This document shows positions 1 through 64,000 of a stretch of DNA of 64,000 nt, one piece after another. Below the pieces are notes generated by a model. It searched no databases and was not told where the DNA came from. It saw only the letters and a program-made list of their open reading frames with translations. Source of the DNA: Spirosoma sp. KCTC 42546 (GTDB lineage Bacteria > Bacteroidota > Bacteroidia > Cytophagales > Spirosomataceae); the NCBI RefSeq assembly GCF_006965485.1, contig NZ_CP041360.1:5622501-5686500 (forward strand), in the 5' to 3' direction. Position numbers and translations under genes: made by a program. Position 1 is the first letter of the stretch, and every line of letters begins with the position of its first letter.

Positions 1-1034
1 GTAAACCCATGTTTTAGTTGGCGAAGGAATCGGATACTGAGTACGGCAATACCAATTAAAAGTAACCCACCTATCGTCAAAGCTACATTAAGGGGCACCA
101 GAGCCGTGTACTCATGTACGGTCATCACGGCAGCAATCAATCCAAGCATTCCCAATATAATTAACATCCTATTTTTCTTGGCTAGCCCCTGCCACAAGTA
201 TACGGCCGGAATGCCAAACGTCAGGAACCAGAACAGCCAGGGTAGTCCGATTTCGGGAGCATCCATATGCCGGGAACTGATAAAGCTGGTTTTAAGCAAG
301 AGTCCGTTCAGTTCACGCACCACAAAATAGTTACTACTAGCCGCTAACACAATCAGGGAAACCCACTGGACGAGGTTCAGTGGATCAGTATAATACACCT
401 GCTTTGGATTTCTTTTGACAAGCTGAGTAACCACTACATACAAAAGAAGTGAAACACCCATCATCACAAACGGCAACGCATCTTTCCCCCAGTCATACTT
501 GATAAGACCATCAAATACAGCGGTGTAGAATGTGGCAAGGGTAAAAAACGCAATAAGCGTGTCGCCATAATACCAGAGAATGAGCAGCAGTAACGGCAAA
601 GTCAGAAAACAGTGTTCAGCAAGCGAAAGGCCATCGGGTAGAAATTGATTGTAGCCAAATGCCAAAAAACCAGCCATTGTTACCACAAAAGCATTATCGA
701 CCCCGTTCCGGTACAACAGACGCCGATTAATGAGTAACCACCCAACCACCCCAACTGCAACGCCAAATACGATGTTAAATACGCCATAGGTCGTCGACGA
801 CTCTGAGAATATAGAGAACATACTTGCAGGAAGCAGGTAACAGGCCAGAATGGCAACCGTTGTGAAGAGAAATAAGCCGATTTCTAGGAAGCCGTTCGTC
901 TGTCGAAACTCTACCGGATAAGCTTTCCGCACAAGGGTCATCTGCTCATCGGATAGTAACTTTTGCTGATGCCATCGCTCGGCCTGCTCCAGAATGTTAC
1001 GATTATAAATCCACTGTTCGTTATACGCTTTCAT
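1..1034 (-). CDS. Multi-pass membrane protein (3' end outside window)
   Basis: About 344 codons lie in the window; the gene begins at the ATG at 1034 and runs off the left edge, so its C-terminus is unseen. The start overlaps the end of the upstream membrane-protein gene by 14 bp, which suggests translational coupling. The N-terminal ~45 residues are hydrophilic (starting MKAYNEQWIYNRN), followed by a long succession of hydrophobic segments, consistent with roughly eight or more membrane spans. In other bacteria DUF2157 proteins are often followed by DUF4401/GDYXXLXY-type membrane proteins; I infer this is such a partner, but no diagnostic motif is seen. Function unknown. Confidence 0.75.
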   Translation of the reverse strand, partial: MKAYNEQWIYNRNILEQAERWHQQKLLSDEQMTLVRKAYPVEFRQTNGFLEIGLFLFTTVAILACYLLPASMFSIFSESSTTYGVFNIVFGVAVGVVGWLLINRRLLYRNGVDNAFVVTMAGFLAFGYNQFLPDGLSLAEHCFLTLPLLLLILWYYGDTLIAFFTLATFYTAVFDGLIKYDWGKDALPFVMMGVSLLLYVVVTQLVKRNPKQVYYTDPLNLVQWVSLIVLAASSNYFVVRELNGLLLKTSFISSRHMDAPEIGLPWLFWFLTFGIPAVYLWQGLAKKNRMLIILGMLGLIAAVMTVHEYTALVPLNVALTIGGLLLIGIAVLSIRFLRQLKHGF

Positions 1035-1998
1035 TCGTGCGGATTCGTTTGGTGAACTGGTTCATCAGATAATAGACGACCGCAATGCCTGTCAGGATAA
1101 AATACCAGAAATAGGGGTCGTCGCTACTGAAATCCATATAATGAAAAAACAGATAGGTAACTCCGATGTACCCATAGACCACACCCATCAGCAAAAACAA
1201 GAAGGAATTATCTCGTTTCGCATATCGGTCGAGGACGAAACAGGCTATCGCCAATCCCAGTCCAAACCACAACCGGCTATCTTCAAAGTTAAATAACCCA
1301 CCCAACAACGCCACCATCAGCAAGTTTCCGGCCATTGTCAGGTAGGTATAAGTGAAATGCGGTTTAATGCGTTTTCGATCAAGCAACATGGCCGCGCCAA
1401 TCAGAACAAGCGCTAGAATAATGGCCGAAAAGACGGTATCCTGATCAAAAAAATTGGTTTTAAAATACAGTTCAAGCGGCCGTACTGTTACACCCACCCA
1501 CGAAATCAGGGCTGTTAACGCCATACCCAGTATACCTCGGTGATCGAACCGATAGGCAAGCGGTAAAAACAGCAAAGCAGGCAGTAGGGTTACGAGCCCA
1601 TACCGGGTGCCAAACACGTTGTACGCATACTGAGCATATCCTTCGAGCGTAAGGAATAACAGACAGGCCAGAATCAGGGCATAATCACCGAACGTGGAAC
1701 GGCTTTTGGTTTCAGCGGGTGTCCAGTCGGGCCGATAACGCCAGGCGAAGAAAAAACACCCAACGCATGCCAGCGCGATAGCTGCCAGCAAGGCCCCATG
1801 TCCAATCTGATCAAAGTTGTCATAAACCAGTAACCCTAGTCCTGAGCTTAACAGAAGTATACCGATGTATAGCATCGATCGAAGTTCCCAATGAAGCGAA
1901 AACGGTCTTTTCTGCTCTATAACGGCAATTTCCGTCTGCTGCTTAGGCGGCAAAATACCTTGTTTATTGAGTTCATTCAGAACATCCGTTGGGGACAT
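1021..1998 (-). CDS. DUF2157-like multi-pass membrane protein
   Basis: 325 residues. A hydrophilic N-terminus of about 38 residues (LNELNKQGILPPKQ region) precedes a long run of hydrophobic helices, about nine. The pattern of a short helical head followed by LYIGILLLSSGLGLLVYDNF resembles the DUF2157 family of predicted inner-membrane proteins, whose function is unknown. It is the first gene of a leftward pair with the truncated gene downstream (14-bp overlap) and is divergent from the FAN1-like nuclease, with only 30 bp between the two starts, so promoters must overlap. Family assignment is by pattern and moderate in certainty. Confidence 0.75.
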   Translation of the reverse strand: MSPTDVLNELNKQGILPPKQQTEIAVIEQKRPFSLHWELRSMLYIGILLLSSGLGLLVYDNFDQIGHGALLAAIALACVGCFFFAWRYRPDWTPAETKSRSTFGDYALILACLLFLTLEGYAQYAYNVFGTRYGLVTLLPALLFLPLAYRFDHRGILGMALTALISWVGVTVRPLELYFKTNFFDQDTVFSAIILALVLIGAAMLLDRKRIKPHFTYTYLTMAGNLLMVALLGGLFNFEDSRLWFGLGLAIACFVLDRYAKRDNSFLFLLMGVVYGYIGVTYLFFHYMDFSSDDPYFWYFILTGIAVVYYLMNQFTKRIRTNESV

Positions 1999-2028
1999 AA
2001 CTAATTATTTTTTTGTTACTTATACAGC

Positions 2029-3717
2029 ATGGTTGGACGACAGAAAATTATTCTCACCCCTCGGTACTACCTTGACAATTTCCGCTACGTGCTGGATTTT
2101 GTTAAACGGTTGTACAGCAATTTATTGAACGATGCCGAATGGGATTTTTTGAATCGGTTCGACACCTTAAGCCTCGACGCTCAGTGCCTGTATGTCCGGT
2201 TCAGCAATCGCAAAGGACTCTTTTTTCGCGTCAACAAACTACAATATGCCGAAATAACTGACTTACCGGCAGCCGTTGGTGAGCTGCTTCAGGCTGGATT
2301 TGTAGAGCGTCTTTCGCCCCAGCAGGCTAGTATGGGCGAAGTGGCTTTGAGCGTTTTCACCAAACCCGAACTACTCGATCTGTTGCCATTGGAGCCGGAA
2401 GAGATCAGGGCATTGGCCAAAGAGAAGAAAGAACACGTTGTGCGTTATGCCTTAAACGAACTTGATTTCGGCGAGATTGTTACGAGCCTTACTACCCACG
2501 AGACCGTCATTAAGATGAATTTTGAGGTCGAAGGCATGATGGTAAAGTACCTGTTTTTTGGCAATCGGGGCAGTAGCATGACCGAATTCGTGATTCGCGA
2601 TCTGGGTATGGTCAACTTTGAGCGCTACGACGAAAGCAAGCTTACGGCCCGTTTCCGAACCAGAAAAGAGGTGGAAGATAAGCTCTTGATTTCGCTGACG
2701 AACGAAGAATTTTATGAACTCAAAGAAGCCGATACCCCCGCTGATGACATTTATAACTGGTTTTTGAACTGGAATGAAACCCGCCCTGAATTAACCGAAA
2801 TAGCCATTCCAGGGTATCAGAAACTGGTTTGTCGGGTTGGAGCCTATCTGGAACGACAGAAATTACCTGAGCAGGCCTTATCTGTCTATGAACTCTCCGA
2901 CCGTGTACCCGCCCGCGAACGGCGTGTTCGATTGTTATTCCGCAATGGCGCAATTGACGAAGCCCTTGCTCTTTGCGACGAAATTGCAGTCAATCCGTTA
3001 AACGCCGAAGAGCGGTATTTCGCGAATGACTTCCGCGAGAAAATTCTGGGTCTGGGTGAGAAAAAACGTACCCGAAAAGCCACTACACGCTTTCTGTCGG
3101 ATGCCGACAGTGTCCATATTCCAGCAGCCTATCGCCACCATGTAGAAGCGGGTGTGATGAATTATTACTTAGAGCAGGATTTCGATGCAGCGTTCACAGA
3201 AAACTACCCCTGGCGTGGCCTGTTTGGGCTGGCTTTCTGGGATATTATTTACGATGCCAACGTATCGGCCATCCACCACCCGCTCCAACGCGCCCCATCT
3301 GATTTTTACCTGCCCGACTTTTACATAAAGCGTGAAGACTTACTAAAAAAGCGACTTGCTGAACTCGACACAAAAGACGACTGGCGACGGCATATGGGCC
3401 GAATGTTCAATGCAAAATACGGCATTACCAACGTACTCGTCGACTGGTCGGATGAGTTGCTCACGCTGGTTCAGCGTATGGTCGAGCTGTTGTCTGTTGA
3501 TCAGCTCCGGCTGATTTTGCTCGAAATGGCCCGCAACGTCCGAGAGCATACGCGCGGTTTCCCGGATTTGCTTATCTGGAATGAGCAGGGCGATTATGAT
3601 TTTGTTGAAGTCAAATCCCCCACCGATCACCTCGGGCCGCAGCAACTGCACTGGCTGGAATTTTTTCAGACCATTGGCGTGAGGGGGAAAGTGGTACGAG
3701 TGATTTGGGAGGCTTAG
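2029..3717 (+). CDS. FAN1-type VRR-NUC structure-specific nuclease
   Basis: 562 residues, close to the length of bacterial FAN1 homologues (about 560). The N-terminus (YYLDNFRYVLDFVKRLY near residue 13) matches the start of the bacterial FAN1 family. The middle has TPR-like helices (around 250-330), and the C-terminus carries the VRR-NUC PD-(D/E)XK nuclease core: PDLL near residue 514 followed by FVEVKSPTDHLGPQQLHW near 525-545, giving the Asp and Glu-x-Lys metal-binding residues. FAN1 enzymes are 5' flap endonucleases/5'-3' exonucleases acting on interstrand crosslinks; that role here is inferred from the family. Catalytic residues look intact. The gene is transcribed alone, divergently from the membrane-protein pair. 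Confidence 0.9.
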   Translation: MVGRQKIILTPRYYLDNFRYVLDFVKRLYSNLLNDAEWDFLNRFDTLSLDAQCLYVRFSNRKGLFFRVNKLQYAEITDLPAAVGELLQAGFVERLSPQQASMGEVALSVFTKPELLDLLPLEPEEIRALAKEKKEHVVRYALNELDFGEIVTSLTTHETVIKMNFEVEGMMVKYLFFGNRGSSMTEFVIRDLGMVNFERYDESKLTARFRTRKEVEDKLLISLTNEEFYELKEADTPADDIYNWFLNWNETRPELTEIAIPGYQKLVCRVGAYLERQKLPEQALSVYELSDRVPARERRVRLLFRNGAIDEALALCDEIAVNPLNAEERYFANDFREKILGLGEKKRTRKATTRFLSDADSVHIPAAYRHHVEAGVMNYYLEQDFDAAFTENYPWRGLFGLAFWDIIYDANVSAIHHPLQRAPSDFYLPDFYIKREDLLKKRLAELDTKDDWRRHMGRMFNAKYGITNVLVDWSDELLTLVQRMVELLSVDQLRLILLEMARNVREHTRGFPDLLIWNEQGDYDFVEVKSPTDHLGPQQLHWLEFFQTIGVRGKVVRVIWEA

Positions 3718-3829
3718 TTTGCCAAAAAAGTCGCATTCCACCCGTAACAATGTCGTTTTTGCACAGTATTCAGTACAACGAGTGGGTGTAGATTTGTATC
3801 AGTAACTCACGCATCCACTAGCTTAGACA

Positions 3830-4231
3830 ATGGCAACTACGGCAAAAAACAGCCCAGCGGAAAACATCGATGACTACATAGCAGGCTTTCCAGAGAACAT
3901 TCAACAGATGCTGGAAGCTATACGGGCCACTATCAAAAAGGCTGCGCCAGATGCTGAGGAAACCATAAAATACGCAATACCAACGTTTACCTTAAACGGT
4001 AATTTAGTGAGTTTTGCCGCCTGGAGAAACCACATTGGCTTATACCCTGTACCCAGAGAAACGGAAGAATTTAAAGAAGAACTTTCAGCTTATGCCGGTG
4101 CGAAAAGTACAATAAATTTCCCGCTGAACACCCCACTTCCTCTCGACTTGATTGATAAAATCGTAAAGTTCAGAGTAGATAAAACTCTGGAGAAAGCCAA
4201 AATCAAACCCGTCCCATCCGCAAAAAAATAG
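3830..4231 (+). CDS. DUF1801 (YdhG-like) domain protein
   Basis: 133 residues. The sequence from about 12 to 65 (DDYIAGFPENIQQMLEAIR, then APDAEETIKYAIPTF and HIGLYP) is the signature of the DUF1801/YdhG family, small soluble proteins of the frataxin-like fold seen across Bacteroidetes and Firmicutes; Bacillus YdhG has been linked to iron handling, but the role here is unknown. The last 29 bp overlap the 3' end of the convergent methyltransferase gene. The C-terminal ~25 residues are Lys-rich (TLEKAKIKPVPSAKK). No operon partner on the same strand. Confidence 0.85.
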   Translation: MATTAKNSPAENIDDYIAGFPENIQQMLEAIRATIKKAAPDAEETIKYAIPTFTLNGNLVSFAAWRNHIGLYPVPRETEEFKEELSAYAGAKSTINFPLNTPLPLDLIDKIVKFRVDKTLEKAKIKPVPSAKK

Positions 4232-4940
4232 GGAAGCAAACCTCGCGCTCGCCGTCGCCCCAAAGCGGCTTTAACTCTTCCCCTAGCCATTTAACGGGGT
4301 CTTCTTCATTTTCATGGATGTACTGCCGCACCGCCGACCAGGTACGCAGGTAATTTAAAAAGCGCTCCAAAGACCACGTTCGCCGGGCAGTGAATGTTGC
4401 CCGTTGCACATCGGCGAATGGGAATGGTAAGGTAGCGTAGGCATCGTCTATGTATTTCCGTTGTGGATCCCAGTAGGGGCCAATTCGGTTTCGGTAAAAA
4501 TTCAGCATGATTGAGTCCAGATCGGGACCAAGCTGCACCAAACCATAACCCCATTCGGCCAGTACAGCACCCGGTTTGGCTACCCGTCTGACTTCCTCAT
4601 GAAAGGCATTGACATCAAACCAATGTAGAGCCTGAGCTACCGTAATCAAATCGAAGGTATAATTACCAAAAGGGGTTTGCTCGGCGGGGCTAAGCTGGTA
4701 ATTGATATTCGATTTTTTAATAGCGAGAATGAGCTGGGTTTCGCTGATATCCGTGGCTTCAACCTGTTCGAATAGAGCTGCCAATGCCCCCGCCACCTGC
4801 CCGTTACCCGTAGCGCAATCCCAGGCAGTTTGCCGGTTTGCAACCAATGGAAGTACAAAGTCATACAGCTCAGATGGATAATCTATTCGATACTGAGCAT
4901 AGAGATCGGCGTGGCCGGAGAAGCGGTCGAGCGGCTGCAT
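4203..4940 (-). CDS. Class I SAM-dependent methyltransferase
   Basis: 245 residues. Motif I is seen as AWDCATGNGQVAGAL (about 39-53), with the acidic strand-2 residue in EATDISETQL, motif II in FDLITVAQALHWFD (about 95-108) and a post-motif KPGAVLAEWGYG. This is the UbiE/Crg1-like class I methyltransferase pattern often labelled as a trans-aconitate methyltransferase relative; the substrate cannot be told. The 3' end overlaps the convergent DUF1801 gene by 29 bp. There is no obvious operon partner. Confidence 0.85.
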   Translation of the reverse strand: MQPLDRFSGHADLYAQYRIDYPSELYDFVLPLVANRQTAWDCATGNGQVAGALAALFEQVEATDISETQLILAIKKSNINYQLSPAEQTPFGNYTFDLITVAQALHWFDVNAFHEEVRRVAKPGAVLAEWGYGLVQLGPDLDSIMLNFYRNRIGPYWDPQRKYIDDAYATLPFPFADVQRATFTARRTWSLERFLNYLRTWSAVRQYIHENEEDPVKWLGEELKPLWGDGEREVCFPIFLRMGRV

Positions 4941-5113
4941 ATTTTTTGTTTTGGCAAATATTAAACGTTTTTGTAGAACAACTGTCTAATGTTTAGTTTA
5001 CTAGGAAAAACCGTAGCTAAAATTGGGTTATCGCATTAAACCGTATATTTTTGCGAAGCTGACCTTTACCCGGTTATCAACTAGTTCGTCCTTTTATCGT
5101 TTACCCGATTCTC

Positions 5114-5512
5114 ATGAAAAAAACGTTTGGCATTCTCATCGCTTCGGCTGCGCTTGCCGTAGCCTCCTTCGACGCTAACGCTCAGGCACCAGCCGATATT
5201 CCGGCAGATATGAATGCCCTGATGAGCAAATACACCTGTATTGCCTGCCACCGCCCAAACCAGCGCCTAGTTGGTCCGGCCTATGTAGATGTAGCCAAGA
5301 AAAATTACTCGAACGAAGAAATCGTAAAGCTGATTTATACGCCTGTTCCTTCGCACTGGCCTGGTTATCCGCCAATGGCTCCAATGACGCAAGTACCAAA
5401 GGAAGATGCCATGAAATTAGCCGTCTGGATCAATTCGTTGGATGGTGATACAAAAACTAGCACCAAGAAAAGCACGAAGACCACAACTAAGAAAACGAAG
5501 AAGTCAGCGTAA
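5114..5512 (+). CDS. Exported monohaem c-type cytochrome
   Basis: 132 residues. A signal peptide (MKKTFGILIASAALAVASF, cleavage near ANA-Q24) is followed by one haem-binding CIACH motif at 42-46 and a likely Met axial ligand in the YPPMAPM segment near 95-100, the arrangement of small class I cytochromes c. The mature protein would be periplasmic and carry electrons, partner unknown. The last ~25 residues are a Lys/Thr-rich tail (repeats of TKKSTK type), unusual for a cytochrome and probably a flexible basic tail. A strong hairpin terminator follows 52 bp after the stop. Confidence 0.88.
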   Translation: MKKTFGILIASAALAVASFDANAQAPADIPADMNALMSKYTCIACHRPNQRLVGPAYVDVAKKNYSNEEIVKLIYTPVPSHWPGYPPMAPMTQVPKEDAMKLAVWINSLDGDTKTSTKKSTKTTTKKTKKSA

Positions 5513-5564
5513 GCTACGTTCAGATGGCAAAAACTCTTTGATTCTCAAAGGGAAGGCATAAATG

Positions 5565-5609
5565 CTTAAGGAAAAAACACCGGGCTACGTCCGGTGTTTT
5601 TTCCTTAAG
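5565..5609 (+). terminator. Strong hairpin terminator
   Basis: Perfect 19-bp inverted repeat (5565-5583 and 5591-5609) with a 7-nt loop; arms are A/T-rich outside and CACCGG inside, giving a U-run in the right arm. It lies after the cytochrome gene and is symmetric enough to work in both directions. Confidence 0.85.
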
Positions 5610-5644
5610 TCACCTAAAGTTATTTATTTGCTTATATTTGCTGT

Positions 5645-6085
5645 ATGACACCTGATAAGAGACTTAATCAAATTGAGCCGGTATTAGCTGACTTTGTACA
5701 GAAAGTTGATCGCCTGATTGAGGGTAACGGCCAAATCATCAATGAGGTATCCAAGATATCTGGTATTGAACAGCAAGTAGCCAAAATACCCGGCATCGAA
5801 CAGCAAGTAGCCAAAATTTCCGGCATTGAACAGCAAGTAGCCAAAATACCGGGTATAGAGCAACAGGTGGCTAAAATATCTGGAATTGAGCAACAGGTGT
5901 CTAAAATACCGGGCATAGAACGTAGTGTTGCAATTACAGCAAAAGGATTAGCAGAATTAACGGTCACTGTTAATCATTTTGTGGTCAACATCAATCAACG
6001 GTTCGATCAGTTTCAACAGGAAATAAGTGACGTTAAGTCAGGCCAAGAGCTTATCCTACAAATTCTCCGGGAGAAGCTACCTTAA
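5645..6085 (+). CDS. Repeat-containing helical protein of unknown function
   Basis: 146 residues, no signal peptide. The N-terminus (about 1-35) is helical; residues about 36-96 are six successive decapeptides of the form (S/P)GIEQQVAKI, strictly alternating Ser and Pro at the first position; the C-terminal part (VNHFVVNINQRFDQFQQEISDVKSGQELILQILR) looks like a coiled coil. This resembles phage-tail/adhesin-like or DUF-type coiled-coil proteins but I do not recognise the family. The gene is flanked by two hairpin terminators, so it is a single transcription unit. Confidence 0.7.
   Translation: MTPDKRLNQIEPVLADFVQKVDRLIEGNGQIINEVSKISGIEQQVAKIPGIEQQVAKISGIEQQVAKIPGIEQQVAKISGIEQQVSKIPGIERSVAITAKGLAELTVTVNHFVVNINQRFDQFQQEISDVKSGQELILQILREKLP
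5749..5930 (+). repeat. 30-bp in-frame tandem repeat, six copies
   Basis: Six copies of a 30-bp unit (core GGCATTGAACAGCAAGTAGC with variants) encode the alternating decapeptide repeat. Adjacent copies differ mostly at synonymous positions (cagcaagta versus caacaggtg), so the protein repeat is maintained while the DNA has drifted. Confidence 0.9.
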
Positions 6086-6130
6086 CCTAGGCAGAATCAA
6101 CTCGATCAGCATTGATCAAGATGCACAATC

Positions 6131-6175
6131 ATAAAAAAGTCCCAGCCTGATAGCTTCAGGCTGGGACTTTTTTAT
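6131..6175 (+). terminator. Strong hairpin terminator
   Basis: Perfect 20-bp inverted repeat (6131-6150 and 6156-6175) with a 5-nt loop; left arm begins with an A-run and right arm ends in a T-run, so it can terminate in either direction. It follows the decapeptide-repeat gene. Confidence 0.88.
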
Positions 6176-6244
6176 GAGAAGAACAGTTAGCTTTGTTCAG
6201 AAGTCAATCAAGAATCTGACCAGGAAATTTCTACTTCACTTACA

Positions 6245-6835
6245 ATGCAGCCAGATCAGCTAGTAAAGCAAATCGCGTTTATCAAAGAGATCGATAAGCT
6301 TAAATACATTCAACGAAAGACGAAACTATTTAACAGTGACCGAAACGAAAATGATGCGGAACACAGCTGGCATTTAGCCATGATGACGATCGTTCTCGCG
6401 CAACATTCGAATACGCCCATTGATGTGCTGAAAGTGTTGAAGATGGTCTTGATCCACGATATTGTCGAGATTGATGCCGGTGATACATTTATCTACGATA
6501 CCCAAAAAAGTCATGATAACACCGATGAAGAACGATTAGCTGCGGAACGGATCTTTGGCTTGTTGCCCACTGAACAGGCCGCCGAATTTATTGCCATCTG
6601 GGAGGAGTTTGAAGAAAGTAAAACGGACGAAGCAAAGTTTGCCCGATCAATGGATCGATTAGAACCCTTGCTTCAAAACGTATCAAACAATGGGGGCACC
6701 TGGCAGGAATTCAGTGTAGACTATGCCAAGGTTTATGAAAAGAAGAAAGCTATCCAGAATGGGTCTGCTACCATTTGGCAGTATGCCGAGCAATTGCTAA
6801 ACGATAGCGTTGACCGTGGAATTCTAAAAAAATAG
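6245..6835 (+). CDS. HD-domain phosphohydrolase (YfbR/5'-nucleotidase-like)
   Basis: 196 residues. HD-superfamily metal ligands are visible: His in NDAEHSWHLAMM (about 37-48), the paired HD in VLIHDIVEIDAGD (about 72-84), and a distal Asp in ARSMDRLEPLLQN (about 136-148). This set, with the R-x(5)-N-D-A-E-H-S start, matches the YfbR/YGK1-type HD hydrolases that act as 5'-deoxynucleotidases; the exact substrate here is inferred. The gene stands alone and converges with rlmB; its stop codon lies inside the rlmB-side terminator. Confidence 0.85.
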   Translation: MQPDQLVKQIAFIKEIDKLKYIQRKTKLFNSDRNENDAEHSWHLAMMTIVLAQHSNTPIDVLKVLKMVLIHDIVEIDAGDTFIYDTQKSHDNTDEERLAAERIFGLLPTEQAAEFIAIWEEFEESKTDEAKFARSMDRLEPLLQNVSNNGGTWQEFSVDYAKVYEKKKAIQNGSATIWQYAEQLLNDSVDRGILKK

Positions 6836-6850
6836 GGGCTTAAAGCCCCC
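6826..6850 (-). terminator. Terminator of the GWxTD-rlmB unit
   Basis: Read on the minus strand, a GGGGCTT/AAGCCCC stem (6835-6849) is followed by TATTTTTTTAG, a standard intrinsic terminator 38 bp past the rlmB stop. It overlaps the stop codon of the convergent HD gene. Confidence 0.75.
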
Positions 6851-6887
6851 ATATGGAAAATAAATAGATTCAGTTCTAACCAGGCCT

Positions 6888-7715
6888 TTATTCAACAGGC
6901 TCAATTTGCATACTCCGCTGGCGTACAGCTTCGTACAGCACCACGCCTGTTGCCACCGATACGTTCAACGAACCAACAGCGCCCAGTAGTGGAATTTTGA
7001 CGTGGGTGTCTACCATACGAAGCAATTCAGGCGAAATACCGTCTTCTTCCGATCCCATAATAATAGCAAGTGGACCCGTGAGGTTGGTCGTTCGCTCGTA
7101 CAAATCACGGCTTGATTTTTCGGTACAGGCCACCACTGTAATGCCTGAATCCTGCAAGTATTTTACGGTTTCGGTGAGTTCAGGCTCCCGGCAAACCGAA
7201 ATGTGGTTCAAGGCACCCGATGAAGTTTTCATAGCATCGGAGTTGATAGCAGCCGCGCCCCGACCCGGAATAACTATGCACTGAATTCCCGTACATTCGG
7301 CGGTGCGGGCAATAGCGCCGAAATTCCGAACATCAGTAATGCGGTCAAGTAAAAGAAAAAACGGCTGTTCGCCCCGTTCAAATACATCCGCAATCACATT
7401 GGACAGCTTAACGTATTGAACCTGAGCAATCAGACAAACAACTCCCTGGTGATTTTTCCGGGTAAATCGATCAAGCCGTTCTGCCGGTACCCGCTGAATG
7501 GTGACGCGTTTCTGAAAAGCCAGATTTTGAATATCATGATTACTTAACTCCTTGTCCATGTAGAGTTTATCAATCTGCTGATCAGACTTGAGCGTCTCGA
7601 TAACGGATTGAATACCAAACACCATTTCGTCGGGCTCAGGACGAAACTGGGGACGGGAATTGTTCGTTCGATTATGATTGGGGCGATTTACTCGCGGATT
7701 GCGCCGGTTCTCCAT
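6888..7715 (-). CDS. rlmB: 23S rRNA (guanosine-2'-O)-methyltransferase RlmB-type
   Basis: About 275 residues from the preferred start MENRRNPRVN at 7715; an upstream in-frame Met at 7736 is possible but would only add seven residues inside the preceding gene. After a basic Asn/Arg/Pro-rich tail of ~30 residues comes the SpoU substrate-binding domain (VFGIQSVIETLKSD) and the SpoU/TrmH catalytic knot with all three motifs: NFGAIARTAECTG, IIMGSEEDGIS and LNVSVATGVVLYE. RlmB methylates G2251 of 23S rRNA using SAM. The start overlaps the end of the GWxTD lipoprotein gene by 28 bp, so the two are co-transcribed. Confidence 0.9.
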   Translation of the reverse strand: MENRRNPRVNRPNHNRTNNSRPQFRPEPDEMVFGIQSVIETLKSDQQIDKLYMDKELSNHDIQNLAFQKRVTIQRVPAERLDRFTRKNHQGVVCLIAQVQYVKLSNVIADVFERGEQPFFLLLDRITDVRNFGAIARTAECTGIQCIVIPGRGAAAINSDAMKTSSGALNHISVCREPELTETVKYLQDSGITVVACTEKSSRDLYERTTNLTGPLAIIMGSEEDGISPELLRMVDTHVKIPLLGAVGSLNVSVATGVVLYEAVRQRSMQIEPVE

Positions 7716-9127
7716 GCTTCGACAATCGGATACCAAATTGGCTGATACTCAATGTAGCGCACCAGTTCATAATGGTCTTCGACAAATTGATTCGGTTTCT
7801 TCGTGAATGTAAAATTAACCTCCGAGACATTAGCCCGGCGATTATAAACCCACACTTCGCGCTCCCGGTTCCGTTGCACACGGTCGGGAGCTCCCAGCAC
7901 GATGTAAATCATGCCTTTATCGGTTTTCCAGCCTTCTTTATAGGTTGTAAATAACCGGTTCGCTTCTTCAACCCGATCGAAGTAAGCTTTCAGTGTTTTT
8001 CTGGCAACGTCTTCATTACCCGACATCATGCTTAGCCAGTAGCGATCAAACGCCTTTTTGGTATCCTGCGCCTGATTCAGTTCCCCAATTTCGCTGCTGG
8101 TACTCATATACAACACAGGCTTAATGAGTTTCTCAGGGCGGGTCAGCTTCGGAAATCGTTTGTCCGCAACGACTAACCCAATACCCGATGCATCGGTTGT
8201 ATCTTCCACAAAATAGTACAGGCCTTCGCGCGGGAGTACGAACGGCTGATTTGTTGTGATACTCAACGAAGAATCCACTGACAGGGATTTAGAAGCCGGC
8301 CGGGGCGATGTATTCATTGGCGACGAAGCCGCGTCAAAATCATGCCGATAGCGAACACCATACAGAGTTTTGCTGATGCCGCTCACATCGCGAAGGATAA
8401 CCGTATCGCCCACATTCACGTAATTTCGCAGTTGCGGCTGATTGCTGTTCTTACTAAACAACGTAAACCGATCACTCAATTTAGGCGCGTTGAACCGTAA
8501 CGATAGATCATTACGCGCTTTGGTCCCGCTGTTTGTTTCGGTAATTTCAGTCAGCAAAACAGCACTGGTAGCTCCTTTGGGCCGCTTTATATCAAATGTC
8601 AGTGTCAAGTGATCTCCATCCCGTCCTACATTTTGGGTAGTTAAAGGCACCGTTCCGTAGCCCAGCCGTTCTCTATTGTTATAATCGGGATACATGACGT
8701 AGGCAATCAGGAAATGTTCGACAAAATCGGCGGGGTTCATAATGGCTTCGCCTGCTGGTGTTTTTGCCGTTAAGTCCATATACACCCGTACATTGGATGT
8801 ATCAATCGCCAGAAACTTTCCTTTGATGGACGTAACCACCCATTCGCCCCCTTTTGTCGACATAGCAGGGCCTGTACCAATAGCCGCCCCATCAGCCGCT
8901 TTGACGGGTGCCGGTGCCTGAGTTGTAGCCGGACGCGCATCGCTTTGCGTGGCTATGCTTGTTCGCTGGCCATCGTCTGTACGAGTAGCGGGTGGCCGGT
9001 TGGCCTGATTGCGCTGAGCTTCAGTACGGGCGTCGTAGGCCGCATTGATTTTAGCCTGCTGCGTCTTTTTGTTGCTTGAGCAGGCCGATAGAATGGTAAG
9101 TAAGAGTAAAGCAGACAGAATGCGCAT
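7688..9127 (-). CDS. GWxTD-domain lipoprotein
   Basis: 479 residues from the start MRILSALLLLTILSACSS at 9127; the lipobox (LSAC) right after the hydrophobic stretch decides this start over an upstream in-frame Met at 9202. A Thr/Ala/Pro-rich linker is followed by a beta-rich central region and, near residue 410, the family motif as YKEGWKTDKGMIYIVLG with a C-terminal VWVYNRR segment. GWxTD proteins are widespread in Bacteroidetes as predicted envelope lipoproteins of unknown function. It is the first gene of a two-gene operon with rlmB (28-bp overlap). Confidence 0.88.
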   Translation of the reverse strand: MRILSALLLLTILSACSSNKKTQQAKINAAYDARTEAQRNQANRPPATRTDDGQRTSIATQSDARPATTQAPAPVKAADGAAIGTGPAMSTKGGEWVVTSIKGKFLAIDTSNVRVYMDLTAKTPAGEAIMNPADFVEHFLIAYVMYPDYNNRERLGYGTVPLTTQNVGRDGDHLTLTFDIKRPKGATSAVLLTEITETNSGTKARNDLSLRFNAPKLSDRFTLFSKNSNQPQLRNYVNVGDTVILRDVSGISKTLYGVRYRHDFDAASSPMNTSPRPASKSLSVDSSLSITTNQPFVLPREGLYYFVEDTTDASGIGLVVADKRFPKLTRPEKLIKPVLYMSTSSEIGELNQAQDTKKAFDRYWLSMMSGNEDVARKTLKAYFDRVEEANRLFTTYKEGWKTDKGMIYIVLGAPDRVQRNREREVWVYNRRANVSEVNFTFTKKPNQFVEDHYELVRYIEYQPIWYPIVEAWRTGAIRE

Positions 9128-9379
9128 AAAAACGGTGCATTTCAGACCGATGAGTTGGATTACTTTCGCAATTTTGACAACCGCAACAGCGGCTCCGTTC
9201 ATCAGTCTGGTTTTAACGATAATTCGTTCGTTGAACTAGTTTATTAATAACGAAAAAACAGGCCGGTTCGACTTATGAATCCGCTTCATTTTTCTTTGCT
9301 TACACAAAAGAGTAATTTTACAGATTGAATTGCAACAAAGACGTTAACTATATGCAACGGCTAACGTCCCGAACGAACT

Positions 9380-10147
9380 ATGTATAAAACCACAGAAATT
9401 ACTTCAGCCGAAATTGCATCCGATAATCCGGTTCATCAGCGCCTGCTGTTTCCCTATGTCGAAGCAGCTGCGATGGTGAGCGGTAATGTACTCGAAATTG
9501 GCTGCGGCTGGGGCCGGGGGCTGGAATTATTGACTAAAGCCGCCACCCATTATACCGGTATCGATAAGAACGAAGAGTTAATTAAGGCGCTTCAGGCCGA
9601 ATATCCAACCTCAACGTTTATTTCTGCCAATATACCTCCTTTGCGTACGCTTGCTGACAATACGTTCGATTACATTGTAACGTTTCAGGTGATCGAGCAT
9701 ATCGAAAACGACGATTTATTCATTAAAGAAGCGCACCGGGTTTTAAAACCAGGTGGTAAACTGCTGTTGACAACGGTGAATAAAACCTTTTCGCTCACCC
9801 GCAACCCCTGGCACGTTCGGGAATACTATGCTGATGGACTGAAGTCATTGATGGCAAACTACTTCCCAAAAGTTGAAACGAAGGGAATTCACGGCAACGA
9901 CAAGGTGATGACGTACTACGAGCAGAATAAAGAATCTGTTAAAAAACTAACGCGCTTCGATATTTTCAACCTGCAATACCGACTCCCCCGACGACTCCTG
10001 CAAGTACCCTACGATCTGATGAATCGCCTGAACCGCAACCGGCTGCTGCAAGCCGACGGGCTGGCTGCCCAAATCAAGTATACGGATTACCTTGTCAGCA
10101 AAGACCCCGCCGGGAGCCTTGATTTCTTTTACGTAGCAACGAAGTAA
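9380..10147 (+). CDS. Class I SAM-dependent methyltransferase
   Basis: 255 residues. Motif I NVLEIGCGWGRGLELL (about 35-50), acidic residue in YTGIDKNEEL (about 60), motif II FDYIVTFQVIEHIEND (about 95-110) and post-motif KPGGKLLLTTVN (about 123-134) are all clear. The C-terminal third (about 155-255) is specific and contains LPRRLLQVPYDLMNRLNR. Similar proteins are common as stand-alone methyltransferases in Cytophagales; the substrate is not evident. It is divergent from the GWxTD operon (starts 252 bp apart). Confidence 0.85.
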   Translation: MYKTTEITSAEIASDNPVHQRLLFPYVEAAAMVSGNVLEIGCGWGRGLELLTKAATHYTGIDKNEELIKALQAEYPTSTFISANIPPLRTLADNTFDYIVTFQVIEHIENDDLFIKEAHRVLKPGGKLLLTTVNKTFSLTRNPWHVREYYADGLKSLMANYFPKVETKGIHGNDKVMTYYEQNKESVKKLTRFDIFNLQYRLPRRLLQVPYDLMNRLNRNRLLQADGLAAQIKYTDYLVSKDPAGSLDFFYVATK

Positions 10148-10205
10148 ACGGCCGTTCATCTGTAGTGGTAACTCAACAAGTAGTGGATTTGATTCCGTAA
10201 CAGTA

Positions 10206-10412
10206 ATGACTTTAGAATCGACAATCACCTGCCCACAGTGCGGCCATCAGAGACTGGAAACCATGCCGATGAACGCCTGCCAGTTTTTCTATGAGTGCAG
10301 AGGTTGTCAGGCATTATTAAGGCCCTTATCGGGCGATTGCTGTGTTTTTTGCTCGTATGGGTCGGCCAAATGTCCACCTGTACAGCAACAACAGCAATGT
10401 TGCTCTCAATAA
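10206..10412 (+). CDS. GDCCVxC-domain small Cys-rich protein (Cys form)
   Basis: 68 residues with ten cysteines. CPQCG near residue 9 and CRGCQ near 31 form a zinc-ribbon-like pair; the family signature GDCCVFCSYGSAKCPP (about 43-58) follows, then a Gln-rich tail ending QCCSQ. In databases this family is called GDCCVxC domain-containing (seleno)protein because some members have Sec; here all positions are Cys codons. Members often occur next to mercury or metal-related genes, but here the neighbours are a methyltransferase 58 bp upstream and a small secreted protein. Function unknown, probably thiol redox or metal binding. Confidence 0.82.
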   Translation: MTLESTITCPQCGHQRLETMPMNACQFFYECRGCQALLRPLSGDCCVFCSYGSAKCPPVQQQQQCCSQ

Positions 10413-10479
10413 GCCAGATTTAACAAACTACCAGCCTGGAAGAAAGAACAAACTTAGCTCAAGGGGTTAGCTTATACTC

Positions 10480-10827
10480 ATGAAAGTACTCTTCATTGTC
10501 TGCTTAAGCCTGTTTTTGGCCAGCCAGAGCTACGCTCAGGTGTATGTGGATGGGGTTGCTATTGATACAACGAATACGCCTTTCTGTCAATTAATCTGCA
10601 CAAATGCCAATGGTTTTTCCAAAGCCCGCATTCTCATTGACCACGGTCAGCATTTTGTGGATAGTGGCCTTTCCCGTCAGAAAATAGCGGATGCCGATAA
10701 ACGCGTTATTGCCTTCAATTCCAGCATCGATGCACTGAATTTTATGGTGCGGCACGGTTGGGAACTCGTTACGTTCAAACTGAAGGGAGATACGTTTATT
10801 TACCTGTTGCAGCGTAAGAAAATCTAG
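10480..10827 (+). CDS. Small exported protein of unknown function
   Basis: 115 residues. Signal peptide MKVLFIVCLSLFLASQSYA-Q is clear. The mature ~96 residues hold two Cys close together (FCQLICTN) and a C-terminal segment FMVRHGWELVTFKLKGDTFIYLLQRK that resembles the DUF4177-like pattern of small beta-alpha proteins (GWELV). I do not recognise a named family with confidence. It is followed 33 bp later by an intrinsic terminator. Confidence 0.75.
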   Translation: MKVLFIVCLSLFLASQSYAQVYVDGVAIDTTNTPFCQLICTNANGFSKARILIDHGQHFVDSGLSRQKIADADKRVIAFNSSIDALNFMVRHGWELVTFKLKGDTFIYLLQRKKI

Positions 10828-10860
10828 CCTCTTCTTTACCTAGATGGTCAGTTTCATACC

Positions 10861-10887
10861 AGAGCACCCCTAGACGGTGCTCTTTTG
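10861..10887 (+). terminator. Intrinsic terminator
   Basis: AGAGCACC (10861-10868) pairs with GGTGCTCT (10876-10883) across a 7-nt loop and is followed by a short T-run. It closes the unit ending with the small exported protein. Confidence 0.8.
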
Positions 10888-10946
10888 AATTTTTAACAAA
10901 TTGGCTAGAGGGAGTTTAGGTAAGTTTGTAAACGAGCCAACCGCCT

Positions 10947-12266
10947 ATGCAACGACCGTCTGCCGACACTCTCTACGAGCTACAATTATTGCCTCAGCGT
11001 GCAGGGGAGAAAAGTATTTTTGACTTGATTAATCAAACCCGCACCTATGGCGGGCGAGATGAACTCAGGCAGCTCTTTACAACTCCCTGCACCAGCCCAG
11101 ACCAACTTGTACAGCGACAACTGCTGTTTAAATTTATGGCTAAACATCTGGATCAATTAACTATTCAGGTGGCGCACTCATATGTTGTAGCGGCCGAGAA
11201 TCATCTGATCAGCAATTTAGCCTGGAGTTCGGCCAGGAGCTGGGCAAAACGCTACCGACACTCATTAACGTGGTCCTGGCTCCGCCCCCATGACTTTAGC
11301 AGACTACAGGCAGGCACAGCCGCCCTTCAGCTTGTATTACGGGTTATTCAACAGAAAGTGACCTGGTTAATGGCAGAGCCCGTTCCGACTCAACTACAGG
11401 AGCGTGTTGGCATTTTACAAGCTTTTTTTGTCCATCCTGACATCAAGAGGGCATTACGAGAGTCGGATAGTTCAAGCGCCATTTTACAGGCAGACTTTGT
11501 ACTCAGGCATCAGTGGATTGATACCGTACGCGTGGCATTTAATCTGTTATATCAATTAGACGCCTACAGTGCGGTTGCCCGTTTTACGCAGACGGCCGCC
11601 TGGACCTATCCTGAGTTTGTCAATTCAGACGATTCAGTTCTAGCGATAACTGCCCTCAAGCACCCTTTACTCGATGCGAAAAACTCAGTAAGTAACGATT
11701 TTCGTTTAGCCACGCCAACCTCCCTCGCTTTGCTCACGGGTGGAAACATGAGCGGAAAAACGACGTTCCTCAAATCGTGCGGAATAGCTATCTATTTAGC
11801 TCATATTGGTTTAGCCGTTCCCGCTCAACGATTACAGCTTAGCTTCTTCAATCGTTTATTTACCAGTATTCACCTGAGCGACAATCTGGCGTTAGGCTAC
11901 AGCCATTTTTATAGTGAGTTAATGAGAATTAAAGTAGTGGCAGAGGCTATATCAGAGAAGCAGCGCATTTTTCTACTTGCCGATGAGTTGTTTCGAGGTA
12001 CGAATCCGGACGATGCATTACGCTGCTCCCGCTCTGTACTTGACGCATTGATTCAGCAAAGCGGCAGCTTGTTTATGATTTCTTCTCACCTCCCCGAAAT
12101 AGGTGCTACGTACGTATCCAATCAGAACGTGCAATTCAATTGTTTTAAAACGGACGTAGTTGATGGTGGACTAACTTATACTCATAAAATTGAGCCCGGT
12201 ATAGCAGCCGAGCAAACAGGCTTTTTACTCTTAAAACAGGCAAACATTCTTGAGAGCCTGACCTGA
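10947..12266 (+). CDS. Short MutS-family ATPase (core + ATPase domain)
   Basis: 439 residues, about half the length of MutS. There is no N-terminal mismatch-binding domain; residues ~15-240 look like the helical MutS core/lever, and 240-435 the ABC-type ATPase: Walker A TGGNMSGKTTFL (about 259-270), a conserved HLSDNLALGYSHFYSE segment, Walker B FLLADELFRGTNPDDA (about 340-355) and the H-loop ISSHLPE. Bacteroidetes carry several such short MutS-like proteins whose role is not settled; mismatch recognition is not expected. It stands alone and converges with the next gene. Confidence 0.85.
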   Translation: MQRPSADTLYELQLLPQRAGEKSIFDLINQTRTYGGRDELRQLFTTPCTSPDQLVQRQLLFKFMAKHLDQLTIQVAHSYVVAAENHLISNLAWSSARSWAKRYRHSLTWSWLRPHDFSRLQAGTAALQLVLRVIQQKVTWLMAEPVPTQLQERVGILQAFFVHPDIKRALRESDSSSAILQADFVLRHQWIDTVRVAFNLLYQLDAYSAVARFTQTAAWTYPEFVNSDDSVLAITALKHPLLDAKNSVSNDFRLATPTSLALLTGGNMSGKTTFLKSCGIAIYLAHIGLAVPAQRLQLSFFNRLFTSIHLSDNLALGYSHFYSELMRIKVVAEAISEKQRIFLLADELFRGTNPDDALRCSRSVLDALIQQSGSLFMISSHLPEIGATYVSNQNVQFNCFKTDVVDGGLTYTHKIEPGIAAEQTGFLLLKQANILESLT

Positions 12267-12284
12267 TTCTGGCCAGGTTACAAG

Positions 12285-12327
12285 CAAAAAAAATCCGTCG
12301 CCCGGATAGCTTTCCAGATGACGGATT
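12285..12327 (-). terminator. Intrinsic terminator for the gene at 12360-13631
   Basis: On the minus strand AATCCGTC (12327-12320) pairs with GACGGATT (12299-12292) across a 20-nt loop and runs into a stretch of eight T residues. It lies 33 bp past the stop of the leftward gene. Confidence 0.65.
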
Positions 12328-12359
12328 CAGCAAACAGCTAATGAACCAGATGCTCCTGT

Positions 12360-13631
12360 TTACGTTTTTCGTTTCTTTTTCCGGGCCGATGGGAACAATA
12401 CGTTATTCAAAATGAGCCGGTAGCCGGGCGAGTGTGGGTGCAGGTTCAGATCGGTGGGATTGCGGAAGCCGCCACCACCACGCAGGCCCTCTGGATCATG
12501 GCCACCATAAAATGTCCACTGGCCCCGGCCCACTTCGCCGTAGAGGTAGCGATCAGAGGATTTACTTTCTCCCATCACCAATGAACTTGGCTTGACGGCC
12601 CCTTTGCGGAAGGCCGTCGTTTGGCCGAAAAACTCCTTGATAATCGACTCGTGATTCTGCGTCAGCATGGCCGGAATGACGTCCCATTTGGCCGAAAAGT
12701 TGAACAGCTCAAAGAAACCCTGTGGCTGGTCGAAGCCGCGTCCTCCAGCCGAATTGATGTCCGAAAATGTCGAAAAACCCCGGTAGCCGTTATCCGATTC
12801 GAGGGTAAAGTTTCCGAAGGCAAACGTTTTGGTAAAATCAAGTTTTTCCTGTGCATCGGGGTCCATGCCATCGCCATCGTAGCTACTGCCTACAATATCG
12901 ACGCCATCGGCGGCCAGCGCAATATCCAGCGTTTCGGCAGCGGAACACATAGCGAACAGGTAACCTCCACCCGCGCAAAATGCCTTGATCGCTTTCGCCA
13001 CCGCTAATTTCATCTGCGATACTTTACTATAGCCATACTTACGGGCAATGTCTTCCTGGGCTTTGATATCGGCCAGCGACTGGCGGTGCATATTTCGGCC
13101 ATATTGGCCCGTAAAATCCTCGTGGTGCAGGTGCAACCAGTCGAACTTGGCCAGATCACCTTTTAGGATTTCTTCGTCATAGACCACCTCATACGGAATC
13201 TCAGCGTAGGTAAGTACGAGCAATACCGCATCGGTATTCTCAAATTCGGCCGGGCTCACCTTAATGGGCGAATACACAATGATTTTGGCCGCTTTTTGGA
13301 GTGTCACTACATTCATGTTCAGGTCGGGATCGGCCAGTTGCTGACGAATGGAAGCCGCCTGTGCATCGGAAATAGCATCGAAGGATACGCCCCGAACCCG
13401 GCATTCGGTTTCAACGGCAGCGGTATGTTTCATCATAAAACTGCCCCCCCGGTAGTTCAGCAGCCAGTCAACATCCTGATCGTCTTTTAGAACTTTGTAG
13501 GCAATCCCATACGCTTTCAGGTGATTTGTCTGCCGATCATCCATCGGAATCAGTACATAATTGGCCCAGGCAGAGGTAGCCCGACCCGTAATTGCCAGTA
13601 ATAGCAGCAGAAAAGATAGGTGCTGTTTCAT
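12360..13631 (-). CDS. Exported GATase1-like protein (often named asparagine synthetase B)
   Basis: 423 residues. Signal peptide MKQHLSFLLLLLAITGRATS-AWA, then NYVLIPMDDRQTNHLKAYG. The family is common in Bacteroidetes and is frequently labelled asparagine synthetase B in databases, but I see no N-terminal Ntn glutaminase Cys and no ATP-pyrophosphatase motif. The region CAGGGYLFAMCSAAETLDIAL (about 210-230) resembles a class I glutamine-amidotransferase-like fold, and a conserved HLHHEDFTGQYG and WTFYGGHDPE occur. A secreted protein cannot be a cytosolic ATP-dependent synthetase; I regard the usual name as unsafe. It is divergent from the M1 aminopeptidase, sharing a 154-bp repeat-rich spacer. 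Confidence 0.8.
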   Translation of the reverse strand: MKQHLSFLLLLLAITGRATSAWANYVLIPMDDRQTNHLKAYGIAYKVLKDDQDVDWLLNYRGGSFMMKHTAAVETECRVRGVSFDAISDAQAASIRQQLADPDLNMNVVTLQKAAKIIVYSPIKVSPAEFENTDAVLLVLTYAEIPYEVVYDEEILKGDLAKFDWLHLHHEDFTGQYGRNMHRQSLADIKAQEDIARKYGYSKVSQMKLAVAKAIKAFCAGGGYLFAMCSAAETLDIALAADGVDIVGSSYDGDGMDPDAQEKLDFTKTFAFGNFTLESDNGYRGFSTFSDINSAGGRGFDQPQGFFELFNFSAKWDVIPAMLTQNHESIIKEFFGQTTAFRKGAVKPSSLVMGESKSSDRYLYGEVGRGQWTFYGGHDPEGLRGGGGFRNPTDLNLHPHSPGYRLILNNVLFPSARKKKRKT

Positions 13632-13663
13632 AGAGTACCTTATTTTTGACCCAACGATTAATT

Positions 13664-13779
13664 GTCATTCCATTGTCGCTGGTTGTCATTAATAGCCATT
13701 GATTGCTAAATGACGCAAGGGGCTACACTGGTAATGACAACGACTGACTCTCAATGACCATTAATGACTATTAAATGAC
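13664..13779. repeat. AATGAC-word repeat array between divergent genes
   Basis: AATGAC occurs at 13709, 13733, 13753, 13763 and 13774 and its complement GTCATT at 13664 and 13685. The last three direct copies are spaced 10 and 11 bp apart. GTTGTCATTA (13682-13691) and TAATGACAAC (13732-13741) form an inverted repeat. It may be an operator for the divergent pair or an iterated-word hairpin. Confidence 0.6.
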
Positions 13780-13785
13780 CTTTCT

Positions 13786-16356
13786 ATGATTCATTACGGT
13801 AGTACGCTACTCTTTATTCTGTTAATCGCTATGTCGGGGAACGGTCAGTCTTTACCAACCAATCCTCCAGTTGTTGAAACGGGCGTTTCTCAAACACTGG
13901 CCAAAGCACGCAAACAGCAAATTAGTCAGTTGGCCTATGCATTAAAGTTCGACATTCCAGCCCAGAAAAACCAACTAATTCCAGCCAGTGAAACGATAAC
14001 CTTCAATTGGGCTAAAACGAGTGCTCCTCTTCAGATCGACTTTAAAGAAGAACGCACTCATATCCAGAAAGTTTCAGTGAATGGAGTCGATATTTCTATT
14101 GTATTTGAGAGCGAACATGTGCTAATTTCTACTGCTTTTCTGAAGCCAGGCGCGAACCGGATTTTCATCCAATTTACGGCAGGCAATCTGTCGCTAAATC
14201 GGAACGATGATTACCTCTACACACTGCTCGTTCCTGACCGTGCCCGAACGGTTTTTCCCTGCTTCGACCAGCCCGATCTGAAAGCTACCTTTCAACTCTC
14301 ACTTACGGTTCCTGGCCATTGGCAGGCTATGACCAATGCTGCCGTCAAGGACTCTTCCGTTGCGGGTGATCGTAAAACGGTCAACTTCCAGACCTCTAAC
14401 CTCATTCCTACGTATCTGTTCTCGTTTATTGCGGGCAGATTTACCCCAGTAACCCGTACGTTGACTGGTCGGCCGATGACGCTGCTGCACCGCGAAACCG
14501 ACTCAACGAAGATTCGTTTGAGCCTGGAGACACTCTTTAAACTCCACGCTGATGCATTGACCTTTCTGGAAGCGTACACGCAGATTCCCTACCCGTTCCA
14601 AAAATTCGATTTCGCGGCTATTCCCGACTTTCAGTATGGAGGCATGGAGCACGTAGGCGCCATTGATTATCGGGCTTCGGCTTTATTTCTAGACAATGGG
14701 GCCACCCGCGATCAGCGACTGGCCCGCGCCAGCGTAATCTCCCACGAAACAGCCCATATGTGGTTCGGTGATTTAGTGACGATGCGCTGGTTCAATGATG
14801 TCTGGCTAAAAGAGGTTTTCGCCAATTTCATGGCCGACAAAATCACGGAAGTCTCCTCCGCCGATGCTAACTACGATCTTCAGTTTGTAGTCGATCACTT
14901 CCCGGCCGCTTATGCAGTTGACCGTACGGAAGGCGCTAACCCTATTGGCCAGCCCCTTGCTAATTTGCAGGAAGCCGGATCAATGTATGGGGGCATCATT
15001 TACCACAAAGCGCCCATCATGATGCGGCAGCTGGAGCGACTTATGGGTAAAATGGCTCTGCGCGATGGGCTTCGGGACTATCTGAAAAAGTACGCATTCA
15101 GTAACGCAACCTGGGCCGATCTGATCGCCATTCTGGACGCTCGAACCCCAACCGATCTGGCAGCCTGGAACCACGTTTGGGTTAACGAGACTGGTCGCCC
15201 CAAGTTCAGTTATCAGTTGGATGGTCGCGGAGGAACGATCAAACAATTCGTTATTTCGCAGCAGGGCGAAGATGGTTCCCAGCGATTGTGGCCCCAGGGG
15301 TTTGAACTAGAGCTGGTCTACAGTGATCACATCGATCAATTGACAGTAACGATGGATCGGCCACAGGTTACCTTGACGCAAGCGATTGGCAAACCTACCC
15401 CACAGTATATCATCTTTAATTCCTCTGGGCAGGGCTACGGTGTATTTCCGATCGACTCTGTGTCGGTTCTGCAACTGGAGCGGATCAAAAATCCGGTAGC
15501 ACGGGCGTCCATTTATATCAATCTGTATGAAAATATGCTGGCAGGTCAAGGCATTACCCCCGCCCAATTGGCCACGGGCTACCGAAGTTTGCTAGGAAAA
15601 GAATCGGAAGAACTAAACTTACGGCTGTTGACGAGTCAATTAGCCGATCTGGTCTGGAATTTCACTCGGCCCGAAAACCGTCCGCCACTGGCGGCTTCTG
15701 TAGAAAAAGAGGCCTGGCACGCGATGGAACAGGAAACGGCTTCTGGTAAAAAGAAATTGCTTTTTAGACTCTATCAGAACATTGCCGGTAGTGCCGAAGC
15801 AAAAGATCGGTTATATGCGATCTGGAACGAGCAAAAAGCGCCCGCAGGCGTAACCCTTACCGAAGACGATTACACATCACTCGCCCTGGCTCTGGCCGTA
15901 CGCGATTACCCTGTGGATGGCATTCTGGAAAAACAACTGGCCCGCATCAAAAACCCGGATCGCAAAAAGCGCCTGCAATTCATGATGCCTGCCTTATCGA
16001 GCAACGTAACCAATCGCGACCAGTTTTTTGCGTCACTAGCCAATGAAGCCAATCGGGAACGGGAAGCCTGGGTCGTTGATGCGTTGGGCTATCTACACCA
16101 CCCATTACGAACAGAAACCTCAGCGAAGTATCTGCGTACGAGTTTAGAACTGTTGGAAGAAATTCAGAAAACGGGCGATATTTTTTTCCCTGAACGATGG
16201 GTAGGCTCTACCTTCTCCGCGTATCAAACCCCCGAAGTTGCCAAACTGGTACGCACGTTCTTAACTGACCATCCAGGGTACAATGCCCGCTTACGAGCCA
16301 AACTCCTGCAAGCCGCCGACCGGCCGTTCCGGGCGAGCCGATTGCTGTATAAATGA
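13786..16356 (+). CDS. Exported M1-family zinc aminopeptidase
   Basis: 856 residues. A hydrophobic N-terminus (MIHYGSTLLFILLIAMSGNG) indicates export. The N-terminal beta-saddle is followed by the substrate motif GGMEHVGAIDYR (about 285-296; GGMEH in place of the usual GAMEN) and the zinc site SHETAHMWFGD ... WLKEVFANF, an HExxH-18-E arrangement near residues 320-343. The C-terminal ~400 residues are an ERAP1-like helical region. M1 peptidases trim N-terminal residues from peptides; here probably periplasmic nutrient peptide use. It ends in a strong terminator. Confidence 0.92.
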   Translation: MIHYGSTLLFILLIAMSGNGQSLPTNPPVVETGVSQTLAKARKQQISQLAYALKFDIPAQKNQLIPASETITFNWAKTSAPLQIDFKEERTHIQKVSVNGVDISIVFESEHVLISTAFLKPGANRIFIQFTAGNLSLNRNDDYLYTLLVPDRARTVFPCFDQPDLKATFQLSLTVPGHWQAMTNAAVKDSSVAGDRKTVNFQTSNLIPTYLFSFIAGRFTPVTRTLTGRPMTLLHRETDSTKIRLSLETLFKLHADALTFLEAYTQIPYPFQKFDFAAIPDFQYGGMEHVGAIDYRASALFLDNGATRDQRLARASVISHETAHMWFGDLVTMRWFNDVWLKEVFANFMADKITEVSSADANYDLQFVVDHFPAAYAVDRTEGANPIGQPLANLQEAGSMYGGIIYHKAPIMMRQLERLMGKMALRDGLRDYLKKYAFSNATWADLIAILDARTPTDLAAWNHVWVNETGRPKFSYQLDGRGGTIKQFVISQQGEDGSQRLWPQGFELELVYSDHIDQLTVTMDRPQVTLTQAIGKPTPQYIIFNSSGQGYGVFPIDSVSVLQLERIKNPVARASIYINLYENMLAGQGITPAQLATGYRSLLGKESEELNLRLLTSQLADLVWNFTRPENRPPLAASVEKEAWHAMEQETASGKKKLLFRLYQNIAGSAEAKDRLYAIWNEQKAPAGVTLTEDDYTSLALALAVRDYPVDGILEKQLARIKNPDRKKRLQFMMPALSSNVTNRDQFFASLANEANREREAWVVDALGYLHHPLRTETSAKYLRTSLELLEEIQKTGDIFFPERWVGSTFSAYQTPEVAKLVRTFLTDHPGYNARLRAKLLQAADRPFRASRLLYK

Positions 16357-16376
16357 TTATAATGGGATAAATTAAA

Positions 16377-16408
16377 AACGCCGGACTGTGAGTCCGGCGT
16401 TTTTTTTG
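16377..16408. terminator. Bidirectional intrinsic terminator
   Basis: AACGCCGGACT (16377-16387) and AGTCCGGCGTT (16391-16401) form an 11-bp stem with a 3-nt loop, followed by eight T on the plus strand and preceded by an A-run for the minus strand. It sits between the M1 gene and the convergent 100-residue gene. Confidence 0.9.
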
Positions 16409-16450
16409 AGGCTGTGAGACTGGCGCAGGTGTTTACCCGTGCCAGCCCTA

Positions 16451-16753
16451 CTAACTAGCAGCTTCAATAGCGGCAGCTGCTTCCGCTGCGGCCAGTGCTG
16501 CACTGTTTTTCTCTGCATACTCATCGCGCTTGGTCTCGAAGTGCGAAAAGATCTCAGTAATGGTGTCGAGGTTTTCGGCAATTTTGCCGTGCATCGTACC
16601 CAGGTTTTTCTCCAGATACGAGTCATTTAACCCATTCATATTATCAACTTCAATCTTGCCAATTTTCTCGATCAGGGCTGTCTGACTATTCTGAAGGTCT
16701 TCCAGTTCACGAACGATTTTGTTCATCAACTCAAACTTCTGTAGCTTATCCAT
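16451..16753 (-). CDS. Small helical protein of unknown function
   Basis: 100 residues, no signal peptide and no Cys. The whole sequence looks helical (MDKLQKFELMNKIVRELEDL near the start, HFETKRDEYAEKNSAALAA near the end) with an Ala-rich tail. Codon use is like the neighbours. It converges on the M1 gene at a shared terminator and is divergent from the lysoplasmalogenase gene (142 bp). I do not recognise the family; a coiled-coil or bundle-forming cytosolic protein is likely. Confidence 0.65.
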   Translation of the reverse strand: MDKLQKFELMNKIVRELEDLQNSQTALIEKIGKIEVDNMNGLNDSYLEKNLGTMHGKIAENLDTITEIFSHFETKRDEYAEKNSAALAAAEAAAAIEAAS

Positions 16754-16895
16754 ATTATTTTTTGTTGAGTATTACTTTATAAACGGAACAACAACCAAAT
16801 GGTTTGACCGGACTCGCTGCAGATTGCCTAAGTAGATGTGAGGCAGCGACTTACTCTGTATATAATTAGCTTACATACCCCTACCACTAACCGCC

Positions 16896-17630
16896 GTGTA
16901 CACAAAACCTACGCTATTCTTCTCGCTTGCCTTTGTCGGGATCTCGCTACTCGAAATGATTGGCGATACGTTCTCGATTAGTTGGCTTCATTACGGATGC
17001 AAACCACTCATTATGGGTCTGCTACTTGGGTATGCCTGGCATCACTATCGAACAACAGGCTTTCCCCCTATTTCCCGCTGGTTGATGGTTGGTATGGTAT
17101 TCGCCTTATTGGGCGATGTATTTCTGATGATCCGCGAAGTTGACCTGTTTGCTCTGGGGCTGGGCGCTTTTTTAGTCATGCAACTCTGCTATAGTAAAGC
17201 CTTCTGGCTGTCTATACGCCGAAATGGGCAAAACCTTACGCTCCCATCAATATGGAAACGAGCGCTCCCCTTTGTCCTGTATCTGGTCATTTTTCTGGCT
17301 GTGCTCCGCCCGGCATTCGTTCACAATCCAGCCTTGCAATTGCTATGGTGGCCGGTTGTCGTATATGCCCTTTGTCTGAATACAATGGGGCTTCTGGCTG
17401 TTTTACGAGAGGGTGCATCAGCGTATGGCGGGGTCGTAGCGGGTGCCTTGTTATTTATCCTGTCTGACTCACTGATTGCTATCGACAAGTTCCTGACGCC
17501 TGTTCCCGGCGCTACCTGGCTTGTCATGAGTACCTATGCAGCCGCCCAATACTTGATTATTGTGGGCATGATTCAATGGGTATCAATGCCTGAAAACCAG
17601 CCTACGTCAGTTGAATCTGTACGATCATAG
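16896..17630 (+). CDS. Lysoplasmalogenase-like YhhN/TMEM86 membrane protein
   Basis: 244 residues with about eight hydrophobic spans. The pattern KPLIMGLLLGYAWHHY (about 33-48), MVFALLGDVFLM (about 69-80) with its conserved Asp, and the late LFILSDSLIAIDKF (about 186-199) Asp-containing segment are the conserved polar positions of the YhhN family. Eukaryotic members hydrolyse the vinyl-ether bond of lysoplasmalogen; the bacterial substrate is uncertain. The start is a GTG at 16896; the next in-frame Met is 20 residues on, inside the first span, so GTG is preferred. Confidence 0.85.
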   Translation: MYTKPTLFFSLAFVGISLLEMIGDTFSISWLHYGCKPLIMGLLLGYAWHHYRTTGFPPISRWLMVGMVFALLGDVFLMIREVDLFALGLGAFLVMQLCYSKAFWLSIRRNGQNLTLPSIWKRALPFVLYLVIFLAVLRPAFVHNPALQLLWWPVVVYALCLNTMGLLAVLREGASAYGGVVAGALLFILSDSLIAIDKFLTPVPGATWLVMSTYAAAQYLIIVGMIQWVSMPENQPTSVESVRS

Positions 17631-17640
17631 TAAAACACAA

Positions 17641-17662
17641 CGCCGGTCAGTTTTGACCGGCG
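17641..17662. terminator. Hairpin terminator between convergent genes
   Basis: CGCCGGTCA (17641-17649) and TGACCGGCG (17654-17662) form a 9-bp stem with a 4-nt loop between the lysoplasmalogenase and the YtxH gene. The following T-tract is interrupted. Confidence 0.7.
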
Positions 17663-17687
17663 CTGTTCGTTTTAAAGATGTAGTCAC

Positions 17688-17984
17688 TTAAGCCTGACTG
17701 GTTGGCTCGGGAGCGTCTGGCTTTTTGCCTAACACATCGTCAATGGTGGCTTCGGCATTCGGGAAGTTCGTTTTGAGCATTTCAGCGAGTTGTGTTTTCA
17801 GCTTCTCGAAATACTCCGGCGCATTATCAATGGCTCCTTCGGCCTCCGTTTTGAGTTGATTTCCTTTTTCTTTCAGATCGGCCATCAATTTCTGACCATC
17901 CTCCGTTTGGGCATACTTATTGAGCGCCACCCCGGCAGCAGCACCGAGGATAAACGTGGCTAAATGTTTCGCGTTGACAGGCAT
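17688..17984 (-). CDS. YtxH-like small membrane-associated protein
   Basis: 98 residues. A short N-terminal hydrophobic segment HLATFILGAAAGVALNKYAQT (about 6-26) is followed by an amphipathic helical region rich in Lys and Glu (KLMADLKEKGNQLKTEAEGAI), the typical layout of YtxH-domain proteins, which are linked to general stress in Firmicutes and unstudied in Bacteroidetes. The tail is Pro/Asp/Ala-rich. It converges on the lysoplasmalogenase at a shared terminator. Confidence 0.8.
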   Translation of the reverse strand: MPVNAKHLATFILGAAAGVALNKYAQTEDGQKLMADLKEKGNQLKTEAEGAIDNAPEYFEKLKTQLAEMLKTNFPNAEATIDDVLGKKPDAPEPTSQA

Positions 17985-18164
17985 AGGTTTTGTTTTTAGT
18001 TGGTTAAATTACTTGCCGAACCTACCCAAACGATTTTATAAAGACTAATACAATGTGAGGAGATGCTGAAATGCACAAATCAACGGTCTAATAACTCCGC
18101 AAGAATCGGGTTTCCTCTCGGAGGGCTTATGGCGACATTTGTATAGGTCAAACAACGATACGTC

Positions 18165-19010
18165 ATGACAACCAACAGCACCTACACCTATCAGCAAATT
18201 GCCCGCGCCATCGAACACCTCACCACGCACTTTCGCGAGCAGCCCTCGCTTGGGGAGTTGGCCGAAAAAGCGAATCTAAGCGAGTTTCATTTCCAGCGAT
18301 TATTCACCGAATGGGCGGGGGTTAGTCCCAAAAAGTTTGGTCAATACTTAACCCTTGAACACGCCAAAACCCAACTACGCAAAGGGGCTCCTCTAAGTGA
18401 TGCCGCCCACGAAGCTGGCCTTTCAGGTACGGGTCGGTTACACGATCTATTCGTTACAATTGAAGGCATTACCCCAGGCCAGTTCAAGCAAGCTGGTTCC
18501 GGGCTTGTCCTTTCGTATGGTATCTTTAATAGTCCCTTTGGGGAATACGTATTGGGAGCCATCAACGGGAAAATTGCACTGCTCCACTTCCTGAACGACG
18601 GAGACACTCCTGAATCCATTCTGACAGCCGCCTGGCCCGAAGTCGCACTTCACTGGAATCAGGATGCAGTACAAACCCTGGCGGATCAGGTTTTTCCGTC
18701 AAACGACGTTGTCTCGGAAACACATGCGCTACCAGTTTTACTTCGCGGTTCTGCCTTTCAGCTTAAAGTATGGGAAGCCTTACTCAAAATTCCGGAAGGG
18801 CGGCTGGCTAGTTACGACCAGGTTGCCGAAGCCATTGGGCAGCCTACAGCCTCACGGGCCGTTGGAACAGCCATTGGAAGTAATCCCGTTGGCTATTTAA
18901 TTCCATGTCATCGGGTTATCAAAAAAACCGGCCTGTTTGGCGGTTACCGTTGGGGAGTTGAACGTAAACAAGCCATGCTCGGCTGGGAAGCTGCGCGGGT
19001 TGATCAATAA
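18165..19010 (+). CDS. Ada-like fusion: AraC DNA-binding domain + O6-alkylguanine-DNA methyltransferase
   Basis: 281 residues. Residues about 8-105 are an AraC-type double helix-turn-helix (FHFQRLFTEWAGVSPKKFGQ; GTGRLHDLFVTIEGITPGQF). Residues about 190-278 are the MGMT domain with AFQLKVWEALLKIPEGRLASY and the active-site Cys in YLIPCHRVIKKTG near residue 247. It lacks the N-terminal phosphotriester-sensing Ada domain, which instead appears as a separate gene 800 bp downstream. Together with the 2OG-Fe oxygenase between them this suggests a split adaptive-response unit. The methyl-acceptor Cys is intact. Confidence 0.9.
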   Translation: MTTNSTYTYQQIARAIEHLTTHFREQPSLGELAEKANLSEFHFQRLFTEWAGVSPKKFGQYLTLEHAKTQLRKGAPLSDAAHEAGLSGTGRLHDLFVTIEGITPGQFKQAGSGLVLSYGIFNSPFGEYVLGAINGKIALLHFLNDGDTPESILTAAWPEVALHWNQDAVQTLADQVFPSNDVVSETHALPVLLRGSAFQLKVWEALLKIPEGRLASYDQVAEAIGQPTASRAVGTAIGSNPVGYLIPCHRVIKKTGLFGGYRWGVERKQAMLGWEAARVDQ

Positions 19011-19020
19011 AAGTTATTGT

Positions 19021-19084
19021 CCACAGAGACACAGAGAACACAGAGATTTTGTGGCTTTTCTCTGTGTTCTCTGTGTCTCTGTGG
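19021..19084. repeat. Long CACAGAG-word hairpin
   Basis: Perfect 26-bp inverted repeat (19021-19046 and 19059-19084) with a 12-nt loop; arms are iterations of CACAGAG (left arm starts CCACAGAGACACAGAGAACA). A T-run follows on the plus strand. A degenerate copy of the same repeat lies at 42033-42083. Confidence 0.95.
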
Positions 19085-19104
19085 TTGAATTTTTTTTAAT
19101 ATAG

Positions 19105-19818
19105 ATGGTAATTATGCTTGACAAACCGCTCACTTCTATCAACTGGCCATCTTACCAGCAAACTCTCTCCGAAACCGGATTTACTGTTTTACCCTCACTA
19201 ATCTCACCCGACGAATGCCGTGAACTGGCTAACCTGTTCAATACGCCAGCCCTGTTTCGAAAGTCAATTGTCATGCAGAAATATGGTTATGGCAGTGGCG
19301 AGTACAAGTACTTTAATTACCCATTACCGCCCCTTGTCGATGCGCTTCGACACGAATTGTTTACCCACATAGCGCCGGTTGCTAACGACTGGAACGAAAA
19401 ACTCGGCATTCCACAACGGTACCCAACCGACCTCGACGATTGGTTAGCAACCTGCCACAAAGCAGGACAAAAGCGCCCAACGGCACTAATTCTAAAGTAC
19501 GGCGCGGGTGATTGGAATGCACTCCATCAGGATATTTACGGTGAATTATACTTCCCGTTTCAGGCCGTTCTGTTTCTGAATCAACCCGGCCAGGATTTCT
19601 CAGGAGGTGAATTTGTATTAATAGAGCAACGCCCCCGTATGCAATCGAAAGCCATTGTACTGCAACCCGGACAGGGTCAGATTGTGCTGTTTACCACAAA
19701 ATATCGGCCTGGCAAAGGGTCACGAGGCTATCATAAGGTAGGTATGCGTCATGGAGTGAGTGATGTAAAAACCGGTCAACGGATGACGGTAGGGCTCATT
19801 TTTCACGACGCAGCATGA
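19105..19818 (+). CDS. 2OG-Fe(II) oxygenase, probable alkylation-repair partner
   Basis: 237 residues from ATG 19105; an ATG at 19114 (MLDKPLTSINWP) is equally acceptable. The double-stranded beta-helix core shows the metal ligands HQD in WNALHQDIYGELYFPFQ (about 138-154) and the distal His in GMRHGVSDVKTGQR (about 215-228) with the 2OG-binding Arg in the same segment. Close relatives form a distinct 2OG-Fe family in Bacteroidetes and Proteobacteria that is not AlkB itself. Its place between the Ada-MGMT fusion and the Ada zinc domain (4-bp ATGA overlap with the latter) supports, but does not prove, a DNA alkylation-repair role. Confidence 0.8.
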   Translation: MVIMLDKPLTSINWPSYQQTLSETGFTVLPSLISPDECRELANLFNTPALFRKSIVMQKYGYGSGEYKYFNYPLPPLVDALRHELFTHIAPVANDWNEKLGIPQRYPTDLDDWLATCHKAGQKRPTALILKYGAGDWNALHQDIYGELYFPFQAVLFLNQPGQDFSGGEFVLIEQRPRMQSKAIVLQPGQGQIVLFTTKYRPGKGSRGYHKVGMRHGVSDVKTGQRMTVGLIFHDAA

Positions 19819-20078
19819 TTCGGCACACGGCCCTCGGCCCGACACGTTTTGCCCAGCTTCGTAATCTGGCAACATTGATAAATAGCAAAGCAATTACGAT
19901 AGGAGGCCATCGTCCCGGAAAGATTTACGGTACCCTTACCTGCCGAACAGGCAAACGCATGAAACCGGAAAATCGGGTGTTTTTTCAGGAAGAAACAGAA
20001 GCTGTTGCGCTTGGTTATCGGCCCTGTGCGGTTTGCCTACCAGACAGATACAAGGTCTGGAAGGAAGCTAGTAAGTAG
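19815..20078 (+). CDS. Ada metal-binding domain protein, stand-alone
   Basis: 87 residues. The segment KIYGTLTCRTGKRMKPENRV ... ALGYRPCAVCLP matches the Ada N-terminal zinc domain (in E. coli Ada four Cys, with Cys38 as phosphotriester methyl acceptor). Only three Cys are present here (43, 71, 74); the Cys38 position is Gly39, so methyl transfer by the classic route is not expected. The N-terminal ~35 residues are extra. It overlaps the 2OG-Fe oxygenase gene by 4 bp, so the two are co-translated. Confidence 0.8.
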   Translation: MIRHTALGPTRFAQLRNLATLINSKAITIGGHRPGKIYGTLTCRTGKRMKPENRVFFQEETEAVALGYRPCAVCLPDRYKVWKEASK

Positions 20079-20219
20079 GTTTGTAATGCCATTTTTTATA
20101 CTAAACTTGTCCATAAACAAACTCAACATAAACATGACGGTCGTTACCTAGAAAAAGCCACCCCGGCGAACCAGTCGTTTGTCTACCCGAACTATTCCGT
20201 CAGCCCTCATCTACGAAAT

Positions 20220-20762
20220 GTGGGCGGAAAACCTGTTTATTACTGGGGCTACCAGGAGGTTTTAGCAGGCAAGAAATCTATTGAGGAAATTAGGTCGTGT
20301 TCTGATTTACAGGGAGTACTAGTCTCGTTACTGAATGGGTATTTATATAGTGTCATCAATCGAAAAAAATACCTGCTTGCCACCAATGAAATAGGTTTGC
20401 ATTTGGCATTGAATGATAATCTAGGTAACGATGTGGTTCTTTTTGAGAAAGAAAAGCTTGGCAAACTCAACGGAAAATATTTCGATATACCACCGAAAAT
20501 CGTCATTGAAGTTGATATTAAAGCCGACTTATCTGATTTTCCGAGCAAAGCCGACGAATACATTATGCGGAAGTCGCAAAAACTGCTCGATTTTGGTGTT
20601 GAGAAAGTACTGTGGGTAATTACAGGTACACAGAAAGTCTACGTCATTGACCACAATGATCCAACCTGGTATGTGGTTAACTGGACCGAAAACATTACTG
20701 TACTGGATAATTGTATACTGAATATCAAGCAACTTCTCGATGACGAGGAGATAGTTTATTAA
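20220..20762 (+). CDS. Uma2-family PD-(D/E)XK nuclease-like protein, 5' end frameshifted
   Basis: 180 residues from a GTG at 20220. Uma2 (DUF820) core: NDVVLFEKEKL (about 69-79) and PPKIVIEVDIK (about 91-101) supply the Asp and Glu-x-x-Lys residues, followed by YIMRKSQKLLDFGVEKVLWV. These proteins are abundant in cyanobacteria and Spirosoma and are of unknown function. The same frame is open upstream to 20079 without an ATG, and an ATG at 20134 reads MTVVT then stops in another frame; restoring one C at 20148 would join it to LEKATPANQSFVYPNYS. So the gene appears to have lost its true start by a 1-nt deletion. It overlaps the convergent MocR gene by 4 bp. Confidence 0.75.
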   Translation: MGGKPVYYWGYQEVLAGKKSIEEIRSCSDLQGVLVSLLNGYLYSVINRKKYLLATNEIGLHLALNDNLGNDVVLFEKEKLGKLNGKYFDIPPKIVIEVDIKADLSDFPSKADEYIMRKSQKLLDFGVEKVLWVITGTQKVYVIDHNDPTWYVVNWTENITVLDNCILNIKQLLDDEEIVY

Positions 20763-22342
20763 GCACCTAGCACTGCCTTCTTCAATACCACCACACTTTG
20801 CTCGAGTTCCTCCTCTGTACTGGACGCAAACCCCAGTCTCGTTCCGTTGAGCCGCTGTCCGGGGGGGTTATGCACCACACCACTCGACAACGACAGCCCT
20901 TCCCGAGCCGCTCGTTGCGCCATCAACTCCATATCAATGACCGGATCAAATGTAGACCAGACAGCCAGTCCGCCGTCGGGTTTTGTAAACTGAATGACAT
21001 CGGGCAATTCCCTTGTCAATAGATTGCAAAAATGGTCGCGCCGGGCGTGATAGGTGCGTAGGGCTTTACGAAAATGGCGCTTTAAATCGCCCGTTTTAAG
21101 GAGTTGCCCAATGGCAAACTCAAGCATTGGATCGCCCTGTCGGTCAATGATGCGTCGGAGCCTTGCCAGTTCATCAATTACGGCCGATGGGGCCACTACG
21201 TAGCCAATTCGAAGAGCCGGTGCAACGGATTTAGTTAACGAGCCTACATAAACGACCATGCCTTGCTGGTCGGCGCTGGCCAGGGGAAGAATCGGGCGAC
21301 TGAGGTAATGGAAATCGTAGTCATAATCGTCTTCCAGGATAGCAAAACAGTACTGTTCAGCTAGTTGGAGCAATCGAACTCGTCTGTCTGCCCGCAACGT
21401 TACGGTGGTTGGATAGTGGTGATGGGGAGTTACAAAAACCATTCGGATTGGCCGGGCGACGCTTCGCTGTTTGTGGCAAAGAGCCTCCAGGGCATCAATA
21501 TCCATACCCTGTTGAGTAACCGGAACGGTCAGCACCGATGCGCCCGTTTTTAGTATGTTCATCGTGGCACCGGCCCAGGTCGTTTCGCCCGTTACAACTA
21601 CGTCGCCCGGCCGTAACAGTACCTGGCAACTCAGGTGCAACCCCATGATGCTGCCACGCGTAATGAGCACATTGTCGGGCGTTGTTCGTAGTCCCCGCGT
21701 TTCGTTCAAATGAATCGAGAGTTGTTCCCGAAGCAACAAATGCCCTTTGGTATCGCCATAGCCGAAGTGCTTCTGCGGGTTACCCCATCGAAAATACGAG
21801 CGATACGCCCGGCTCAATTCCTCCATGGGTGCCAGTCGGATGTCGGGGAAACCATCATCCAGCCGTAACCCAGCCTGATCGGTGAGTACAGGCCGAACCA
21901 GAAAATTGAGCGATTCAAAACGATAGCCGGGCTGTTTATTCGTCTGACCTTCAGAAACGCCATATCGTTGAGATATGGCGTTTCTACTAGTACCCTCCGA
22001 CACCAATGCTTGTGGTTTAACCTCTTCAATGTGAGTCGCTACATAGGTCCCACTCCCCGACCGACTTTCGAGCCAGCCTTGTGCTAAGCCTTCGTCATAA
22101 GCCGCTACGATGGTTTGGCGATTCAATGTCAGTAATTCGGCTAGTTGACGCGTACCCGGCAGACGCTGACCTGGGGCTAAGTTACCTTTCCGAATAAGTT
22201 GACCAAGCTGATCACTCAGCTGCAGGAAAACGGGCGTTGTTGATGACTTATCAATCTGAATCAGGGATCTGAATGGCAACATAACCGGACTAGCAGTTTT
22301 ATAAAAATCGGACGATTTCAATAGTCCAGCAAAGAACGACAT
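20759..22342 (-). CDS. MocR/PdxR-type regulator (GntR wHTH + aminotransferase fold)
   Basis: 527 residues; a second Met (MLPFRSLIQID, 22282) fits the usual family start better. Residues about 30-100 are a GntR winged helix (QLIRKGNLAPGQRLPGTRQL, then LNRQTIVAAYDEGLAQGWLE). Residues about 150-525 are a fold-type I aminotransferase with the PLP Lys in SLTKSVAPALRIGYV near 405. MocR regulators use PLP as effector and often control vitamin B6 genes. Here the divergent neighbour, 25 bp away, is a PNPOx-like flavoprotein, which fits. The interdomain linker carries a 33-bp perfect palindrome in its coding DNA. Confidence 0.9.
   Translation of the reverse strand: MSFFAGLLKSSDFYKTASPVMLPFRSLIQIDKSSTTPVFLQLSDQLGQLIRKGNLAPGQRLPGTRQLAELLTLNRQTIVAAYDEGLAQGWLESRSGSGTYVATHIEEVKPQALVSEGTSRNAISQRYGVSEGQTNKQPGYRFESLNFLVRPVLTDQAGLRLDDGFPDIRLAPMEELSRAYRSYFRWGNPQKHFGYGDTKGHLLLREQLSIHLNETRGLRTTPDNVLITRGSIMGLHLSCQVLLRPGDVVVTGETTWAGATMNILKTGASVLTVPVTQQGMDIDALEALCHKQRSVARPIRMVFVTPHHHYPTTVTLRADRRVRLLQLAEQYCFAILEDDYDYDFHYLSRPILPLASADQQGMVVYVGSLTKSVAPALRIGYVVAPSAVIDELARLRRIIDRQGDPMLEFAIGQLLKTGDLKRHFRKALRTYHARRDHFCNLLTRELPDVIQFTKPDGGLAVWSTFDPVIDMELMAQRAAREGLSLSSGVVHNPPGQRLNGTRLGFASSTEEELEQSVVVLKKAVLGA
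21953..21985. repeat. Perfect hairpin inside the MocR coding sequence
   Basis: AGAAACGCCATATC (21953-21966) and GATATGGCGTTTCT (21972-21985) form a 14-bp perfect stem with a 5-nt loop. It encodes part of the flexible linker (residues near RNAISQRYGVSE) between DNA-binding and aminotransferase domains, and looks like an in-frame palindromic insertion. Confidence 0.85.
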
Positions 22343-22367
22343 TTGTTTCAGAAATTAACTAGATCCT

Positions 22368-22991
22368 ATGCAAACCGCTCGCACAACGCCCAGCCGATTA
22401 GCCAAACGTGCTCATTACGATGAAGCTACCATTCACCCGATTCTTGATGAAGCCTTGTTCTGCACGGTCAGTTTTGCCGTCGACGGGCAACCGATGGCCA
22501 TTCCTACCGCCTTCGCCCGGCAGGGTGACAAGCTCTATATTCATGGATCGGTAGGTAGCCATTTCATCCGGGCTATCGAACACGGGGGTGCGGTTTGTAT
22601 CACGGTCATGCTGGCCGACGGGTTGGTATTAGCGAAATCAGCTTTTCATCACTCGGTCAATTATCGGTCGGTTGTGATCTTCGCTACAGCGGAAAAAGTT
22701 ACGGATGAAACCGAACGAATGAATGCCCTGGCTTTACTGACTGACCACCTGATTCCTAACCGCTGGGATGACCTGCGCCCCACCACCGATAGTGAAATGC
22801 GAAAAACCACTGTCCTACGTTTCTCGCTGGCCGAATCCTCCGCAAAGGTGCGTACCGGTGGACCAAATGATGATCCTGAAGATGAGAACCTTCCCACCTG
22901 GTCGGGTGTAATTCCGCTGCAAACGGTGCGCCTAACACCAGTGCCAGCGGAGCTTAGTGTCAATACAGTTTTGCCAGCTTATCTGCAATAA
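22368..22991 (+). CDS. PNPOx-like FMN-binding flavoprotein (NimA-type)
   Basis: 207 residues. The split-barrel pattern is seen in HPILDEALFCTVSFAVDGQP (about 26-45), FARQGDKLYIHGSVGS (about 52-67) and AVCITVMLADGLVLAKSAFHHSVNYRSVVIFATAEKV (about 78-114 read in parts), matching the pyridoxamine-5'-phosphate-oxidase-like group that includes NimA and DUF447-type proteins. FMN binding is likely; substrate unknown. The gene is divergent from the MocR regulator with 25 bp between starts and is probably its target. LysE and PaiB genes follow on the same strand with short gaps. Confidence 0.85.
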   Translation: MQTARTTPSRLAKRAHYDEATIHPILDEALFCTVSFAVDGQPMAIPTAFARQGDKLYIHGSVGSHFIRAIEHGGAVCITVMLADGLVLAKSAFHHSVNYRSVVIFATAEKVTDETERMNALALLTDHLIPNRWDDLRPTTDSEMRKTTVLRFSLAESSAKVRTGGPNDDPEDENLPTWSGVIPLQTVRLTPVPAELSVNTVLPAYLQ

Positions 22992-23004
22992 GCCAATCGT
23001 TACT

Positions 23005-23637
23005 ATGCTACCTATTAACGACTTATTGCTTTTCGCGCTGGCTGCACTGGGTTTGGTACTTAGTCCTGGCCCGAACATGATTTATATCATTTCCAGATCC
23101 ATCACCCAGGGACGACGCGCTGGGTTACTGTCGCTGGCGGGTGTACTGACCGGCTTTCTAGTACATATTTTTCTGGTATCATTTGGGCTAACCGCTGTAT
23201 TTATGGCCATCCCAATGGTGTACGAAATTCTGCGCTGGCTTGGCATTGGGTATTTACTTTTTCTGGCCTGGGAAGCGATTAAACCCGGCGGTAGTTCCCC
23301 ATTTGAGACACGCAATCTGCCCCACGATTCCAATGCCAAATTATTCCAAATGGGTTTTCTAACCAACGCCTTGAATCCGAAAGTAGCCGTTTTCTATCTG
23401 TCCTTTTTCCCACAGTTCACCCGGCCCGAATACGGTTCGTTACTCGCTCAAAACGTTGAATTAGGACTTACCCAGTTAGTAGTCAGCGCAACCGTCAACT
23501 TCCTGATCGTACTATCAGCAGCGCGGATGGCACGTTGGTTTCAGAATCGTCCGGCCTACATTCGGGCGCAGAAATGGGTTATGGCCAGTATCCTGGCCGG
23601 GCTTGCGATGCGCATGTCCATTGATAAAGGGAAGTAA
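23005..23637 (+). CDS. LysE/RhtB-family amino-acid exporter
   Basis: 210 residues from ATG 23005 (MLPINDLLLFALAALGLVLS), chosen because the family motif LSPGPNM must lie near residue 20; in-frame codons upstream overlap the previous gene. About six membrane spans; GFLTNALNPKVAVFYLSFFPQF (about 112-133, quoted in part) is the second conserved LysE block. These carriers export amino acids or homoserine-lactone-like compounds. The start is 13 bp past the stop of the PNPOx-like gene, so both share an mRNA. Confidence 0.88.
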   Translation: MLPINDLLLFALAALGLVLSPGPNMIYIISRSITQGRRAGLLSLAGVLTGFLVHIFLVSFGLTAVFMAIPMVYEILRWLGIGYLLFLAWEAIKPGGSSPFETRNLPHDSNAKLFQMGFLTNALNPKVAVFYLSFFPQFTRPEYGSLLAQNVELGLTQLVVSATVNFLIVLSAARMARWFQNRPAYIRAQKWVMASILAGLAMRMSIDKGK

Positions 23638-23683
23638 TTTATAGTCATTAATTTAGCAATCATGAAAACTAACTCTGGGTACA

Positions 23684-23714
23684 TTTTGTGTGACCCCTAT
23701 GGGATCACACAAAA
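23684..23714. repeat. TGTGTGACCC palindrome
   Basis: TTTTGTGTGACCCC (23684-23697) pairs with GGGATCACACAAAA (23701-23714) with one mismatch and a 3-nt loop. It lies between lysE and the paiB-like gene. A related palindrome (TGTATGACCC/GGGTCATACA) occurs at 30302-30325. Confidence 0.8.
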
Positions 23715-23758
23715 TCCGTTCTGGCTTTCGTGATTCTAATACGAACAACGATACCTCT

Positions 23759-24379
23759 ATGTATACCCCCAAACTGTTTCAGGAAACCGACCGTGATAGT
23801 TTGTTTCAATTTGTCCGGGATAACCCGTTTGGCTTACTGGTCACCACAGGCAACGATGGTATTCCCGTAGCCACGCATATACCCATCGAACTCCTACCCG
23901 ATGCCGACGGCCAATTTCAGTTGGTTGGTCACCTGGCGAAAGCGAATCCACAATGGAAGTTGCTGGATCAGGCTACGCCCGCACTGGCTGTATTTTCGGG
24001 AGCGCATGGCTACATATCCTCGTCCTGGTACGATCATGTGAATGTACCGACCTGGAATTACCTTGCCGTTCAGATTACAGGACGAACCCGCGTATTGACG
24101 GACGACGAAACCCTGGCATTCCTGCGTCAACAGGTAGATAAGCACGAAGCCTATTCTAAGCATCCGGTATCGGTAGACAGCATGACGGAAGGGTATGTAC
24201 GTAAGGAGATGCGGGGTATCGTCGCCTTTACCATGACTATTGACACATTACAAGGTACGGCTAAACTGAGTCAGAATCGCGACGACAAAAATTATCAGAA
24301 CATCATTTCTGAACTACAACAAACCAACAACCCGAGCGCTAAGGAGCTAGCCAATGAGATGGCAGCTCGGCGCCCATGA
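23759..24379 (+). CDS. PaiB-type FMN-binding negative regulator family protein
   Basis: 206 residues from ATG 23759 (MYTPKLFQETDRDSLFQFV); an upstream in-frame start would place its codons inside the palindrome. The start motif, NPFGLLVTTGNDGIPVATHI (about 22-41), HLAKANPQWKLLD (about 58-70) and YISSSWYDHVNVPTWNYLAV (about 84-103) are hallmarks of PaiB/FMN-binding negative transcriptional regulators, which have a split-barrel FMN fold and were first noted for effects on sporulation enzymes in Bacillus. A DNA-binding role is doubtful; reductase-like function is possible. Confidence 0.88.
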   Translation: MYTPKLFQETDRDSLFQFVRDNPFGLLVTTGNDGIPVATHIPIELLPDADGQFQLVGHLAKANPQWKLLDQATPALAVFSGAHGYISSSWYDHVNVPTWNYLAVQITGRTRVLTDDETLAFLRQQVDKHEAYSKHPVSVDSMTEGYVRKEMRGIVAFTMTIDTLQGTAKLSQNRDDKNYQNIISELQQTNNPSAKELANEMAARRP

Positions 24380-24403
24380 TTGTTGGCCCAAACAAAATCA
24401 GCT

Positions 24404-24871
24404 ATGGCGAAGCAACATCAATACGCGCTGACAATAAAGTGGACTGGTAATACAGGAGAAGGAACCAGTACCTACCGATCCTACGAGCGAAGTCATATCA
24501 TCTCCGTCGATAATAAGCCGGACATTCCTGGCTCATCGGACCCAGCGTTCCGGGGCGACAGCACAAAATATAACCCGGAAGAATTACTGGTTGCCTCACT
24601 ATCAACTTGCCATATGCTGTCGTACCTACATTTATGTGCCGTAGCGGGTGTCAACGTGATCGAATACACCGATAAGGCAACAGGCGTTATGGTCGAAACG
24701 CCGGACGGTGGTGGGCATTTTAGTGAGGTCACGCTTCATCCACATGTTGTAGTTGCAGATTCCTCCATGATCGACAAGGCCAATGAGCTGCACCATCAGG
24801 CAAACAAGCTCTGCTTCATAGCTAACTCCTGTAACTTTCCAGTTCACCATGAACCAACTTGTATAGTGTGA
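24404..24871 (+). CDS. OsmC-family peroxiredoxin-like protein
   Basis: 155 residues from ATG 24404 (MAKQHQYALTIKWTGNTGEG). The redox Cys positions of the OsmC/Ohr superfamily are visible in ASLSTCHMLSYLHLC (about 65-79) and in ANKLCFIANSCNFPV near 135-149. OsmC proteins reduce organic hydroperoxides with a Cys pair. It directly follows the PaiB-like gene (25 bp), so the LysE-PaiB-OsmC run may be an operon related to oxidative or electrophile stress. Two hairpins follow its stop. Confidence 0.88.
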   Translation: MAKQHQYALTIKWTGNTGEGTSTYRSYERSHIISVDNKPDIPGSSDPAFRGDSTKYNPEELLVASLSTCHMLSYLHLCAVAGVNVIEYTDKATGVMVETPDGGGHFSEVTLHPHVVVADSSMIDKANELHHQANKLCFIANSCNFPVHHEPTCIV

Positions 24872-24943
24872 AGTCAGATTCTTAAATCTGACTTCTGAGG
24901 TTTCTCAAAACCTATAGCTACCATGCCTTAGGTTTTGAGAAAC
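24871..24943. terminator. Two tandem hairpins between convergent genes
   Basis: Hairpin 1: AAGTCAGATT (24871-24880) with AATCTGACTT (24885-24894), 4-nt loop. Hairpin 2: GTTTCTCAAAACCT (24900-24913) with AGGTTTTGAGAAAC (24930-24943), 16-nt loop. No long T-run follows; likely a bidirectional 3'-end structure for the OsmC and Usp genes. Confidence 0.7.
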
Positions 24944-24957
24944 TGACACCACGTACA

Positions 24958-25686
24958 CTACTTTTTCTCGTGATAAACCAGCACCGGTACTTCTGATTTT
25001 TCAATCAATTTGGCCACGTGATTGGGGTGGAATAAACTATCCAGAAACCCAGATGCAGGGTATAATTGCATCACAATCAGGTCAGCATGGGCATCCTCCA
25101 GTTTATCTTCGGTCAGAATGAGCAGTTGGGCGTCAAATGCCTCTACCAGTGAATCTGTCTGAAAAGACACCTGAGCCTGCGTTGTTTCGGGCTGCATGGC
25201 ATAGGCAATTGTATGTACCTGAGCCGGACGAATGGCATGTCCTTCGGGCGTGGTGGGTACAATCAGCACCGGGCACTGAGCGCTATCGGCCACATCGGTT
25301 ACCGCACTCCCCGCCAGTCGGTCAAAAAACGTGCTTAGGTCACTTCGTCCCATTATAATCAAGTCAGACGAACGTTCGCGGGCGGCATCCAGGATACTGT
25401 CATCAACAAAGCCAATGCGCCAGTCAACCTCAACAGATAGCCCTTCAGCTTGTAGTTCATCGGCCAGTTTGCCCAATCGCTGGCGGCTAATATCTTCAAG
25501 TTCCTGAGATGCGATAAAACCCATTCCTGGATCGCCAAGAGTAGGAAACGTAGTATCGGCAACCATGGGTTGAAAAACGTGCAGTAACGTAACGGTAGCA
25601 CCCGTTTTGTGCGCAAAGAGCCGCACCCAATCCAAAGCGGCAGTTGTATTGGACGAAAAATCGGTAGGGAATAGTAGGGTTGTCAT
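24958..25686 (-). CDS. Universal stress protein
   Basis: 242 residues from ATG 25686 (MTTLLFPTDFSSNTTAALDW); codons further upstream lie in a long inverted repeat. The first ~150 residues are a Usp domain with the ATP-binding-type segment DLIIMGRSDLSTFFDRLAGS and VADSAQCPVLIVP (about 112-145). The remaining ~95 residues are a degenerate second Usp half ending in HVAKLIEKSEVPVLVYHEK. Usp proteins act in general stress survival. It lies 106 bp downstream of the SPFH gene on the same strand, separated by a 27-bp-arm hairpin that ends 5 nt before the start codon. Confidence 0.9.
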   Translation of the reverse strand: MTTLLFPTDFSSNTTAALDWVRLFAHKTGATVTLLHVFQPMVADTTFPTLGDPGMGFIASQELEDISRQRLGKLADELQAEGLSVEVDWRIGFVDDSILDAARERSSDLIIMGRSDLSTFFDRLAGSAVTDVADSAQCPVLIVPTTPEGHAIRPAQVHTIAYAMQPETTQAQVSFQTDSLVEAFDAQLLILTEDKLEDAHADLIVMQLYPASGFLDSLFHPNHVAKLIEKSEVPVLVYHEKK

Positions 25687-25691
25687 AAAAT

Positions 25692-25779
25692 GTTTACGGT
25701 TTTCAGTACATGGTTTATGCCGGGCTATCGCTACGGTAGCAGATGCATACCTATAAACCATGTACTGAAAACCGTAAAC
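25692..25779. repeat. Long inverted repeat at the Usp start
   Basis: Perfect 27-bp arms (25692-25718 and 25753-25779) around a 34-nt loop; left arm starts GTTTACGGTTTTCAGTACAT. It occupies nearly the whole gap between the SPFH stop and the Usp start and covers the region where a ribosome would bind. Confidence 0.95.
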
Positions 25780-25791
25780 GGCTAACTATGT

Positions 25792-26751
25792 TCAGCGTTT
25801 TCCGGGGGTAGATGTCGGTATTATACCGGAATCACCACCTCGCTTCATGTTTTCAACGGCTAATAGCTGGTTCATTGTTTTTTGCATACCCTCGGTGGAA
25901 CCGTCTAAGAAAATGACATTACCCTTCCCGTTTTCGGCAAAATGCTTGATGGCTTCGGTCCAGATCGAGAACAAAATCAACGAAGCATCCAGGTTCGCTT
26001 CATTCATTACTTTGGCTGACTCGGCCATACCCTTAGCAACTTCTTCCCGAAACAAAGCCACACCCTGACCGCGTAATTGCGAAGCCGTTTTTTCTGCTTC
26101 GGCAGAAATCTGGATAGCATTCCCTTCGGCCTGAGCCGCTTTGGTCTTGGTAATCAGTAAGGCCTGTCCTTCGTTTTCGGCAGCTGCTTTCAGGTTTGAG
26201 GAAGCCACAACCTGCGCCATTGACCGCATAATGACTTCGTCGAAGGCGATATCGTTTAACTGGAGGTCGGTGAGGTGATACCCCCAACTTTCGAGCAGGA
26301 CATCAAGTTGAGATTTTACGTGTTCGATGATTTCGGAACGCAGTGCCAGAATTTCTGACTGGCGTTTGGTAGCCACAAAACTCCGGATCGAGCCTTCAAT
26401 GGTCCGAATGAGCGCCTGCATAAATGAGGCTTCGTCAATGAACTTGAAGGCTACGTTTTTAATCGTCTCTTCAGCCTGATTAAGGACCGAATAAACCAGC
26501 ATGGCCTTGAAATTCACATTGGCCTGATCGGCAGTGATGGCCTGAAACGCCAGCTCCACGGATCGATTCTGAATAGAAATACGTCGGTAAATGAACTCAA
26601 TAAAGGGGATTTTAAAGTTCAGGCCCGGCGTCATAACTCGGGAGTATTTACCAAAAACGGTGATAACGGCCACGGTGCCCTGCTGCACAATGACCACAGA
26701 AAGGTAGATGATAATGATTGCCAGTACGAAAAATATGCCTAGAAAGCTCAT
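25792..26751 (-). CDS. SPFH/Band-7 membrane protein (stomatin-like)
   Basis: 319 residues. An N-terminal membrane anchor (MSFLGIFFVLAIIIIYLSVV) is followed by the band-7 domain: QQGTVAVITVFGKYSRVMTPG (about 23-43), RISIQNRSVEL and the ALRSEIIEHV segment, then an Ala/Glu-rich coiled coil (KTKAAQAEGNAIQISAEAEK, about 205-225). SPFH proteins oligomerise at the membrane and organise microdomains or regulate FtsH-type proteases. No NfeD partner is next to it; the downstream gene is a universal stress protein. Confidence 0.9.
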   Translation of the reverse strand: MSFLGIFFVLAIIIIYLSVVIVQQGTVAVITVFGKYSRVMTPGLNFKIPFIEFIYRRISIQNRSVELAFQAITADQANVNFKAMLVYSVLNQAEETIKNVAFKFIDEASFMQALIRTIEGSIRSFVATKRQSEILALRSEIIEHVKSQLDVLLESWGYHLTDLQLNDIAFDEVIMRSMAQVVASSNLKAAAENEGQALLITKTKAAQAEGNAIQISAEAEKTASQLRGQGVALFREEVAKGMAESAKVMNEANLDASLILFSIWTEAIKHFAENGKGNVIFLDGSTEGMQKTMNQLLAVENMKRGGDSGIIPTSTPGKR

Positions 26752-26764
26752 GTATAGAAAAGGT

Positions 26765-26807
26765 TAAAAAACAAAAAACGGATTCCGCGTATAAGGTACG
26801 GAATCCG
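26765..26807 (-). terminator. Intrinsic terminator for the MFS gene
   Basis: On the minus strand a CGGATTCCG/CGGAATCCG stem (26779-26787 with 26799-26807) is followed by TTTTTTGTTTTTTAA. It lies 122 bp past the MFS stop and just upstream of the SPFH start. Confidence 0.8.
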
Positions 26808-26928
26808 CTGGAAGGCTAACGAGAATTTTGTTTAATCGGTATTGTCCTTACAAGTATGTAGTGCTATATTCTGTGGATTCTTTCGATTTTATAGAAGACC
26901 GAGAATCCTCTAGTACGCTTATACCAGT

Positions 26929-28104
26929 TTAATGTCCGGTTGATAACTCGTAATTGACAACCTCTTTCTGCCGATAATACATCATCATGGCCATGATAAA
27001 ACCAGTAAATGCCAGCATTGCACCAACTAATTCTGGGGATGAATAGCCTAAGCCAGCCGCAATGGGTAATCCGCCCAGGTAAGCCCCCAGCGCATTACCG
27101 ATGTTAAAACCAGCCTGACTTACTGATGACGCCAGCATTTCGGAACCATTGGCAGCCCGAATCATCAAAATCTGGATTGGCGCGCCCAGGGAGAAAGCAA
27201 TAGCGCCCGTAATAAATGTCATGCCCAGCAGTGGTATCTGAAAGGGCGAGACATAATAGACTATGACCAGACTAATAGACATCAACAATAAAAATAGAGC
27301 GGTAGCCTTTATCGGCGAGATAAGATCCGCAGTGCGCCCCGAAATCAAATTACCAACGGCCATGCCTAAACCGGCCAGTACCAGAATCCAGGTAAGTTGA
27401 TTGCTGCTAAAGTGTGCGACTTCTGTGAGTAATGGAGCGATATAGCTGAACCAGGCAAATAACCCGCCGGTACCAATGGCCGTAATGCCTAAAATGAGCC
27501 AGGGCTCTATGTGCGTAAACAGCTTCAGGTCTTTACGCAGATTAGATTCACCCACTACCGGCATAACCGGTAGCAGTTTCTGAATACAAGCCATCGTGAT
27601 CAGGCCCACGGCGGCAATGATCACAAACGTGATGCGCCAGCTCATGGTATGCCCAATATAGGTACCTAACGGAACCCCAATGATGTTGGCAACGGTCAGC
27701 CCGGCAAACATCATAGAAATAGCCTGCGCTTCTTTTCCCTTACCCGCTAATCGACTGGCTACTACGGCTCCTACCCCAAAAAATGCACCATGCGGCAGGC
27801 CCGATAGCAAGCGGGTTAGCAACATGATTTCATAATTCGGAGCAAACGACGAGAGTACATTACAAAAAGTAAACAAGGCCATCAGGCCCAACAGAATTTT
27901 CTTGGGAGGATAATTTCCGGCAATGCCCACCAGCAGTGGAGCACCCAGTACAACACCCAGCGCATAGGCCGAAATAAGGTGACCAGCAGCCGGAATCGAG
28001 ATGGTTAATGAGTTTGCAATATCAGGCAGAATGCCCATCATGACGAACTCCGTCATGCCAATTCCAAAGCCTCCGATGGCGAGAGGCAACAATGCTTTTT
28101 TCAT
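26929..28104 (-). CDS. MFS transporter (AraJ/YdhP-like drug or sugar efflux)
   Basis: 391 residues with twelve predicted spans. The N-terminal MKKALLPLAIGGFGIGMTEF and GVVLGAPLLVGIAG, LLTRLLSGLPHGAFFGVGA (about 93-111) are typical of the DHA1 family members AraJ, YdhP and NepI, which export arabinose-like sugars, purine ribonucleosides or drugs. Substrate cannot be assigned. It is a single-gene unit with a terminator downstream; upstream is a ~160-bp gap then a long hairpin at 28269-28365. Confidence 0.9.
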   Translation of the reverse strand: MKKALLPLAIGGFGIGMTEFVMMGILPDIANSLTISIPAAGHLISAYALGVVLGAPLLVGIAGNYPPKKILLGLMALFTFCNVLSSFAPNYEIMLLTRLLSGLPHGAFFGVGAVVASRLAGKGKEAQAISMMFAGLTVANIIGVPLGTYIGHTMSWRITFVIIAAVGLITMACIQKLLPVMPVVGESNLRKDLKLFTHIEPWLILGITAIGTGGLFAWFSYIAPLLTEVAHFSSNQLTWILVLAGLGMAVGNLISGRTADLISPIKATALFLLLMSISLVIVYYVSPFQIPLLGMTFITGAIAFSLGAPIQILMIRAANGSEMLASSVSQAGFNIGNALGAYLGGLPIAAGLGYSSPELVGAMLAFTGFIMAMMMYYRQKEVVNYELSTGH

Positions 28105-28268
28105 TTGCAGCTTTTTATTTTCTGACAGCCCGCGAGTGTATCCAACTTGGAAAACTCACAATAAACCTCACGAAACGAGGCCTATTTTAACGGAAAAATA
28201 GAAAAAGTGCAAAATTGTTCCCCATTCTGAGAATGTTCTAATTTATTAGTTAGTCGATGCAATTAAGG

Positions 28269-28365
28269 ATAATTTTTACCGTAACGGTCGCAAGAGGTAG
28301 GCGCAAAGAACGCAATAAGTAGTTGCATTGTGCCTACCTCTTGCGACCGTTACGGTAAAAATTAT
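28269..28365. repeat. Long hairpin overlapping the serine hydrolase stop
   Basis: 34-bp arms (28269-28302 and 28332-28365) with one G-T pair at the inner end; left arm contains TTTTTACCGTAACGGTCGCA. The 29-nt loop contains GCAAAGAACGCAA, the same CGCAAAG word that builds the hairpin at 34375-34454. The outer end covers the stop codon of the leftward serine hydrolase gene. Confidence 0.95.
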
Positions 28366-30122
28366 TTAACTCGTTTGCCCGGCATATCGCGTCCATTCTG
28401 ATGGAGAATTAGTTGCGTTACTTCGCCTTTATCGTTCGTGTCAAACGTTACCTGAGCTTCAACAACTTTGAGGTAAAATTTCGTTTTCGACTCGGCAAAA
28501 AGCTCAAATTTAGACTGCCCGGTGGCTTGTCCGAAGAGTTTATCACCATCTCGTGTGATTACGATCGAGAAGGAAGGAGCCAGCTCATAGTTACCTACAT
28601 ACGACTCTAACGTTTGTGCATCGACAGTAACGGCCGTTTCTTTGGGTGCTTCTACTTTTTCGCCTAATTCCTTCAGTTTGTCGAACCCGTTGGTATTACG
28701 CGGGTTGAGTTCGACTGATTTTTTGTAATCCTGAATAGCAGCCGCTTTATCACCCGCTTTCATGTATGCTTCGCCCCGGCTATCATAGACATTGTACGAT
28801 TTTGGGAACGCGTCAACGTTGAACGTAAATACAGCTATTGACTCAGGTAATTTTCCACTACCCATGAGTTCATACCCCAGATTATTTAAGTCGTTCTCAT
28901 TGATGCCATAGGTTTTATCGGTCTTCCACGCGCTAAATTTTCCCTGTGTTTTGGCCAAAGGTTCTGACAGGATTGACTGCCGAAGCAAATCTGTAATCGG
29001 CTTTTTAGGCGCTTCAACGGGTTGATTGTAAAGAATATTAAGGATATTTTTACGGATGCCACTAAGTGGGGCACCACCTGTGTTATTCAATAACACCACT
29101 AGCTGTTTATCCTGAGGCAGTCGACTAATCAGGGTATTGAAGCCATTTATGCCTCCCCCATGTTCAATCAATAACAAGCTGTCTTTCCGTTCGCCAACCT
29201 TGGTTTTACCAACTATCCATCCGTAGGCATAGCCAAACCCCTCTTCATAACTTCCCAGGAATGGCGTAAACATTGACGCTTTCAACGATGCCGACAAAAG
29301 CTTATCGGTATACAATACCTGATCCCAGCGATATAAATCCTCTACTGTTGAATACATTGACCCAGCCGCATACGGAATTGACATATCTAGATAGGGCGCA
29401 TTAACGTACGTCCCTCTTTCTTTTTCGTAGCCTGCAGCCCGTTTGGGTAGTATCGGGCTGAATAAATCGTAACCTGTATCGTTTAGCTGTGCGGGTATAA
29501 GAATCGTTTCTTTTAGGAGGTCAGCATAGGATTTCCCAGTCACCTTTTCTACAATAACGCCTAACAGAAAGTAGCCGGAATTGCTATAATTAAACTTCGT
29601 TCCTGGTTCAAAATCCAGAGGCAGGTTGGAAAATTCTTTCGTAAATACTGTTGGTGTATAAGGGTTACGAGCCAGTGTCTCGAAAAATCGTGGTACATTG
29701 GTATAATTTGGAATACCCGATGTGTGCGTGAGCAGGTGATGAACGGTGATTTTATCGCCGGTTGCTTTGGGGTAATCGGGCAAATAATCTGTGATTTTTC
29801 CGTTCAGTTTCAGCTTCCCTTTTTCAACCAGTTGCATTATAAGCATGGCAGTAAACTGCTTGGTAATGGAGCCCAGCCTGAATTTGGTATCAGGTGTATT
29901 AGGAATGTTCCACTCCATATTGGCCATGCCGTAGCCTTTCTTAAAAATCACCTTGCCATGCTCAGCCACCAGCACAGTTCCGTTGAACTGCCGATTGGCC
30001 ACATATTGCTGAACAAGCGCGTCAATTTTAGCGGCTTTGTCCTGAGCGAACGTCGCAGAAACGGCCAGCAGAACGGCTATAATGGCCAGATAGAATCGAT
30101 TACGTATAGGTGTATTGTTCAT
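28362..30122 (-). CDS. Exported serine hydrolase (class C beta-lactamase fold) with TPR and C-terminal domain
   Basis: 586 residues. Signal peptide NRFYLAIIAVLLAVSATFA-Q. The beta-lactamase-like catalytic residues are the Ser-x-x-Lys in LGSITKQFTAML (about 85-96), the Tyr in FNYSNSGYFLLG (about 176-187) and HGG in LLIEHGGGINGF (about 321-332). After residue ~395 come TPR-like helices (EAYMKAGDKAAAIQDYKKSV) and a beta-rich domain like DUF3471 (YVGNYELAPSFSIVIT). Such proteins act as periplasmic DD-peptidases or esterases; the substrate is unknown. Confidence 0.9.
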   Translation of the reverse strand: MNNTPIRNRFYLAIIAVLLAVSATFAQDKAAKIDALVQQYVANRQFNGTVLVAEHGKVIFKKGYGMANMEWNIPNTPDTKFRLGSITKQFTAMLIMQLVEKGKLKLNGKITDYLPDYPKATGDKITVHHLLTHTSGIPNYTNVPRFFETLARNPYTPTVFTKEFSNLPLDFEPGTKFNYSNSGYFLLGVIVEKVTGKSYADLLKETILIPAQLNDTGYDLFSPILPKRAAGYEKERGTYVNAPYLDMSIPYAAGSMYSTVEDLYRWDQVLYTDKLLSASLKASMFTPFLGSYEEGFGYAYGWIVGKTKVGERKDSLLLIEHGGGINGFNTLISRLPQDKQLVVLLNNTGGAPLSGIRKNILNILYNQPVEAPKKPITDLLRQSILSEPLAKTQGKFSAWKTDKTYGINENDLNNLGYELMGSGKLPESIAVFTFNVDAFPKSYNVYDSRGEAYMKAGDKAAAIQDYKKSVELNPRNTNGFDKLKELGEKVEAPKETAVTVDAQTLESYVGNYELAPSFSIVITRDGDKLFGQATGQSKFELFAESKTKFYLKVVEAQVTFDTNDKGEVTQLILHQNGRDMPGKRVK

Positions 30123-30230
30123 GGGAGACGATGGAAATGGAATGATTTGTCAAGATTACCCATTTCTGACTTTCGCCATCGAAAAAAGTTAGTAGTCGGT
30201 TGAGGGTGGGGATAGATGGTTGATTACAAA

Positions 30231-30259
30231 TAAAAACGTCTTACCTAAGTGGTAAGACG
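30231..30259 (-). terminator. Intrinsic terminator (minus strand)
   Basis: CGTCTTACC (30237-30245) and GGTAAGACG (30251-30259) form a 9-bp stem with a 5-nt loop; on the minus strand it is followed by TTTTTATTTG. It could end transcripts coming from polA-xisHI. Confidence 0.75.
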
Positions 30260-30301
30260 AAAAAGCAAATCACACAAAATCATAATAGATTAGTTACTAC
30301 T

Positions 30302-30325
30302 TGTATGACCCGATGGGGTCATACA
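30302..30325. repeat. TGTATGACCC palindrome
   Basis: TGTATGACCC (30302-30311) and GGGTCATACA (30316-30325) form a perfect 10-bp stem with a 4-nt loop. It sits directly past the displaced polA tail, where the original polA 3' untranslated region would be. Related to the palindrome at 23684-23714. Confidence 0.8.
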
Positions 30326-30360
30326 GAGTTGCCTTAATTTTTTCAACTGCTTAAATTCTT

Positions 30361-30429
30361 AGTGCGCCAGCAACCAATTCTCTCCCGTACCGATGCCGGT
30401 TCCATCTTAACGCCCATGGGAATGGCGTT
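30361..30429 (-). repeat. Displaced second copy of the polA 3' end
   Basis: 69 bp that match 31176-31245, the last 70 bp of polA, with three substitutions and one deleted T (66 of 70 positions agree). On the minus strand it reads the polA C-terminus up to a frameshift at the deletion and ends in a TAA instead of TGA. The stop of xisI lies 2 bp away, so the xisHI pair is bracketed by direct repeats of the polA tail. Confidence 0.95.
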
Positions 30430-30430
30430 T

Positions 30431-30772
30431 CTAAGCTACAGCAAACCCGGAGTAAGAGCGCATGAATTCTGGCAAGAAGCCAATGACAATATCTAATGCG
30501 GGGATACCCCGTTCAATCAAATCATCGGTTACTAATATGTCGGTATTATTGACCAGTAGCCAAACTTTACCTGTCGGTTTGATCTGAAAATGGAAGACAA
30601 CGTTGTACTCGAAGACATCTTTACGCCAGCCTGTTCGTATTACTTGATAATGATGATGAGTTTCATCAGCAATTAGCTCATATTCAGAACTTCGCCCACC
30701 GTTCATCCGCGTAACAAATTCATCAAGCCATTGAGTAACGATTGCCGAATAGGTTGTTATTTTAGTATCCAT
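30431..30772 (-). CDS. xisI: XisI-family protein
   Basis: 113 residues. The sequence follows the XisI (fdxN element excision controlling factor) pattern: an N-terminal helix (YSAIVTQWLDEFVTRM), DETHHHYQVIRTGWRKD (about 38-54) corresponding to the D-x-x-HYQ-x-x-x-GW motif, HFQIKPTGKVWLLVNNTDI and a C-terminal LDIVIGFLPEFMRSYSGFAV. In Anabaena XisH and XisI are required with a recombinase for excision of the fdxN element; pairs are otherwise scattered in bacteria without a known role. It overlaps the xisH 3' end by 16 bp. Looks intact. Confidence 0.9.
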   Translation of the reverse strand: MDTKITTYSAIVTQWLDEFVTRMNGGRSSEYELIADETHHHYQVIRTGWRKDVFEYNVVFHFQIKPTGKVWLLVNNTDILVTDDLIERGIPALDIVIGFLPEFMRSYSGFAVA

Positions 30773-31172
30773 GTCTCCACCATTTTGGTCTGTGTATCAA
30801 AGATAATCAGATTGATTTTGAATTTATCGACGATTAATTGAGTTGCTTCGTCTACAAAAAACTTATCGTAAATATTTCTAGCTACTGCCAGATACAAAGT
30901 TCTGTCCGGCTCTTGTATTTCCATAAACGTTTGATAGTTCAGATATTGGCCAAGCACGGCATGAAACTCGTAAGCGAATGATGGTAAAATAAAGCTTTTT
31001 ACTTCAACAGCAATTTTTTGAGCCCTTTCTCAGCAGCAACCAACTGTTCAGCACCTAAGTCCACCTCATAGCTTCGTCCTTTAACTCGAATTGGATACGG
31101 ATCGTGTGTAATTGTCCAGCCGTCGTTCAGAAGTACTTCTCGCACAATAGGATGAAAAATATCTCTTGCCAT
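30757..31172 (-). pseudogene. xisH: XisH-family gene with a frameshift before the nuclease motif
   Basis: Starts with ATG at 31172, 1 nt after the polA stop, reading MARDIFHPIVREVLLNDGWT with the XisH segment GRSYEVDLGAEQLVAAEKG. At a run of six A (plus-strand T, 31014-31019) the frame breaks and stops at 30999. One extra A restores KIAVEVKSF, an E-x-K motif, and then FHAVLGQYLNYQ and the C-terminus to a stop at 30757. XisH has a PD-(D/E)XK-like fold; Asp and Glu-x-Lys lie on opposite sides of the frameshift. It could be a true mutation, a sequencing error in a homopolymer, or slippage. Confidence 0.88.
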
Positions 31173-31173
31173 A

Positions 31174-34100
31174 TCAGTGCGCCAGCAACCAATTCTCTCC
31201 CGTGCCGATGCCAGTTTCCATCTTAACGCCCATAGGAATGGCGTTCCGCATGATCTCGTCGACACGTACACGGAGGAGGTCAATTTCGTCACGGTGGGCG
31301 TCGAAGACCAGTTCATCGTGGACGGTGAGGATCATTTTCGACTTCAATTTCTCCTGCTGCATGAACTCGTGAATCCGAATCATGGCAATCTTGAGCATGT
31401 CGGCGGCACTGCCCTGGATGGGGGCATTCACGGCGTTACGTTCGGCAAACATCCGGTCGGTCTGGTTGCGGGAGTTGATGTCGCGCAGGTATCGGCGACG
31501 GCCCAGAATGGTTTCAGCATAACCAAAGCCGCGTGCTTTCTCAATGCATTGGTCGATGTAGTCTTTTACCGCCGGGAAACCCGCAAAATACTCCTCGATA
31601 ATCTGAGCCGCTTCTTTGCGCGGAATCTTTAAGCGTTGTGATAACCCAAACGACGAAATACCATAGATAATCCCGAAATTGATGGTTTTGGCCTTCCGGC
31701 GCATGTCGCTTGTTACTTCATCCAGACCAACGTGAAAGACTTTGCTGGCGGTTTGGGTGTGAATATCGACCCCATTATTAAAGGCTTCCAGCATCGTTTG
31801 ATCACCACTAAAGGCCGCCATAATACGCAACTCAATTTGCGAATAGTCGGCCGACATGATCAGAAATTCGGGCCCACGGGGTACAAACGCTTTTCGAATT
31901 TCCTGCCCACGCGGGGTTCGAATCGGGATATTTTGCAGGTTAGGATTGACCGACGACAAACGTCCGGTAGCAGCAACCGCCTGGTTAAACGATGTATGAA
32001 TCCGGCCCGTTCGCTTGCTAATCAGCAAGGGGAGCACATCCACGTAGGTGTTTTTGAGTTTGATCAACTCACGGTAGTCCAGAATCTTCCGGGCAATCTC
32101 GTGCTCGGCTTCCATCTTCGACAGAATCTCCTCGCCTGTAGCGTACTGGCCTGTTTTGGTCTTTTTAGCGTTCTTGTCAAGCTTCAGTTTATCAAACAAC
32201 ACCTCGCCCAGTTGCTTTGGTGATCCAATATTGAAGGGCTCGCCTGCAATGTCAAAAATCTCCTGTTGCACCTGTCGCATATCCACTTCAAGTGTAGCCG
32301 ACAATTCTGCCAATGCATTGGTATCGATCTTGATGCCTTCCAGTTCGAGGTCGGTCAATACCTGCACGAGTGGCATTTCTACCTGATCGAACAGTTTGTA
32401 CAGACTGTCCTTTTCGAGTCTTGGGGCAAAGGTTTCCTTGAGTTGAAGTGTTATATCGGCATCTTCAGCCGCGTAGTCGACAACTTTCTGAATATCCACA
32501 TCGCGCATGGTCAGCTGGCCTTTTCCTTTCTTCCCAATCAATGCTTCAATCTCAACCGGACTGTAGTTCAGGTAGGTCATGGCCATCATGTCCATATTAT
32601 GGCGCATTTCCGGCTCAATCAGGTAATGGGCAATCATGGTATCGAAGAGCTTACCCTGTACTTCTACCCCATACTTTTTCAGCATGAGCAGGTCGTATTT
32701 CAGATTCTGCCCAATCTTACCGATACTGGCGTTTTCAAAAACGGGTTTAAACTGATCCACAATAGCCTGTGCCTCCTCCCGCTCAGACGGTACTGGAACG
32801 TAAAACGCTTCGCCTTTTCGATACGCGAATGACAAGCCAACCAGATCGGCTTCTACAGGGTCAATAGCCGTGGTTTCGGAATCAAAGCAAATGCTTTCCT
32901 GAAGTCCCAGGTAATGCACCAGACTGGCCCGTAATTGGGGCGTATCGACCAATCGGTAGTCGTGCTTAACCGATAAGATCGTTTTCCGGCGTTCGGGCTG
33001 GACTGGGTCTATTTCGTAATCAGGGTAAACATCCAGGTAAGCGGGGGCTTCTGCCCCTGTGGAGTCATCTGTCGTGATTGTATCCGTTACCTGTCCGGGA
33101 GTCGCTTCAGAAGCCGATGCAGTCGGGACACTAACCGGCGTTTTCTTCGATTTTGATGCTGTCTTTGCTGGAGTTGCTGGTGTTTTTTCTGAACCAAAAT
33201 CAAACGGTAAATCATCGGCTCCCGATGGATTAACCGCTCCCATATTCGGGAAGGGCATGAAGGCTGGCGAGTTGCCACCGGGAGAATCGAACAGGTTCAT
33301 TTGGGCCGTAGCTGGTGCTTTAAACGCAGCGGGCAAGGGCTTTTCGTCAAAATCGCCGAGTAATCGGGTTTTCATCTGCCGAAATTCCAGTTCATCCAAC
33401 AGCGCGGCCAATCGGGGTTTGTCGTATTCGGTATGCCGAAGGTGTTCTTCGTCGAAGGGTACGGGTACGTCCAGATGAATGGTTGCCAGTTGTTTCGAGA
33501 GCAAGCCCTGTTGCGCAAAATTGACCACATTTTCCTTGAGCTTTCCTTTGAGTTCATCGGCGCGGGCAATCAGGTTTTCGACCGAACCAAAATCCGTGAT
33601 GAGCTTTTGGGCCGTTTTTTCACCAATGCCCGGAATACCCGGAATGTTATCGACCGAATCGCCCATAAGGCCCAGCATATCCGTTACCTGATCGATCCGT
33701 TCAATTTGCCAGCGATCCAGCACTTCATTCACGCCCAGCTTTTCGGCGGGTTTGCCCATAAAGGCGGGCTTATAAATATGAATATGCTCTTCCACCAATT
33801 GACCGTAATCTTTATCGGGTGTCATCATATACACCTCAAAATCAGCCAGGGCCGCTTTCTTGGCAATTGTCCCAATAATGTCATCGGCCTCGTAGCCGTC
33901 CAGAATCAGCATCGGAATGTGCATGGCTTCTACAATCTGTTTGATGTAGGGCATGGCCACGCTGATATCTTCGGGTTGCGATTGCCGGTTGGCCTTATAC
34001 ATCGGAAATTGCTCGTGCCGAAAAGTCTTCTTAGCCGAGTCGAACGCAACGCCGATGTGGGTAGGTTTTTCCTTCGTCAGAACCTCGATCATGGCATTCA

Positions 34101-34230
34101 TGAAGCCAAAAACGGCCGACGTATTAACCCCTCGCGACGAGATACGGGGTGCTTTGCTGAAGGCAAAATGAGCGCGGTAAATAAGGGCCAGCGCATCTAA
34201 CAGAAACAGTTTTTTTTGTGGTTTAGCCAT
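31174..34230 (-). CDS. polA: DNA polymerase I
   Basis: 1018 residues. Residues about 1-300 are the 5'-3' exonuclease (FLLDALALIYRAHFAFSKAP; MTPDKDYGQLV; GIPGIGEKTA). A low-complexity linker (about 310-400, rich in Ala, Thr, Ser, Lys) is longer than in E. coli. The 3'-5' exonuclease at about 440-640 keeps the Asp-x-Glu (CFDSETTAID), so proofreading is likely active. The polymerase shows motif A SADYSQIELRIMA, motif B RRKAKTINFGIIYG and motif C TVHDELVFD. It fills gaps and removes primers. The last 70 bp are duplicated at 30361-30429 beyond xisHI, so the present tail may be acquired. Confidence 0.97.
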   Translation of the reverse strand: MAKPQKKLFLLDALALIYRAHFAFSKAPRISSRGVNTSAVFGFMNAMIEVLTKEKPTHIGVAFDSAKKTFRHEQFPMYKANRQSQPEDISVAMPYIKQIVEAMHIPMLILDGYEADDIIGTIAKKAALADFEVYMMTPDKDYGQLVEEHIHIYKPAFMGKPAEKLGVNEVLDRWQIERIDQVTDMLGLMGDSVDNIPGIPGIGEKTAQKLITDFGSVENLIARADELKGKLKENVVNFAQQGLLSKQLATIHLDVPVPFDEEHLRHTEYDKPRLAALLDELEFRQMKTRLLGDFDEKPLPAAFKAPATAQMNLFDSPGGNSPAFMPFPNMGAVNPSGADDLPFDFGSEKTPATPAKTASKSKKTPVSVPTASASEATPGQVTDTITTDDSTGAEAPAYLDVYPDYEIDPVQPERRKTILSVKHDYRLVDTPQLRASLVHYLGLQESICFDSETTAIDPVEADLVGLSFAYRKGEAFYVPVPSEREEAQAIVDQFKPVFENASIGKIGQNLKYDLLMLKKYGVEVQGKLFDTMIAHYLIEPEMRHNMDMMAMTYLNYSPVEIEALIGKKGKGQLTMRDVDIQKVVDYAAEDADITLQLKETFAPRLEKDSLYKLFDQVEMPLVQVLTDLELEGIKIDTNALAELSATLEVDMRQVQQEIFDIAGEPFNIGSPKQLGEVLFDKLKLDKNAKKTKTGQYATGEEILSKMEAEHEIARKILDYRELIKLKNTYVDVLPLLISKRTGRIHTSFNQAVAATGRLSSVNPNLQNIPIRTPRGQEIRKAFVPRGPEFLIMSADYSQIELRIMAAFSGDQTMLEAFNNGVDIHTQTASKVFHVGLDEVTSDMRRKAKTINFGIIYGISSFGLSQRLKIPRKEAAQIIEEYFAGFPAVKDYIDQCIEKARGFGYAETILGRRRYLRDINSRNQTDRMFAERNAVNAPIQGSAADMLKIAMIRIHEFMQQEKLKSKMILTVHDELVFDAHRDEIDLLRVRVDEIMRNAIPMGVKMETGIGTGENWLLAH

Positions 34231-34374
34231 TCGAAACGATCACAGATCAAGGCTCAAAGGTCGAAAGTCTTACGGACAATCACGCAGTTTTGGCCCGACA
34301 AATTGCGAAGAAGTATAGGAGAAATTACCTATCAATACAACAGGATTATGAGCCGTTTGATTCCTATGAAATAG

Positions 34375-34454
34375 GTAAACGCAAAGGCAGCGCAATGGTC
34401 GCAAAGGAATAATCTTACCTTTAACTGCGACCATTGCGCTGCCTTTGCGTTTAC
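34375..34454. repeat. Long CGCAAAG-word hairpin
   Basis: Perfect 29-bp arms (34375-34403 and 34426-34454) with a 22-nt loop; left arm GTAAACGCAAAGGCAGCGCA and onward repeats CGCAA words. It starts 7 nt past the stop of the FAS1 gene on the minus strand, in the gap before polA. Confidence 0.95.
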
Positions 34455-34461
34455 GATAAGC

Positions 34462-35463
34462 TTACGGTATCAATAGTCGGTCAATAATATGAACCACGCC
34501 ATTGGTTGCCGAAATATCGGCCCCAATAATGTTCGAGGCAGTATTGGCATTACCTTTCCCGGTAACGGTTAGGGCCGTGGTACTGATGCCAGCGGTTAGG
34601 GTTCCGCCCTGTAGAGTGGTTAAGCTCGATCCGTTGGTAATCAGCGGTGTATACGTACGGCTATCCAGGACATGATAACTTAAAATATTGGCCAATATGC
34701 CCACGGGGGCTTTGGCAATCATAGCAGAGTCATACCCAACAGCCTTAAATGCCGCATCTGTCGGAGCAAAAACTGTTATTGGGCCTGGTCCCGTTAGTAT
34801 TGCGCCAACACCCGCTTTTGTTACGGCCGCCTGTAGCAGTTTAAACGAGACAGTAGGAAACAGAAGCGAACTATTTTGGAGCGTGGTAACCACGTTGCCT
34901 AATACAGGCGGTATCAATATCCGGTCAATGGCATAAATAACGCCATTACTGGCCTGTCCATCAGCCTGCAATACATGGGCACCATTGATTGATAACTTCG
35001 TAGAGGAAGATGTAGTGGAGGTTCCCGATAAAACTTTAGAAGTATAGAGAACAGCCGTAGGAATTAATGTCTGTTGAGCTGTATTGACCGCAACAGGTAT
35101 AGATGACGATTCCAGACGGGTTCCGAGCACATGGTATTGTAAAACGGCTTTCAATGTTTCGACAGGGGCCGCATTAACCGTAGCGACATCACCATACCCA
35201 AACAGTTTAAAGGCATCGTCTGTGGGCGCAAATACGGTGTACGTACCCGGCTGGCTGAGCGTACCATCTAATCCAGTCCGCACCAGTGCTGCCTTGAGGA
35301 GCGTAAACTTACTTCCGGTGTTGATAAGCTCCGTAATTGTTGACAGCTTTGGTGTGGTATCCTCCTGTTCTTTACAGGAAGAAAATGAAATGATCAGAGC
35401 CGTTAATAACGTGAGTAGCAGACTCCAGCTACGTCCAGTAGACGCGTAGTGATGGATGGACAT
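34462..35463 (-). CDS. Lipoprotein with two fasciclin (FAS1) domains
   Basis: 333 residues. Lipoprotein signal LLTLLTALIISFSSC, lipobox Cys about 30. Two FAS1 domains follow (about 40-185 and 188-333), each with the H1/H2-like boxes: TVFAPTDDAFKLFGYG and VLQYHVLGTRL in the first; TVFAPTDAAFKAVGYD and ILSYHVLDSRTY in the second, ending GVVHIIDRLLIP. FAS1 domains mediate adhesion at the cell surface. Probably surface- or periplasm-anchored. Single gene followed by a long hairpin. Confidence 0.92.
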   Translation of the reverse strand: MSIHHYASTGRSWSLLLTLLTALIISFSSCKEQEDTTPKLSTITELINTGSKFTLLKAALVRTGLDGTLSQPGTYTVFAPTDDAFKLFGYGDVATVNAAPVETLKAVLQYHVLGTRLESSSIPVAVNTAQQTLIPTAVLYTSKVLSGTSTTSSSTKLSINGAHVLQADGQASNGVIYAIDRILIPPVLGNVVTTLQNSSLLFPTVSFKLLQAAVTKAGVGAILTGPGPITVFAPTDAAFKAVGYDSAMIAKAPVGILANILSYHVLDSRTYTPLITNGSSLTTLQGGTLTAGISTTALTVTGKGNANTASNIIGADISATNGVVHIIDRLLIP

Positions 35464-35739
35464 AATGATCGGGATTAGTGAAGAAAGTTGTACGATACTT
35501 CCTGTTGCACAACAGACATTTAGTTGATTTGTTCACCCGACATAAGCAATAGTTGGGCAATTTATACGGCTAGTGTACCATTTTACGGCTACTTTTCGTA
35601 TCAGCTAAAGACCGCTGTGCCAAGTCGTTTGAATGAAGTACCAAGGTTCGGTGACTTAATAGGTAATTCCATATAAATCTTCTTCCCCCATTTGTCGGTT
35701 TCGGTTTTCGGTGGTTGGTTTGTAGAATATATCTAACAA

Positions 35740-36255
35740 ATGCCTCAACCCAAATACGCCCGCGAGTCCATGACGGTGATGACCGAAATGGTACTACCTA
35801 ACGATACGAACACACTGAATAATTTGATGGGAGGGCGACTGCTGCACTTCATGGATATAGCGGCTGCCATTGCCGCCCAGAAACACTCGAATCGTATTGT
35901 GGTAACGGCCTCAGTCGATAATGTGTCCTTTTCCGAACCCATCCGGCTGGGCAACATCGTAACCATGAAAGCACAGGTGACCCGGGCGTTCAGTTCGTCG
36001 ATGGAAGTCTTTATTGAAGTGTGGGCGGAAGATATTCCAGCTGGCATTCGGGTCAGCACCAACAGTGCATTTTACACCTTCGTGGCCGTTGACCAGAGTG
36101 GGCGGCCCATTGAAGTGCCAGCGGTCATTCCTGAAACCGACGAAGAAAAAGACCGTTACGCCAGCGCCCTCCGCCGGCGGCAGTTGCGCCTGGTACTGGC
36201 CGGTCGCATGAACCCACAGGATGCTCAAGAGTTGCGGGAATTTTTGAAAGTATAA
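35740..36255 (+). CDS. Acyl-CoA thioesterase, hotdog fold
   Basis: 171 residues. N-terminal MTEMVLPNDTNTLNNLMGG (about 12-31), with LLHFMDIAAAIAAQKHSN and the VTASVDNVSFSEPIRLGN strand-turn, is the BFIT/YciA-type acyl-CoA thioesterase pattern, in which the Asn/Asp of the first block takes part in thioester hydrolysis. These enzymes act as hexamers on acyl-CoA in the cytosol. The C-terminal ~45 residues are helical. It is a single gene, and a homopurine-rich inverted repeat begins 2 bp after its stop. Confidence 0.9.
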   Translation: MPQPKYARESMTVMTEMVLPNDTNTLNNLMGGRLLHFMDIAAAIAAQKHSNRIVVTASVDNVSFSEPIRLGNIVTMKAQVTRAFSSSMEVFIEVWAEDIPAGIRVSTNSAFYTFVAVDQSGRPIEVPAVIPETDEEKDRYASALRRRQLRLVLAGRMNPQDAQELREFLKV

Positions 36256-36257
36256 AG

Positions 36258-36369
36258 GAAAAGAGGGAGGAAGGAGGAGAGGGATGAGGGGGAGGAAAGG
36301 GAAAAACAATCAGTCCTTACCTTTTCCCTTTCCTCCCCCTCGTCCCTCTCCTCCCCTTCCTCCTTCTCC
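36258..36369. repeat. Homopurine/homopyrimidine inverted repeat
   Basis: A purine-only left arm (36258-36305) pairs with a pyrimidine-rich right arm (36322-36369) over about 48 bp with few mismatches; the inner 30 bp have a single one. It fills the gap between the convergent thioesterase and SnoaL-like genes. Arms consist of GGAGGAA-type words. Confidence 0.9.
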
Positions 36370-36372
36370 GCC

Positions 36373-36843
36373 CTACTTCGTCAATTTGAGTGACTGCCAG
36401 GCCACCATCTGCCATTGACCGGCATTTTTGACATAGACCGATAGGTAACGCAAGTGGTTGTTCAGTGGTTCGCCGTTACTGATCGCTTTCAACAGACACA
36501 TGCCATTGACGGTTGCTGTAGTCCCGTACAACCGCACTTTCTGTTCTTCAATATCGATGGAAGTGTACTTTGTTTTTCCATCCCGGATAGACTGGACATA
36601 CGACTGTTTCGTGTCGGTATTACCATTCGAATGTGCATAGATCAAGTCGTTGGCGAGCACCTGATCCAGTACGGGAAGATCGGCGTTTATTTGCGCCAGG
36701 AATCGTTTTTTTTCGGTCTCGATAACTGCTTTTTCGTCAGCCGATGTGGCTGCAACTGAAGCTGAAGCCGAAGGGGACACAGGCGCTTGCGCGCGAACAA
36801 ATTGGAGGGATAAGAATAGACCAAAGGTCAGAAGGAATTTCAT
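36373..36843 (-). CDS. Exported SnoaL/NTF2-like (DUF4440) protein
   Basis: 156 residues. Signal peptide MKFLLTFGLFLSLQFVRA-Q, then a Ser/Ala linker. Residues about 38-155 have the NTF2-like cone pattern of DUF4440: KRFLAQINADLPVLDQVLAND, LIYAHSNGNTDTKQSYVQSI and the final YVKNAGQWQMVAWQSLKL. Members of the family include ketosteroid-isomerase-like enzymes and many proteins without known substrate. It follows the YD-lipoprotein gene by 5 bp on the same strand, so the two are probably co-transcribed. Confidence 0.85.
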   Translation of the reverse strand: MKFLLTFGLFLSLQFVRAQAPVSPSASASVAATSADEKAVIETEKKRFLAQINADLPVLDQVLANDLIYAHSNGNTDTKQSYVQSIRDGKTKYTSIDIEEQKVRLYGTTATVNGMCLLKAISNGEPLNNHLRYLSVYVKNAGQWQMVAWQSLKLTK

Positions 36844-36848
36844 CAGAT

Positions 36849-37715
36849 TTAGTAGGAATAGGTGGTTATAGTTGCTACGATTGGTTTATCCTGACCAGGG
36901 TATTGCGAATACTCAACTTGTTTGATTAGGCGATCCTGGGCATCATACGTATTCTGATAGGTAGAAGTATAAGCGTTTGCCTGATCCTGAGTACCGTATT
37001 GGGTCGTTCGCTTCACAACGGCATTCCGGCTTGTTTCACCAAGAAATGTAAAATAAGCTGGGGGTGCATTGTGATCCATATCGTAATCAAAAGACGTACT
37101 ATTGTCTAACTTACCTGTCCTGTTACTATACTCATCAATTTTGGTTATGTTTTTCTTATCAATCGTGGTCATCTGCCGATTAGCTCCCCTGACTACTTGT
37201 TTCAGAATACCCTCCGGAGAATACTGTCTTAACGTATCGAGCGTAGCCGGTACAGGCGTACCCGTATCAGTATAGCTTCGTTTCGTATAGGCAAGCACCC
37301 GGACCTGGGCGCTATCGAGCGTAAATGAATACGTTCTTGTTCCGCCATCTGTAGTTTGTGTCTCGGTCATTCGGCCATTGGCATAGCTATAACTGTATTG
37401 ATCTTTGCGCGAATGTAACCCATTATCAGAAGCACTGGTCTGAACCAGGACCTGTTTAATTAGTCGATTCTGCGCATCGTACTGAAACGAGTACTCATCG
37501 GTGCCAATAAAACTGTAAATCTGCCCATTTACGGTATCCTTGCCCACGTAATTCTTACTTTCCAGGGTCGATGTGTATTTCACTGTCATTCGGCTTACAC
37601 GCTCAATGGGCACAGCTTGTCGTACGGAAGCAGCGTCAAAAAAAGGGTCTACATCCGGTGTATTGCAATTGTATAAACCAACGCAGGCAATTAGTATTAG
37701 TGTTAAACGGCTCAT
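36849..37715 (-). CDS. YD-repeat-like lipoprotein
   Basis: 288 residues. Lipoprotein signal MSRLTLILIACVGLYNC, lipobox Cys 17. The body is a series of short beta hairpins resembling YD/RHS-like repeats: YQYD-type EYSFQYDAQNRLIKQVLVQ, YSYSYANGRMTE, and near the C-terminus QNTYDAQDRLIKQVEYSQ. Such short RHS-like lipoproteins are frequent in Cytophagales with unknown function. A second member is encoded at 54031-54879. It is upstream of the SnoaL-like gene (5-bp gap). Confidence 0.75.
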   Translation of the reverse strand: MSRLTLILIACVGLYNCNTPDVDPFFDAASVRQAVPIERVSRMTVKYTSTLESKNYVGKDTVNGQIYSFIGTDEYSFQYDAQNRLIKQVLVQTSASDNGLHSRKDQYSYSYANGRMTETQTTDGGTRTYSFTLDSAQVRVLAYTKRSYTDTGTPVPATLDTLRQYSPEGILKQVVRGANRQMTTIDKKNITKIDEYSNRTGKLDNSTSFDYDMDHNAPPAYFTFLGETSRNAVVKRTTQYGTQDQANAYTSTYQNTYDAQDRLIKQVEYSQYPGQDKPIVATITTYSY

Positions 37716-37857
37716 AATTCACAACGTTTAGCAGGTTACGTCATTTATCTGGGATCGGATCTAATTATATAAAGCACCGTCAGCCAATTTTGTTTACTAA
37801 ACGGTAAATACATCAACATACAGTCCAAAGATTATCAGACGCCCTTGCCGATAAGGA

Positions 37858-37884
37858 TATAAAAAAACCGGCCTATTGGCCGGT
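37858..37884 (-). terminator. Intrinsic terminator (minus strand)
   Basis: AACCGGCC (37865-37872) and GGCCGGTT (37877-37884) form an 8-bp stem with loop TATT; on the minus strand a run of seven T follows. It serves the lipoprotein gene at 37940-38431. A second imperfect hairpin lies at about 37902-37930. Confidence 0.85.
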
Positions 37885-37939
37885 TAAAACAACTGTTTTC
37901 ATAAAAACCGGACGTTATCGGAAACCGGCGTTACAAAAC

Positions 37940-38431
37940 TCATTTCTTGGTTCCACTAATGGATTCGTACCGGCTAATGCGCCCTCCCTGTACCGTTTCG
38001 GTGGTTGTTGAGATAGCAATCTGGTTATTTTCAAAAACGCCCGTCGCTGTGAAATCACCGGTAAACGTCTTATTCAACACCGACATCTGATCCTGATTAC
38101 GATCAATTACAGTGAATGTCTTGCCTGATTCGTCCAATTGAGCCGTTACTTTTAACGCTTGTGGCCGGGGCATGGTTGCGTCGATATAAAATTCTCTAGG
38201 ATTCGACCCTTTGGAAATGACAATAGTTGCCGTTCCTGACTCTGGTGCACTTTCAACGCCACCTACCGTAAATGAGGTTTGAAAACCGCCCGTATAGGTG
38301 CCAACGTACTGATCGCGAGGGTCAACAGCATCCGCCCCGCCAGATTTTTTACAAGATGCCGTAAGCAGGCCAATTGCCAATAACGTAAAAAGCGCATTCC
38401 GGAAAGACCGAACGGCGTAAGAAGTTGCCAT
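37940..38431 (-). CDS. Lipoprotein of unknown function
   Basis: 163 residues from ATG 38431 (MATSYAVRSFRNALFTLLAI), chosen because it places the hydrophobic signal and lipobox LLTASC (Cys about 27) at the N-terminus; longer in-frame versions start in non-conserved sequence. The mature part (YVGTYTGGFQTSFTVGG, then repeated beta strands such as AQLDESGKTFTVIDRN) looks like a lipocalin-like or DUF-type beta barrel. I do not recognise a family. Terminator downstream. Confidence 0.7.
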   Translation of the reverse strand: MATSYAVRSFRNALFTLLAIGLLTASCKKSGGADAVDPRDQYVGTYTGGFQTSFTVGGVESAPESGTATIVISKGSNPREFYIDATMPRPQALKVTAQLDESGKTFTVIDRNQDQMSVLNKTFTGDFTATGVFENNQIAISTTTETVQGGRISRYESISGTKK

Positions 38432-38859
38432 GGTTTGGTGTAAATGGGTTATGTCCATATGTTGTCTATCAAACGTCGTGCCGGGTTTGTGAAGTATAAA
38501 CCCGGGCGAAAAGTGCAAATTTACGTAGGTTTACGGCTTATCGACGCTGGTATCTCAATCTTACGAACTCAGGTACGGGATAAGTTATTCGATACCGAGA
38601 TGTGGAAGAACGGGAAATGGCCGAGTCTCGGGCGTATTTCTTGAGCCGGTGAAGTAACTGCCAACTTTTATTTTACCATAAAAAGAACTAATAGAATTTA
38701 AACTACAAACTTACTAGTTATAACAGAACTATATTTGGCTTAACTAAAGAATTGCATATCTTCCTGCTTCGTTATGGCTTGGTTCTGCTCGCTGTAACAG
38801 ATTGGTTCTGAAAAATGAATCAGGTTAATCGATACATGTTCTAAACGCAGGAAAAGCTC
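38432..38859. other. 428-bp intergenic region without recognised gene
   Basis: Between the divergent lipoprotein and tldD genes. AT content rises after 38660. A plus-strand open frame at 38444-38644 has no recognisable protein features and overlaps the lipoprotein leader. The region should hold both promoters; I see no clear operator or RNA. Confidence 0.4.
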
Positions 38860-40503
38860 TTGAATCGACGAGATTTTATGCAGGTAGCGGGCTTAGGCAC
38901 CGGTACACTGATGCTATCGCAACTCTCCGTTTTCGGACGTCCGGTCTCCGAAGAAGCCTTGCTGATGCCGGGTCTGGACGTAGCTATAAAGAAACGACTG
39001 GCCGATGCTGCGCTGAATGCCGCTAAATCCAAAGGAGCTTCCTATGCCGATGTACGTATTGGCCGCTACCTGAATCAGTTCGTTATTACCCGAGAAGACA
39101 AGGTGCAGAACATCACCAATACTGAATCGTACGGTGTAGGGATTCGTGTGATTGCCGATGGGTGCTGGGGATTTGCTGCCGTTGGTGATGCCAAAACCGA
39201 AGCCGAGTTAGCCAAAGCAGCCGAAAAGGCGGTGGCAATGGCCAAAGCAAACGCCTTGCTATTGTCTGACGAGCCCGTTCAACTGGCACCACAAAAAGGC
39301 TTTGGCGAGATAAGCTGGAAAACGCCTATTCAGAAAAACGCTTTCGAAATACCCATTAAAGAAAAAGTGGACTTGCTGATGGCCGTCAATGGAGCCGCCA
39401 CGAAAAATGGAGCCAACTTCGTGAACTCCCAGTTGTTTCTGGTCAACGAACAGAAATACTTCGCATCCACCGATGGCTCCTACATCGATCAGGATATTCA
39501 CCGTTTATGGCCCAGCTTCACCGTTACAGCCATTGACCCAAAAACGGGTAAATTTGAGACCCGGGATGCCCTGAGTGCGCCCATGGGCATGGGTTACGAA
39601 TACCTACAGGTTAACCCAGCGGATAAAATTACGGGCATCACTACCCGCTATAACAAGGGCTACGATATGCTCGAAGATGTGGTAGAGGCTGCCAAACAGG
39701 CAAAGCAAAAACTCGCGGCCAAATCAGTCGAAGCGGGCAAATACGATCTGGTACTCGACCCATCGCACACCTGGCTGACCATCCACGAATCGGTTGGGCA
39801 CCCGCTGGAACTGGATCGGGTGCTGGGCTATGAAGCCAACTTTGCCGGAACCTCCTTTGCGACTATCGATAAGTGGAAAAGCAAAGGATTCAATTACGGC
39901 AGCAATCAGGTCACCCTCTTTGCCGACAAAACCCAAACAGGTTCGTTAGGTGCTGTTGGGTACGATGATGAGGGCGTTCAAACCAAGCGCTGGAATCTGG
40001 TTAAAGATGGAATTCTGGTCAACTATCAGGCCATCCGCGACCAGGTTCACATGTTGGGCGAAACCGAATCGCAGGGTTGCTGTTATGCCGACAGTTGGGG
40101 CTCGGTTCAATTCCAGCGCATGGCCAATGTATCGCTGGCAGCAGGCAAAACTCCGCTTTCGGTCGATGAACTGATCAAAGATGTAAAGAAAGGAATTTAT
40201 ATTATTGGGGATAGCTCCTACTCCATTGATCAGCAGCGATATAATTTCCAGTTCAGTGGGCAGCTTGCCTACGAAATCAAAGATGGTCAGATCGTGGGTA
40301 TGCTGAAAGATGTAGCCTATCAATCCAATACGCAGGAATTCTGGAACTCCTGCGTAAAGGTATGCGACGAGCGCGACTACCGATTAGGCGGATCGTTTTT
40401 TGACGGGAAAGGGCAACCGATCCAAATCAACTCCGTCTCGCACGGCAGTGCAACGGCTCGCTTCAATGGTGTCAACGTGATCAATACAGGTCGGAAAATA
40501 TAG
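38860..40503 (+). CDS. tldD: TldD-type metalloprotease subunit, Tat-exported
   Basis: 547 residues from a TTG at 38860 that starts the twin-arginine motif NRRDFMQVAGLGTGTLMLSQ, which decides this start. TldD/PmbA family; the zinc motif HExxxH is seen in TIHESVGHPLELDRVLGYE near residue 309, as in TldD (the protease subunit). Further conserved blocks: AIRDQVHMLGETESQGCCYA and SIDQQRYNFQF. TldD/TldE heterodimers degrade unfolded peptides, mature microcin and process the CcdA antitoxin in E. coli; an exported form is unusual and was noted in Bacteroidetes only by sequence. The partner gene follows 97 bp later. Confidence 0.9.
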   Translation: MNRRDFMQVAGLGTGTLMLSQLSVFGRPVSEEALLMPGLDVAIKKRLADAALNAAKSKGASYADVRIGRYLNQFVITREDKVQNITNTESYGVGIRVIADGCWGFAAVGDAKTEAELAKAAEKAVAMAKANALLLSDEPVQLAPQKGFGEISWKTPIQKNAFEIPIKEKVDLLMAVNGAATKNGANFVNSQLFLVNEQKYFASTDGSYIDQDIHRLWPSFTVTAIDPKTGKFETRDALSAPMGMGYEYLQVNPADKITGITTRYNKGYDMLEDVVEAAKQAKQKLAAKSVEAGKYDLVLDPSHTWLTIHESVGHPLELDRVLGYEANFAGTSFATIDKWKSKGFNYGSNQVTLFADKTQTGSLGAVGYDDEGVQTKRWNLVKDGILVNYQAIRDQVHMLGETESQGCCYADSWGSVQFQRMANVSLAAGKTPLSVDELIKDVKKGIYIIGDSSYSIDQQRYNFQFSGQLAYEIKDGQIVGMLKDVAYQSNTQEFWNSCVKVCDERDYRLGGSFFDGKGQPIQINSVSHGSATARFNGVNVINTGRKI

Positions 40504-40585
40504 TGGAGTGGGTGTAGTAGTTAAGTGAGTGGAGTGAGGACTGATTCCACACACTCCACTTACTTAACCACTACACCCACTCCAC
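40503..40585. repeat. Long GTGGAGTG-word hairpin between tldD and tldE-like genes
   Basis: 34-bp arms (40503-40536 and 40552-40585) with two A-C mismatches, 15-nt loop; left arm GTGGAGTGGGTGTAGTAGTT and onward. It begins on the last base of the tldD stop codon and ends 15 bp before the next start. Confidence 0.95.
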
Positions 40586-40600
40586 AAATCAACCAAACAC

Positions 40601-41941
40601 ATGGCAATCATCCTAACCGAATCAGACGCAAAGGCGCTCTTACAGAAGGTGCTGCGCTACTCCAAAGCCGACGAGTGCGAAGTGAATTTGCAGGGGGAAG
40701 AGTGGAGTAACATCCGGTATGCGCTCAATAAAGTGACCACCTGCGGGTCGAAAACGTATAAAACGATTTCTGTTCAATCGGCCTTTGGTAAGAAAGTGGG
40801 CGTTGCCACTGTCGACGAATTTGACGATGCCTCGTTGGAAAAGGCGGTTCGTCGGTCGGAAGAGGTAGCTCAGTTAGCGCCTGAAAATCCTGAATACATT
40901 GGTTTACTAGGCCCTCAGCAATACCTTCCGGCAAGCGGATTTTTCGATTCAACAGCGAACATGTCGGCGGTTGATCGGGCTAAAGCGGTGGCTCAAAGTA
41001 TTCAAATTGCTAAGTCGCAAAAGCAAACCGTTGCGGGTTATCTGGAAGACCGGGTTGGCTATTCGGCCATGATGAATAGCAAAGGCTTGTTTGCGTACTA
41101 CCCTAGTACAAGAGTTAATTTTAGCGCCACCATCCGTACCGAAAACGGAACTGGTTCTGGCTATGCCACGCAGGGGGTGAGCGATTTTCCGAAGTTAAAT
41201 ACAGCATCGGCCACACAAATTGCCTTGCAAAAAGCGCTGGGTTCTGTAGGCGCGCGCGCCATCGAGCCGGGCAAATACACCGTTATTCTGGAGCCACTGG
41301 CGGCTGCCGTATTACTTGAGCATCTGTTCCGCAGTCTGGATGCGCGCAGTGCCGATGAAGGACGCTCGTTTTTGAGCAAACCCGGCGGTAAAACGAAACT
41401 CGGCGAGCAAATTATGGACGAGCGGGTAACGATCTACTCCGATCCAACTAATCCGGAACTTCCGGCATCCCCCTGGTCGGCCGATGGACGGGCGCAGGAA
41501 AAGCTCAACTGGATTGAAAAGGGCGTCGTCAAAAACCTAGCCTATTCCCGTTATTGGGCACAGAAAAAAGGCGTTAAAGCCGTACCATCCCCAAACAACG
41601 TCATGATGGTAGGCGGAACTGCTTCGCTGGATGACCTGATCAAAAGCACGCAACGCGGCATTCTGGTTACCAAATTCTGGTACATCCGCTCCGTCGATCC
41701 GCAATCACTGTTGGTGACCGGCTTAACCCGGGATGGAACGTTTTACATCGAAAACGGCAAAATAAAGCATCCCGTCAAGAATTTCCGATTCAACGAAAGT
41801 CCGGTTATCATGCTCAATAATCTGGAAACCCTGGGTAAAGTAGAGCGGGTGGTCAGCAGTGAGGGCTCCTTTAGTAACTACCTCATTCCAGCCATGAAAA
41901 TCCGGGAATTTACATTCACGAGTTTGTCGGATGCGGTATAG
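40601..41941 (+). CDS. TldE/PmbA-type partner subunit
   Basis: 446 residues, no signal peptide. PmbA/TldE family blocks: KVTTCGSKTYKTISVQSAFG (about 46-65), YSAMMNSKGLFAYYP (about 148-162), KTKLGEQIMDERVTIYSDPT and the late SPNNVMMVGGTASLDDLIK. No HExxxH is present, matching the non-catalytic TldE role. The upstream gene carries the zinc site, so the pair should form a heterodimer. The apparent lack of a signal peptide here while the partner has a Tat signal is odd; the partner could carry it through the Tat system piggy-back. Confidence 0.88.
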   Translation: MAIILTESDAKALLQKVLRYSKADECEVNLQGEEWSNIRYALNKVTTCGSKTYKTISVQSAFGKKVGVATVDEFDDASLEKAVRRSEEVAQLAPENPEYIGLLGPQQYLPASGFFDSTANMSAVDRAKAVAQSIQIAKSQKQTVAGYLEDRVGYSAMMNSKGLFAYYPSTRVNFSATIRTENGTGSGYATQGVSDFPKLNTASATQIALQKALGSVGARAIEPGKYTVILEPLAAAVLLEHLFRSLDARSADEGRSFLSKPGGKTKLGEQIMDERVTIYSDPTNPELPASPWSADGRAQEKLNWIEKGVVKNLAYSRYWAQKKGVKAVPSPNNVMMVGGTASLDDLIKSTQRGILVTKFWYIRSVDPQSLLVTGLTRDGTFYIENGKIKHPVKNFRFNESPVIMLNNLETLGKVERVVSSEGSFSNYLIPAMKIREFTFTSLSDAV

Positions 41942-42032
41942 GTGATTTATCGTAGATGCAACTGTTCAGAGCACAGAGAAAATCTTCGGACACTGCGAGA
42001 AGCAGCGCCTTAAGTAATCGTACAAAAGTAGA

Positions 42033-42083
42033 TTAACCACAGAGGCACAGACAACTCTGTGTTCTCTGTGCCTCTGTGGTTAA
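42033..42083. repeat. CACAGAG-word hairpin, second copy
   Basis: 19-bp perfect arms TTAACCACAGAGGCACAGA (42033-42051) and its complement (42065-42083) around a 13-nt loop. The right side shares CTCTGTGTTCTCTGTG with the hairpin at 19021-19084; further partial GCACAGAGAAAA is seen near 41970. Confidence 0.92.
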
Positions 42084-42105
42084 AGATTCTTTCATTTAGC
42101 CAGCC

Positions 42106-43398
42106 ATGGTAATAAAATCAACCACTGAAGATAAAAAAGTAAGAATTAACCGACGCCAACTATTAAAACTCAGCGTTCAGGGTGCGGTAGCCAGTGCATT
42201 AGGAGCCACTACAGTCCCCGCACAGGCTAGTGTTCCCAACTTCGTCAAAGAGTCCGCTAAAAACGGCAGGATCGTCGTTGTCGGTGCGGGTGCGTTTGGC
42301 GGCTGGACGGCTTTGCATCTGTTGCGTAAGGGCTATAAAGTAACCCTTGTTGATCAATTTGGCCCTGGCAACAATCAATCAAGTTCGGGTGGAGAAACAC
42401 GACTGATTCGGGCCTATTATGCCGATCCTATTTATACGGACATGGCAATTCGCGCGCTAGCTATCTGGAAGGAGAATGAGGCACGGATGGGTCAAAAACT
42501 ACTTCATCAGAATGGATTACTACTTTTTAACTATCCGTCCAGTAAGGCCGAATCCGAAGCGGCTGTCTCCATCTACAAAAAGGCGGGACTACCCCTCGAG
42601 AAAGTAAGTCTGGACGAGGCCGTTAAGCGGTGGCCTCAAATTGGGCTGGACGGACTGGATCATGTCATGTACGATCCAACGGCCGGGTACCTGGATGCGC
42701 GCAAAGGCTGTCAGGCCGTTCGCGATTTGTTTGTAAAAGAAGGTGGCACGTTTCTGCAACAGCAGGTGAAACAGGAAGCCATTAAAGGTGGTAAAGCAAC
42801 CTCTATTACCCTTGCCAATGGCACTGTACTGGAAGCCGATCAGTTCCTGTTCGCCTGTGGCCCGTGGGTGACACGACTTTTCCCGGAACTCACGAAGAAG
42901 CTCATTGTGACCCGAGCCCTGGTTTTCTTCTTTGCCAGTCCAGCGGGTCAATCCGATTTTATGGAGAATAAACTGCCTACCTGGATGGATCGGGACATGG
43001 CGGGCCCGTTCCGCTCGTTCGGTGTGCCGGGGAGTGATTTTCGTGGATTTAAACTCGGATTAACGCCACCAGACAACAACGTAACGGATCGATTTGATAC
43101 GTATAATCGCTTTGTAAAACCCGAAGAATTTGAGTTGGCGTTAGGCGTCATTAAACGTCGGTTCCCTAAAATGGTGGGTCAGCCACTGATCGAACAGCGT
43201 GTTTGTCAGGTTACGATGACACCCGATTCTGATTTTATTCTGGACACCCATCCCGAAGCCGATAATCTTTGGGTCATGGGGGGCGATTCGGGTCATGGCT
43301 ATAAACAAGGAGCCTCCTTTGGCGAGATAGCGGCCAACACAATAGCGGGTGAGCAGGATAAGATCAAACAGTTTGCACTCACACGCTTGCTTGGTTAA
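42106..43398 (+). CDS. Tat-exported FAD-dependent amine oxidase (N-methyltryptophan/sarcosine oxidase-like)
   Basis: 430 residues. Twin-arginine signal RINRRQLLKLSVQGAVASAL. The FAD Rossmann motif GAGAFGGWTALHLLRKGYKVTLVDQ (about 61-85, quoted in part) and SSSGGETRLIRAYY (about 95-108), with the C-terminal LWVMGGDSGHGYKQGASFGE, match the monomeric sarcosine oxidase/MTOX branch of the DAO family. Substrate would be an N-methylated or cyclic amino acid in the periplasm; covalent flavin Cys position is not clear. It is a single gene following the CACAGAG hairpin. Confidence 0.9.
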   Translation: MVIKSTTEDKKVRINRRQLLKLSVQGAVASALGATTVPAQASVPNFVKESAKNGRIVVVGAGAFGGWTALHLLRKGYKVTLVDQFGPGNNQSSSGGETRLIRAYYADPIYTDMAIRALAIWKENEARMGQKLLHQNGLLLFNYPSSKAESEAAVSIYKKAGLPLEKVSLDEAVKRWPQIGLDGLDHVMYDPTAGYLDARKGCQAVRDLFVKEGGTFLQQQVKQEAIKGGKATSITLANGTVLEADQFLFACGPWVTRLFPELTKKLIVTRALVFFFASPAGQSDFMENKLPTWMDRDMAGPFRSFGVPGSDFRGFKLGLTPPDNNVTDRFDTYNRFVKPEEFELALGVIKRRFPKMVGQPLIEQRVCQVTMTPDSDFILDTHPEADNLWVMGGDSGHGYKQGASFGEIAANTIAGEQDKIKQFALTRLLG

Positions 43399-43492
43399 TT
43401 TTAGTATTTTTTAGTGAAAAAATTTAACCATTTTAAACACATTTATACCTCCCCATAAGTTACTAAGAGAACGATCAATCCTCAACGCAACT

Positions 43493-43930
43493 ATGGAAAC
43501 GACCCGATTCACAGTCATTGTTCTCATCCTTCTTGTTCTGTTCGTTAGCTGCCAATCGAAAAACGACCCTCAACAAATCGGCTGTCAGCCACCGGCTACA
43601 CTAATTGCCAAAGGTCCCTGCGAAAGCGGTTATCCGGGAGCGCAGCTTGTTGCGTCAAATTATTCAGGAGGTTCCGCTACGCAGTTCATTTACAGTATTT
43701 TTGTTCAGAAAGATACCCTTTCAAGCGACCTTGCCAAAAGCTCCTATGCCAATGCCTCGAACGAGCAAATCATCATCTCCGAAGCTATTCTGAAAGACGC
43801 TCCTAAGTTTGTGGTTCTGGTATCAATCAACTGTGGAACGGGTAAAGACTACTTCTCCAGGTATTTTTCATTTGTGAAACGGCCAACTGCCAATCCGGGT
43901 TGTTACGTGTGGGCCTTACAGAACCAATAG
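43493..43930 (+). CDS. Lipoprotein of unknown function
   Basis: 145 residues. Lipoprotein signal FTVIVLILLVLFVSC, lipobox Cys about 21, then QSKNDPQQIGCQPP. The rest has three further Cys (QPPATLIAKGPCESG; INCGTGKDYF; NPGCYVW), likely disulfide-bonded in the periplasm. I do not recognise a family. The next gene starts 14 bp after its stop but has a different base composition. Confidence 0.7.
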   Translation: METTRFTVIVLILLVLFVSCQSKNDPQQIGCQPPATLIAKGPCESGYPGAQLVASNYSGGSATQFIYSIFVQKDTLSSDLAKSSYANASNEQIIISEAILKDAPKFVVLVSINCGTGKDYFSRYFSFVKRPTANPGCYVWALQNQ

Positions 43931-43944
43931 ATTTAAAACTTCAG

Positions 43945-44793
43945 ATGAATCAGGATTCATTGGTAAGGTTACGCAAACTAAATTTTGACGAGTTGATTCA
44001 TATAGACACCGATGATGTCGCGAACTATACGTATGAGACCTATGCATCTAATCAGGAGCATAAGATTAAAGCCGATGGAATCGGTGGCTGCAACAAATGT
44101 GAAACCAGCAACTGTGTAACGAGTCAATCTCACTCGTTGAGGTTTATGTCACATGGGGCACATACTATCGATTATTTTAGTGGTAGCCAAACTGATTTTA
44201 CTGGCTGGTCTGATGCGCCAATCCTTTTTATTTTAGAAAGCCCAGGGAGTGACGGTAAGATTTATGCTGATGCGAATAAGTTTTCTAAAATGCCAACAAA
44301 ACAGTGGTACTGGGTGCACGATAATAAGCGCTTTATTGATGTAAGCTTGGAAATGAATACTAAACGTAAAAAATATGGTGAGTTCTTCGTCAGTATCATG
44401 AATCACTTCAAGCTAAGTAACGTCTACGTGACAAACCTTGTAAAATGTGGTTTGGCTGTTGGCAAAAAAAACGAATATAATATTTACAAGTATGATGAGT
44501 CTGTTGTTGCAAATTGTTTTAAAGAGTACCTAGACAAAGAATTAGAGATCATCAAGCCTCAAGCCGTCTTCGCTTTTGGAGGGCGAGTTTATAATGCTTT
44601 CAGAAATAAATATGGCAAAGACTACCCAGCAGACGAAAAGTTGTTTTGTATGCCCCATCCAAGCCCTCGTTTTATGTCTCAGGTGGGCTATCGAAAGCAA
44701 GCGCTGACGCATCTGCTCATTGGTCTATCCAAATCAGAAATTATTACTGATGTTGAAAAAGAAAATCATTTTCGACTATTGAATTTACAATGA
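43945..44793 (+). CDS. Uracil-DNA glycosylase superfamily protein with Cys cluster
   Basis: 282 residues from ATG 43945 (MNQDSLVRLRKLNFDELIH). A Cys cluster CNKCETSNC near residue 50 could hold a 4Fe-4S cluster as in family 4/5 UDGs. The core pattern is seen in APILFILESPGSDGKI (about 90-105), KLSNVYVTNLVKCGLA (about 155-170), IKPQAVFAFGGRVYNAF (about 210-226) and the late MPHPSPRFMS with the catalytic-loop His-Pro-Ser. The usual GxxPG motif is altered to LESPGSDG. Base composition is more AT-rich than its neighbours, hinting at transfer. Downstream is a toxin-antitoxin scar. Confidence 0.75.
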   Translation: MNQDSLVRLRKLNFDELIHIDTDDVANYTYETYASNQEHKIKADGIGGCNKCETSNCVTSQSHSLRFMSHGAHTIDYFSGSQTDFTGWSDAPILFILESPGSDGKIYADANKFSKMPTKQWYWVHDNKRFIDVSLEMNTKRKKYGEFFVSIMNHFKLSNVYVTNLVKCGLAVGKKNEYNIYKYDESVVANCFKEYLDKELEIIKPQAVFAFGGRVYNAFRNKYGKDYPADEKLFCMPHPSPRFMSQVGYRKQALTHLLIGLSKSEIITDVEKENHFRLLNLQ

Positions 44794-44933
44794 CCACCTC
44801 CCCAAACCTCTCCCCCACTGCCTTCTGGGACATAGACATGCAGTCGCTGGACTATGAAACCAACGCCCGATTCGTCATTGAAAAAGTAATGAACTATGGT
44901 TTGTGGGCTGATATACTGGAAATTTTGCGTTAG
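44790..44933 (+). pseudogene. Truncated DUF6922-type antitoxin gene
   Basis: Starts with ATG at 44790 (4-bp ATGA overlap with the UDG-family stop) and reads 47 residues, including SPTAFWDIDMQSLDYETNAR and VIEKVMNYGLWADILEILR, then TAG at 44931. This is the N-terminal half of the DUF6922 family (about 90 residues), which in Bacteroidetes usually precedes a nucleotidyltransferase AbiEii-like toxin. The C-terminal half is missing. Confidence 0.75.
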
Positions 44934-44940
44934 CGGTTGA

Positions 44941-45171
44941 GGAGCGAAGAAAGATTTTTGGGACATAGCTGAGTTACTAAACCATTTTTCACTTCGACAA
45001 ATGCTCCGGTTCTTTACTACTAAATACAGCAATAGTGATCCCAGCTATGTAGGGCGCTCATTAACCTATTTTGACGATGCCGAATTACAAACGGACCCTG
45101 TAACGTTGAATTGTATTACCTGGCCCGACGTGAAACAGCGCGTTATAGAAGCTGTCAAGGAATTGGTATAA
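44941..45171 (+). pseudogene. C-terminal remnant of an AbiEii-type nucleotidyltransferase toxin
   Basis: The frame open from 44941 reads AKKDFWDIAELLNHFSLRQM, then LRFFTTKYSNSDPSYVGRSL, YFDDAELQTDP and ITWPDVKQRVIEAVKELV, ending at TAA 45169-45171. This is the C-terminal ~70 residues of the AbiEii/DUF1814 toxin family, whose full length is about 200. The catalytic N-terminal nucleotidyltransferase motif is absent. With the preceding DUF6922 fragment it marks a deletion that fused the front of the antitoxin gene to the back of the toxin gene. Confidence 0.75.
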
Positions 45172-45323
45172 CTAATCTGGCAGCCCTTTCATCCTCAGAC
45201 AATTACCCAAAAGCTTTCAAAAAACCCCAGTTCTCCCCTATCAGTATCCCCCCTAATTTCCCTATTTTTACAGAGAATGAAATCCTGTAACTCAGTGAAA
45301 TCATAAAAATCCCGGTTCAGACA

Positions 45324-48300
45324 ATGCAATTCTCACACCTCCACTGCCACACACAATACTCGCTGCTCGATGGTCAGGCCGATATTAAGAAGCTGATTAA
45401 GAAGGCTAAAGCCGATAATATGCCCGCCGTTGCCATTACGGATCACGGCAATATGTTCGGCGTGTTTGAATTCGTGGCCGAAGCCAGCAAGCAAGGCATC
45501 AAACCCATTGTTGGTTGCGAGTTCTATGTAGTGGAAGATCATACCAAGAAACAATTCACCAAGGAGCAAAAGGACATTCGGTATCACCAGCTTTTATTAG
45601 CCAAGAATGCACAGGGCTACAAAAACCTGGCGAAACTGTGCTCACTGGGCTACATGGAGGGATTATACGGCAAGTACCCCCGTGTTACTAAAGAACTCAT
45701 TGATAAATATAAAGAGGGCCTGATAGCCTCTACCTGCTGCATTGGCGCATCGGTTCCAAAAACCATTCTCAAAAAAGGCGAAGAAGCGGGTGAAATTGAA
45801 TTCAAGTGGTGGCTCGACCGCTTCGGCGAGGATTACTACGTTGAGCTACAGCGCCATGAAATTCCCGATCAGATCAAAGCCAATGAGGTTTTAATCAAGT
45901 TTGCCCGAAAATATAACGTCAAGATCATTGCGTCCAACGATTCGCACTATGTCGATCAGGACGACTGGGTAGCGCACGATATCCTGCTGTGCGTGAACAC
46001 CAACGAAAAGCAAAGTACGCCGTCGATGAAGGACTTTAGCGACGACGATGTGATGCCGAAAAACACCCGCTTTGCCTTCTTCAGCGACCAGTTCTATTTC
46101 AAGAACACGCAGGAGATGACGACGCTGTTCCACGACCTTCCTGAAGCCATCGACAATACCAATGAGATTGTGGGCAAGGTCGAGACCCTAAAGCTGAAGC
46201 GCGATATCATGCTGCCGAACTTCCCCATTCCTCAGGAATTCCAGCAGCATACCGATGACGTTCTGAATCAGTGGGAATACCTGCGTCACCTCACGTATAC
46301 GGGGGCCAAAGAACGTTACGTAGATATTCTGCCGCACATTCAGGAGCGCCTTGATTTTGAACTGTTTACCATCAAAACGATGGGTTTTGCCGGGTACTTC
46401 CTGATCGTGGCCGACTTCATTAAAGCTGGGCGCGATCTGGGTGTGATGATCGGCCCCGGCCGTGGATCGGCAGCGGGTAGTGCAGTGGCCTATTGTACGG
46501 GCATCACCAATATTGATCCCATTAAGTACGACCTTCTGTTCGAGCGGTTCCTGAACCCCGACCGGAAGTCGATGCCCGATATCGATACGGACTTCGACGA
46601 TGAAGGCCGTCAGAAGGTGATCGATTATGTGGTGCAGAAGTACGGGAAATCGCAGGTAGCGCAGATCGTGACCTACGGTACGATGGCCTCCAAATCGTCG
46701 ATCAAAGATGTAGCGCGGGTGATGGATTTACCCCTTCAGGATGCCAACGCTGTTGTGAAACTCGTGCCCGACAAGCCGACGTACAATATGACGCTCAAGC
46801 GTATCTTCGAAGATCCACTCGACGGGCCAGGCGGTTTAGCGAGCGTTATCCAGCCCGAAGAACTGGATAATGTGAAGCGAATGCGGGCGCTTGAATCGGG
46901 CGATCGGAGTGCCGCGCAGGCCATGCGAATTGTCGATTACGAAAAGGTATCGGCCGTTCTTAAACAAGCGCGTAAACTGGAAGGTACGGTTCGTAATACA
47001 GGTTTGCACGCAGCGGGAATTATCATTGCTCCCAGCGATTTGTCGGACATTGTTCCGGTATCGACCTCAAAAGATACGAACCTGATTATCACCCAGTATG
47101 AAGGGAAAGTCATTGAGGATGCGGGTGTAATCAAAATGGACTTTTTGGGGTTGCGCAACCTGACCATCATCAAGGAATGTTTGCGGCTCATCCGGCAGAA
47201 TCACGGCGGGTTTTTAATTGATGGCAAGGAAACTGACATTGATGATATTCCACTAGACGACGAGGAAACCTATAAACTCTTTCAACGGGGCGAAACCAAT
47301 GCCGTGTTCCAGTTTGAATCGGACGGCATGAAAAAGCACATGAAAGATCTGAAGCCTGACCGCTTTGGTGACCTCATTGCCATGAACGCCCTCTATCGTC
47401 CGGGCCCAATTGCCTACATCCCAAACTACATCAACCGGAAACACGGCCGCGAAGAGGTTAAGTACGACATGCCAGAAATGGAAGAGTACTTGGCTGATAC
47501 CTACGGCATTACGGTGTACCAGGAGCAGTTGATGCTGCTGTCGCAAAAGCTGGGTAACTTCACCAAAGGCGACGCCGACGTATTGCGGAAGGCGATGGGT
47601 AAGAAGGACAAAGCCACGCTGGATAAAATGAAGGGCAAATTTATGGATGGTTGTGCCTCTAATAATTTGCCCCTGAAAGTCTGCGAGAAAGTCTGGACCG
47701 ACTGGGAAGCGTTTGCTTCCTACGCGTTTAACAAATCGCACTCCACCTGCTATGCGTTCGTAGCTTACCAAACAGCTTACCTCAAAGCCCATTATCGCTC
47801 TGAGTATATGGCGGCCGTTTTAACCAGCTGCCTCGGTACAATTGATAAGATTACGTTCTTCATGGAAGAATGTAAGAATATAAATATTCCGGTATTAGGC
47901 CCGGATGTAAACGAATCGGAACGCTTTTTCGGCGTTAACCAAAAAGGTGAAATCCGCTTTGGTCTGGGTGGTATCAAAGGTGCGGGCGATGCGGCCGTGG
48001 AAGCTATCATTGAAGAACGCAAAGCAGGCGGCCCTTTCAAAGACATATTTGATTTTGCCATTCGGGTCAACCTCCGGACGGTGAACAAGAAAACCTGGGA
48101 ATCGCTGGCCTATGCTGGTGCGTTCGACAGCATCGACGAATACCATCGGGCGCAGTATTTTGAGATGGCCGAGGGCGATACATCGCCGTTTCTGGATAAG
48201 ATTATCCGCTACGCCAACAACTACCACGCCGAGAAAGCAGCCGCCCAACAGTCATTGTTTGGGGGCATGATGAATGGGGAACCCATGATTGCCCGCCCCA

Positions 48301-48959
48301 AAGCGCCAACCGTGACAGAGTGGAACCAGATCGAAAAACTGAAATTCGAGAAAGATGTGGTTGGTTTTTACATTACCGGCCACCCGCTCGATGAATTCAA
48401 ACTCGAAATGGACGGATTTTGTAACTGCACACTGGCCAATATCTTCGAGACAAAACAACCCGAAATTAAGGTTGGAGGCATCGTATCTGCCGTTCAAATG
48501 CGGGTAACAAAGAGTGGAAATCCGTTCTGCATCTTCAAAATCGAAGATTACAATAGCTCATTGGAAATGGCCCTTTTTGGGGATGACTATGTCCGGCTGG
48601 TGCAATATATTGAGGTGGGTCGTTTCCTACATATCACCGGAAAAACCCAGAACAAATGGGGCTCTGAGCAACTGGAGTTCAAACCAGTAAGTATTCGACT
48701 ACTGAACGATATGCGCGAAAAATTCTGCAAAGAATTACGCGTATCCTTAACCATCGATATAGTAAATGCCCAACTTATTGCCAAACTAAACGAGCTGGCA
48801 ACTGCACATCCAGGCACCTGTGCGCTTTCGTTCAACGTCGTCGATCCCATCGAGCGTATTGAGATAAGTTTGCAGGCCCGAACGTTAAAAGTATCGCCCG
48901 CGAACTCATTTTTGAAAGCACTGGAAGCGATGGACGGCGTGACGTGTAAGGTGGCGTAA
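45324..48959 (+). CDS. dnaE: DNA polymerase III alpha subunit
   Basis: 1211 residues. PHP domain at the N-terminus (HLHCHTQYSLLDGQADIKKL; AITDHGNMFG), then the C-family polymerase with the catalytic Asp pair in SMPDIDTDFDDEGRQK (about 410-425) and the third Asp region later, a helix-hairpin-helix/tandem region (NKSHSTCYAFVAYQTAYLKA) and the OB domain near 1000-1100 (VGGIVSAVQMRVTKSGNPF). DnaE is the main replicative polymerase. It has no exonuclease domain, as usual for DnaE1. It ends 2 bp before the stop of the convergent lipoprotein gene. Confidence 0.97.
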   Translation: MQFSHLHCHTQYSLLDGQADIKKLIKKAKADNMPAVAITDHGNMFGVFEFVAEASKQGIKPIVGCEFYVVEDHTKKQFTKEQKDIRYHQLLLAKNAQGYKNLAKLCSLGYMEGLYGKYPRVTKELIDKYKEGLIASTCCIGASVPKTILKKGEEAGEIEFKWWLDRFGEDYYVELQRHEIPDQIKANEVLIKFARKYNVKIIASNDSHYVDQDDWVAHDILLCVNTNEKQSTPSMKDFSDDDVMPKNTRFAFFSDQFYFKNTQEMTTLFHDLPEAIDNTNEIVGKVETLKLKRDIMLPNFPIPQEFQQHTDDVLNQWEYLRHLTYTGAKERYVDILPHIQERLDFELFTIKTMGFAGYFLIVADFIKAGRDLGVMIGPGRGSAAGSAVAYCTGITNIDPIKYDLLFERFLNPDRKSMPDIDTDFDDEGRQKVIDYVVQKYGKSQVAQIVTYGTMASKSSIKDVARVMDLPLQDANAVVKLVPDKPTYNMTLKRIFEDPLDGPGGLASVIQPEELDNVKRMRALESGDRSAAQAMRIVDYEKVSAVLKQARKLEGTVRNTGLHAAGIIIAPSDLSDIVPVSTSKDTNLIITQYEGKVIEDAGVIKMDFLGLRNLTIIKECLRLIRQNHGGFLIDGKETDIDDIPLDDEETYKLFQRGETNAVFQFESDGMKKHMKDLKPDRFGDLIAMNALYRPGPIAYIPNYINRKHGREEVKYDMPEMEEYLADTYGITVYQEQLMLLSQKLGNFTKGDADVLRKAMGKKDKATLDKMKGKFMDGCASNNLPLKVCEKVWTDWEAFASYAFNKSHSTCYAFVAYQTAYLKAHYRSEYMAAVLTSCLGTIDKITFFMEECKNINIPVLGPDVNESERFFGVNQKGEIRFGLGGIKGAGDAAVEAIIEERKAGGPFKDIFDFAIRVNLRTVNKKTWESLAYAGAFDSIDEYHRAQYFEMAEGDTSPFLDKIIRYANNYHAEKAAAQQSLFGGMMNGEPMIARPKAPTVTEWNQIEKLKFEKDVVGFYITGHPLDEFKLEMDGFCNCTLANIFETKQPEIKVGGIVSAVQMRVTKSGNPFCIFKIEDYNSSLEMALFGDDYVRLVQYIEVGRFLHITGKTQNKWGSEQLEFKPVSIRLLNDMREKFCKELRVSLTIDIVNAQLIAKLNELATAHPGTCALSFNVVDPIERIEISLQARTLKVSPANSFLKALEAMDGVTCKVA

Positions 48960-48961
48960 CG

Positions 48962-49408
48962 TCATTTGGGAATTCTAATTCCTTCTGCTAGAGAATTAAC
49001 TCCATCTGCGGTATAGTATTCGGTATAGCGGATTGACTTCTCCGAAAAAATTACATTTTCCCAAGTGATTACTCGTGGTGGGCCATAGTTAAGTGTATAG
49101 CGAATTGACGTTTTATCTGAATTAATAAAATTCCAGGTCAATGCCACAGTAATAGCGCTATGGTCACGGTACTTCCCTGTATTGTCACTATAGAATTCGA
49201 TGTATTCATCGGACAAGCTAGAGGCAGACACTCCTCTTTTATAATAGTATGCTATGTTATTCTGTAGATAACGCAATTCATCTATCTTCCAGGGATTACC
49301 AGTTAGTATCTGTTCAGGAGTTTTAGGGTCCACATTTTTTTGGCAGGCGAGCAGCGTTGAAATAAATAAAATGAATGTTATCCCAAGTGATACTTTACAA
49401 AATCTCAT
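48962..49408 (-). CDS. Lipocalin-like lipoprotein
   Basis: 148 residues. Lipoprotein signal SLGITFILFISTLLAC, lipobox Cys about 22. The mature part starts TPEQILTGNPWKIDELRYLQ and continues with regular beta strands (DEYIEFYSDNTGKYRDHSAI; ALTWNFINSDKTSIRYTL), matching the lipocalin-like/DUF4488-type domain common in Bacteroidetes lipoproteins. Function unknown. It lies 6 bp downstream of the GMC oxidoreductase stop on the same strand, so it is probably its operon partner; it converges tightly with dnaE. Confidence 0.75.
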   Translation of the reverse strand: MRFCKVSLGITFILFISTLLACQKNVDPKTPEQILTGNPWKIDELRYLQNNIAYYYKRGVSASSLSDEYIEFYSDNTGKYRDHSAITVALTWNFINSDKTSIRYTLNYGPPRVITWENVIFSEKSIRYTEYYTADGVNSLAEGIRIPK

Positions 49409-49414
49409 ACGTGC

Positions 49415-51142
49415 TTATAAGTTCTTTCTTTTTAGCTCACTAACGGCAAAATCAGCAGCTCGGGCCGTTAGGGCCATAAACGTGAGCGAAGGGTTCTGAC
49501 AGGCAACCGACGCAAAAGAAGCACCATCTGTAACGAATACGTTCTTTGCCGCCCAGAGTTGGTTATTGGCGTTGAGCATCGAGGTTTTCGGATCGCGCCC
49601 CATGCGCGCCCCACCCGTTTCGTGAACGGCCCCGCCCGGTATCGAGTGATTGTTATACGTACTGATGTTCTTCAGACCGGCGGCTTCAAGCATTTCGGCG
49701 GCATCGTTCATCATATCCTTTTGCATGAGATGCTCGTTTTCGCGAAACCGTACGTCGAAATTCAACGTCGGTAATCCCCATTTGTCGAGTCGATCCCGGT
49801 TGAGGGTAACCTGGTTATCTTCGTAGGGTAAACACTCCGCGAACCCCATAATGCCCATGTTCCATGGACCGGGCTGAGTGGCTTGTTCCTTTAAATCGGC
49901 GCCAAAGTTGGACGCGCCCCCGGCCGCTTCAGCAATGAGCCGTTGCCAGCCCGACCGGGATGCACCACCCTGATAACCAAAGCCACGCAGATACTCCCGC
50001 TTATCGGTGCCGATATTTCGATAACGGGGAATGTAAATGCCATTAGCCCGGCGACCATAGTAATATTTGTCGTCGAATCCCAGCCCATCGGCCTGTGCAT
50101 TAGCCCCCGCCTGAAAATGGTGGTCCATGATGTATTTGCCCAATGTACCGCTATCGTTGCCAAATCCGTTTGGGAAACGACTGGACACGGAATTGAGCAA
50201 AATAAAATTCGTGGCCATCGCCGACGCATTCAGGAAGATAATCCGGGCGTAATACTCCGTCGTTTGATGCGTCCTGGCATCAATCACCCGAACGCCCAGG
50301 GCTCGTTGGCTCTTCTCATCGTACAAAACCTCCGAGACAATACTATCGGGCCGGACGGTGAGTCGGTTGGTTTGGCGCGCGGCTGGCAACGTAGCGGATA
50401 ACGTACTGAAATAGCCGCCGTACGGACAGCCCTGGGCGCATTTATTTCGGTATTGACACGGGGCTCTCCCCACGGATGTATGCACCGGGTTAGCCTTCGA
50501 CAGATTTGCCGTTCGGCCTATGGTGAGTACGCGGTTCATCTTGGTTTTCAATCGCTCGCGAACATGTTGCTCCACACAATTCAACTCCATGGGCGGTAGA
50601 AATTCACCGTCGGGTAACTGCGAAAGCCCTTCTTTATTGCCCGAAATTCCCGCAAAACGCTCCACGTAACTGTACCAGGGAGCCAGGTCTTTATAGCGTA
50701 TCGGCCAGTCTGTGCCGAAGCCATCACGGGCGTTGGATTCAAAATCCATCTCGCTGAACCGGTAGCTCTGCCGCCCCCACATAATTGATTTACCGCCCAG
50801 AATGTCAGGGCGATACCAGGCAAACGGGTGAATTTCCTTGTAAGGCGCGTTCCGATCGTCGAATGAAAAATCGCCGTTTTGTTCGTTGTACGGGCGGACA
50901 CGAAAATCAGGTTCCTGTTTGTCCGTAGGCAAAAGGTTACGTCCCCGATGAGCAAACTCCCAGGGGTCTTTCAAAGCAGTCGTGTAACCCGTTACGTGCT
51001 GAAGATCACGGCCCCGTTCGAGCATCAGCACGCGGAGCCCTTTTTGGGTGAGTTCTTTAGCCGCCCAGCCACCACTAACGCCCGACCCCACGACAATGGC
51101 ATCGAATGTATTAGTCGCCTGTGCTTTTACATTTAGGTTCAT
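49415..51142 (-). CDS. GMC-family FAD-dependent oxidoreductase
   Basis: 575 residues. N-terminal FAD motif IVVGSGVSGGWAAKELTQKG (about 17-36), GKSIMWGRQSYRF (about 116-128), a Cys-rich segment YRNKCAQGCPYGGYFS (about 231-246) typical of the gluconate-2-dehydrogenase-like subgroup, and the C-terminal GMC block HETGGARMGRDPKTS with QNPSLTFMALTARAAD. These oxidise sugars or alcohols at the periplasmic side, usually with a small subunit 3 and a cytochrome; no such partner is next to it. The first residues (MNLNVKAQATNTFDAI) show no signal peptide. Confidence 0.9.
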   Translation of the reverse strand: MNLNVKAQATNTFDAIVVGSGVSGGWAAKELTQKGLRVLMLERGRDLQHVTGYTTALKDPWEFAHRGRNLLPTDKQEPDFRVRPYNEQNGDFSFDDRNAPYKEIHPFAWYRPDILGGKSIMWGRQSYRFSEMDFESNARDGFGTDWPIRYKDLAPWYSYVERFAGISGNKEGLSQLPDGEFLPPMELNCVEQHVRERLKTKMNRVLTIGRTANLSKANPVHTSVGRAPCQYRNKCAQGCPYGGYFSTLSATLPAARQTNRLTVRPDSIVSEVLYDEKSQRALGVRVIDARTHQTTEYYARIIFLNASAMATNFILLNSVSSRFPNGFGNDSGTLGKYIMDHHFQAGANAQADGLGFDDKYYYGRRANGIYIPRYRNIGTDKREYLRGFGYQGGASRSGWQRLIAEAAGGASNFGADLKEQATQPGPWNMGIMGFAECLPYEDNQVTLNRDRLDKWGLPTLNFDVRFRENEHLMQKDMMNDAAEMLEAAGLKNISTYNNHSIPGGAVHETGGARMGRDPKTSMLNANNQLWAAKNVFVTDGASFASVACQNPSLTFMALTARAADFAVSELKRKNL

Positions 51143-51304
51143 AAGGGTAAGGGGCAGGGATTGCCGGTTTCAATCCGTCGAATGAGTAGTCAGTGAAGGC
51201 CGGTTCTTCAAGCCGACTCCACAAAAAAGGCTTAATAAAGTCGATTATACCTATCTGGAAAAGCAAGGAAAATTTGAACGTAGCACACGGGCGGAATCAG
51301 ACGA

Positions 51305-51436
51305 TTGGCCTACTCTCCAGAGCAGATTCCTGTACTCAACGGCCTTGCAAAAAACTATGCCATCTCTGATGACTGGTTTAGCTCCATGCCAAGTGGTACT
51401 ACAGTGAACAGAGCTTTGGTCATGTCATCTTGGGGT
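51305..51436 (+). pseudogene. Fragment of a phosphoesterase (phospholipase C-like) gene
   Basis: The frame reads LAYSPEQIPVLNGLAKNYAI, then SDDWFSSMPSGTTVNRA, a well-known conserved block of the bacterial phosphoesterase family that includes phospholipase C and acid phosphatase AcpA. Similarity fades after ALVMSSWG near 51436 although the frame stays open to 51544. No start or other blocks are present, so this is a short relic in the 512-bp gap between the GMC and DUF808 genes. Confidence 0.65.
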
Positions 51437-51654
51437 TTCTTTTTTCACATGGTCGTATCTACGTCCCCCGTCATCGTTACGGACGGATCCGATTGCGGTC
51501 CCCTCGCTTTGGCAGATAGATACCCCCATAGACTAAATCCCTAGTAGTGGTAGCAAGGAGTCGGAGTAGCGACAAACTAAGAAGGTTTGTTGATCCACTG
51601 TTTAAAGATGAAAAAATAGGTACGTAAGGCGAAAAACGGGATGAGCTATTTACG

Positions 51655-52584
51655 CTACTTCTTGGCCGAGAAAAAGATTTTTTTCACCACAACCACAAGT
51701 TTCTCAATGATAAACCCTATTACAAGTCCGGCAGCTCCACAAGCCAGGGCCTTGGCAAACCAGGCTACTACCGGCATTGGAGACAAGCCCTGTTCTAAAT
51801 CGTGCAGTACATGAGCGGTAAACGGTATGCCATGTGCAATGATTTCGGCCCCTACCCAAAGCATGGCTGCCGTACCGACATAACCCAGCCAACTCAAGAA
51901 ATGAGGCATAAATTTTACAATACCTCGACCTATTTTTTGAGTAGCAGGAGGATATTTATTACCAGCCAAGTGTAGCCCCATATCATCGGCTTTAACGAGC
52001 AAGCCAACAAACCCATAGACGGCCACCGTAATAAAAACAGCCACCGCCAGCATTACTATAATCTGGTTTAGGATCGCCTGGTCGGTTACTTGGCTATAAG
52101 CAATGGCCATAATTTCGGCCGACAATATAATATCCGTGCGAACTGCACTACCAACTCGTTCCTTCTCTAATTCCTCAGGGGTAATCTTTTCTACCAGTTC
52201 TCGTTCAGTGTCCTTTTCGTGGTGGCTAAATAGAGAATGAACCTTTTCGTAGCCTTCATAACATAAATAAGCACCACCTACCATTAAAATAGGCGTAATA
52301 GCCCAAGGAGCAAAGTAGCCAAGCAACAAGGCTGCCGGACTTAATATCAGGAGTTTATTGATCAGCGATTTTTTGGCAATCTGGTAAATAATAGCCAGCT
52401 CCCGGGATGGATCGAGCCCTACCACATACTTGGGCGTAACGGCCGTATCATCAATGACAATGCCCGACACTTTTCCGGTCGTTTTAGCTACTTGAGCAGG
52501 CACATCATCTAAACTGGCGGCACTTGCTTTTACTAAGGCCGAGATATCATCTAATAAAGCAAAGAGTCCTGAAGGCATCGTCAA
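51655..52584 (-). CDS. DUF808 (YedI-like) inner-membrane protein
   Basis: 309 residues. The start MTMPSGLFALLDDISALVKA followed by SGIVIDDTAVTPKYVVGLDP (about 40-59) and a set of about six hydrophobic spans (LLILSPAALLLGYFAPWAIT; VIGFIIEKLVVVVKKIF near the end) is the DUF808/YedI signature. The E. coli member is an inner-membrane protein without known function. A cytosolic acidic loop (HEKDTERELVEKITPEELEK, about 125-144) is seen. Single gene. Confidence 0.9.
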   Translation of the reverse strand: MTMPSGLFALLDDISALVKASAASLDDVPAQVAKTTGKVSGIVIDDTAVTPKYVVGLDPSRELAIIYQIAKKSLINKLLILSPAALLLGYFAPWAITPILMVGGAYLCYEGYEKVHSLFSHHEKDTERELVEKITPEELEKERVGSAVRTDIILSAEIMAIAYSQVTDQAILNQIIVMLAVAVFITVAVYGFVGLLVKADDMGLHLAGNKYPPATQKIGRGIVKFMPHFLSWLGYVGTAAMLWVGAEIIAHGIPFTAHVLHDLEQGLSPMPVVAWFAKALACGAAGLVIGFIIEKLVVVVKKIFFSAKK

Positions 52585-52979
52585 AAAGTTGGCTACTACT
52601 ACGGGAGAGGGTACATTTATAAAAACCTACATTTTTCAGGGTCTCGCCCCTTAGATGATGCCGTTAGAGCAAGATCGGTTTGCCCTCCGATTGCTGGAGC
52701 GGTGCGATTATTTACATGAAAATTGCTGTGTCTACCCTTTATAGCAGTCTTTGAGATAGTTTAACTGACTTACTGGGTGAAAGTTGTGAACAAGCAGATA
52801 ATTCAGGTCTGTTTCCTTGCAATTGTAAACTAGCCGCCTTAAGTAGAACCTTTTCGTGAATGATTACTGACTTACAAAATAAAGGACAGAGGCACCTGAA
52901 TAACTGCAATAATAGTTTACTTGTCAACTCATTTAAGTGAACAATTTGTCAAGCTATTTCAGTGTAATACAGGTGCTCA
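52585..52979. other. 395-bp intergenic region without recognised gene
   Basis: Between the DUF808 start and the receiver-protein stop. Short frames only, the best a 28-residue frame from 52654 with no recognised similarity. AT-rich toward 52920-52979. Nothing further seen. Confidence 0.4.
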
Positions 52980-53405
52980 TTACCGGCTCAAGCGTTTGGG
53001 ATGATGGCACTCTGTCCAGTAGGCAATAATGGACCCTAACTGAGCTTTCCAGTCAGCGTAGGAGGACTTCTTTTCAAATAATCCCTGAATGGTTAATTCA
53101 TAGGCTTCTTCCACCAGTTGTTCTTCGACGGGATGGGTCATAAACACGAACGGAATACATTTTTTGCGCAGCCCCAGGTCCTGATCTATTTGTTGCCGAA
53201 GTTCCAGACCGCTCATCCCCGGCATACTAATTTCGGAAATAATCAAAAAGGGAATCTCCGGTGTCGTCTTCAGGTAGTCCAGGGCAGTTTGGCCATTGGA
53301 AAAAACGATGACAGGATGCGGAAGGGCCAATTCCGATAAGGCCTGTTTAAACATATCATGATCATCGTCATCGGCGTCAATAAAGATGATGGGGTGCTCG
53401 TTCAT
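52980..53405 (-). CDS. Receiver-domain protein with Glu at the phosphoacceptor site
   Basis: 141 residues, one receiver domain only. The acidic pocket is present (IDADDDDHD near 9-17), as are the Thr of VFMTHP and the Lys of LFEKKSS, but the phosphoacceptor position is Glu58 in FLIISEISMPGMSG, where Asp is usual before the x-x-M-P. The overall style (HPIIFIDADDDDHDMFKQAL) is that of the Spo0F/CheY-like single-domain regulators abundant in Cytophagales. With Glu it cannot be phosphorylated normally and may mimic the active form or bind a partner constitutively. No kinase gene is adjacent. Confidence 0.88.
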   Translation of the reverse strand: MNEHPIIFIDADDDDHDMFKQALSELALPHPVIVFSNGQTALDYLKTTPEIPFLIISEISMPGMSGLELRQQIDQDLGLRKKCIPFVFMTHPVEEQLVEEAYELTIQGLFEKKSSYADWKAQLGSIIAYWTECHHPKRLSR

Positions 53406-53437
53406 GGTTACCTAAGATACGTAGTAAGGGTAAAATG

Positions 53438-53462
53438 AAAGCTCGGTTCCATACCGAGCTTT
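53438..53462. repeat. Hairpin upstream of the receiver-protein gene
   Basis: AAAGCTCGGT (53438-53447) and ACCGAGCTTT (53453-53462) form a 10-bp stem with a 5-nt loop, 33 bp ahead of the leftward start codon, in its leader or promoter region. Confidence 0.75.
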
Positions 53463-54030
53463 CCAAGTTTTTCTGTTTTTTTCTAACGTTGAGTGAAACG
53501 ATATCGATCTATGGTAGAGCTGCTCTAAGGGCAGCGAACAACTGAAGATAAAAACCCGTCCAACTTGTAGATATCTCAAATCATGCCAACTAAATGACAG
53601 AAATTCAACCAGTTGATAATCATTGACTTAACCAACAATATATGCACCCGTATTGATAAAAAGTGGTGATTTTCTTACCCAAATTTGTAGTTATAAACTC
53701 CCAACTTAGGCTTAGTTTATGACCCAGTTGTTCCATTGCCTCCCTTACCATGCTGGTCACCTTAACCTGAAATCAGTGGTTTGCTCACAGTGTGGACACA
53801 TAGGTAGCCGTCTATCAATCAATTTGATCAAGCCACAACTACTACTGGCGTATTGTTCCTCCTGACTTAGCCAAATTAATTTGGGGAGTAGCGTTTACAT
53901 AGAATGGCCCTGCCTGGGGTAATCTAGTTGGCCAAAAAGACACTACGTCCCTGATCGGGTTGACCGTTGAGGAGACAATCAGGTAGTGACTCCGTCTTGA
54001 TAGCTTTAAGCTAGAGCAGAGCTTTTCTTG
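53463..54030. other. About 570-bp region without a supported gene
   Basis: Between the receiver gene and the YD-like lipoprotein. The only open frame of note is 53719-53865 on the plus strand (48 residues, starting MTQLFHCLPYHAGHLNLKSV and containing CSQCGH); it has no family match I know and may be chance or a relic. Many stops in all frames otherwise. Confidence 0.4.
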
Positions 54031-54879
54031 TCAGTTTGCGTACACAAAATCGACCACCGTTGTCCCTGATCGTTTACGAATGGGATACCCATCAGCCCGG
54101 TAATCGTAACTGTATTCAATCTCACTTAGTAGTTTACCGGCTTGATCTCGCTTCGTTTCCTTGATCACATTATTGGGAGAGGTAAAAGCAGGCAGGCCAC
54201 CAAGTAAATAAAATGGGTTTGGCTTGTCATCATATTCATACTCCGTCGTATAGGCCTTTTCCAATGTGCTTCTTATTAGCCGTACATTATGATAGCTATC
54301 CCGGACTGCCCGGCTATAGCCCTTCACCTGGGTCGAAGAGTTCTGCTCTTTAAGTGCACCTGACCAGATTAAATATCCACTCTGGTCAAAACGGAGCAGG
54401 TAGGCAAACGTACCATCAAAATAACGATCAATTCGCCCCCCCTGGTTGGAGAAAAAAGTAGTCTGACGTGTGAGCCATAGCGGTGTTCCTGGATAAGACC
54501 CCCAATAAAATGAGACTTGCTGTAAGCCCTGTTTATCATATTGATAGACCTGCCGAGTACTGGCAATGTCAGTACCGGTATAATTAGCGTACCCTTCCAC
54601 TAAACGCCCAAGCGAATCATAACGATAGGTAAGACCGTCTGCCTTAAGTAGACGAGGTCTTGTGGGTAGAGCTACTGGCGAGTAAGGGAGCTGCCGATCT
54701 ATAGCTGAATCGTCGAACGTAGGGAGATCAAGTAGCCAGTTATCTTCAAGCTTTTTAGTTAAAGCAGCCTGTTCCTGCTCTTGCGTGGTTTGTGGATTAA
54801 CCAGTTGAATGGCCGACTCCTTGGAATGGCAGGCTAAAACCAGGCAACTGATTGTTATAAGTTTAAGAAAAGTCCGCAT
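54031..54879 (-). CDS. YD-repeat-like lipoprotein (second member)
   Basis: 282 residues. Lipoprotein signal FLKLITISCLVLAC, lipobox Cys about 17. An N-terminal Gln/Glu-rich helix is followed by YD/RHS-like beta hairpins (LTYRYDSLGRLVEGYANYTG; RQVYQYDKQGLQQVSFYWG; IEYSYDYRADGYPIRKRS). It shares its architecture with the gene at 36849-37715, although sequence identity looks low, so both belong to the same broad exported class of Cytophagales. Function unknown. Single gene. Confidence 0.72.
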   Translation of the reverse strand: MRTFLKLITISCLVLACHSKESAIQLVNPQTTQEQEQAALTKKLEDNWLLDLPTFDDSAIDRQLPYSPVALPTRPRLLKADGLTYRYDSLGRLVEGYANYTGTDIASTRQVYQYDKQGLQQVSFYWGSYPGTPLWLTRQTTFFSNQGGRIDRYFDGTFAYLLRFDQSGYLIWSGALKEQNSSTQVKGYSRAVRDSYHNVRLIRSTLEKAYTTEYEYDDKPNPFYLLGGLPAFTSPNNVIKETKRDQAGKLLSEIEYSYDYRADGYPIRKRSGTTVVDFVYAN

Positions 54880-55145
54880 GATTAGAATAGGCTACAATTC
54901 TTTATTCAATTTATGAAATTATCTATTAGCTAGAAGCGATATCAGAATTTTTCAAGTAATAGCATCCGTATCTTACTGACATAATGTTTTTCAGGTATAA
55001 GTCCCCCTGTAGAATGGCTGCTTCGCTGATACCATTTTTTAATTTAGGCTTACATAATGCCAGTTGTAGACCATAGCGTAGCAAAATACAAAGCGGCCTA
55101 TCTACATAAACAGTTCCGTTTTGTATGTTACCATGATAGCTTGTC

Positions 55146-55682
55146 TTACTTCATTTTACCCACGTATAGCGATAGGTTCAACCCAACAAAAGATCGCTTG
55201 GCGTTCAGATTGCCAAAAGCCGTTAGACCAATTCCCACATCTTTTGTCGAAGTAATAAACCGAATCTCTGCGGGCAGACCTACGGTCGAGTATCGAACTG
55301 ATTCGTACAAATGTTCGCCATAAAGGATTGGGTCACCGATTGCCGAGAGATATTTACCCCGGTTTATGCCCCAAACGTTGCTTATACCCGTTGAGAAGCG
55401 GAATTTACCCGTTTTAAGGCCATACATTAGCGCGATTTCTTGCGCCATAATGCCGGGAGCATTATTAGAAAACAGTTCCCGATTATCCGTATACCGGGTA
55501 ATCAGTATAGTAGGCCTATTAATAAATTCGTACCCTAAGGCTATCATGCCACTATAGTACTGGCTTTTTCCTAAACCCACCCCGAGCCAGTAGTTGTTTT
55601 GGTTAGCCTTCTGTGAGTAACCAATTGTCGTTGTTAAGAAAAGGAGGGCCAAAGCCCAAAAGAAAGCGAAAGTTTTTGTCAT
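55146..55682 (-). CDS. Exported beta-barrel-like protein of unknown function
   Basis: 178 residues. Signal peptide FAFFWALALLFLTTTIGYS-Q. The mature part alternates polar and hydrophobic residues in many short strands (NYWLGVGLGKSQYYSGMIAL; VGIGLTAFGNLNAKRSFVGL) and ends LNLSLYVGKMK, like small outer-membrane beta barrels. No family recognised. Gaps of 242-266 bp on both sides; no operon partner. Confidence 0.7.
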   Translation of the reverse strand: MTKTFAFFWALALLFLTTTIGYSQKANQNNYWLGVGLGKSQYYSGMIALGYEFINRPTILITRYTDNRELFSNNAPGIMAQEIALMYGLKTGKFRFSTGISNVWGINRGKYLSAIGDPILYGEHLYESVRYSTVGLPAEIRFITSTKDVGIGLTAFGNLNAKRSFVGLNLSLYVGKMK

Positions 55683-55924
55683 AACGTGTTACCAAATGAA
55701 TGCACCTGTAAAACTACAGATATAAGAAAAGAAATGATAAACCGTGAATGCAGGAGAGCGACTCCAATTTATTCGACTAATATTGTTAAAATACCAACTA
55801 GATATAATTTGTCAACTTACTGATATTGAAGTATTTTGAGACTCATTCTATAACTACGATTATGTTATGTGAATGAATTAATAATTGGCTTGATCTCTTC
55901 AAATTCTTCACTACTGAAACAATA

Positions 55925-56488
55925 CTATTTTTTGATCAGATCGATCTGGTCAACCCCCCGGTTTAAACCATGCCAGGTCATGCTTCCAGAAGCCGTTTCC
56001 AAGGCAAAAGTTTCTAATAGTATGCCAATCTGTTCTAGAAAATAGGCTTCCCTTTCCGTAGTACCTGAATATCCAATTGGAAAGTTGTAATCAAGCAAGA
56101 AGTAAGCTTTGGGACCCTTTCTATTTAGGGAGCCAGCTAGCAAATCGAAACGTATCGGATAGGTCTTAGTACTATACTGAATAATACCCTCATATCGGTC
56201 ACGGATAGGGTTATTTTGTATGGAAGCCCTTGCCAGCGTTAATGTAGCAAAATTGATTAGGGTAGTATCTTTTTTAATCTTAAGCCCAATTTGCTGGGGG
56301 CTATTTTGGTATTTGATCTGAAGCTGTTTCATTGCCCATGTACCTGTGAGCTGAGGCACTAGTTCCTTCATGAGCTGAATGCTAGCTTGTTCGTTATCAA
56401 TTACAGGTTTCACCGATTTATCGGGTGAACATTGGATAAAAATAGAAAGAGTTACGAGAGTTAATAAGGGAGAGTTTTTCATATTCAT
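55925..56488 (-). CDS. Lipoprotein of unknown function
   Basis: 187 residues. Lipoprotein signal SPLLTLVTLSIFIQC, lipobox Cys about 20. The mature region has an N-terminal helix (QASIQLMKELVPQLTGTWAM) and then a set of beta strands (ATLTLARASIQNNPIRDRYE; GPKAYFLLDYNFPIGYSG), suggesting a lipocalin-like fold. No family recognised. It is divergent from the trehalose region; a 396-bp gap with the first CTAAG array separates them. Confidence 0.68.
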   Translation of the reverse strand: MNMKNSPLLTLVTLSIFIQCSPDKSVKPVIDNEQASIQLMKELVPQLTGTWAMKQLQIKYQNSPQQIGLKIKKDTTLINFATLTLARASIQNNPIRDRYEGIIQYSTKTYPIRFDLLAGSLNRKGPKAYFLLDYNFPIGYSGTTEREAYFLEQIGILLETFALETASGSMTWHGLNRGVDQIDLIKK

Positions 56489-56736
56489 TCCGTTGAAAAA
56501 GGTGCTATATAAGTGCGTATATGTTACCTAAAGTCTACAACGAACAAAATATAACCGAAGTGCGATTTCGCTCTTCGGGAAGTAAAGCAGGAAACGGCTC
56601 CCATTAAATGGGTTTAGCAAACAAAGCCGTTTCAGATGCCCCATCGAAGTAGCTCGGCAAAAACAGCCATTGGCCCAACGGCGTCTGATTACTACAGATT
56701 AAATTGGCTCCCTTCGGTAGCTGATAGCTTCATGCT

Positions 56737-56792
56737 CTAAGGACTTTCTAATAACTGCTTAAGCCCATTCTAAGCAGGTCCGGCGTACTTTG
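56737..56792 (+). promoter_or_regulatory. CTAAG array P1 and promoter of the TreZ-like gene
   Basis: Four boxes start at 56737 (CTAAG), 56748 (CTAAT), 56759 (TTAAG) and 56770 (CTAAG), each exactly 11 bp apart. CTTTG of a likely Bacteroidetes -7 element (GTACTTTGG) starts at 56788, 18 bp after the last box. The start codon is 92 bp further. Just past the expected transcription start lies a perfect palindrome CAGGTTAACCTG (56801-56812). Confidence 0.8.
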
Positions 56793-56884
56793 GTTTAGAT
56801 CAGGTTAACCTGACTGACCAGTGTAGGCAGATAAATCGCCTTACAGAATTGCTCGGTAGCAGCATTTGTTTATCGCATCAACGT

Positions 56885-58021
56885 ATGAAAAATCAACCCG
56901 ATATAAAAAAACGAACGCTTGGCGTTACCTTTTCCACTGACCACCAGGCAGACGTCACGCTATGGAATCCGCTTGCCAAAAAGGTAGAACTCTCCATCAG
57001 AGGCCGATCTATATCCATCCCGTTAGTGAACGATCGTTCAGGATACTGGCATCTGGAAACCGATCAGCTTAAACCCGGTGACCTATACACCTTCACACTC
57101 GACGATGAGAAGATATGCGCTGATCCGGCATCGCTGGTCCAACCGCAGGGTGCGTATGGCCCTTCTCAGGCAGTAGATACAAACAAATTCTACTGGGAAG
57201 ATTCCTGTTGGGTCAACCCGCCCCTGGATGAATACGTTATCTATGAACTCGATATGAGTACATTTAGCCCTGAAGGAACTTTTGACGCCGTTGTTAAAAA
57301 GCTGGGAGAACTGAAAAGTCTGGGCATCAATGCGTTACTTATAAAGTCCGTTTCATCCTTTCCAGGGTCGCCTAACGAGCTGTTTATCTATGCCGTACAA
57401 GCCAGTTACGGTAGTCCTTATCAATTACAACGGCTAATCAATGCCTGTCACTTTGAAGGAATGGCCGTTATTCTGGATGTAAACTATGCGAAGATCGGCA
57501 GACAGAATGACCAGCTAAAGGCTTTCCGCTCCGGCAAACAAAAGGCGGAACGAAATGGGTCAAACGGGACCAATGATGAGCATGGAGAAGCCGGGCGTCG
57601 ATACCTTATCGAAAACGCGCTGATGTGGTTCCGGGATTTCCATATCGATGCACTCCGGCTAGAGGCAATTTATGCCCTACCCGATGCTGAAGAAATTTTA
57701 ACGGATATCCGGACATATACGAATCAGTTAACAGCCCTGACCGGCAATCACCACTGCCTATTGGTCGAGCACGAACCGCAGAACGAGTCGGTTACCGAAA
57801 AAACGGCTACCCCAAATGCTGAGCGGGAAGGCCCATTCGAACCGGTATCAACTACCGAGCGATACGACAGTTACTGTTCTGATTACCAGCCTAGTAAACT
57901 GTCCATTAAAACGTATCGAGAGGATTATTTATACGACGATCACTTCTCGTCCGTATTGCGTGAGTTATTTGGACGACAGGCCGAACCCGACGAATCGCGG
58001 GGGCTTCTAAGGAGTTTCTAA
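56885..58021 (+). CDS. Shortened TreZ-like GH13 protein with altered catalytic residues
   Basis: 378 residues from ATG 56885 (MKNQPDIKKRTLGVTFSTDH). An N-terminal CBM48/E-set domain (about 8-100) precedes a partial TIM barrel like malto-oligosyltrehalose trehalohydrolase: EYVIYELDMSTFSPEGTF, IYAVQASYGSPYQLQRLI, VILDVNYAKIG and IENALMWFRDFHIDALRLEAIYAL. The nucleophile Asp of the usual GLRLDAVH is Glu260, and the usual YNH of barrel strand 3 reads YAK. It ends after YREDYLYDDHFSSVLRELFG, before the NHDQVGNR block, so ~200 residues are missing. The stop codon is formed by the first boxes of the next promoter. Hydrolase activity is doubtful; a sugar-binding role is possible. Confidence 0.78.
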   Translation: MKNQPDIKKRTLGVTFSTDHQADVTLWNPLAKKVELSIRGRSISIPLVNDRSGYWHLETDQLKPGDLYTFTLDDEKICADPASLVQPQGAYGPSQAVDTNKFYWEDSCWVNPPLDEYVIYELDMSTFSPEGTFDAVVKKLGELKSLGINALLIKSVSSFPGSPNELFIYAVQASYGSPYQLQRLINACHFEGMAVILDVNYAKIGRQNDQLKAFRSGKQKAERNGSNGTNDEHGEAGRRYLIENALMWFRDFHIDALRLEAIYALPDAEEILTDIRTYTNQLTALTGNHHCLLVEHEPQNESVTEKTATPNAEREGPFEPVSTTERYDSYCSDYQPSKLSIKTYREDYLYDDHFSSVLRELFGRQAEPDESRGLLRSF

Positions 58022-58062
58022 GTATTGCTTAAGTCCCTTCTAAGTCGCTGGTACGTCCTTTG
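58007..58062 (+). promoter_or_regulatory. CTAAG array P2 and promoter of the trehalose synthase gene
   Basis: Boxes at 58007 (CTAAG), 58018 (CTAAG), 58029 (TTAAG) and 58040 (CTAAG), 11 bp apart; CTTTG starts at 58058, 18 bp after the last box, and the start codon at 58099. The first two boxes overlap the end of the TreZ-like gene and supply its stop codon. Confidence 0.82.
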
Positions 58063-58098
58063 TTAACTACACTGGGCGTTCAGTAGCGCATCAACTCT

Positions 58099-60315
58099 AT
58101 GAAGACTTCTAAAGCCTCATTTAAACGATTATTGATTGTTTCTTACCGGCTTCCGTTCACTATTCAGCAAACTAATAATGGTTCCGAACTCCAACAGAAT
58201 TCAGGCGGGCTGGTTTCGGCAGTGCTGTCGATGGCGGAGCAGATGGGCCAGAATCAGGGGAGTTTACCCACAAAAATTCACTGGGTTGGGCATGGTGATC
58301 AGTCACTTCAACAACTCGACTCATCCGCCCTGGAAAATGATACATTTGTGGCCCATCCGGTTTTTATGGATGAGGCTGTTCATAAAGGGTTTTACGAAGG
58401 ATTTAGCAATGATTTAATCTGGCCTTTATTTCACTACTTTCCGTCCTACGCATCGTTTAAAGAGCACGATTTCGACTGTTACAAGCAGGCCAATACCCGT
58501 TTTCTGGAGGAACTAACGGCTTTAATCGAACCTGGCGATTTAGTCTGGATTCACGATTTCCAGTTGATGCTGCTGCCCGATATGCTGCGCCAGGTCATGC
58601 CTGAGGCAACGATTGGCTACTTCTTTCATATTCCTTTCCCAACCTATGAGATCATAAAACTATTGCCCCGCACCTGGCGGCAAAGCCTCATCAATGGAAT
58701 TCTAGGAGCCGATGTCGTAGGGTTTCACACGACCGATTACGTGCAGCATTTTATGCAGAGCGTTTCAGAGGTTCTGGATCTGCCGATTATTAATCAACGT
58801 ATAATCCTGCCCGACCGGGCGGTGATTGTCAACGCCTTCCCGATTAGCATCGATTTTAATAAGTTCAACTCAAGTGGACAAGAGGCTGACGTTTTTGCCA
58901 CCCAGCAATATTTCATGAATTTGCTACGGCACAACAAGATCATTTTTTCGGTTGATCGGCTCGATTACACCAAAGGAATTACCTCTCGATTGCTAGGGTA
59001 TGAACGTTTTCTGATTCAGCATCCTGACTGGCATGATAAAGTAACCTTTGTGATGACGGTAGTGCCATCACGCGATAAAATCGCTCAATATCAGGAGTTA
59101 AAACGGGAGATCGAAGAAACCGTTGGCCGTATCAATGGCCTGTTTGGTACCATTGGCTGGCGGCCTATCGTGTATTCGTACCGATCGCTAACCTTTACCG
59201 AGCTAATGGCCTTGTATACGGCCTGCAATATTGCCCTCATTACACCTGTTCGCGATGGGATGAACTTGGTTTGCAAGGAGTTTGTGGCAAGCCGCCATGA
59301 TCTCAAGGGCGTGCTGATTTTGAGTGAGTTAGCCGGAGCCGCTCAGGAGTTACGGGATGCCATCATTATTAATCCTACCGACACACAGGAAGTAGCTGAT
59401 GCCATTGATCAGGCATTAGTCATGCCATTGGCCGAACAGGAACGACGCTTGCAGCACATGCGAAAGCATCTACAAAACCATAATGTTTTCCGATGGAGTC
59501 ACGATTTTCTTTCCGCATTCAACGATATGATTATCAACCAGCCCAGTTTAGAAACCGACCTGCCGATTCAACCATTTATCAGCGCGTTTAGTGACGCCCA
59601 TAAACGGCTGCTTTTAGTTGACTTCGACGGCACACTAGCCCCCCTAGTCAATGACCCGGCCGATGCCCGACCCTCTGAAACATTACAGACTATATTACGG
59701 AATCTGGCCGAGAGTAGCGATGTTGTGGTTATCAGTGGCCGAAACCGATCGTTTCTGGAGAAGACGTTTATGGGTATTCCCGTTTTCCTGGTCGCCGAGC
59801 ATGGAGCTTTCCTGAAAAAACCGGAACAGCCCTGGCAGCAACTTGATCTATCGGCCGATGATTGGGTCGACCCGGTGCGCTCAACGATGAATTATTATGT
59901 TGATCGTTTTCCAGGTTCATTTATTGAAGGAAAAGAAACGGCCATTGCCTGGCACTATCGGAAAGTGGAAACTGATGATGTTGAAGGACAGGCTATTGAC
60001 CTGGCGACCCAGTTACGGCGCGTTTCTTCCTCTATTCCACTCACGGTTATTCAGGGCAATAAAGTGGTGGAAGTAAAACCCGCCCAACACAGTAAGGGAA
60101 CTGTAGCACTCGCTATTGCCGAACAAAAACCCTATGACTTTATTATTAGTATCGGCGACGATACGACCGATGAAGATATGTTCCGGCAGCTTCCGAACTG
60201 GGCGTACACCATGAAAGTGGGGTCAGGGATGTCATTTGCCCGGTATCGGCTGGCTCGTCAGCAGGACGTAGAAACGCTGCTGCAACGCATGAATGATGAA
60301 TTGATCGAGGTCTGA
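58099..60315 (+). CDS. Bifunctional trehalose-6-phosphate synthase/phosphatase (OtsA-OtsB fusion)
   Basis: 738 residues. Residues about 10-480 are a GT20 synthase: [14 protein letters not shown] near the UDP-glucose loop, [52 protein letters not shown] (about 287-306) and [19 protein letters not shown]. Residues about 498-730 are a HAD-type trehalose-6-phosphatase: [18 protein letters not shown] (catalytic Asp pair), [21 protein letters not shown] and [16 protein letters not shown]. The enzyme makes trehalose from UDP-glucose and glucose-6-phosphate via the phosphate, for osmotic or desiccation protection. All key residues appear present. Confidence 0.95.
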
Positions 60316-60324
60316 TTCTTCGGC

Positions 60325-60531
60325 TTATCGTTTCGTGACCACCTCATCTTTTAACACATTTTCTGGGCCTTCGCCCCGTTTTTCTTTTTCCTTTAAACGG
60401 CGGAGTAAGTGTTCGTAATGCGGGGGCAATTTGTCGGTATCAGAGACTTTAACGCCAAACCTGGCGCTGGTAAAATAACTGAGTACACCGAGTATACTAA
60501 TTATGATTGCGATAATAAGAAACGTCATCAT
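60325..60531 (-). CDS. Small single-span membrane protein
   Basis: 68 residues. An N-terminal span (MMTFLIIAIIISILGVLSYF) is followed by a charged cytosolic tail with PPHYEHLLRRLKEKEKRGEG. No family recognised. It converges with the trehalose synthase gene (9 bp between ends) and is preceded, beyond a 90-bp hairpin region, by a minus-strand CTAAG array (P4), so it probably belongs to the same regulon as the trehalose genes. Confidence 0.7.
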   Translation of the reverse strand: MMTFLIIAIIISILGVLSYFTSARFGVKVSDTDKLPPHYEHLLRRLKEKEKRGEGPENVLKDEVVTKR

Positions 60532-60562
60532 GCTCGTTCGGTTTTAGTAGAGCGCGAGAAAT

Positions 60563-60635
60563 CGCTTATTCATGAGGGTTGACCCAACCCGATCAGTGAG
60601 AACGTAGGCGCACGGGTCAACCTCATGAATAAGCG
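60563..60635. repeat. Long inverted repeat with one bulge in the 60531 leader
   Basis: CGCTTATTCATGAGGGTTGA (left arm, 60563-60585) pairs with 60614-60635 over 22 bp with one bulged G. It lies between promoter P4 and the small membrane protein start, so it would be in the 5' untranslated leader. Confidence 0.85.
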
Positions 60636-60655
60636 CCTATGCACGCTTAATTCCC

Positions 60656-60711
60656 GAAAAGTATAGTTGAGTGATAAGGAGGAACTTAACGAAACCTTAG
60701 AATTTGATTAG
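60656..60711 (-). promoter_or_regulatory. CTAAG array P4 on the minus strand
   Basis: Read leftward: CTAAT (60711-60707), CTAAG (60700-60696), TTAAG (60689-60685) and CTTAT (60678-60674), each 11 bp apart, then a CTTTTC element starting at 60661, 17 bp after the last box. The order including TTAAG as third box is the same as in P1 and P2. It points toward the small membrane protein at 60325-60531 and may also affect the divergent response-regulator gene. Confidence 0.7.
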
Positions 60712-60822
60712 AGCCCAAAACAATAGGCTCGCTAAGCGCTTAATTACCTGTGTACCCAGTTTACTCATCACCATAAGACGGGCAACTGGTTGCCGAACAA
60801 ACTACCCGTTGCACCACCAACT

Positions 60823-61500
60823 ATGAAACTCCTAATCGTTGAAGACGAACCCAAAACGTTGCAGGCAATCCAGCAGGGGCTGGAAGAAAGCCAGTTTGAG
60901 GTCGATATTGCCTACGATGGGCTCATTGCCAAACGACTGGCTCTGAAAAATAACTATGCCGCCATTATTACCGACCTGATCCTGCCGGGTTTGAATGGCT
61001 ATGAACTCTGTCGGCAACTACGGGCCGAAGGGTTAACTACACCCATTCTGATGCTGACCGCCCTTGGCGAAACCGAGGATAAAATTTCGGGCTTCGATGC
61101 CGGTGCTGACCAATACCTGACCAAACCGTTTCAATTTTCTGAACTGCTGGCGCGCGTACGATCACTGACAAAGCGCGGCACGCAGGTCTCGCTAACGGCT
61201 CAAACCTTACGCTACGGCGGCATTGAGATGAATCTGGATGCCAAAACCGTTACCCGCGACGAACAACCGATTGAACTGACAGCCCGCGAGTTTGCGCTCC
61301 TGGAGTTTCTCATGCGCAACCAGGGACGGGTTCTGTCGAAACCATCCATTGCCGAACACGTCTGGGATTTGAATTTCGATACAGGCACCAACGTCGTAGA
61401 AGTGTACATCAATTACCTGCGCAAAAAGATCGACCGCGATTTCCCCAAAAAGCTGATTCACACCCACTTCGGCATGGGGTATATGTTTAAAGAAGAATAA
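60823..61500 (+). CDS. OmpR/PhoB-family response regulator
   Basis: 225 residues from ATG 60823 (MKLLIVEDEPKTLQAIQQGL), chosen over an upstream TTG because the receiver domain starts immediately. The phosphoacceptor is Asp51 in AIITDLILPGLNG, with Thr in LMLTALGE and Lys in YLTKPFQF. The winged-helix effector spans about 128-225 (LTAREFALLEFLMRNQGRVL; NVVEVYINYLRKKID; HTHFGMGYMF). OmpR-type regulators bind direct repeats about 11 bp apart as dimers in tandem, which fits the CTAAG arrays around it. The kinase gene follows 99 bp later. Confidence 0.93.
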   Translation: MKLLIVEDEPKTLQAIQQGLEESQFEVDIAYDGLIAKRLALKNNYAAIITDLILPGLNGYELCRQLRAEGLTTPILMLTALGETEDKISGFDAGADQYLTKPFQFSELLARVRSLTKRGTQVSLTAQTLRYGGIEMNLDAKTVTRDEQPIELTAREFALLEFLMRNQGRVLSKPSIAEHVWDLNFDTGTNVVEVYINYLRKKIDRDFPKKLIHTHFGMGYMFKEE

Positions 61501-61502
61501 AA

Positions 61503-61599
61503 AAGAGGAGGAAAGGGAAGAGAGGGAGGAAGGAGAAAAGGAGGAAATTACCGAACCCTTCCTCCCTCTCCTCCTTCCTCCCTTTCCTCCCTCCTTTCC
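61503..61599. repeat. Homopurine/homopyrimidine inverted repeat between regulator and kinase
   Basis: Purine-only left part (61503-61548) and pyrimidine-only right part (61557-61599) built of GGAGGAA-type words; pairing is imperfect with a small internal insertion. The pyrimidine arm runs right up to the kinase ATG, so there is no Shine-Dalgarno site. Confidence 0.85.
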
Positions 61600-62979
61600 A
61601 TGACCATTCGCAAACGGCTAACGTTACGCTTCACGAGCCTGGTATCCAGTATTATCCTGCTGGCGTTTGTGAGTATCTATGCCTTTTGCTGGTTTTTCAT
61701 TTCATCCGACTTTTACCGACGGCTCGACCGGAAAGCCAATACCACGGGCGATATGCTCATTCGGCATCGCCTGGATGCGCAACTGATTCGGCAATTGGGG
61801 CGAATCCGGAAAGATCAGTTACCCAATCAGAATATCATGGTGTTCGATAGCCGGGACTCGATCATTTTTATTACCAATGAACGGCTGCCGATCACCATAC
61901 CCAAATCGGTGCTGGCCGATATCCGGCAGGATAAACAAAAGGATTTTCAACAGAAAGGGTACTATCTGTCGGGCACCCGGTTCATGACGGCTTCGGGCCA
62001 GTATGTGGTCATTGCCAGTGCGGTGAACGTTTATGGCGATGAGTTTCTACGGCGGCTTTTATGGGCCTTAGCGGTATTATTTTTCCTGATTGTGGGCATT
62101 ACTGCCTTTTCGGGCTGGTTTTTCGCAGGAGATGCCCTGCGACCCATGCAGCAGATTGACCAGATTGTCAGTGATATATTTCCACGTAACCGGGATGAGC
62201 GCCTGCTCATCAATCAAGACGACGATGAGATCAGTCGACTATCATCAACTATCAATCGATTACTGGACCGGGTCACGGAGTCGTTTCGATTACAACGGAT
62301 GTTTGTGGCCAACGTATCGCATGAGTTGAAAAATCCGCTCACACAAATCAGTTCGCAATTGGAAGTAAGCTTGTTAAAACACCGTGAACCAGAGGCTTAT
62401 CAAAAAACGATTCGTTCGGTACTGGATGATGTGGGTGATCTGGCAACGCTTACCCATGAGTTATTGAAACTCTCTCAGGTGAATCAGGAAGATGCCATCG
62501 GGCTCTTAACCGATACCGTTCGACTGGACGAAATCGTTTGGGATATTCGGGATGAGGTAACAGCCATCAATCCTCGTTACCAAGTAACCATCGAATTCGG
62601 TGCGCTTCCCGATGACCCCGACCAGCTAGCGGTGCAGGGCAATAAAACCTTACTGGCAACGGCTTTAAAAAATCTGACGGAAAATGCCTGCAAATTTTCT
62701 GATGATGGGCAGGCGCTGATTCACGTTAGTTTTGATCCCAACTGGTTAACGATTAGCATTCAGAATAGGGGCCAATCCATCCCATCAGCCGACCTACCCT
62801 ATATTTTCGAGCCCTTTTACCGCAGCCGCCAAACCGCCGATGTGCGCGGTTACGGCGTAGGTCTTTCGCTTGTGGAGCGTATCATTCGGCTGCATCAGGG
62901 CAAAATCCAGGTTACCTCAACGGCGGGCAAACCAACCATATTTAGCATCGAGTTATCCCGGCAGACGCGCCAATTCTAA
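61600..62979 (+). CDS. Membrane sensor histidine kinase (CusS-like layout)
   Basis: 459 residues. Two membrane spans (LVSSIILLAFVSIYAFCWFF about 13-32 and LLWALAVLFFLIVGITAFSG about 153-172) enclose a ~120-residue periplasmic sensor region. HAMP follows (about 180-225), then HisKA with the phosphoacceptor His241 in NVSHELKNPLTQISSQLE, and the ATPase with N box LKNLTENACKFSDD and G boxes GYGVGLSLVERIIRLHQG. It is the cognate kinase of the OmpR-type regulator just upstream. Its stop codon lies in the first CTAAG box of array P3. Signal unknown. Confidence 0.93.
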   Translation: MTIRKRLTLRFTSLVSSIILLAFVSIYAFCWFFISSDFYRRLDRKANTTGDMLIRHRLDAQLIRQLGRIRKDQLPNQNIMVFDSRDSIIFITNERLPITIPKSVLADIRQDKQKDFQQKGYYLSGTRFMTASGQYVVIASAVNVYGDEFLRRLLWALAVLFFLIVGITAFSGWFFAGDALRPMQQIDQIVSDIFPRNRDERLLINQDDDEISRLSSTINRLLDRVTESFRLQRMFVANVSHELKNPLTQISSQLEVSLLKHREPEAYQKTIRSVLDDVGDLATLTHELLKLSQVNQEDAIGLLTDTVRLDEIVWDIRDEVTAINPRYQVTIEFGALPDDPDQLAVQGNKTLLATALKNLTENACKFSDDGQALIHVSFDPNWLTISIQNRGQSIPSADLPYIFEPFYRSRQTADVRGYGVGLSLVERIIRLHQGKIQVTSTAGKPTIFSIELSRQTRQF

Positions 62980-63031
62980 GCAGTTTCTAAGCAGTTTATC
63001 AGTGAATCCTAAGTCGTGCTTAGCAACTTTG
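62976..63031 (+). promoter_or_regulatory. CTAAG array P3 and promoter of the small membrane protein
   Basis: Boxes at 62976 (CTAAG), 62987 (CTAAG), 62998 (degenerate ATCAG) and 63009 (CTAAG), phased at 11 bp; CTTTG starts at 63027, 18 bp after the last box. The first box provides the TAA stop of the kinase gene. The expected transcription start near 63036 precedes ATG 63061. Confidence 0.78.
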
Positions 63032-63060
63032 GCTATCCCTACGTATCTAACTATAACGCG

Positions 63061-63270
63061 ATGATGACTGAAAAAACCGCAATTCAACCCTACTCCCCGT
63101 TCTTTCCCCCAGGTCCGGCAACCCCGTCGAAGACGCGCCCTAAATCAAAATACATGTACGAAGAAGACCCAAAAAAGCCAGACTGGTTACTCTTATTAAT
63201 CAGTGCTTTGGTGCTCTTGACCCTGCTCATTGCCTGGTTTGTCGATATTCCTGCCTTATTCCACTACTAG
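63061..63270 (+). CDS. Small single-span membrane protein
   Basis: 69 residues from ATG 63061 (MMTEKTAIQPYSPFFPPGPA) or ATG 63064. An in-frame GTG at 63016 is rejected because it would lie upstream of the inferred promoter element. A Pro/Lys-rich cytosolic N-terminus is followed by KKPDWLLLLISALVLLTLLI and a short periplasmic end. No family recognised. It is directly downstream of CTAAG array P3 and the two-component genes; its last 15 bp overlap the convergent DUF389 gene. Confidence 0.72.
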   Translation: MMTEKTAIQPYSPFFPPGPATPSKTRPKSKYMYEEDPKKPDWLLLLISALVLLTLLIAWFVDIPALFHY

Positions 63271-64000
63271 TTTGATTCGCTTACTTTTTGTACGGCTCTG
63301 AAGCCACTTTTCAATGCGTTGCTTTTCAGCGTTCGTATGCTTTCGGGAGAACCGGGCATATACGAGCATGACGGTATCGGGCCGGGTGCTGTTTCCGCTC
63401 ATTACCAGCGATTGGGCAGCGGTAAAGGTTTGTACATCGGGCATGAGCGTCTTAAGCTCATTTCGCAGATCGGCTACCGACAAATTCGCGGAATGAGTCA
63501 GATCGATATACCGGCGAAGGGAGTCAATGATATGGTCTTTGCGGGCAATAGACGACTGGCTGTATTTTATTACCTGATCGGTTACTGTATTCTTGAGCGC
63601 ATCCACATCCACTTCCGTATCTTTAAAACTTCCCTGTTTCACCACAAGATTCACGTTACCCAGGCCATAGGCTGGCATCTTGGTACGTAGTAGGTTAATT
63701 GAGTCCTTTGGTAGCGGCTCTCCCACCAGCGAGAGTTCCAATGTACTCTGCCGACGATTAAAACGAGCTGCGTATTGGATGACTTGCCGGTACTGAAAAT
63801 TACATTCAGTTGTTACAAATCGCTTTGCTGATTCCTCAAATATGGTTTTACGAACAATTTGATAGCCAAGATAGCTACTGGGTACCACCACAATGACTAC
63901 AGCAAACCAGATCGTATGCCGAACCCGCTGTTCAACCTCAGGTGTAGGATATTGTCTCTGGTGGTAACCCAGAAATCGGACGATCAGAAAGGTGGCAATA
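63256..64000 (-). CDS. DUF389-type membrane protein, C-terminal part (5' end outside window)
   Basis: The frame is open to the right edge of the window; 247 codons are visible and the start is unseen. The visible part begins with a span (IATFLIVRFLGYHQRQY, then HTIWFAVVIVVVPSSYLGY) and continues with a soluble region (FVTTECNFQYRQVIQYAARF; LTHSANLSVADLRNELKTL; VYARFSRKHTNAEKQRIEKW) that fits the C-terminal domain of DUF389 proteins in Bacteroidetes. The family's transport or signalling role is unclear. It overlaps the small membrane protein's 3' end by 15 bp. Confidence 0.75.
   Translation of the reverse strand, partial: IATFLIVRFLGYHQRQYPTPEVEQRVRHTIWFAVVIVVVPSSYLGYQIVRKTIFEESAKRFVTTECNFQYRQVIQYAARFNRRQSTLELSLVGEPLPKDSINLLRTKMPAYGLGNVNLVVKQGSFKDTEVDVDALKNTVTDQVIKYSQSSIARKDHIIDSLRRYIDLTHSANLSVADLRNELKTLMPDVQTFTAAQSLVMSGNSTRPDTVMLVYARFSRKHTNAEKQRIEKWLQSRTKSKRIKLVVE

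Follow-up and report, generated by a model that had tools for sequence, protein, structure and literature searches.

CTAAG box arrays as probable operators of an OmpR/PhoB-type response regulator and of a candidate osmotic/envelope-stress regulon in Spirosoma

The window analysed here, a 64,000-nucleotide stretch of the Spirosoma sp. KCTC 42546 genome, carries a response regulator and a sensor kinase together with trehalose-related genes, two genes for small membrane proteins and four arrays of short boxes (Table 1). The first-pass annotation had called an OmpR-type regulator and kinase, and their Pfam domains bear this out: the receiver domain and C-terminal winged helix (Trans_reg_C) of the regulator scored 95.9 and 89.1 bits, both above cut-off. 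Its best NCBIfam match is the heavy-metal regulator subfamily CopR/CusR/SilR (TIGR01387) at 239.4 bits, below the cut-off of 279.2; it also stays below cut-off for the PmrA equivalog NF007928 (161.1 bits, cut-off 330) and the OmpR osmolarity regulator NF007005 (148 bits, cut-off 331). The OtsAB fusion matches its equivalog NF011071 at 961.3 bits (cut-off 634), and searches of Pfam and NCBIfam assigned neither small protein to a family.

Table 1. Genes, box arrays and associated elements in the window (positions count from its first letter)
Feature	Positions	Strand	Basis or context
Array 1, four boxes CTAAG CTAAT TTAAG CTAAG, 11-bp spacing	56737..56774	+	TreZ-like gene promoter
CTTTG, -7-like element of array 1	56788..56792	+	from sequence
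TreZ-like protein, 378 aa, CBM48 and partial GH13 domain	56885..58021	+	Pfam / TIGR02402 profile
Array 2, four boxes, all exact	58007..58044	+	OtsAB promoter
CTTTG, -7-like element of array 2	58058..58062	+	from sequence
OtsAB fusion, trehalose-6-phosphate synthase/phosphatase, 738 aa	58099..60315	+	Pfam Glyco_transf_20, Trehalose_PPase
68-aa protein, one N-terminal transmembrane segment	60325..60531	-	hydropathy
CTTTT, -7-like element of array 3	60657..60661	-	from sequence
Array 3, four boxes CTAAT CTAAG TTAAG CTTAT	60674..60711	-	between regulator and divergent 68-aa gene
OmpR/PhoB-type response regulator, 225 aa, proposed array reader	60823..61500	+	Pfam Response_reg, Trans_reg_C
Tyr198 codon, recognition helix, proposed reader of box first base	61414..61416	+	alignment with PhoP Tyr220
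Sensor histidine kinase, 459 aa	61600..62979	+	Pfam HisKA, HATPase_c
Array 4, four boxes CTAAG CTAAG ATCAG CTAAG	62976..63013	+	at kinase 3' end
CTTTG, -7-like element of array 4	63027..63031	+	from sequence
69-aa protein, one C-terminal transmembrane segment	63061..63270	+	hydropathy

The arrays are real: a check of the sequence returned all four at the positions first described, with exact 11-bp spacing. Measured from the first base of the last box, CTTTG begins at 18 bp in three of them and CTTTT at 17 bp in the minus-strand copy, and the third box reads TTAAG in three of four. The description of every promoter as carrying four CTAAG/TTAAG boxes is exact for array 2 only, the other three containing deviating boxes (box 2 of array 1, boxes 1 and 4 of array 3, box 3 of array 4). 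Some boxes overlap coding sequence. The TreZ-like gene has its stop codon in the second box of array 2, the kinase stop is the TAA within box 1 of array 4, and the stop of the preceding long frame lies inside box 1 at 31 of 61 loci.

Such arrays are rare by chance. At up to three mismatches the window holds six matches, two of them shifted readings of array 2, against 0.07 expected, and none of 100 shuffles reached six. The whole genome (8.66 Mb) gave 14 matches against three for a mirrored control, and 11 of the 14 fall into two stress-gene regions, the one described here and another with trehalose genes at 588-604 kb. When the search was relaxed to three boxes with up to two mismatches, the same genome showed no excess over the control (49 matches, control 84), and the regulon was not defined from it. 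In loci of relatives totalling 936,521 bases, mostly selected because they carry arrays, we obtained 151 array readings (six being one array read on both strands) and no mirrored control. TTTG follows the last box at 14 nt in 70 of these readings and at 13 nt in a further 16, together 86 of 151.

The distribution of arrays across genomes follows that of the regulator. Orthologues at 84-100% identity are listed in 29 of the 36 genus genomes, with a kinase match adjoining in 28 of the 29 loci. A three-box match occurs in all 29 genomes; elsewhere in the family, 15 of the 18 further genomes whose orthologue reaches 80% identity have one too. Taken together, 44 of 47 genomes at or above this identity show a match, as do three of nine with an orthologue at 66-74% and four of 23 without one (Fisher p 1.7e-10 for the association, a value that ignores relatedness; the 43 genomes outside the genus are a hand-picked sample). 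The four-box pattern behaves similarly in the genus (27 of 29 genomes with an orthologue, three of seven without), and in a second genus of the family 4, 4 and 6 matches came from the three searched genomes that have the regulator, and 0 from the single genome lacking it. Three genomes with an orthologue at or above 80% lack the three-box match, namely G121 (71% complete), G112 and G085; single-locus scans located arrays beside the regulator in the latter two. Orthologous loci likewise carry these direct repeats about 11 bp apart at conserved places, as is typical of the OmpR/PhoB family. In the post-kinase array, found at 25 loci with at least 84% regulator identity, box 3 reads NTCAG at 23 of them, and the divergent array, present in 10 of 29 regulator loci, has CTTAT as box 4 in all ten, nine of which hold a homologue of the 68-aa protein. 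The deviating boxes are conserved. Arrays at unrelated promoters combined with their loss near orthologous regulators were not found among the genomes examined. We conclude from these comparisons that the arrays are probably operators of the regulator encoded beside them.

An alternative, to which we assign a small probability, is that the main reader is not the neighbour but a paralogue of it, or several response regulators that form a common network. Paralogues at 51-61% identity have an almost identical recognition helix, several possess 11-bp arrays of their own, and CTAA boxes are used by some Tyr-type paralogues too. In addition, in G003 and G019, which have no orthologue, a CTAAG array lies 4-5 kb away from a paralogue at 54-55% identity; among the matching genomes without the orthologue, such a neighbour would account for these two only. 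However, array matches track the orthologue across genomes, and paralogues at 53-60% are also listed in G001, G005 and G034, genomes with no or one match. As a mark of this regulator the CTAAG array thus holds in that it follows the orthologue, but not in being exclusive, related arrays being used by paralogous two-component systems as well.

That the arrays act chiefly as repressor sites is less probable still. Array 3 lies between divergent genes and could affect the regulator gene too, whereas a near-fixed -7 element with the -33 region covered corresponds to an activator arrangement. Such a layout, with the regulator over the -33 region and a fixed -7 element, is that of activation at PhoB-type promoters. 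Most improbable is an origin as 11-bp tandem minisatellites, generated by repeat expansion and devoid of a regulatory role. An exact-pattern scan of an 84,980-genome collection did return many minisatellite-like stretches outside Spirosomaceae: from at least 119 stretches, 25 were chosen among the 80 matches listed and inspected by eye, and 22 of the 23 inspected from outside the family have similar spacers, as 11-bp tandem repeats (L251 less clearly). Because these stretches resemble tandem repeats, the plain array pattern lacks specificity in other phyla. In the remaining two, from Spirosoma fluviale and Rudanella, the spacers diverge and a CTTT or ATTTG element is present. Against a minisatellite origin, which we rejected, spacers vary from box to box, box 3 deviates in a conserved fashion, the -7 element keeps a near-fixed distance and the arrays accompany the same genes in different species.

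We therefore favour the arrays as activating operators of the neighbouring regulator. The arrays, their spacing, the -7 element, the co-occurrence with the regulator and the conserved targets are read directly from sequence; binding, phosphorylation, activation, signal and feedback are inferred. The kinase would sense osmotic or envelope stress and phosphorylate the regulator, which would bind as a pair of head-to-tail tandem dimers to four TTCTAAG half-sites, one per helical turn. The flavobacterial -7 box is given as TAnnTTTG at -12 to -5 in an excerpt of PMC9723704. With TTTG at -8 to -5, the array would span about -60 to -23 and place the downstream dimer over the -33 region, so that the regulator could substitute for the -33 contact and activate transcription. 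The predicted outputs are OtsAB, TreS-maltokinase, TreZ-like proteins, the two small membrane proteins and envelope genes. Given that the best score of the regulator, below cut-off, is with the heavy-metal subfamily, the sensed signal could be something other than osmotic or envelope stress.

The targets bear out the trehalose theme: arrays lie upstream of OtsAB in 25 genomes, of TreS-maltokinase in 7 and of TreZ-family genes in at least 12. Further targets are a TPR protein, an RND adaptor, lipoproteins and a membrane protein adjoining an MscS-type gene. The stress/trehalose regulon first proposed stands in its trehalose part but extends beyond trehalose, since conserved targets include small membrane proteins and envelope genes; judged by these genes, osmotic/envelope-stress regulon is the better name. 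The RND adaptor and TPR protein do not indicate osmotic stress alone. The two single-span proteins named in the first-pass annotation are conserved, the 69-aa protein in 24 genomes with a PDWLL...VDIP core and the 68-aa protein in 10. We report two conserved small membrane proteins next to a kinase; encoded beside the regulator and kinase genes, they are possible feedback parts.

The TreZ-like target is homologous to TreZ (maltooligosyltrehalose trehalohydrolase), as first annotated, but is a truncated paralogue. Both the window copy (236.7 bits) and the second copy (320.1 bits) miss the TreZ family cut-off of 538.8 (TIGR02402). In the window protein, Glu replaces the nucleophile Asp and the C-terminal part is absent. 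Taking the catalytic residues of TreZ to be Asp, Glu and Asp, we found both Asp together in none of 17 aligned array-linked proteins, with two TreS rows dropped and the frameshifted G015 gene, represented by a 208-aa fragment, counted as a gap. All three residues are present in 28 of 28 aligned bona fide TreZ copies and, by eye, in two copies left outside the alignment (L347, L366). The array-linked genes are nevertheless under purifying selection (dN/dS, ten pairs, dS above 1 in two). These proteins are predicted to be catalytically dead, and would make up an apparently dead TreZ family that is maintained and produced alongside trehalose enzymes.

How DNA specificity diverges among sister response regulators is a long-standing question, and pairing many regulators with their sites from sequence alone is rarely possible. 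Several sister regulators here have 11-bp arrays of their own in the corresponding position behind the kinase gene, which pairs regulator and site at dozens of loci and points to one swappable residue. Among 107 distinct regulators, 29 are arrayless by the rule of a loose scan and three have mixed arrays (L197, L417 and L428, each a Tyr regulator with at most one C); in 74 of the remaining 75, Tyr at residue 198 goes with CTAA and Phe or Leu with TTAA, the label C requiring just two C among four boxes. The sole exception is L486, a Phe regulator with two C in a weak upstream array. The genome of the window itself encodes a Phe-type paralogue, at 8,162,260. Over all arrays of the loose scan, first bases are C 167, T 72, A 21 and G 4 for Tyr, T 99, C 2 and A 3 for Phe, and T 20 for Leu. 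Its 97 arrays compare with 15 mirrored controls, and an isolated weak array is therefore not to be relied on. With a strict YTAAG pattern, no mirrored control appeared in 470,886 bases. A wider sample yielded 15 arrays against nine mirrored controls, with 19 of 31 loci lacking an array and these ending about 2.17 kb past the regulator start; in it, L498 (Phe) has TTAAG TTAAG TTAAG CTAAG and L499 (Tyr) a single C. The correlation rests on three independent changes, and the three independent pairs all agree when L486 is left aside (p = 0.25, significance being unreachable at n = 3). Other columns also separate the classes fairly well (residue 127 with two errors; 184, 216 and 155 with four each), so the case for position 198 draws on structure as much as on the count. 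We give an even chance to residue 198 being a natural single-residue switch, in which the Tyr hydroxyl reads C (CTAA) and Phe or Leu leads to TTAA, partly insulating paralogous Cytophagales systems, many of which keep a cognate array behind the kinase gene as a specificity record. The wider-sample control and the mixed rows brought this down from slightly better than even.

To our knowledge, little is known about gene regulation in Spirosoma, for which this work supplies a predicted stress regulon. The system is of a known kind, while the regulon and the residue-base switch appear to be new: among the open-licence papers listed on Spirosoma trehalose, two-component and osmotic regulation, recognition-helix specificity, CTAAG repeats, Cytophagales regulons and trehalohydrolase pseudoenzymes (for the last, the first 8 of 91), none describes this system. 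Compared with CopR/CusR, the targets found are not metal genes, efflux-type genes excepted. KdpE shares the 6-bp direct repeats with 5 bp between them and the osmotic theme, but its half-sites are TTTATA/TTTACA and its target is a potassium pump (excerpt of PMC3264566). PhoP of Mycobacterium tuberculosis, among the closest solved structures to the window regulator, binds as a tandem dimer to a 7-bp motif with a strict 4-bp spacer through helix alpha8 contacts (excerpt of PMC4832192); motif and spacer geometry are alike, whereas PhoP reads TCACAGC and is not an orthologue. PmrA (BasR) differs in having two half-sites and polymyxin resistance targets, and the window regulator falls below the PmrA cut-off; yet PmrA belongs to the same OmpR/PhoB family, and its half-sites, given as CTTAAT and CCTAAG 5 bp apart in an excerpt of PMC3973317, share the 11-bp period and nearly the same letters with the arrays described here.

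Arrays of four CTAAG/TTAAG-type boxes with an 11-bp period, followed by a TTTG-type -7-like element, mark a proposed regulon that appears new, of a type already known. The first-pass annotation had described four such arrays around an OmpR-type response regulator and a kinase; all four are present in the window with their 11-bp spacing and -7-like elements, but single boxes deviate from the motif. The proposed regulon is upheld and its scope is broader than claimed. The genome-wide search suggested at the time, run with up to three mismatches on the single 8.66-Mb contig, in which the window spans 5,622,501-5,686,500, gave 14 four-box matches versus three for the mirrored control pattern; 11 of the 14, and all five matches with at most one mismatch, lie in the window plus its right flank or at 588-604 kb. 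The others are at 357,621, 4,936,807 and 8,164,539, the last being the array of a paralogous regulator. In the second region, arrays precede a TreS-maltokinase fusion (with a trehalase next in line), a TreZ-like protein of 598 aa, a small lipoprotein-like protein and a membrane protein of 186 aa adjoining an MscS-type gene. Weaker arrays past the window's right edge stand ahead of a protein of 305 aa and an RND adaptor. In locus L015 the MscS-type gene stops at 167 aa, within the beta domain, and is possibly truncated. Two further aspects are of specialist interest: a possible specificity switch made up of one residue, and a family of TreZ proteins that appear to be dead yet are maintained.

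Across genomes, four-box arrays with at most one mismatch occur in 30 of 36 genus genomes versus 0 of 23 others (mirrored control: none in the genus, one elsewhere). Regulator orthologues form a clean group (84-100% identity, next paralogues at most 63%) in 29 of the 36; a four-box match is found in 27 of these 29 versus 3 of the 7 lacking the orthologue, and a three-box match in all 29 (median of four matches) versus 0, 0, 0, 0, 1, 1 and 3 matches in the seven (control total, 1). Among 43 family genomes outside the genus, hand-picked by us, three-box matches occur in 15/18 with an orthologue of at least 80% identity, 3/9 with one at 66-74% and 1/16 with none, against 0/43 for the control. Overall, 44/47 genus and family genomes with an orthologue of at least 80% carry a match versus 4/23 without (Fisher p = 1.7e-10, relatedness of genomes ignored). 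The loci collected, the majority of them because they carry arrays, total 936,521 bases and contain 151 array readings (six being one array read on both strands) versus none for the mirrored control. In an exact-pattern scan of 84,980 genomes, many scattered, minisatellite-like 11-bp CTAAG repeats of two Bacteroidales MAGs are among the matches listed.

Features of the array system (L, loci taken from genomes; G000, the window's genome), with genome counts by automatic clustering for array targets
Feature	Location	Genomes
Genes between and around window arrays: TreZ-like, OtsAB fusion, 68-aa (minus strand), response regulator, sensor kinase, 69-aa	window	
Kinase stop codon within box 1 of array	window 62976-62980	
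TreZ-like stop codon within box 2 of OtsAB array	window 58018-58022	
Apparent TreZ-family pseudoenzymes under putative stress-array control	L015:11308-13104; window 56885-58021	
Frameshifted TreZ-like gene (G015)	L214 (8,026,617-8,027,842)	
Bona fide TreZ; TreY	G000 7,572,449; 2,101,907	
MscS-type gene	L015:1023-1526	
61% paralogous regulator and array behind its kinase	L416:1761-2429 and 4040; G000 8,162,260 and 8,164,539	
OtsAB and TreS-maltokinase as divergent neighbours, separate arrays in one common intergenic region (some relatives)	L109:14897/14953; L128:6972/7077	
Target OtsAB		25
Target TPR protein		20
Target 69-aa protein		13
Target TreZ-family		at least 12 (some missed where a short frame was chosen)
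Target 186-aa membrane protein		12
Target small lipoprotein		8
Target TreS-maltokinase		7
Target, another 186-aa protein without name		5
Target RND adaptor		5
Target resembling outer-membrane efflux factor (by eye), near paralogous regulator		5
Target, 305-aa type		5
Repeats, UBA3630 (Bacteroidales)	L219, L222, L232, L237, L241, L246, L272, L275, L282	
Repeats, Paludibacter STB_57	L233, L259, L284, L292	

The array-linked TreZ-like proteins score under the family cut-off. None of 17 aligned keeps both catalytic Asp: the nucleophile remains in 2, the second Asp in 1 and the Glu in 15. Across the ten pairs tested, dN/dS ranges over 0.08-0.29. Bona fide TreZ passes its cut-off in 34/36 genomes and TreY in 31/36; all three catalytic residues are present in 28/28 aligned TreZ and in two copies absent from the alignment, and the two pairs yielding a value give dN/dS of 0.06-0.07. 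In the window's genome, neither the bona fide TreZ nor the TreY gene has an array among the four-box matches. The array-linked proteins, some of them truncated as the window copy is, thus resemble pseudoenzymes that have been maintained, and might perhaps bind maltodextrin or a trehalose enzyme. One relative, G015, with a regulator of 100% identity to the one in the window, carries a frameshifted TreZ-like gene.

The 69-aa protein, found in 24 genomes, varies at its N-terminus and is conserved in a C-terminal hydrophobic segment flanked by PDW and VDIP; the 68-aa protein (10 genomes) has an N-terminal segment. A divergent array is present in 10 of 29 regulator loci, nine of them with a 68-aa homologue, and no locus among the 29 has the 68-aa gene without this array. 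Judging from their position, both proteins may feed back on the kinase.

Several sister-regulator groups have arrays of their own, which often lie directly behind the kinase at a distance of some 2045-2070 bp from where the regulator starts; the scan of 110 loci showed none at 30. The long frame ahead of the array has its stop codon inside box 1 at 31 of 61 loci. Tyr220 of Mtb PhoP hydrogen-bonds the C that is the second base of TCACAGC (PMC4832192); our alignment of TCACAGC with TCTAAGN puts this C at the C of CTAAG. Residue 198, at the Tyr220 position, predicts C versus T with one error across the 75 regulators whose array carries a label (Tyr, C in 48/48; Leu, T in 5/5; Phe, T in 21/22); no other alignment column predicts better, and helix residues Asn190, Glu193, Val194 and Tyr195 do not separate the classes at all. 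On the tree, this residue changes three times and the array type three times, and 3/3 independent pairs agree when the weak L486 locus is left out, a number too small for significance. The 61% paralogue has Phe at 198, and its kinase is followed by a TTAAG x4 array; all boxes are TTAAG/TTAAA in 10 genus genomes, and box 4 is CTAAG in an eleventh (L498). TTAAT-type arrays occupy the corresponding place in five Phe-type regulators of two other families, in a scan with 15 arrays versus 9 mirrored controls and no array at 19 of 31 loci. On these alignments, we regard residue 198 as a candidate one-residue specificity switch.

When the readings are lined up by their arrays, both T of the -7 element, at positions 52-53, show 91-92% conservation, and TTTG starts 14 nt past the last box in 70/151 readings and 13 nt past it in 16/151. 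PMC9723704 places TAnnTTTG at -12 to -5. With TTTG at -8 to -5, the array would span about -60 to -23, and its downstream box pair would lie over the -33 region, as for an activator replacing that contact. In PhoB-type activation, the contact at the -33 region is replaced by the activator. Signal, phosphorylation and activation by the regulator are presumed here. Two tandem dimers on four half-sites would be a geometry consistent with PhoP and PmrA.
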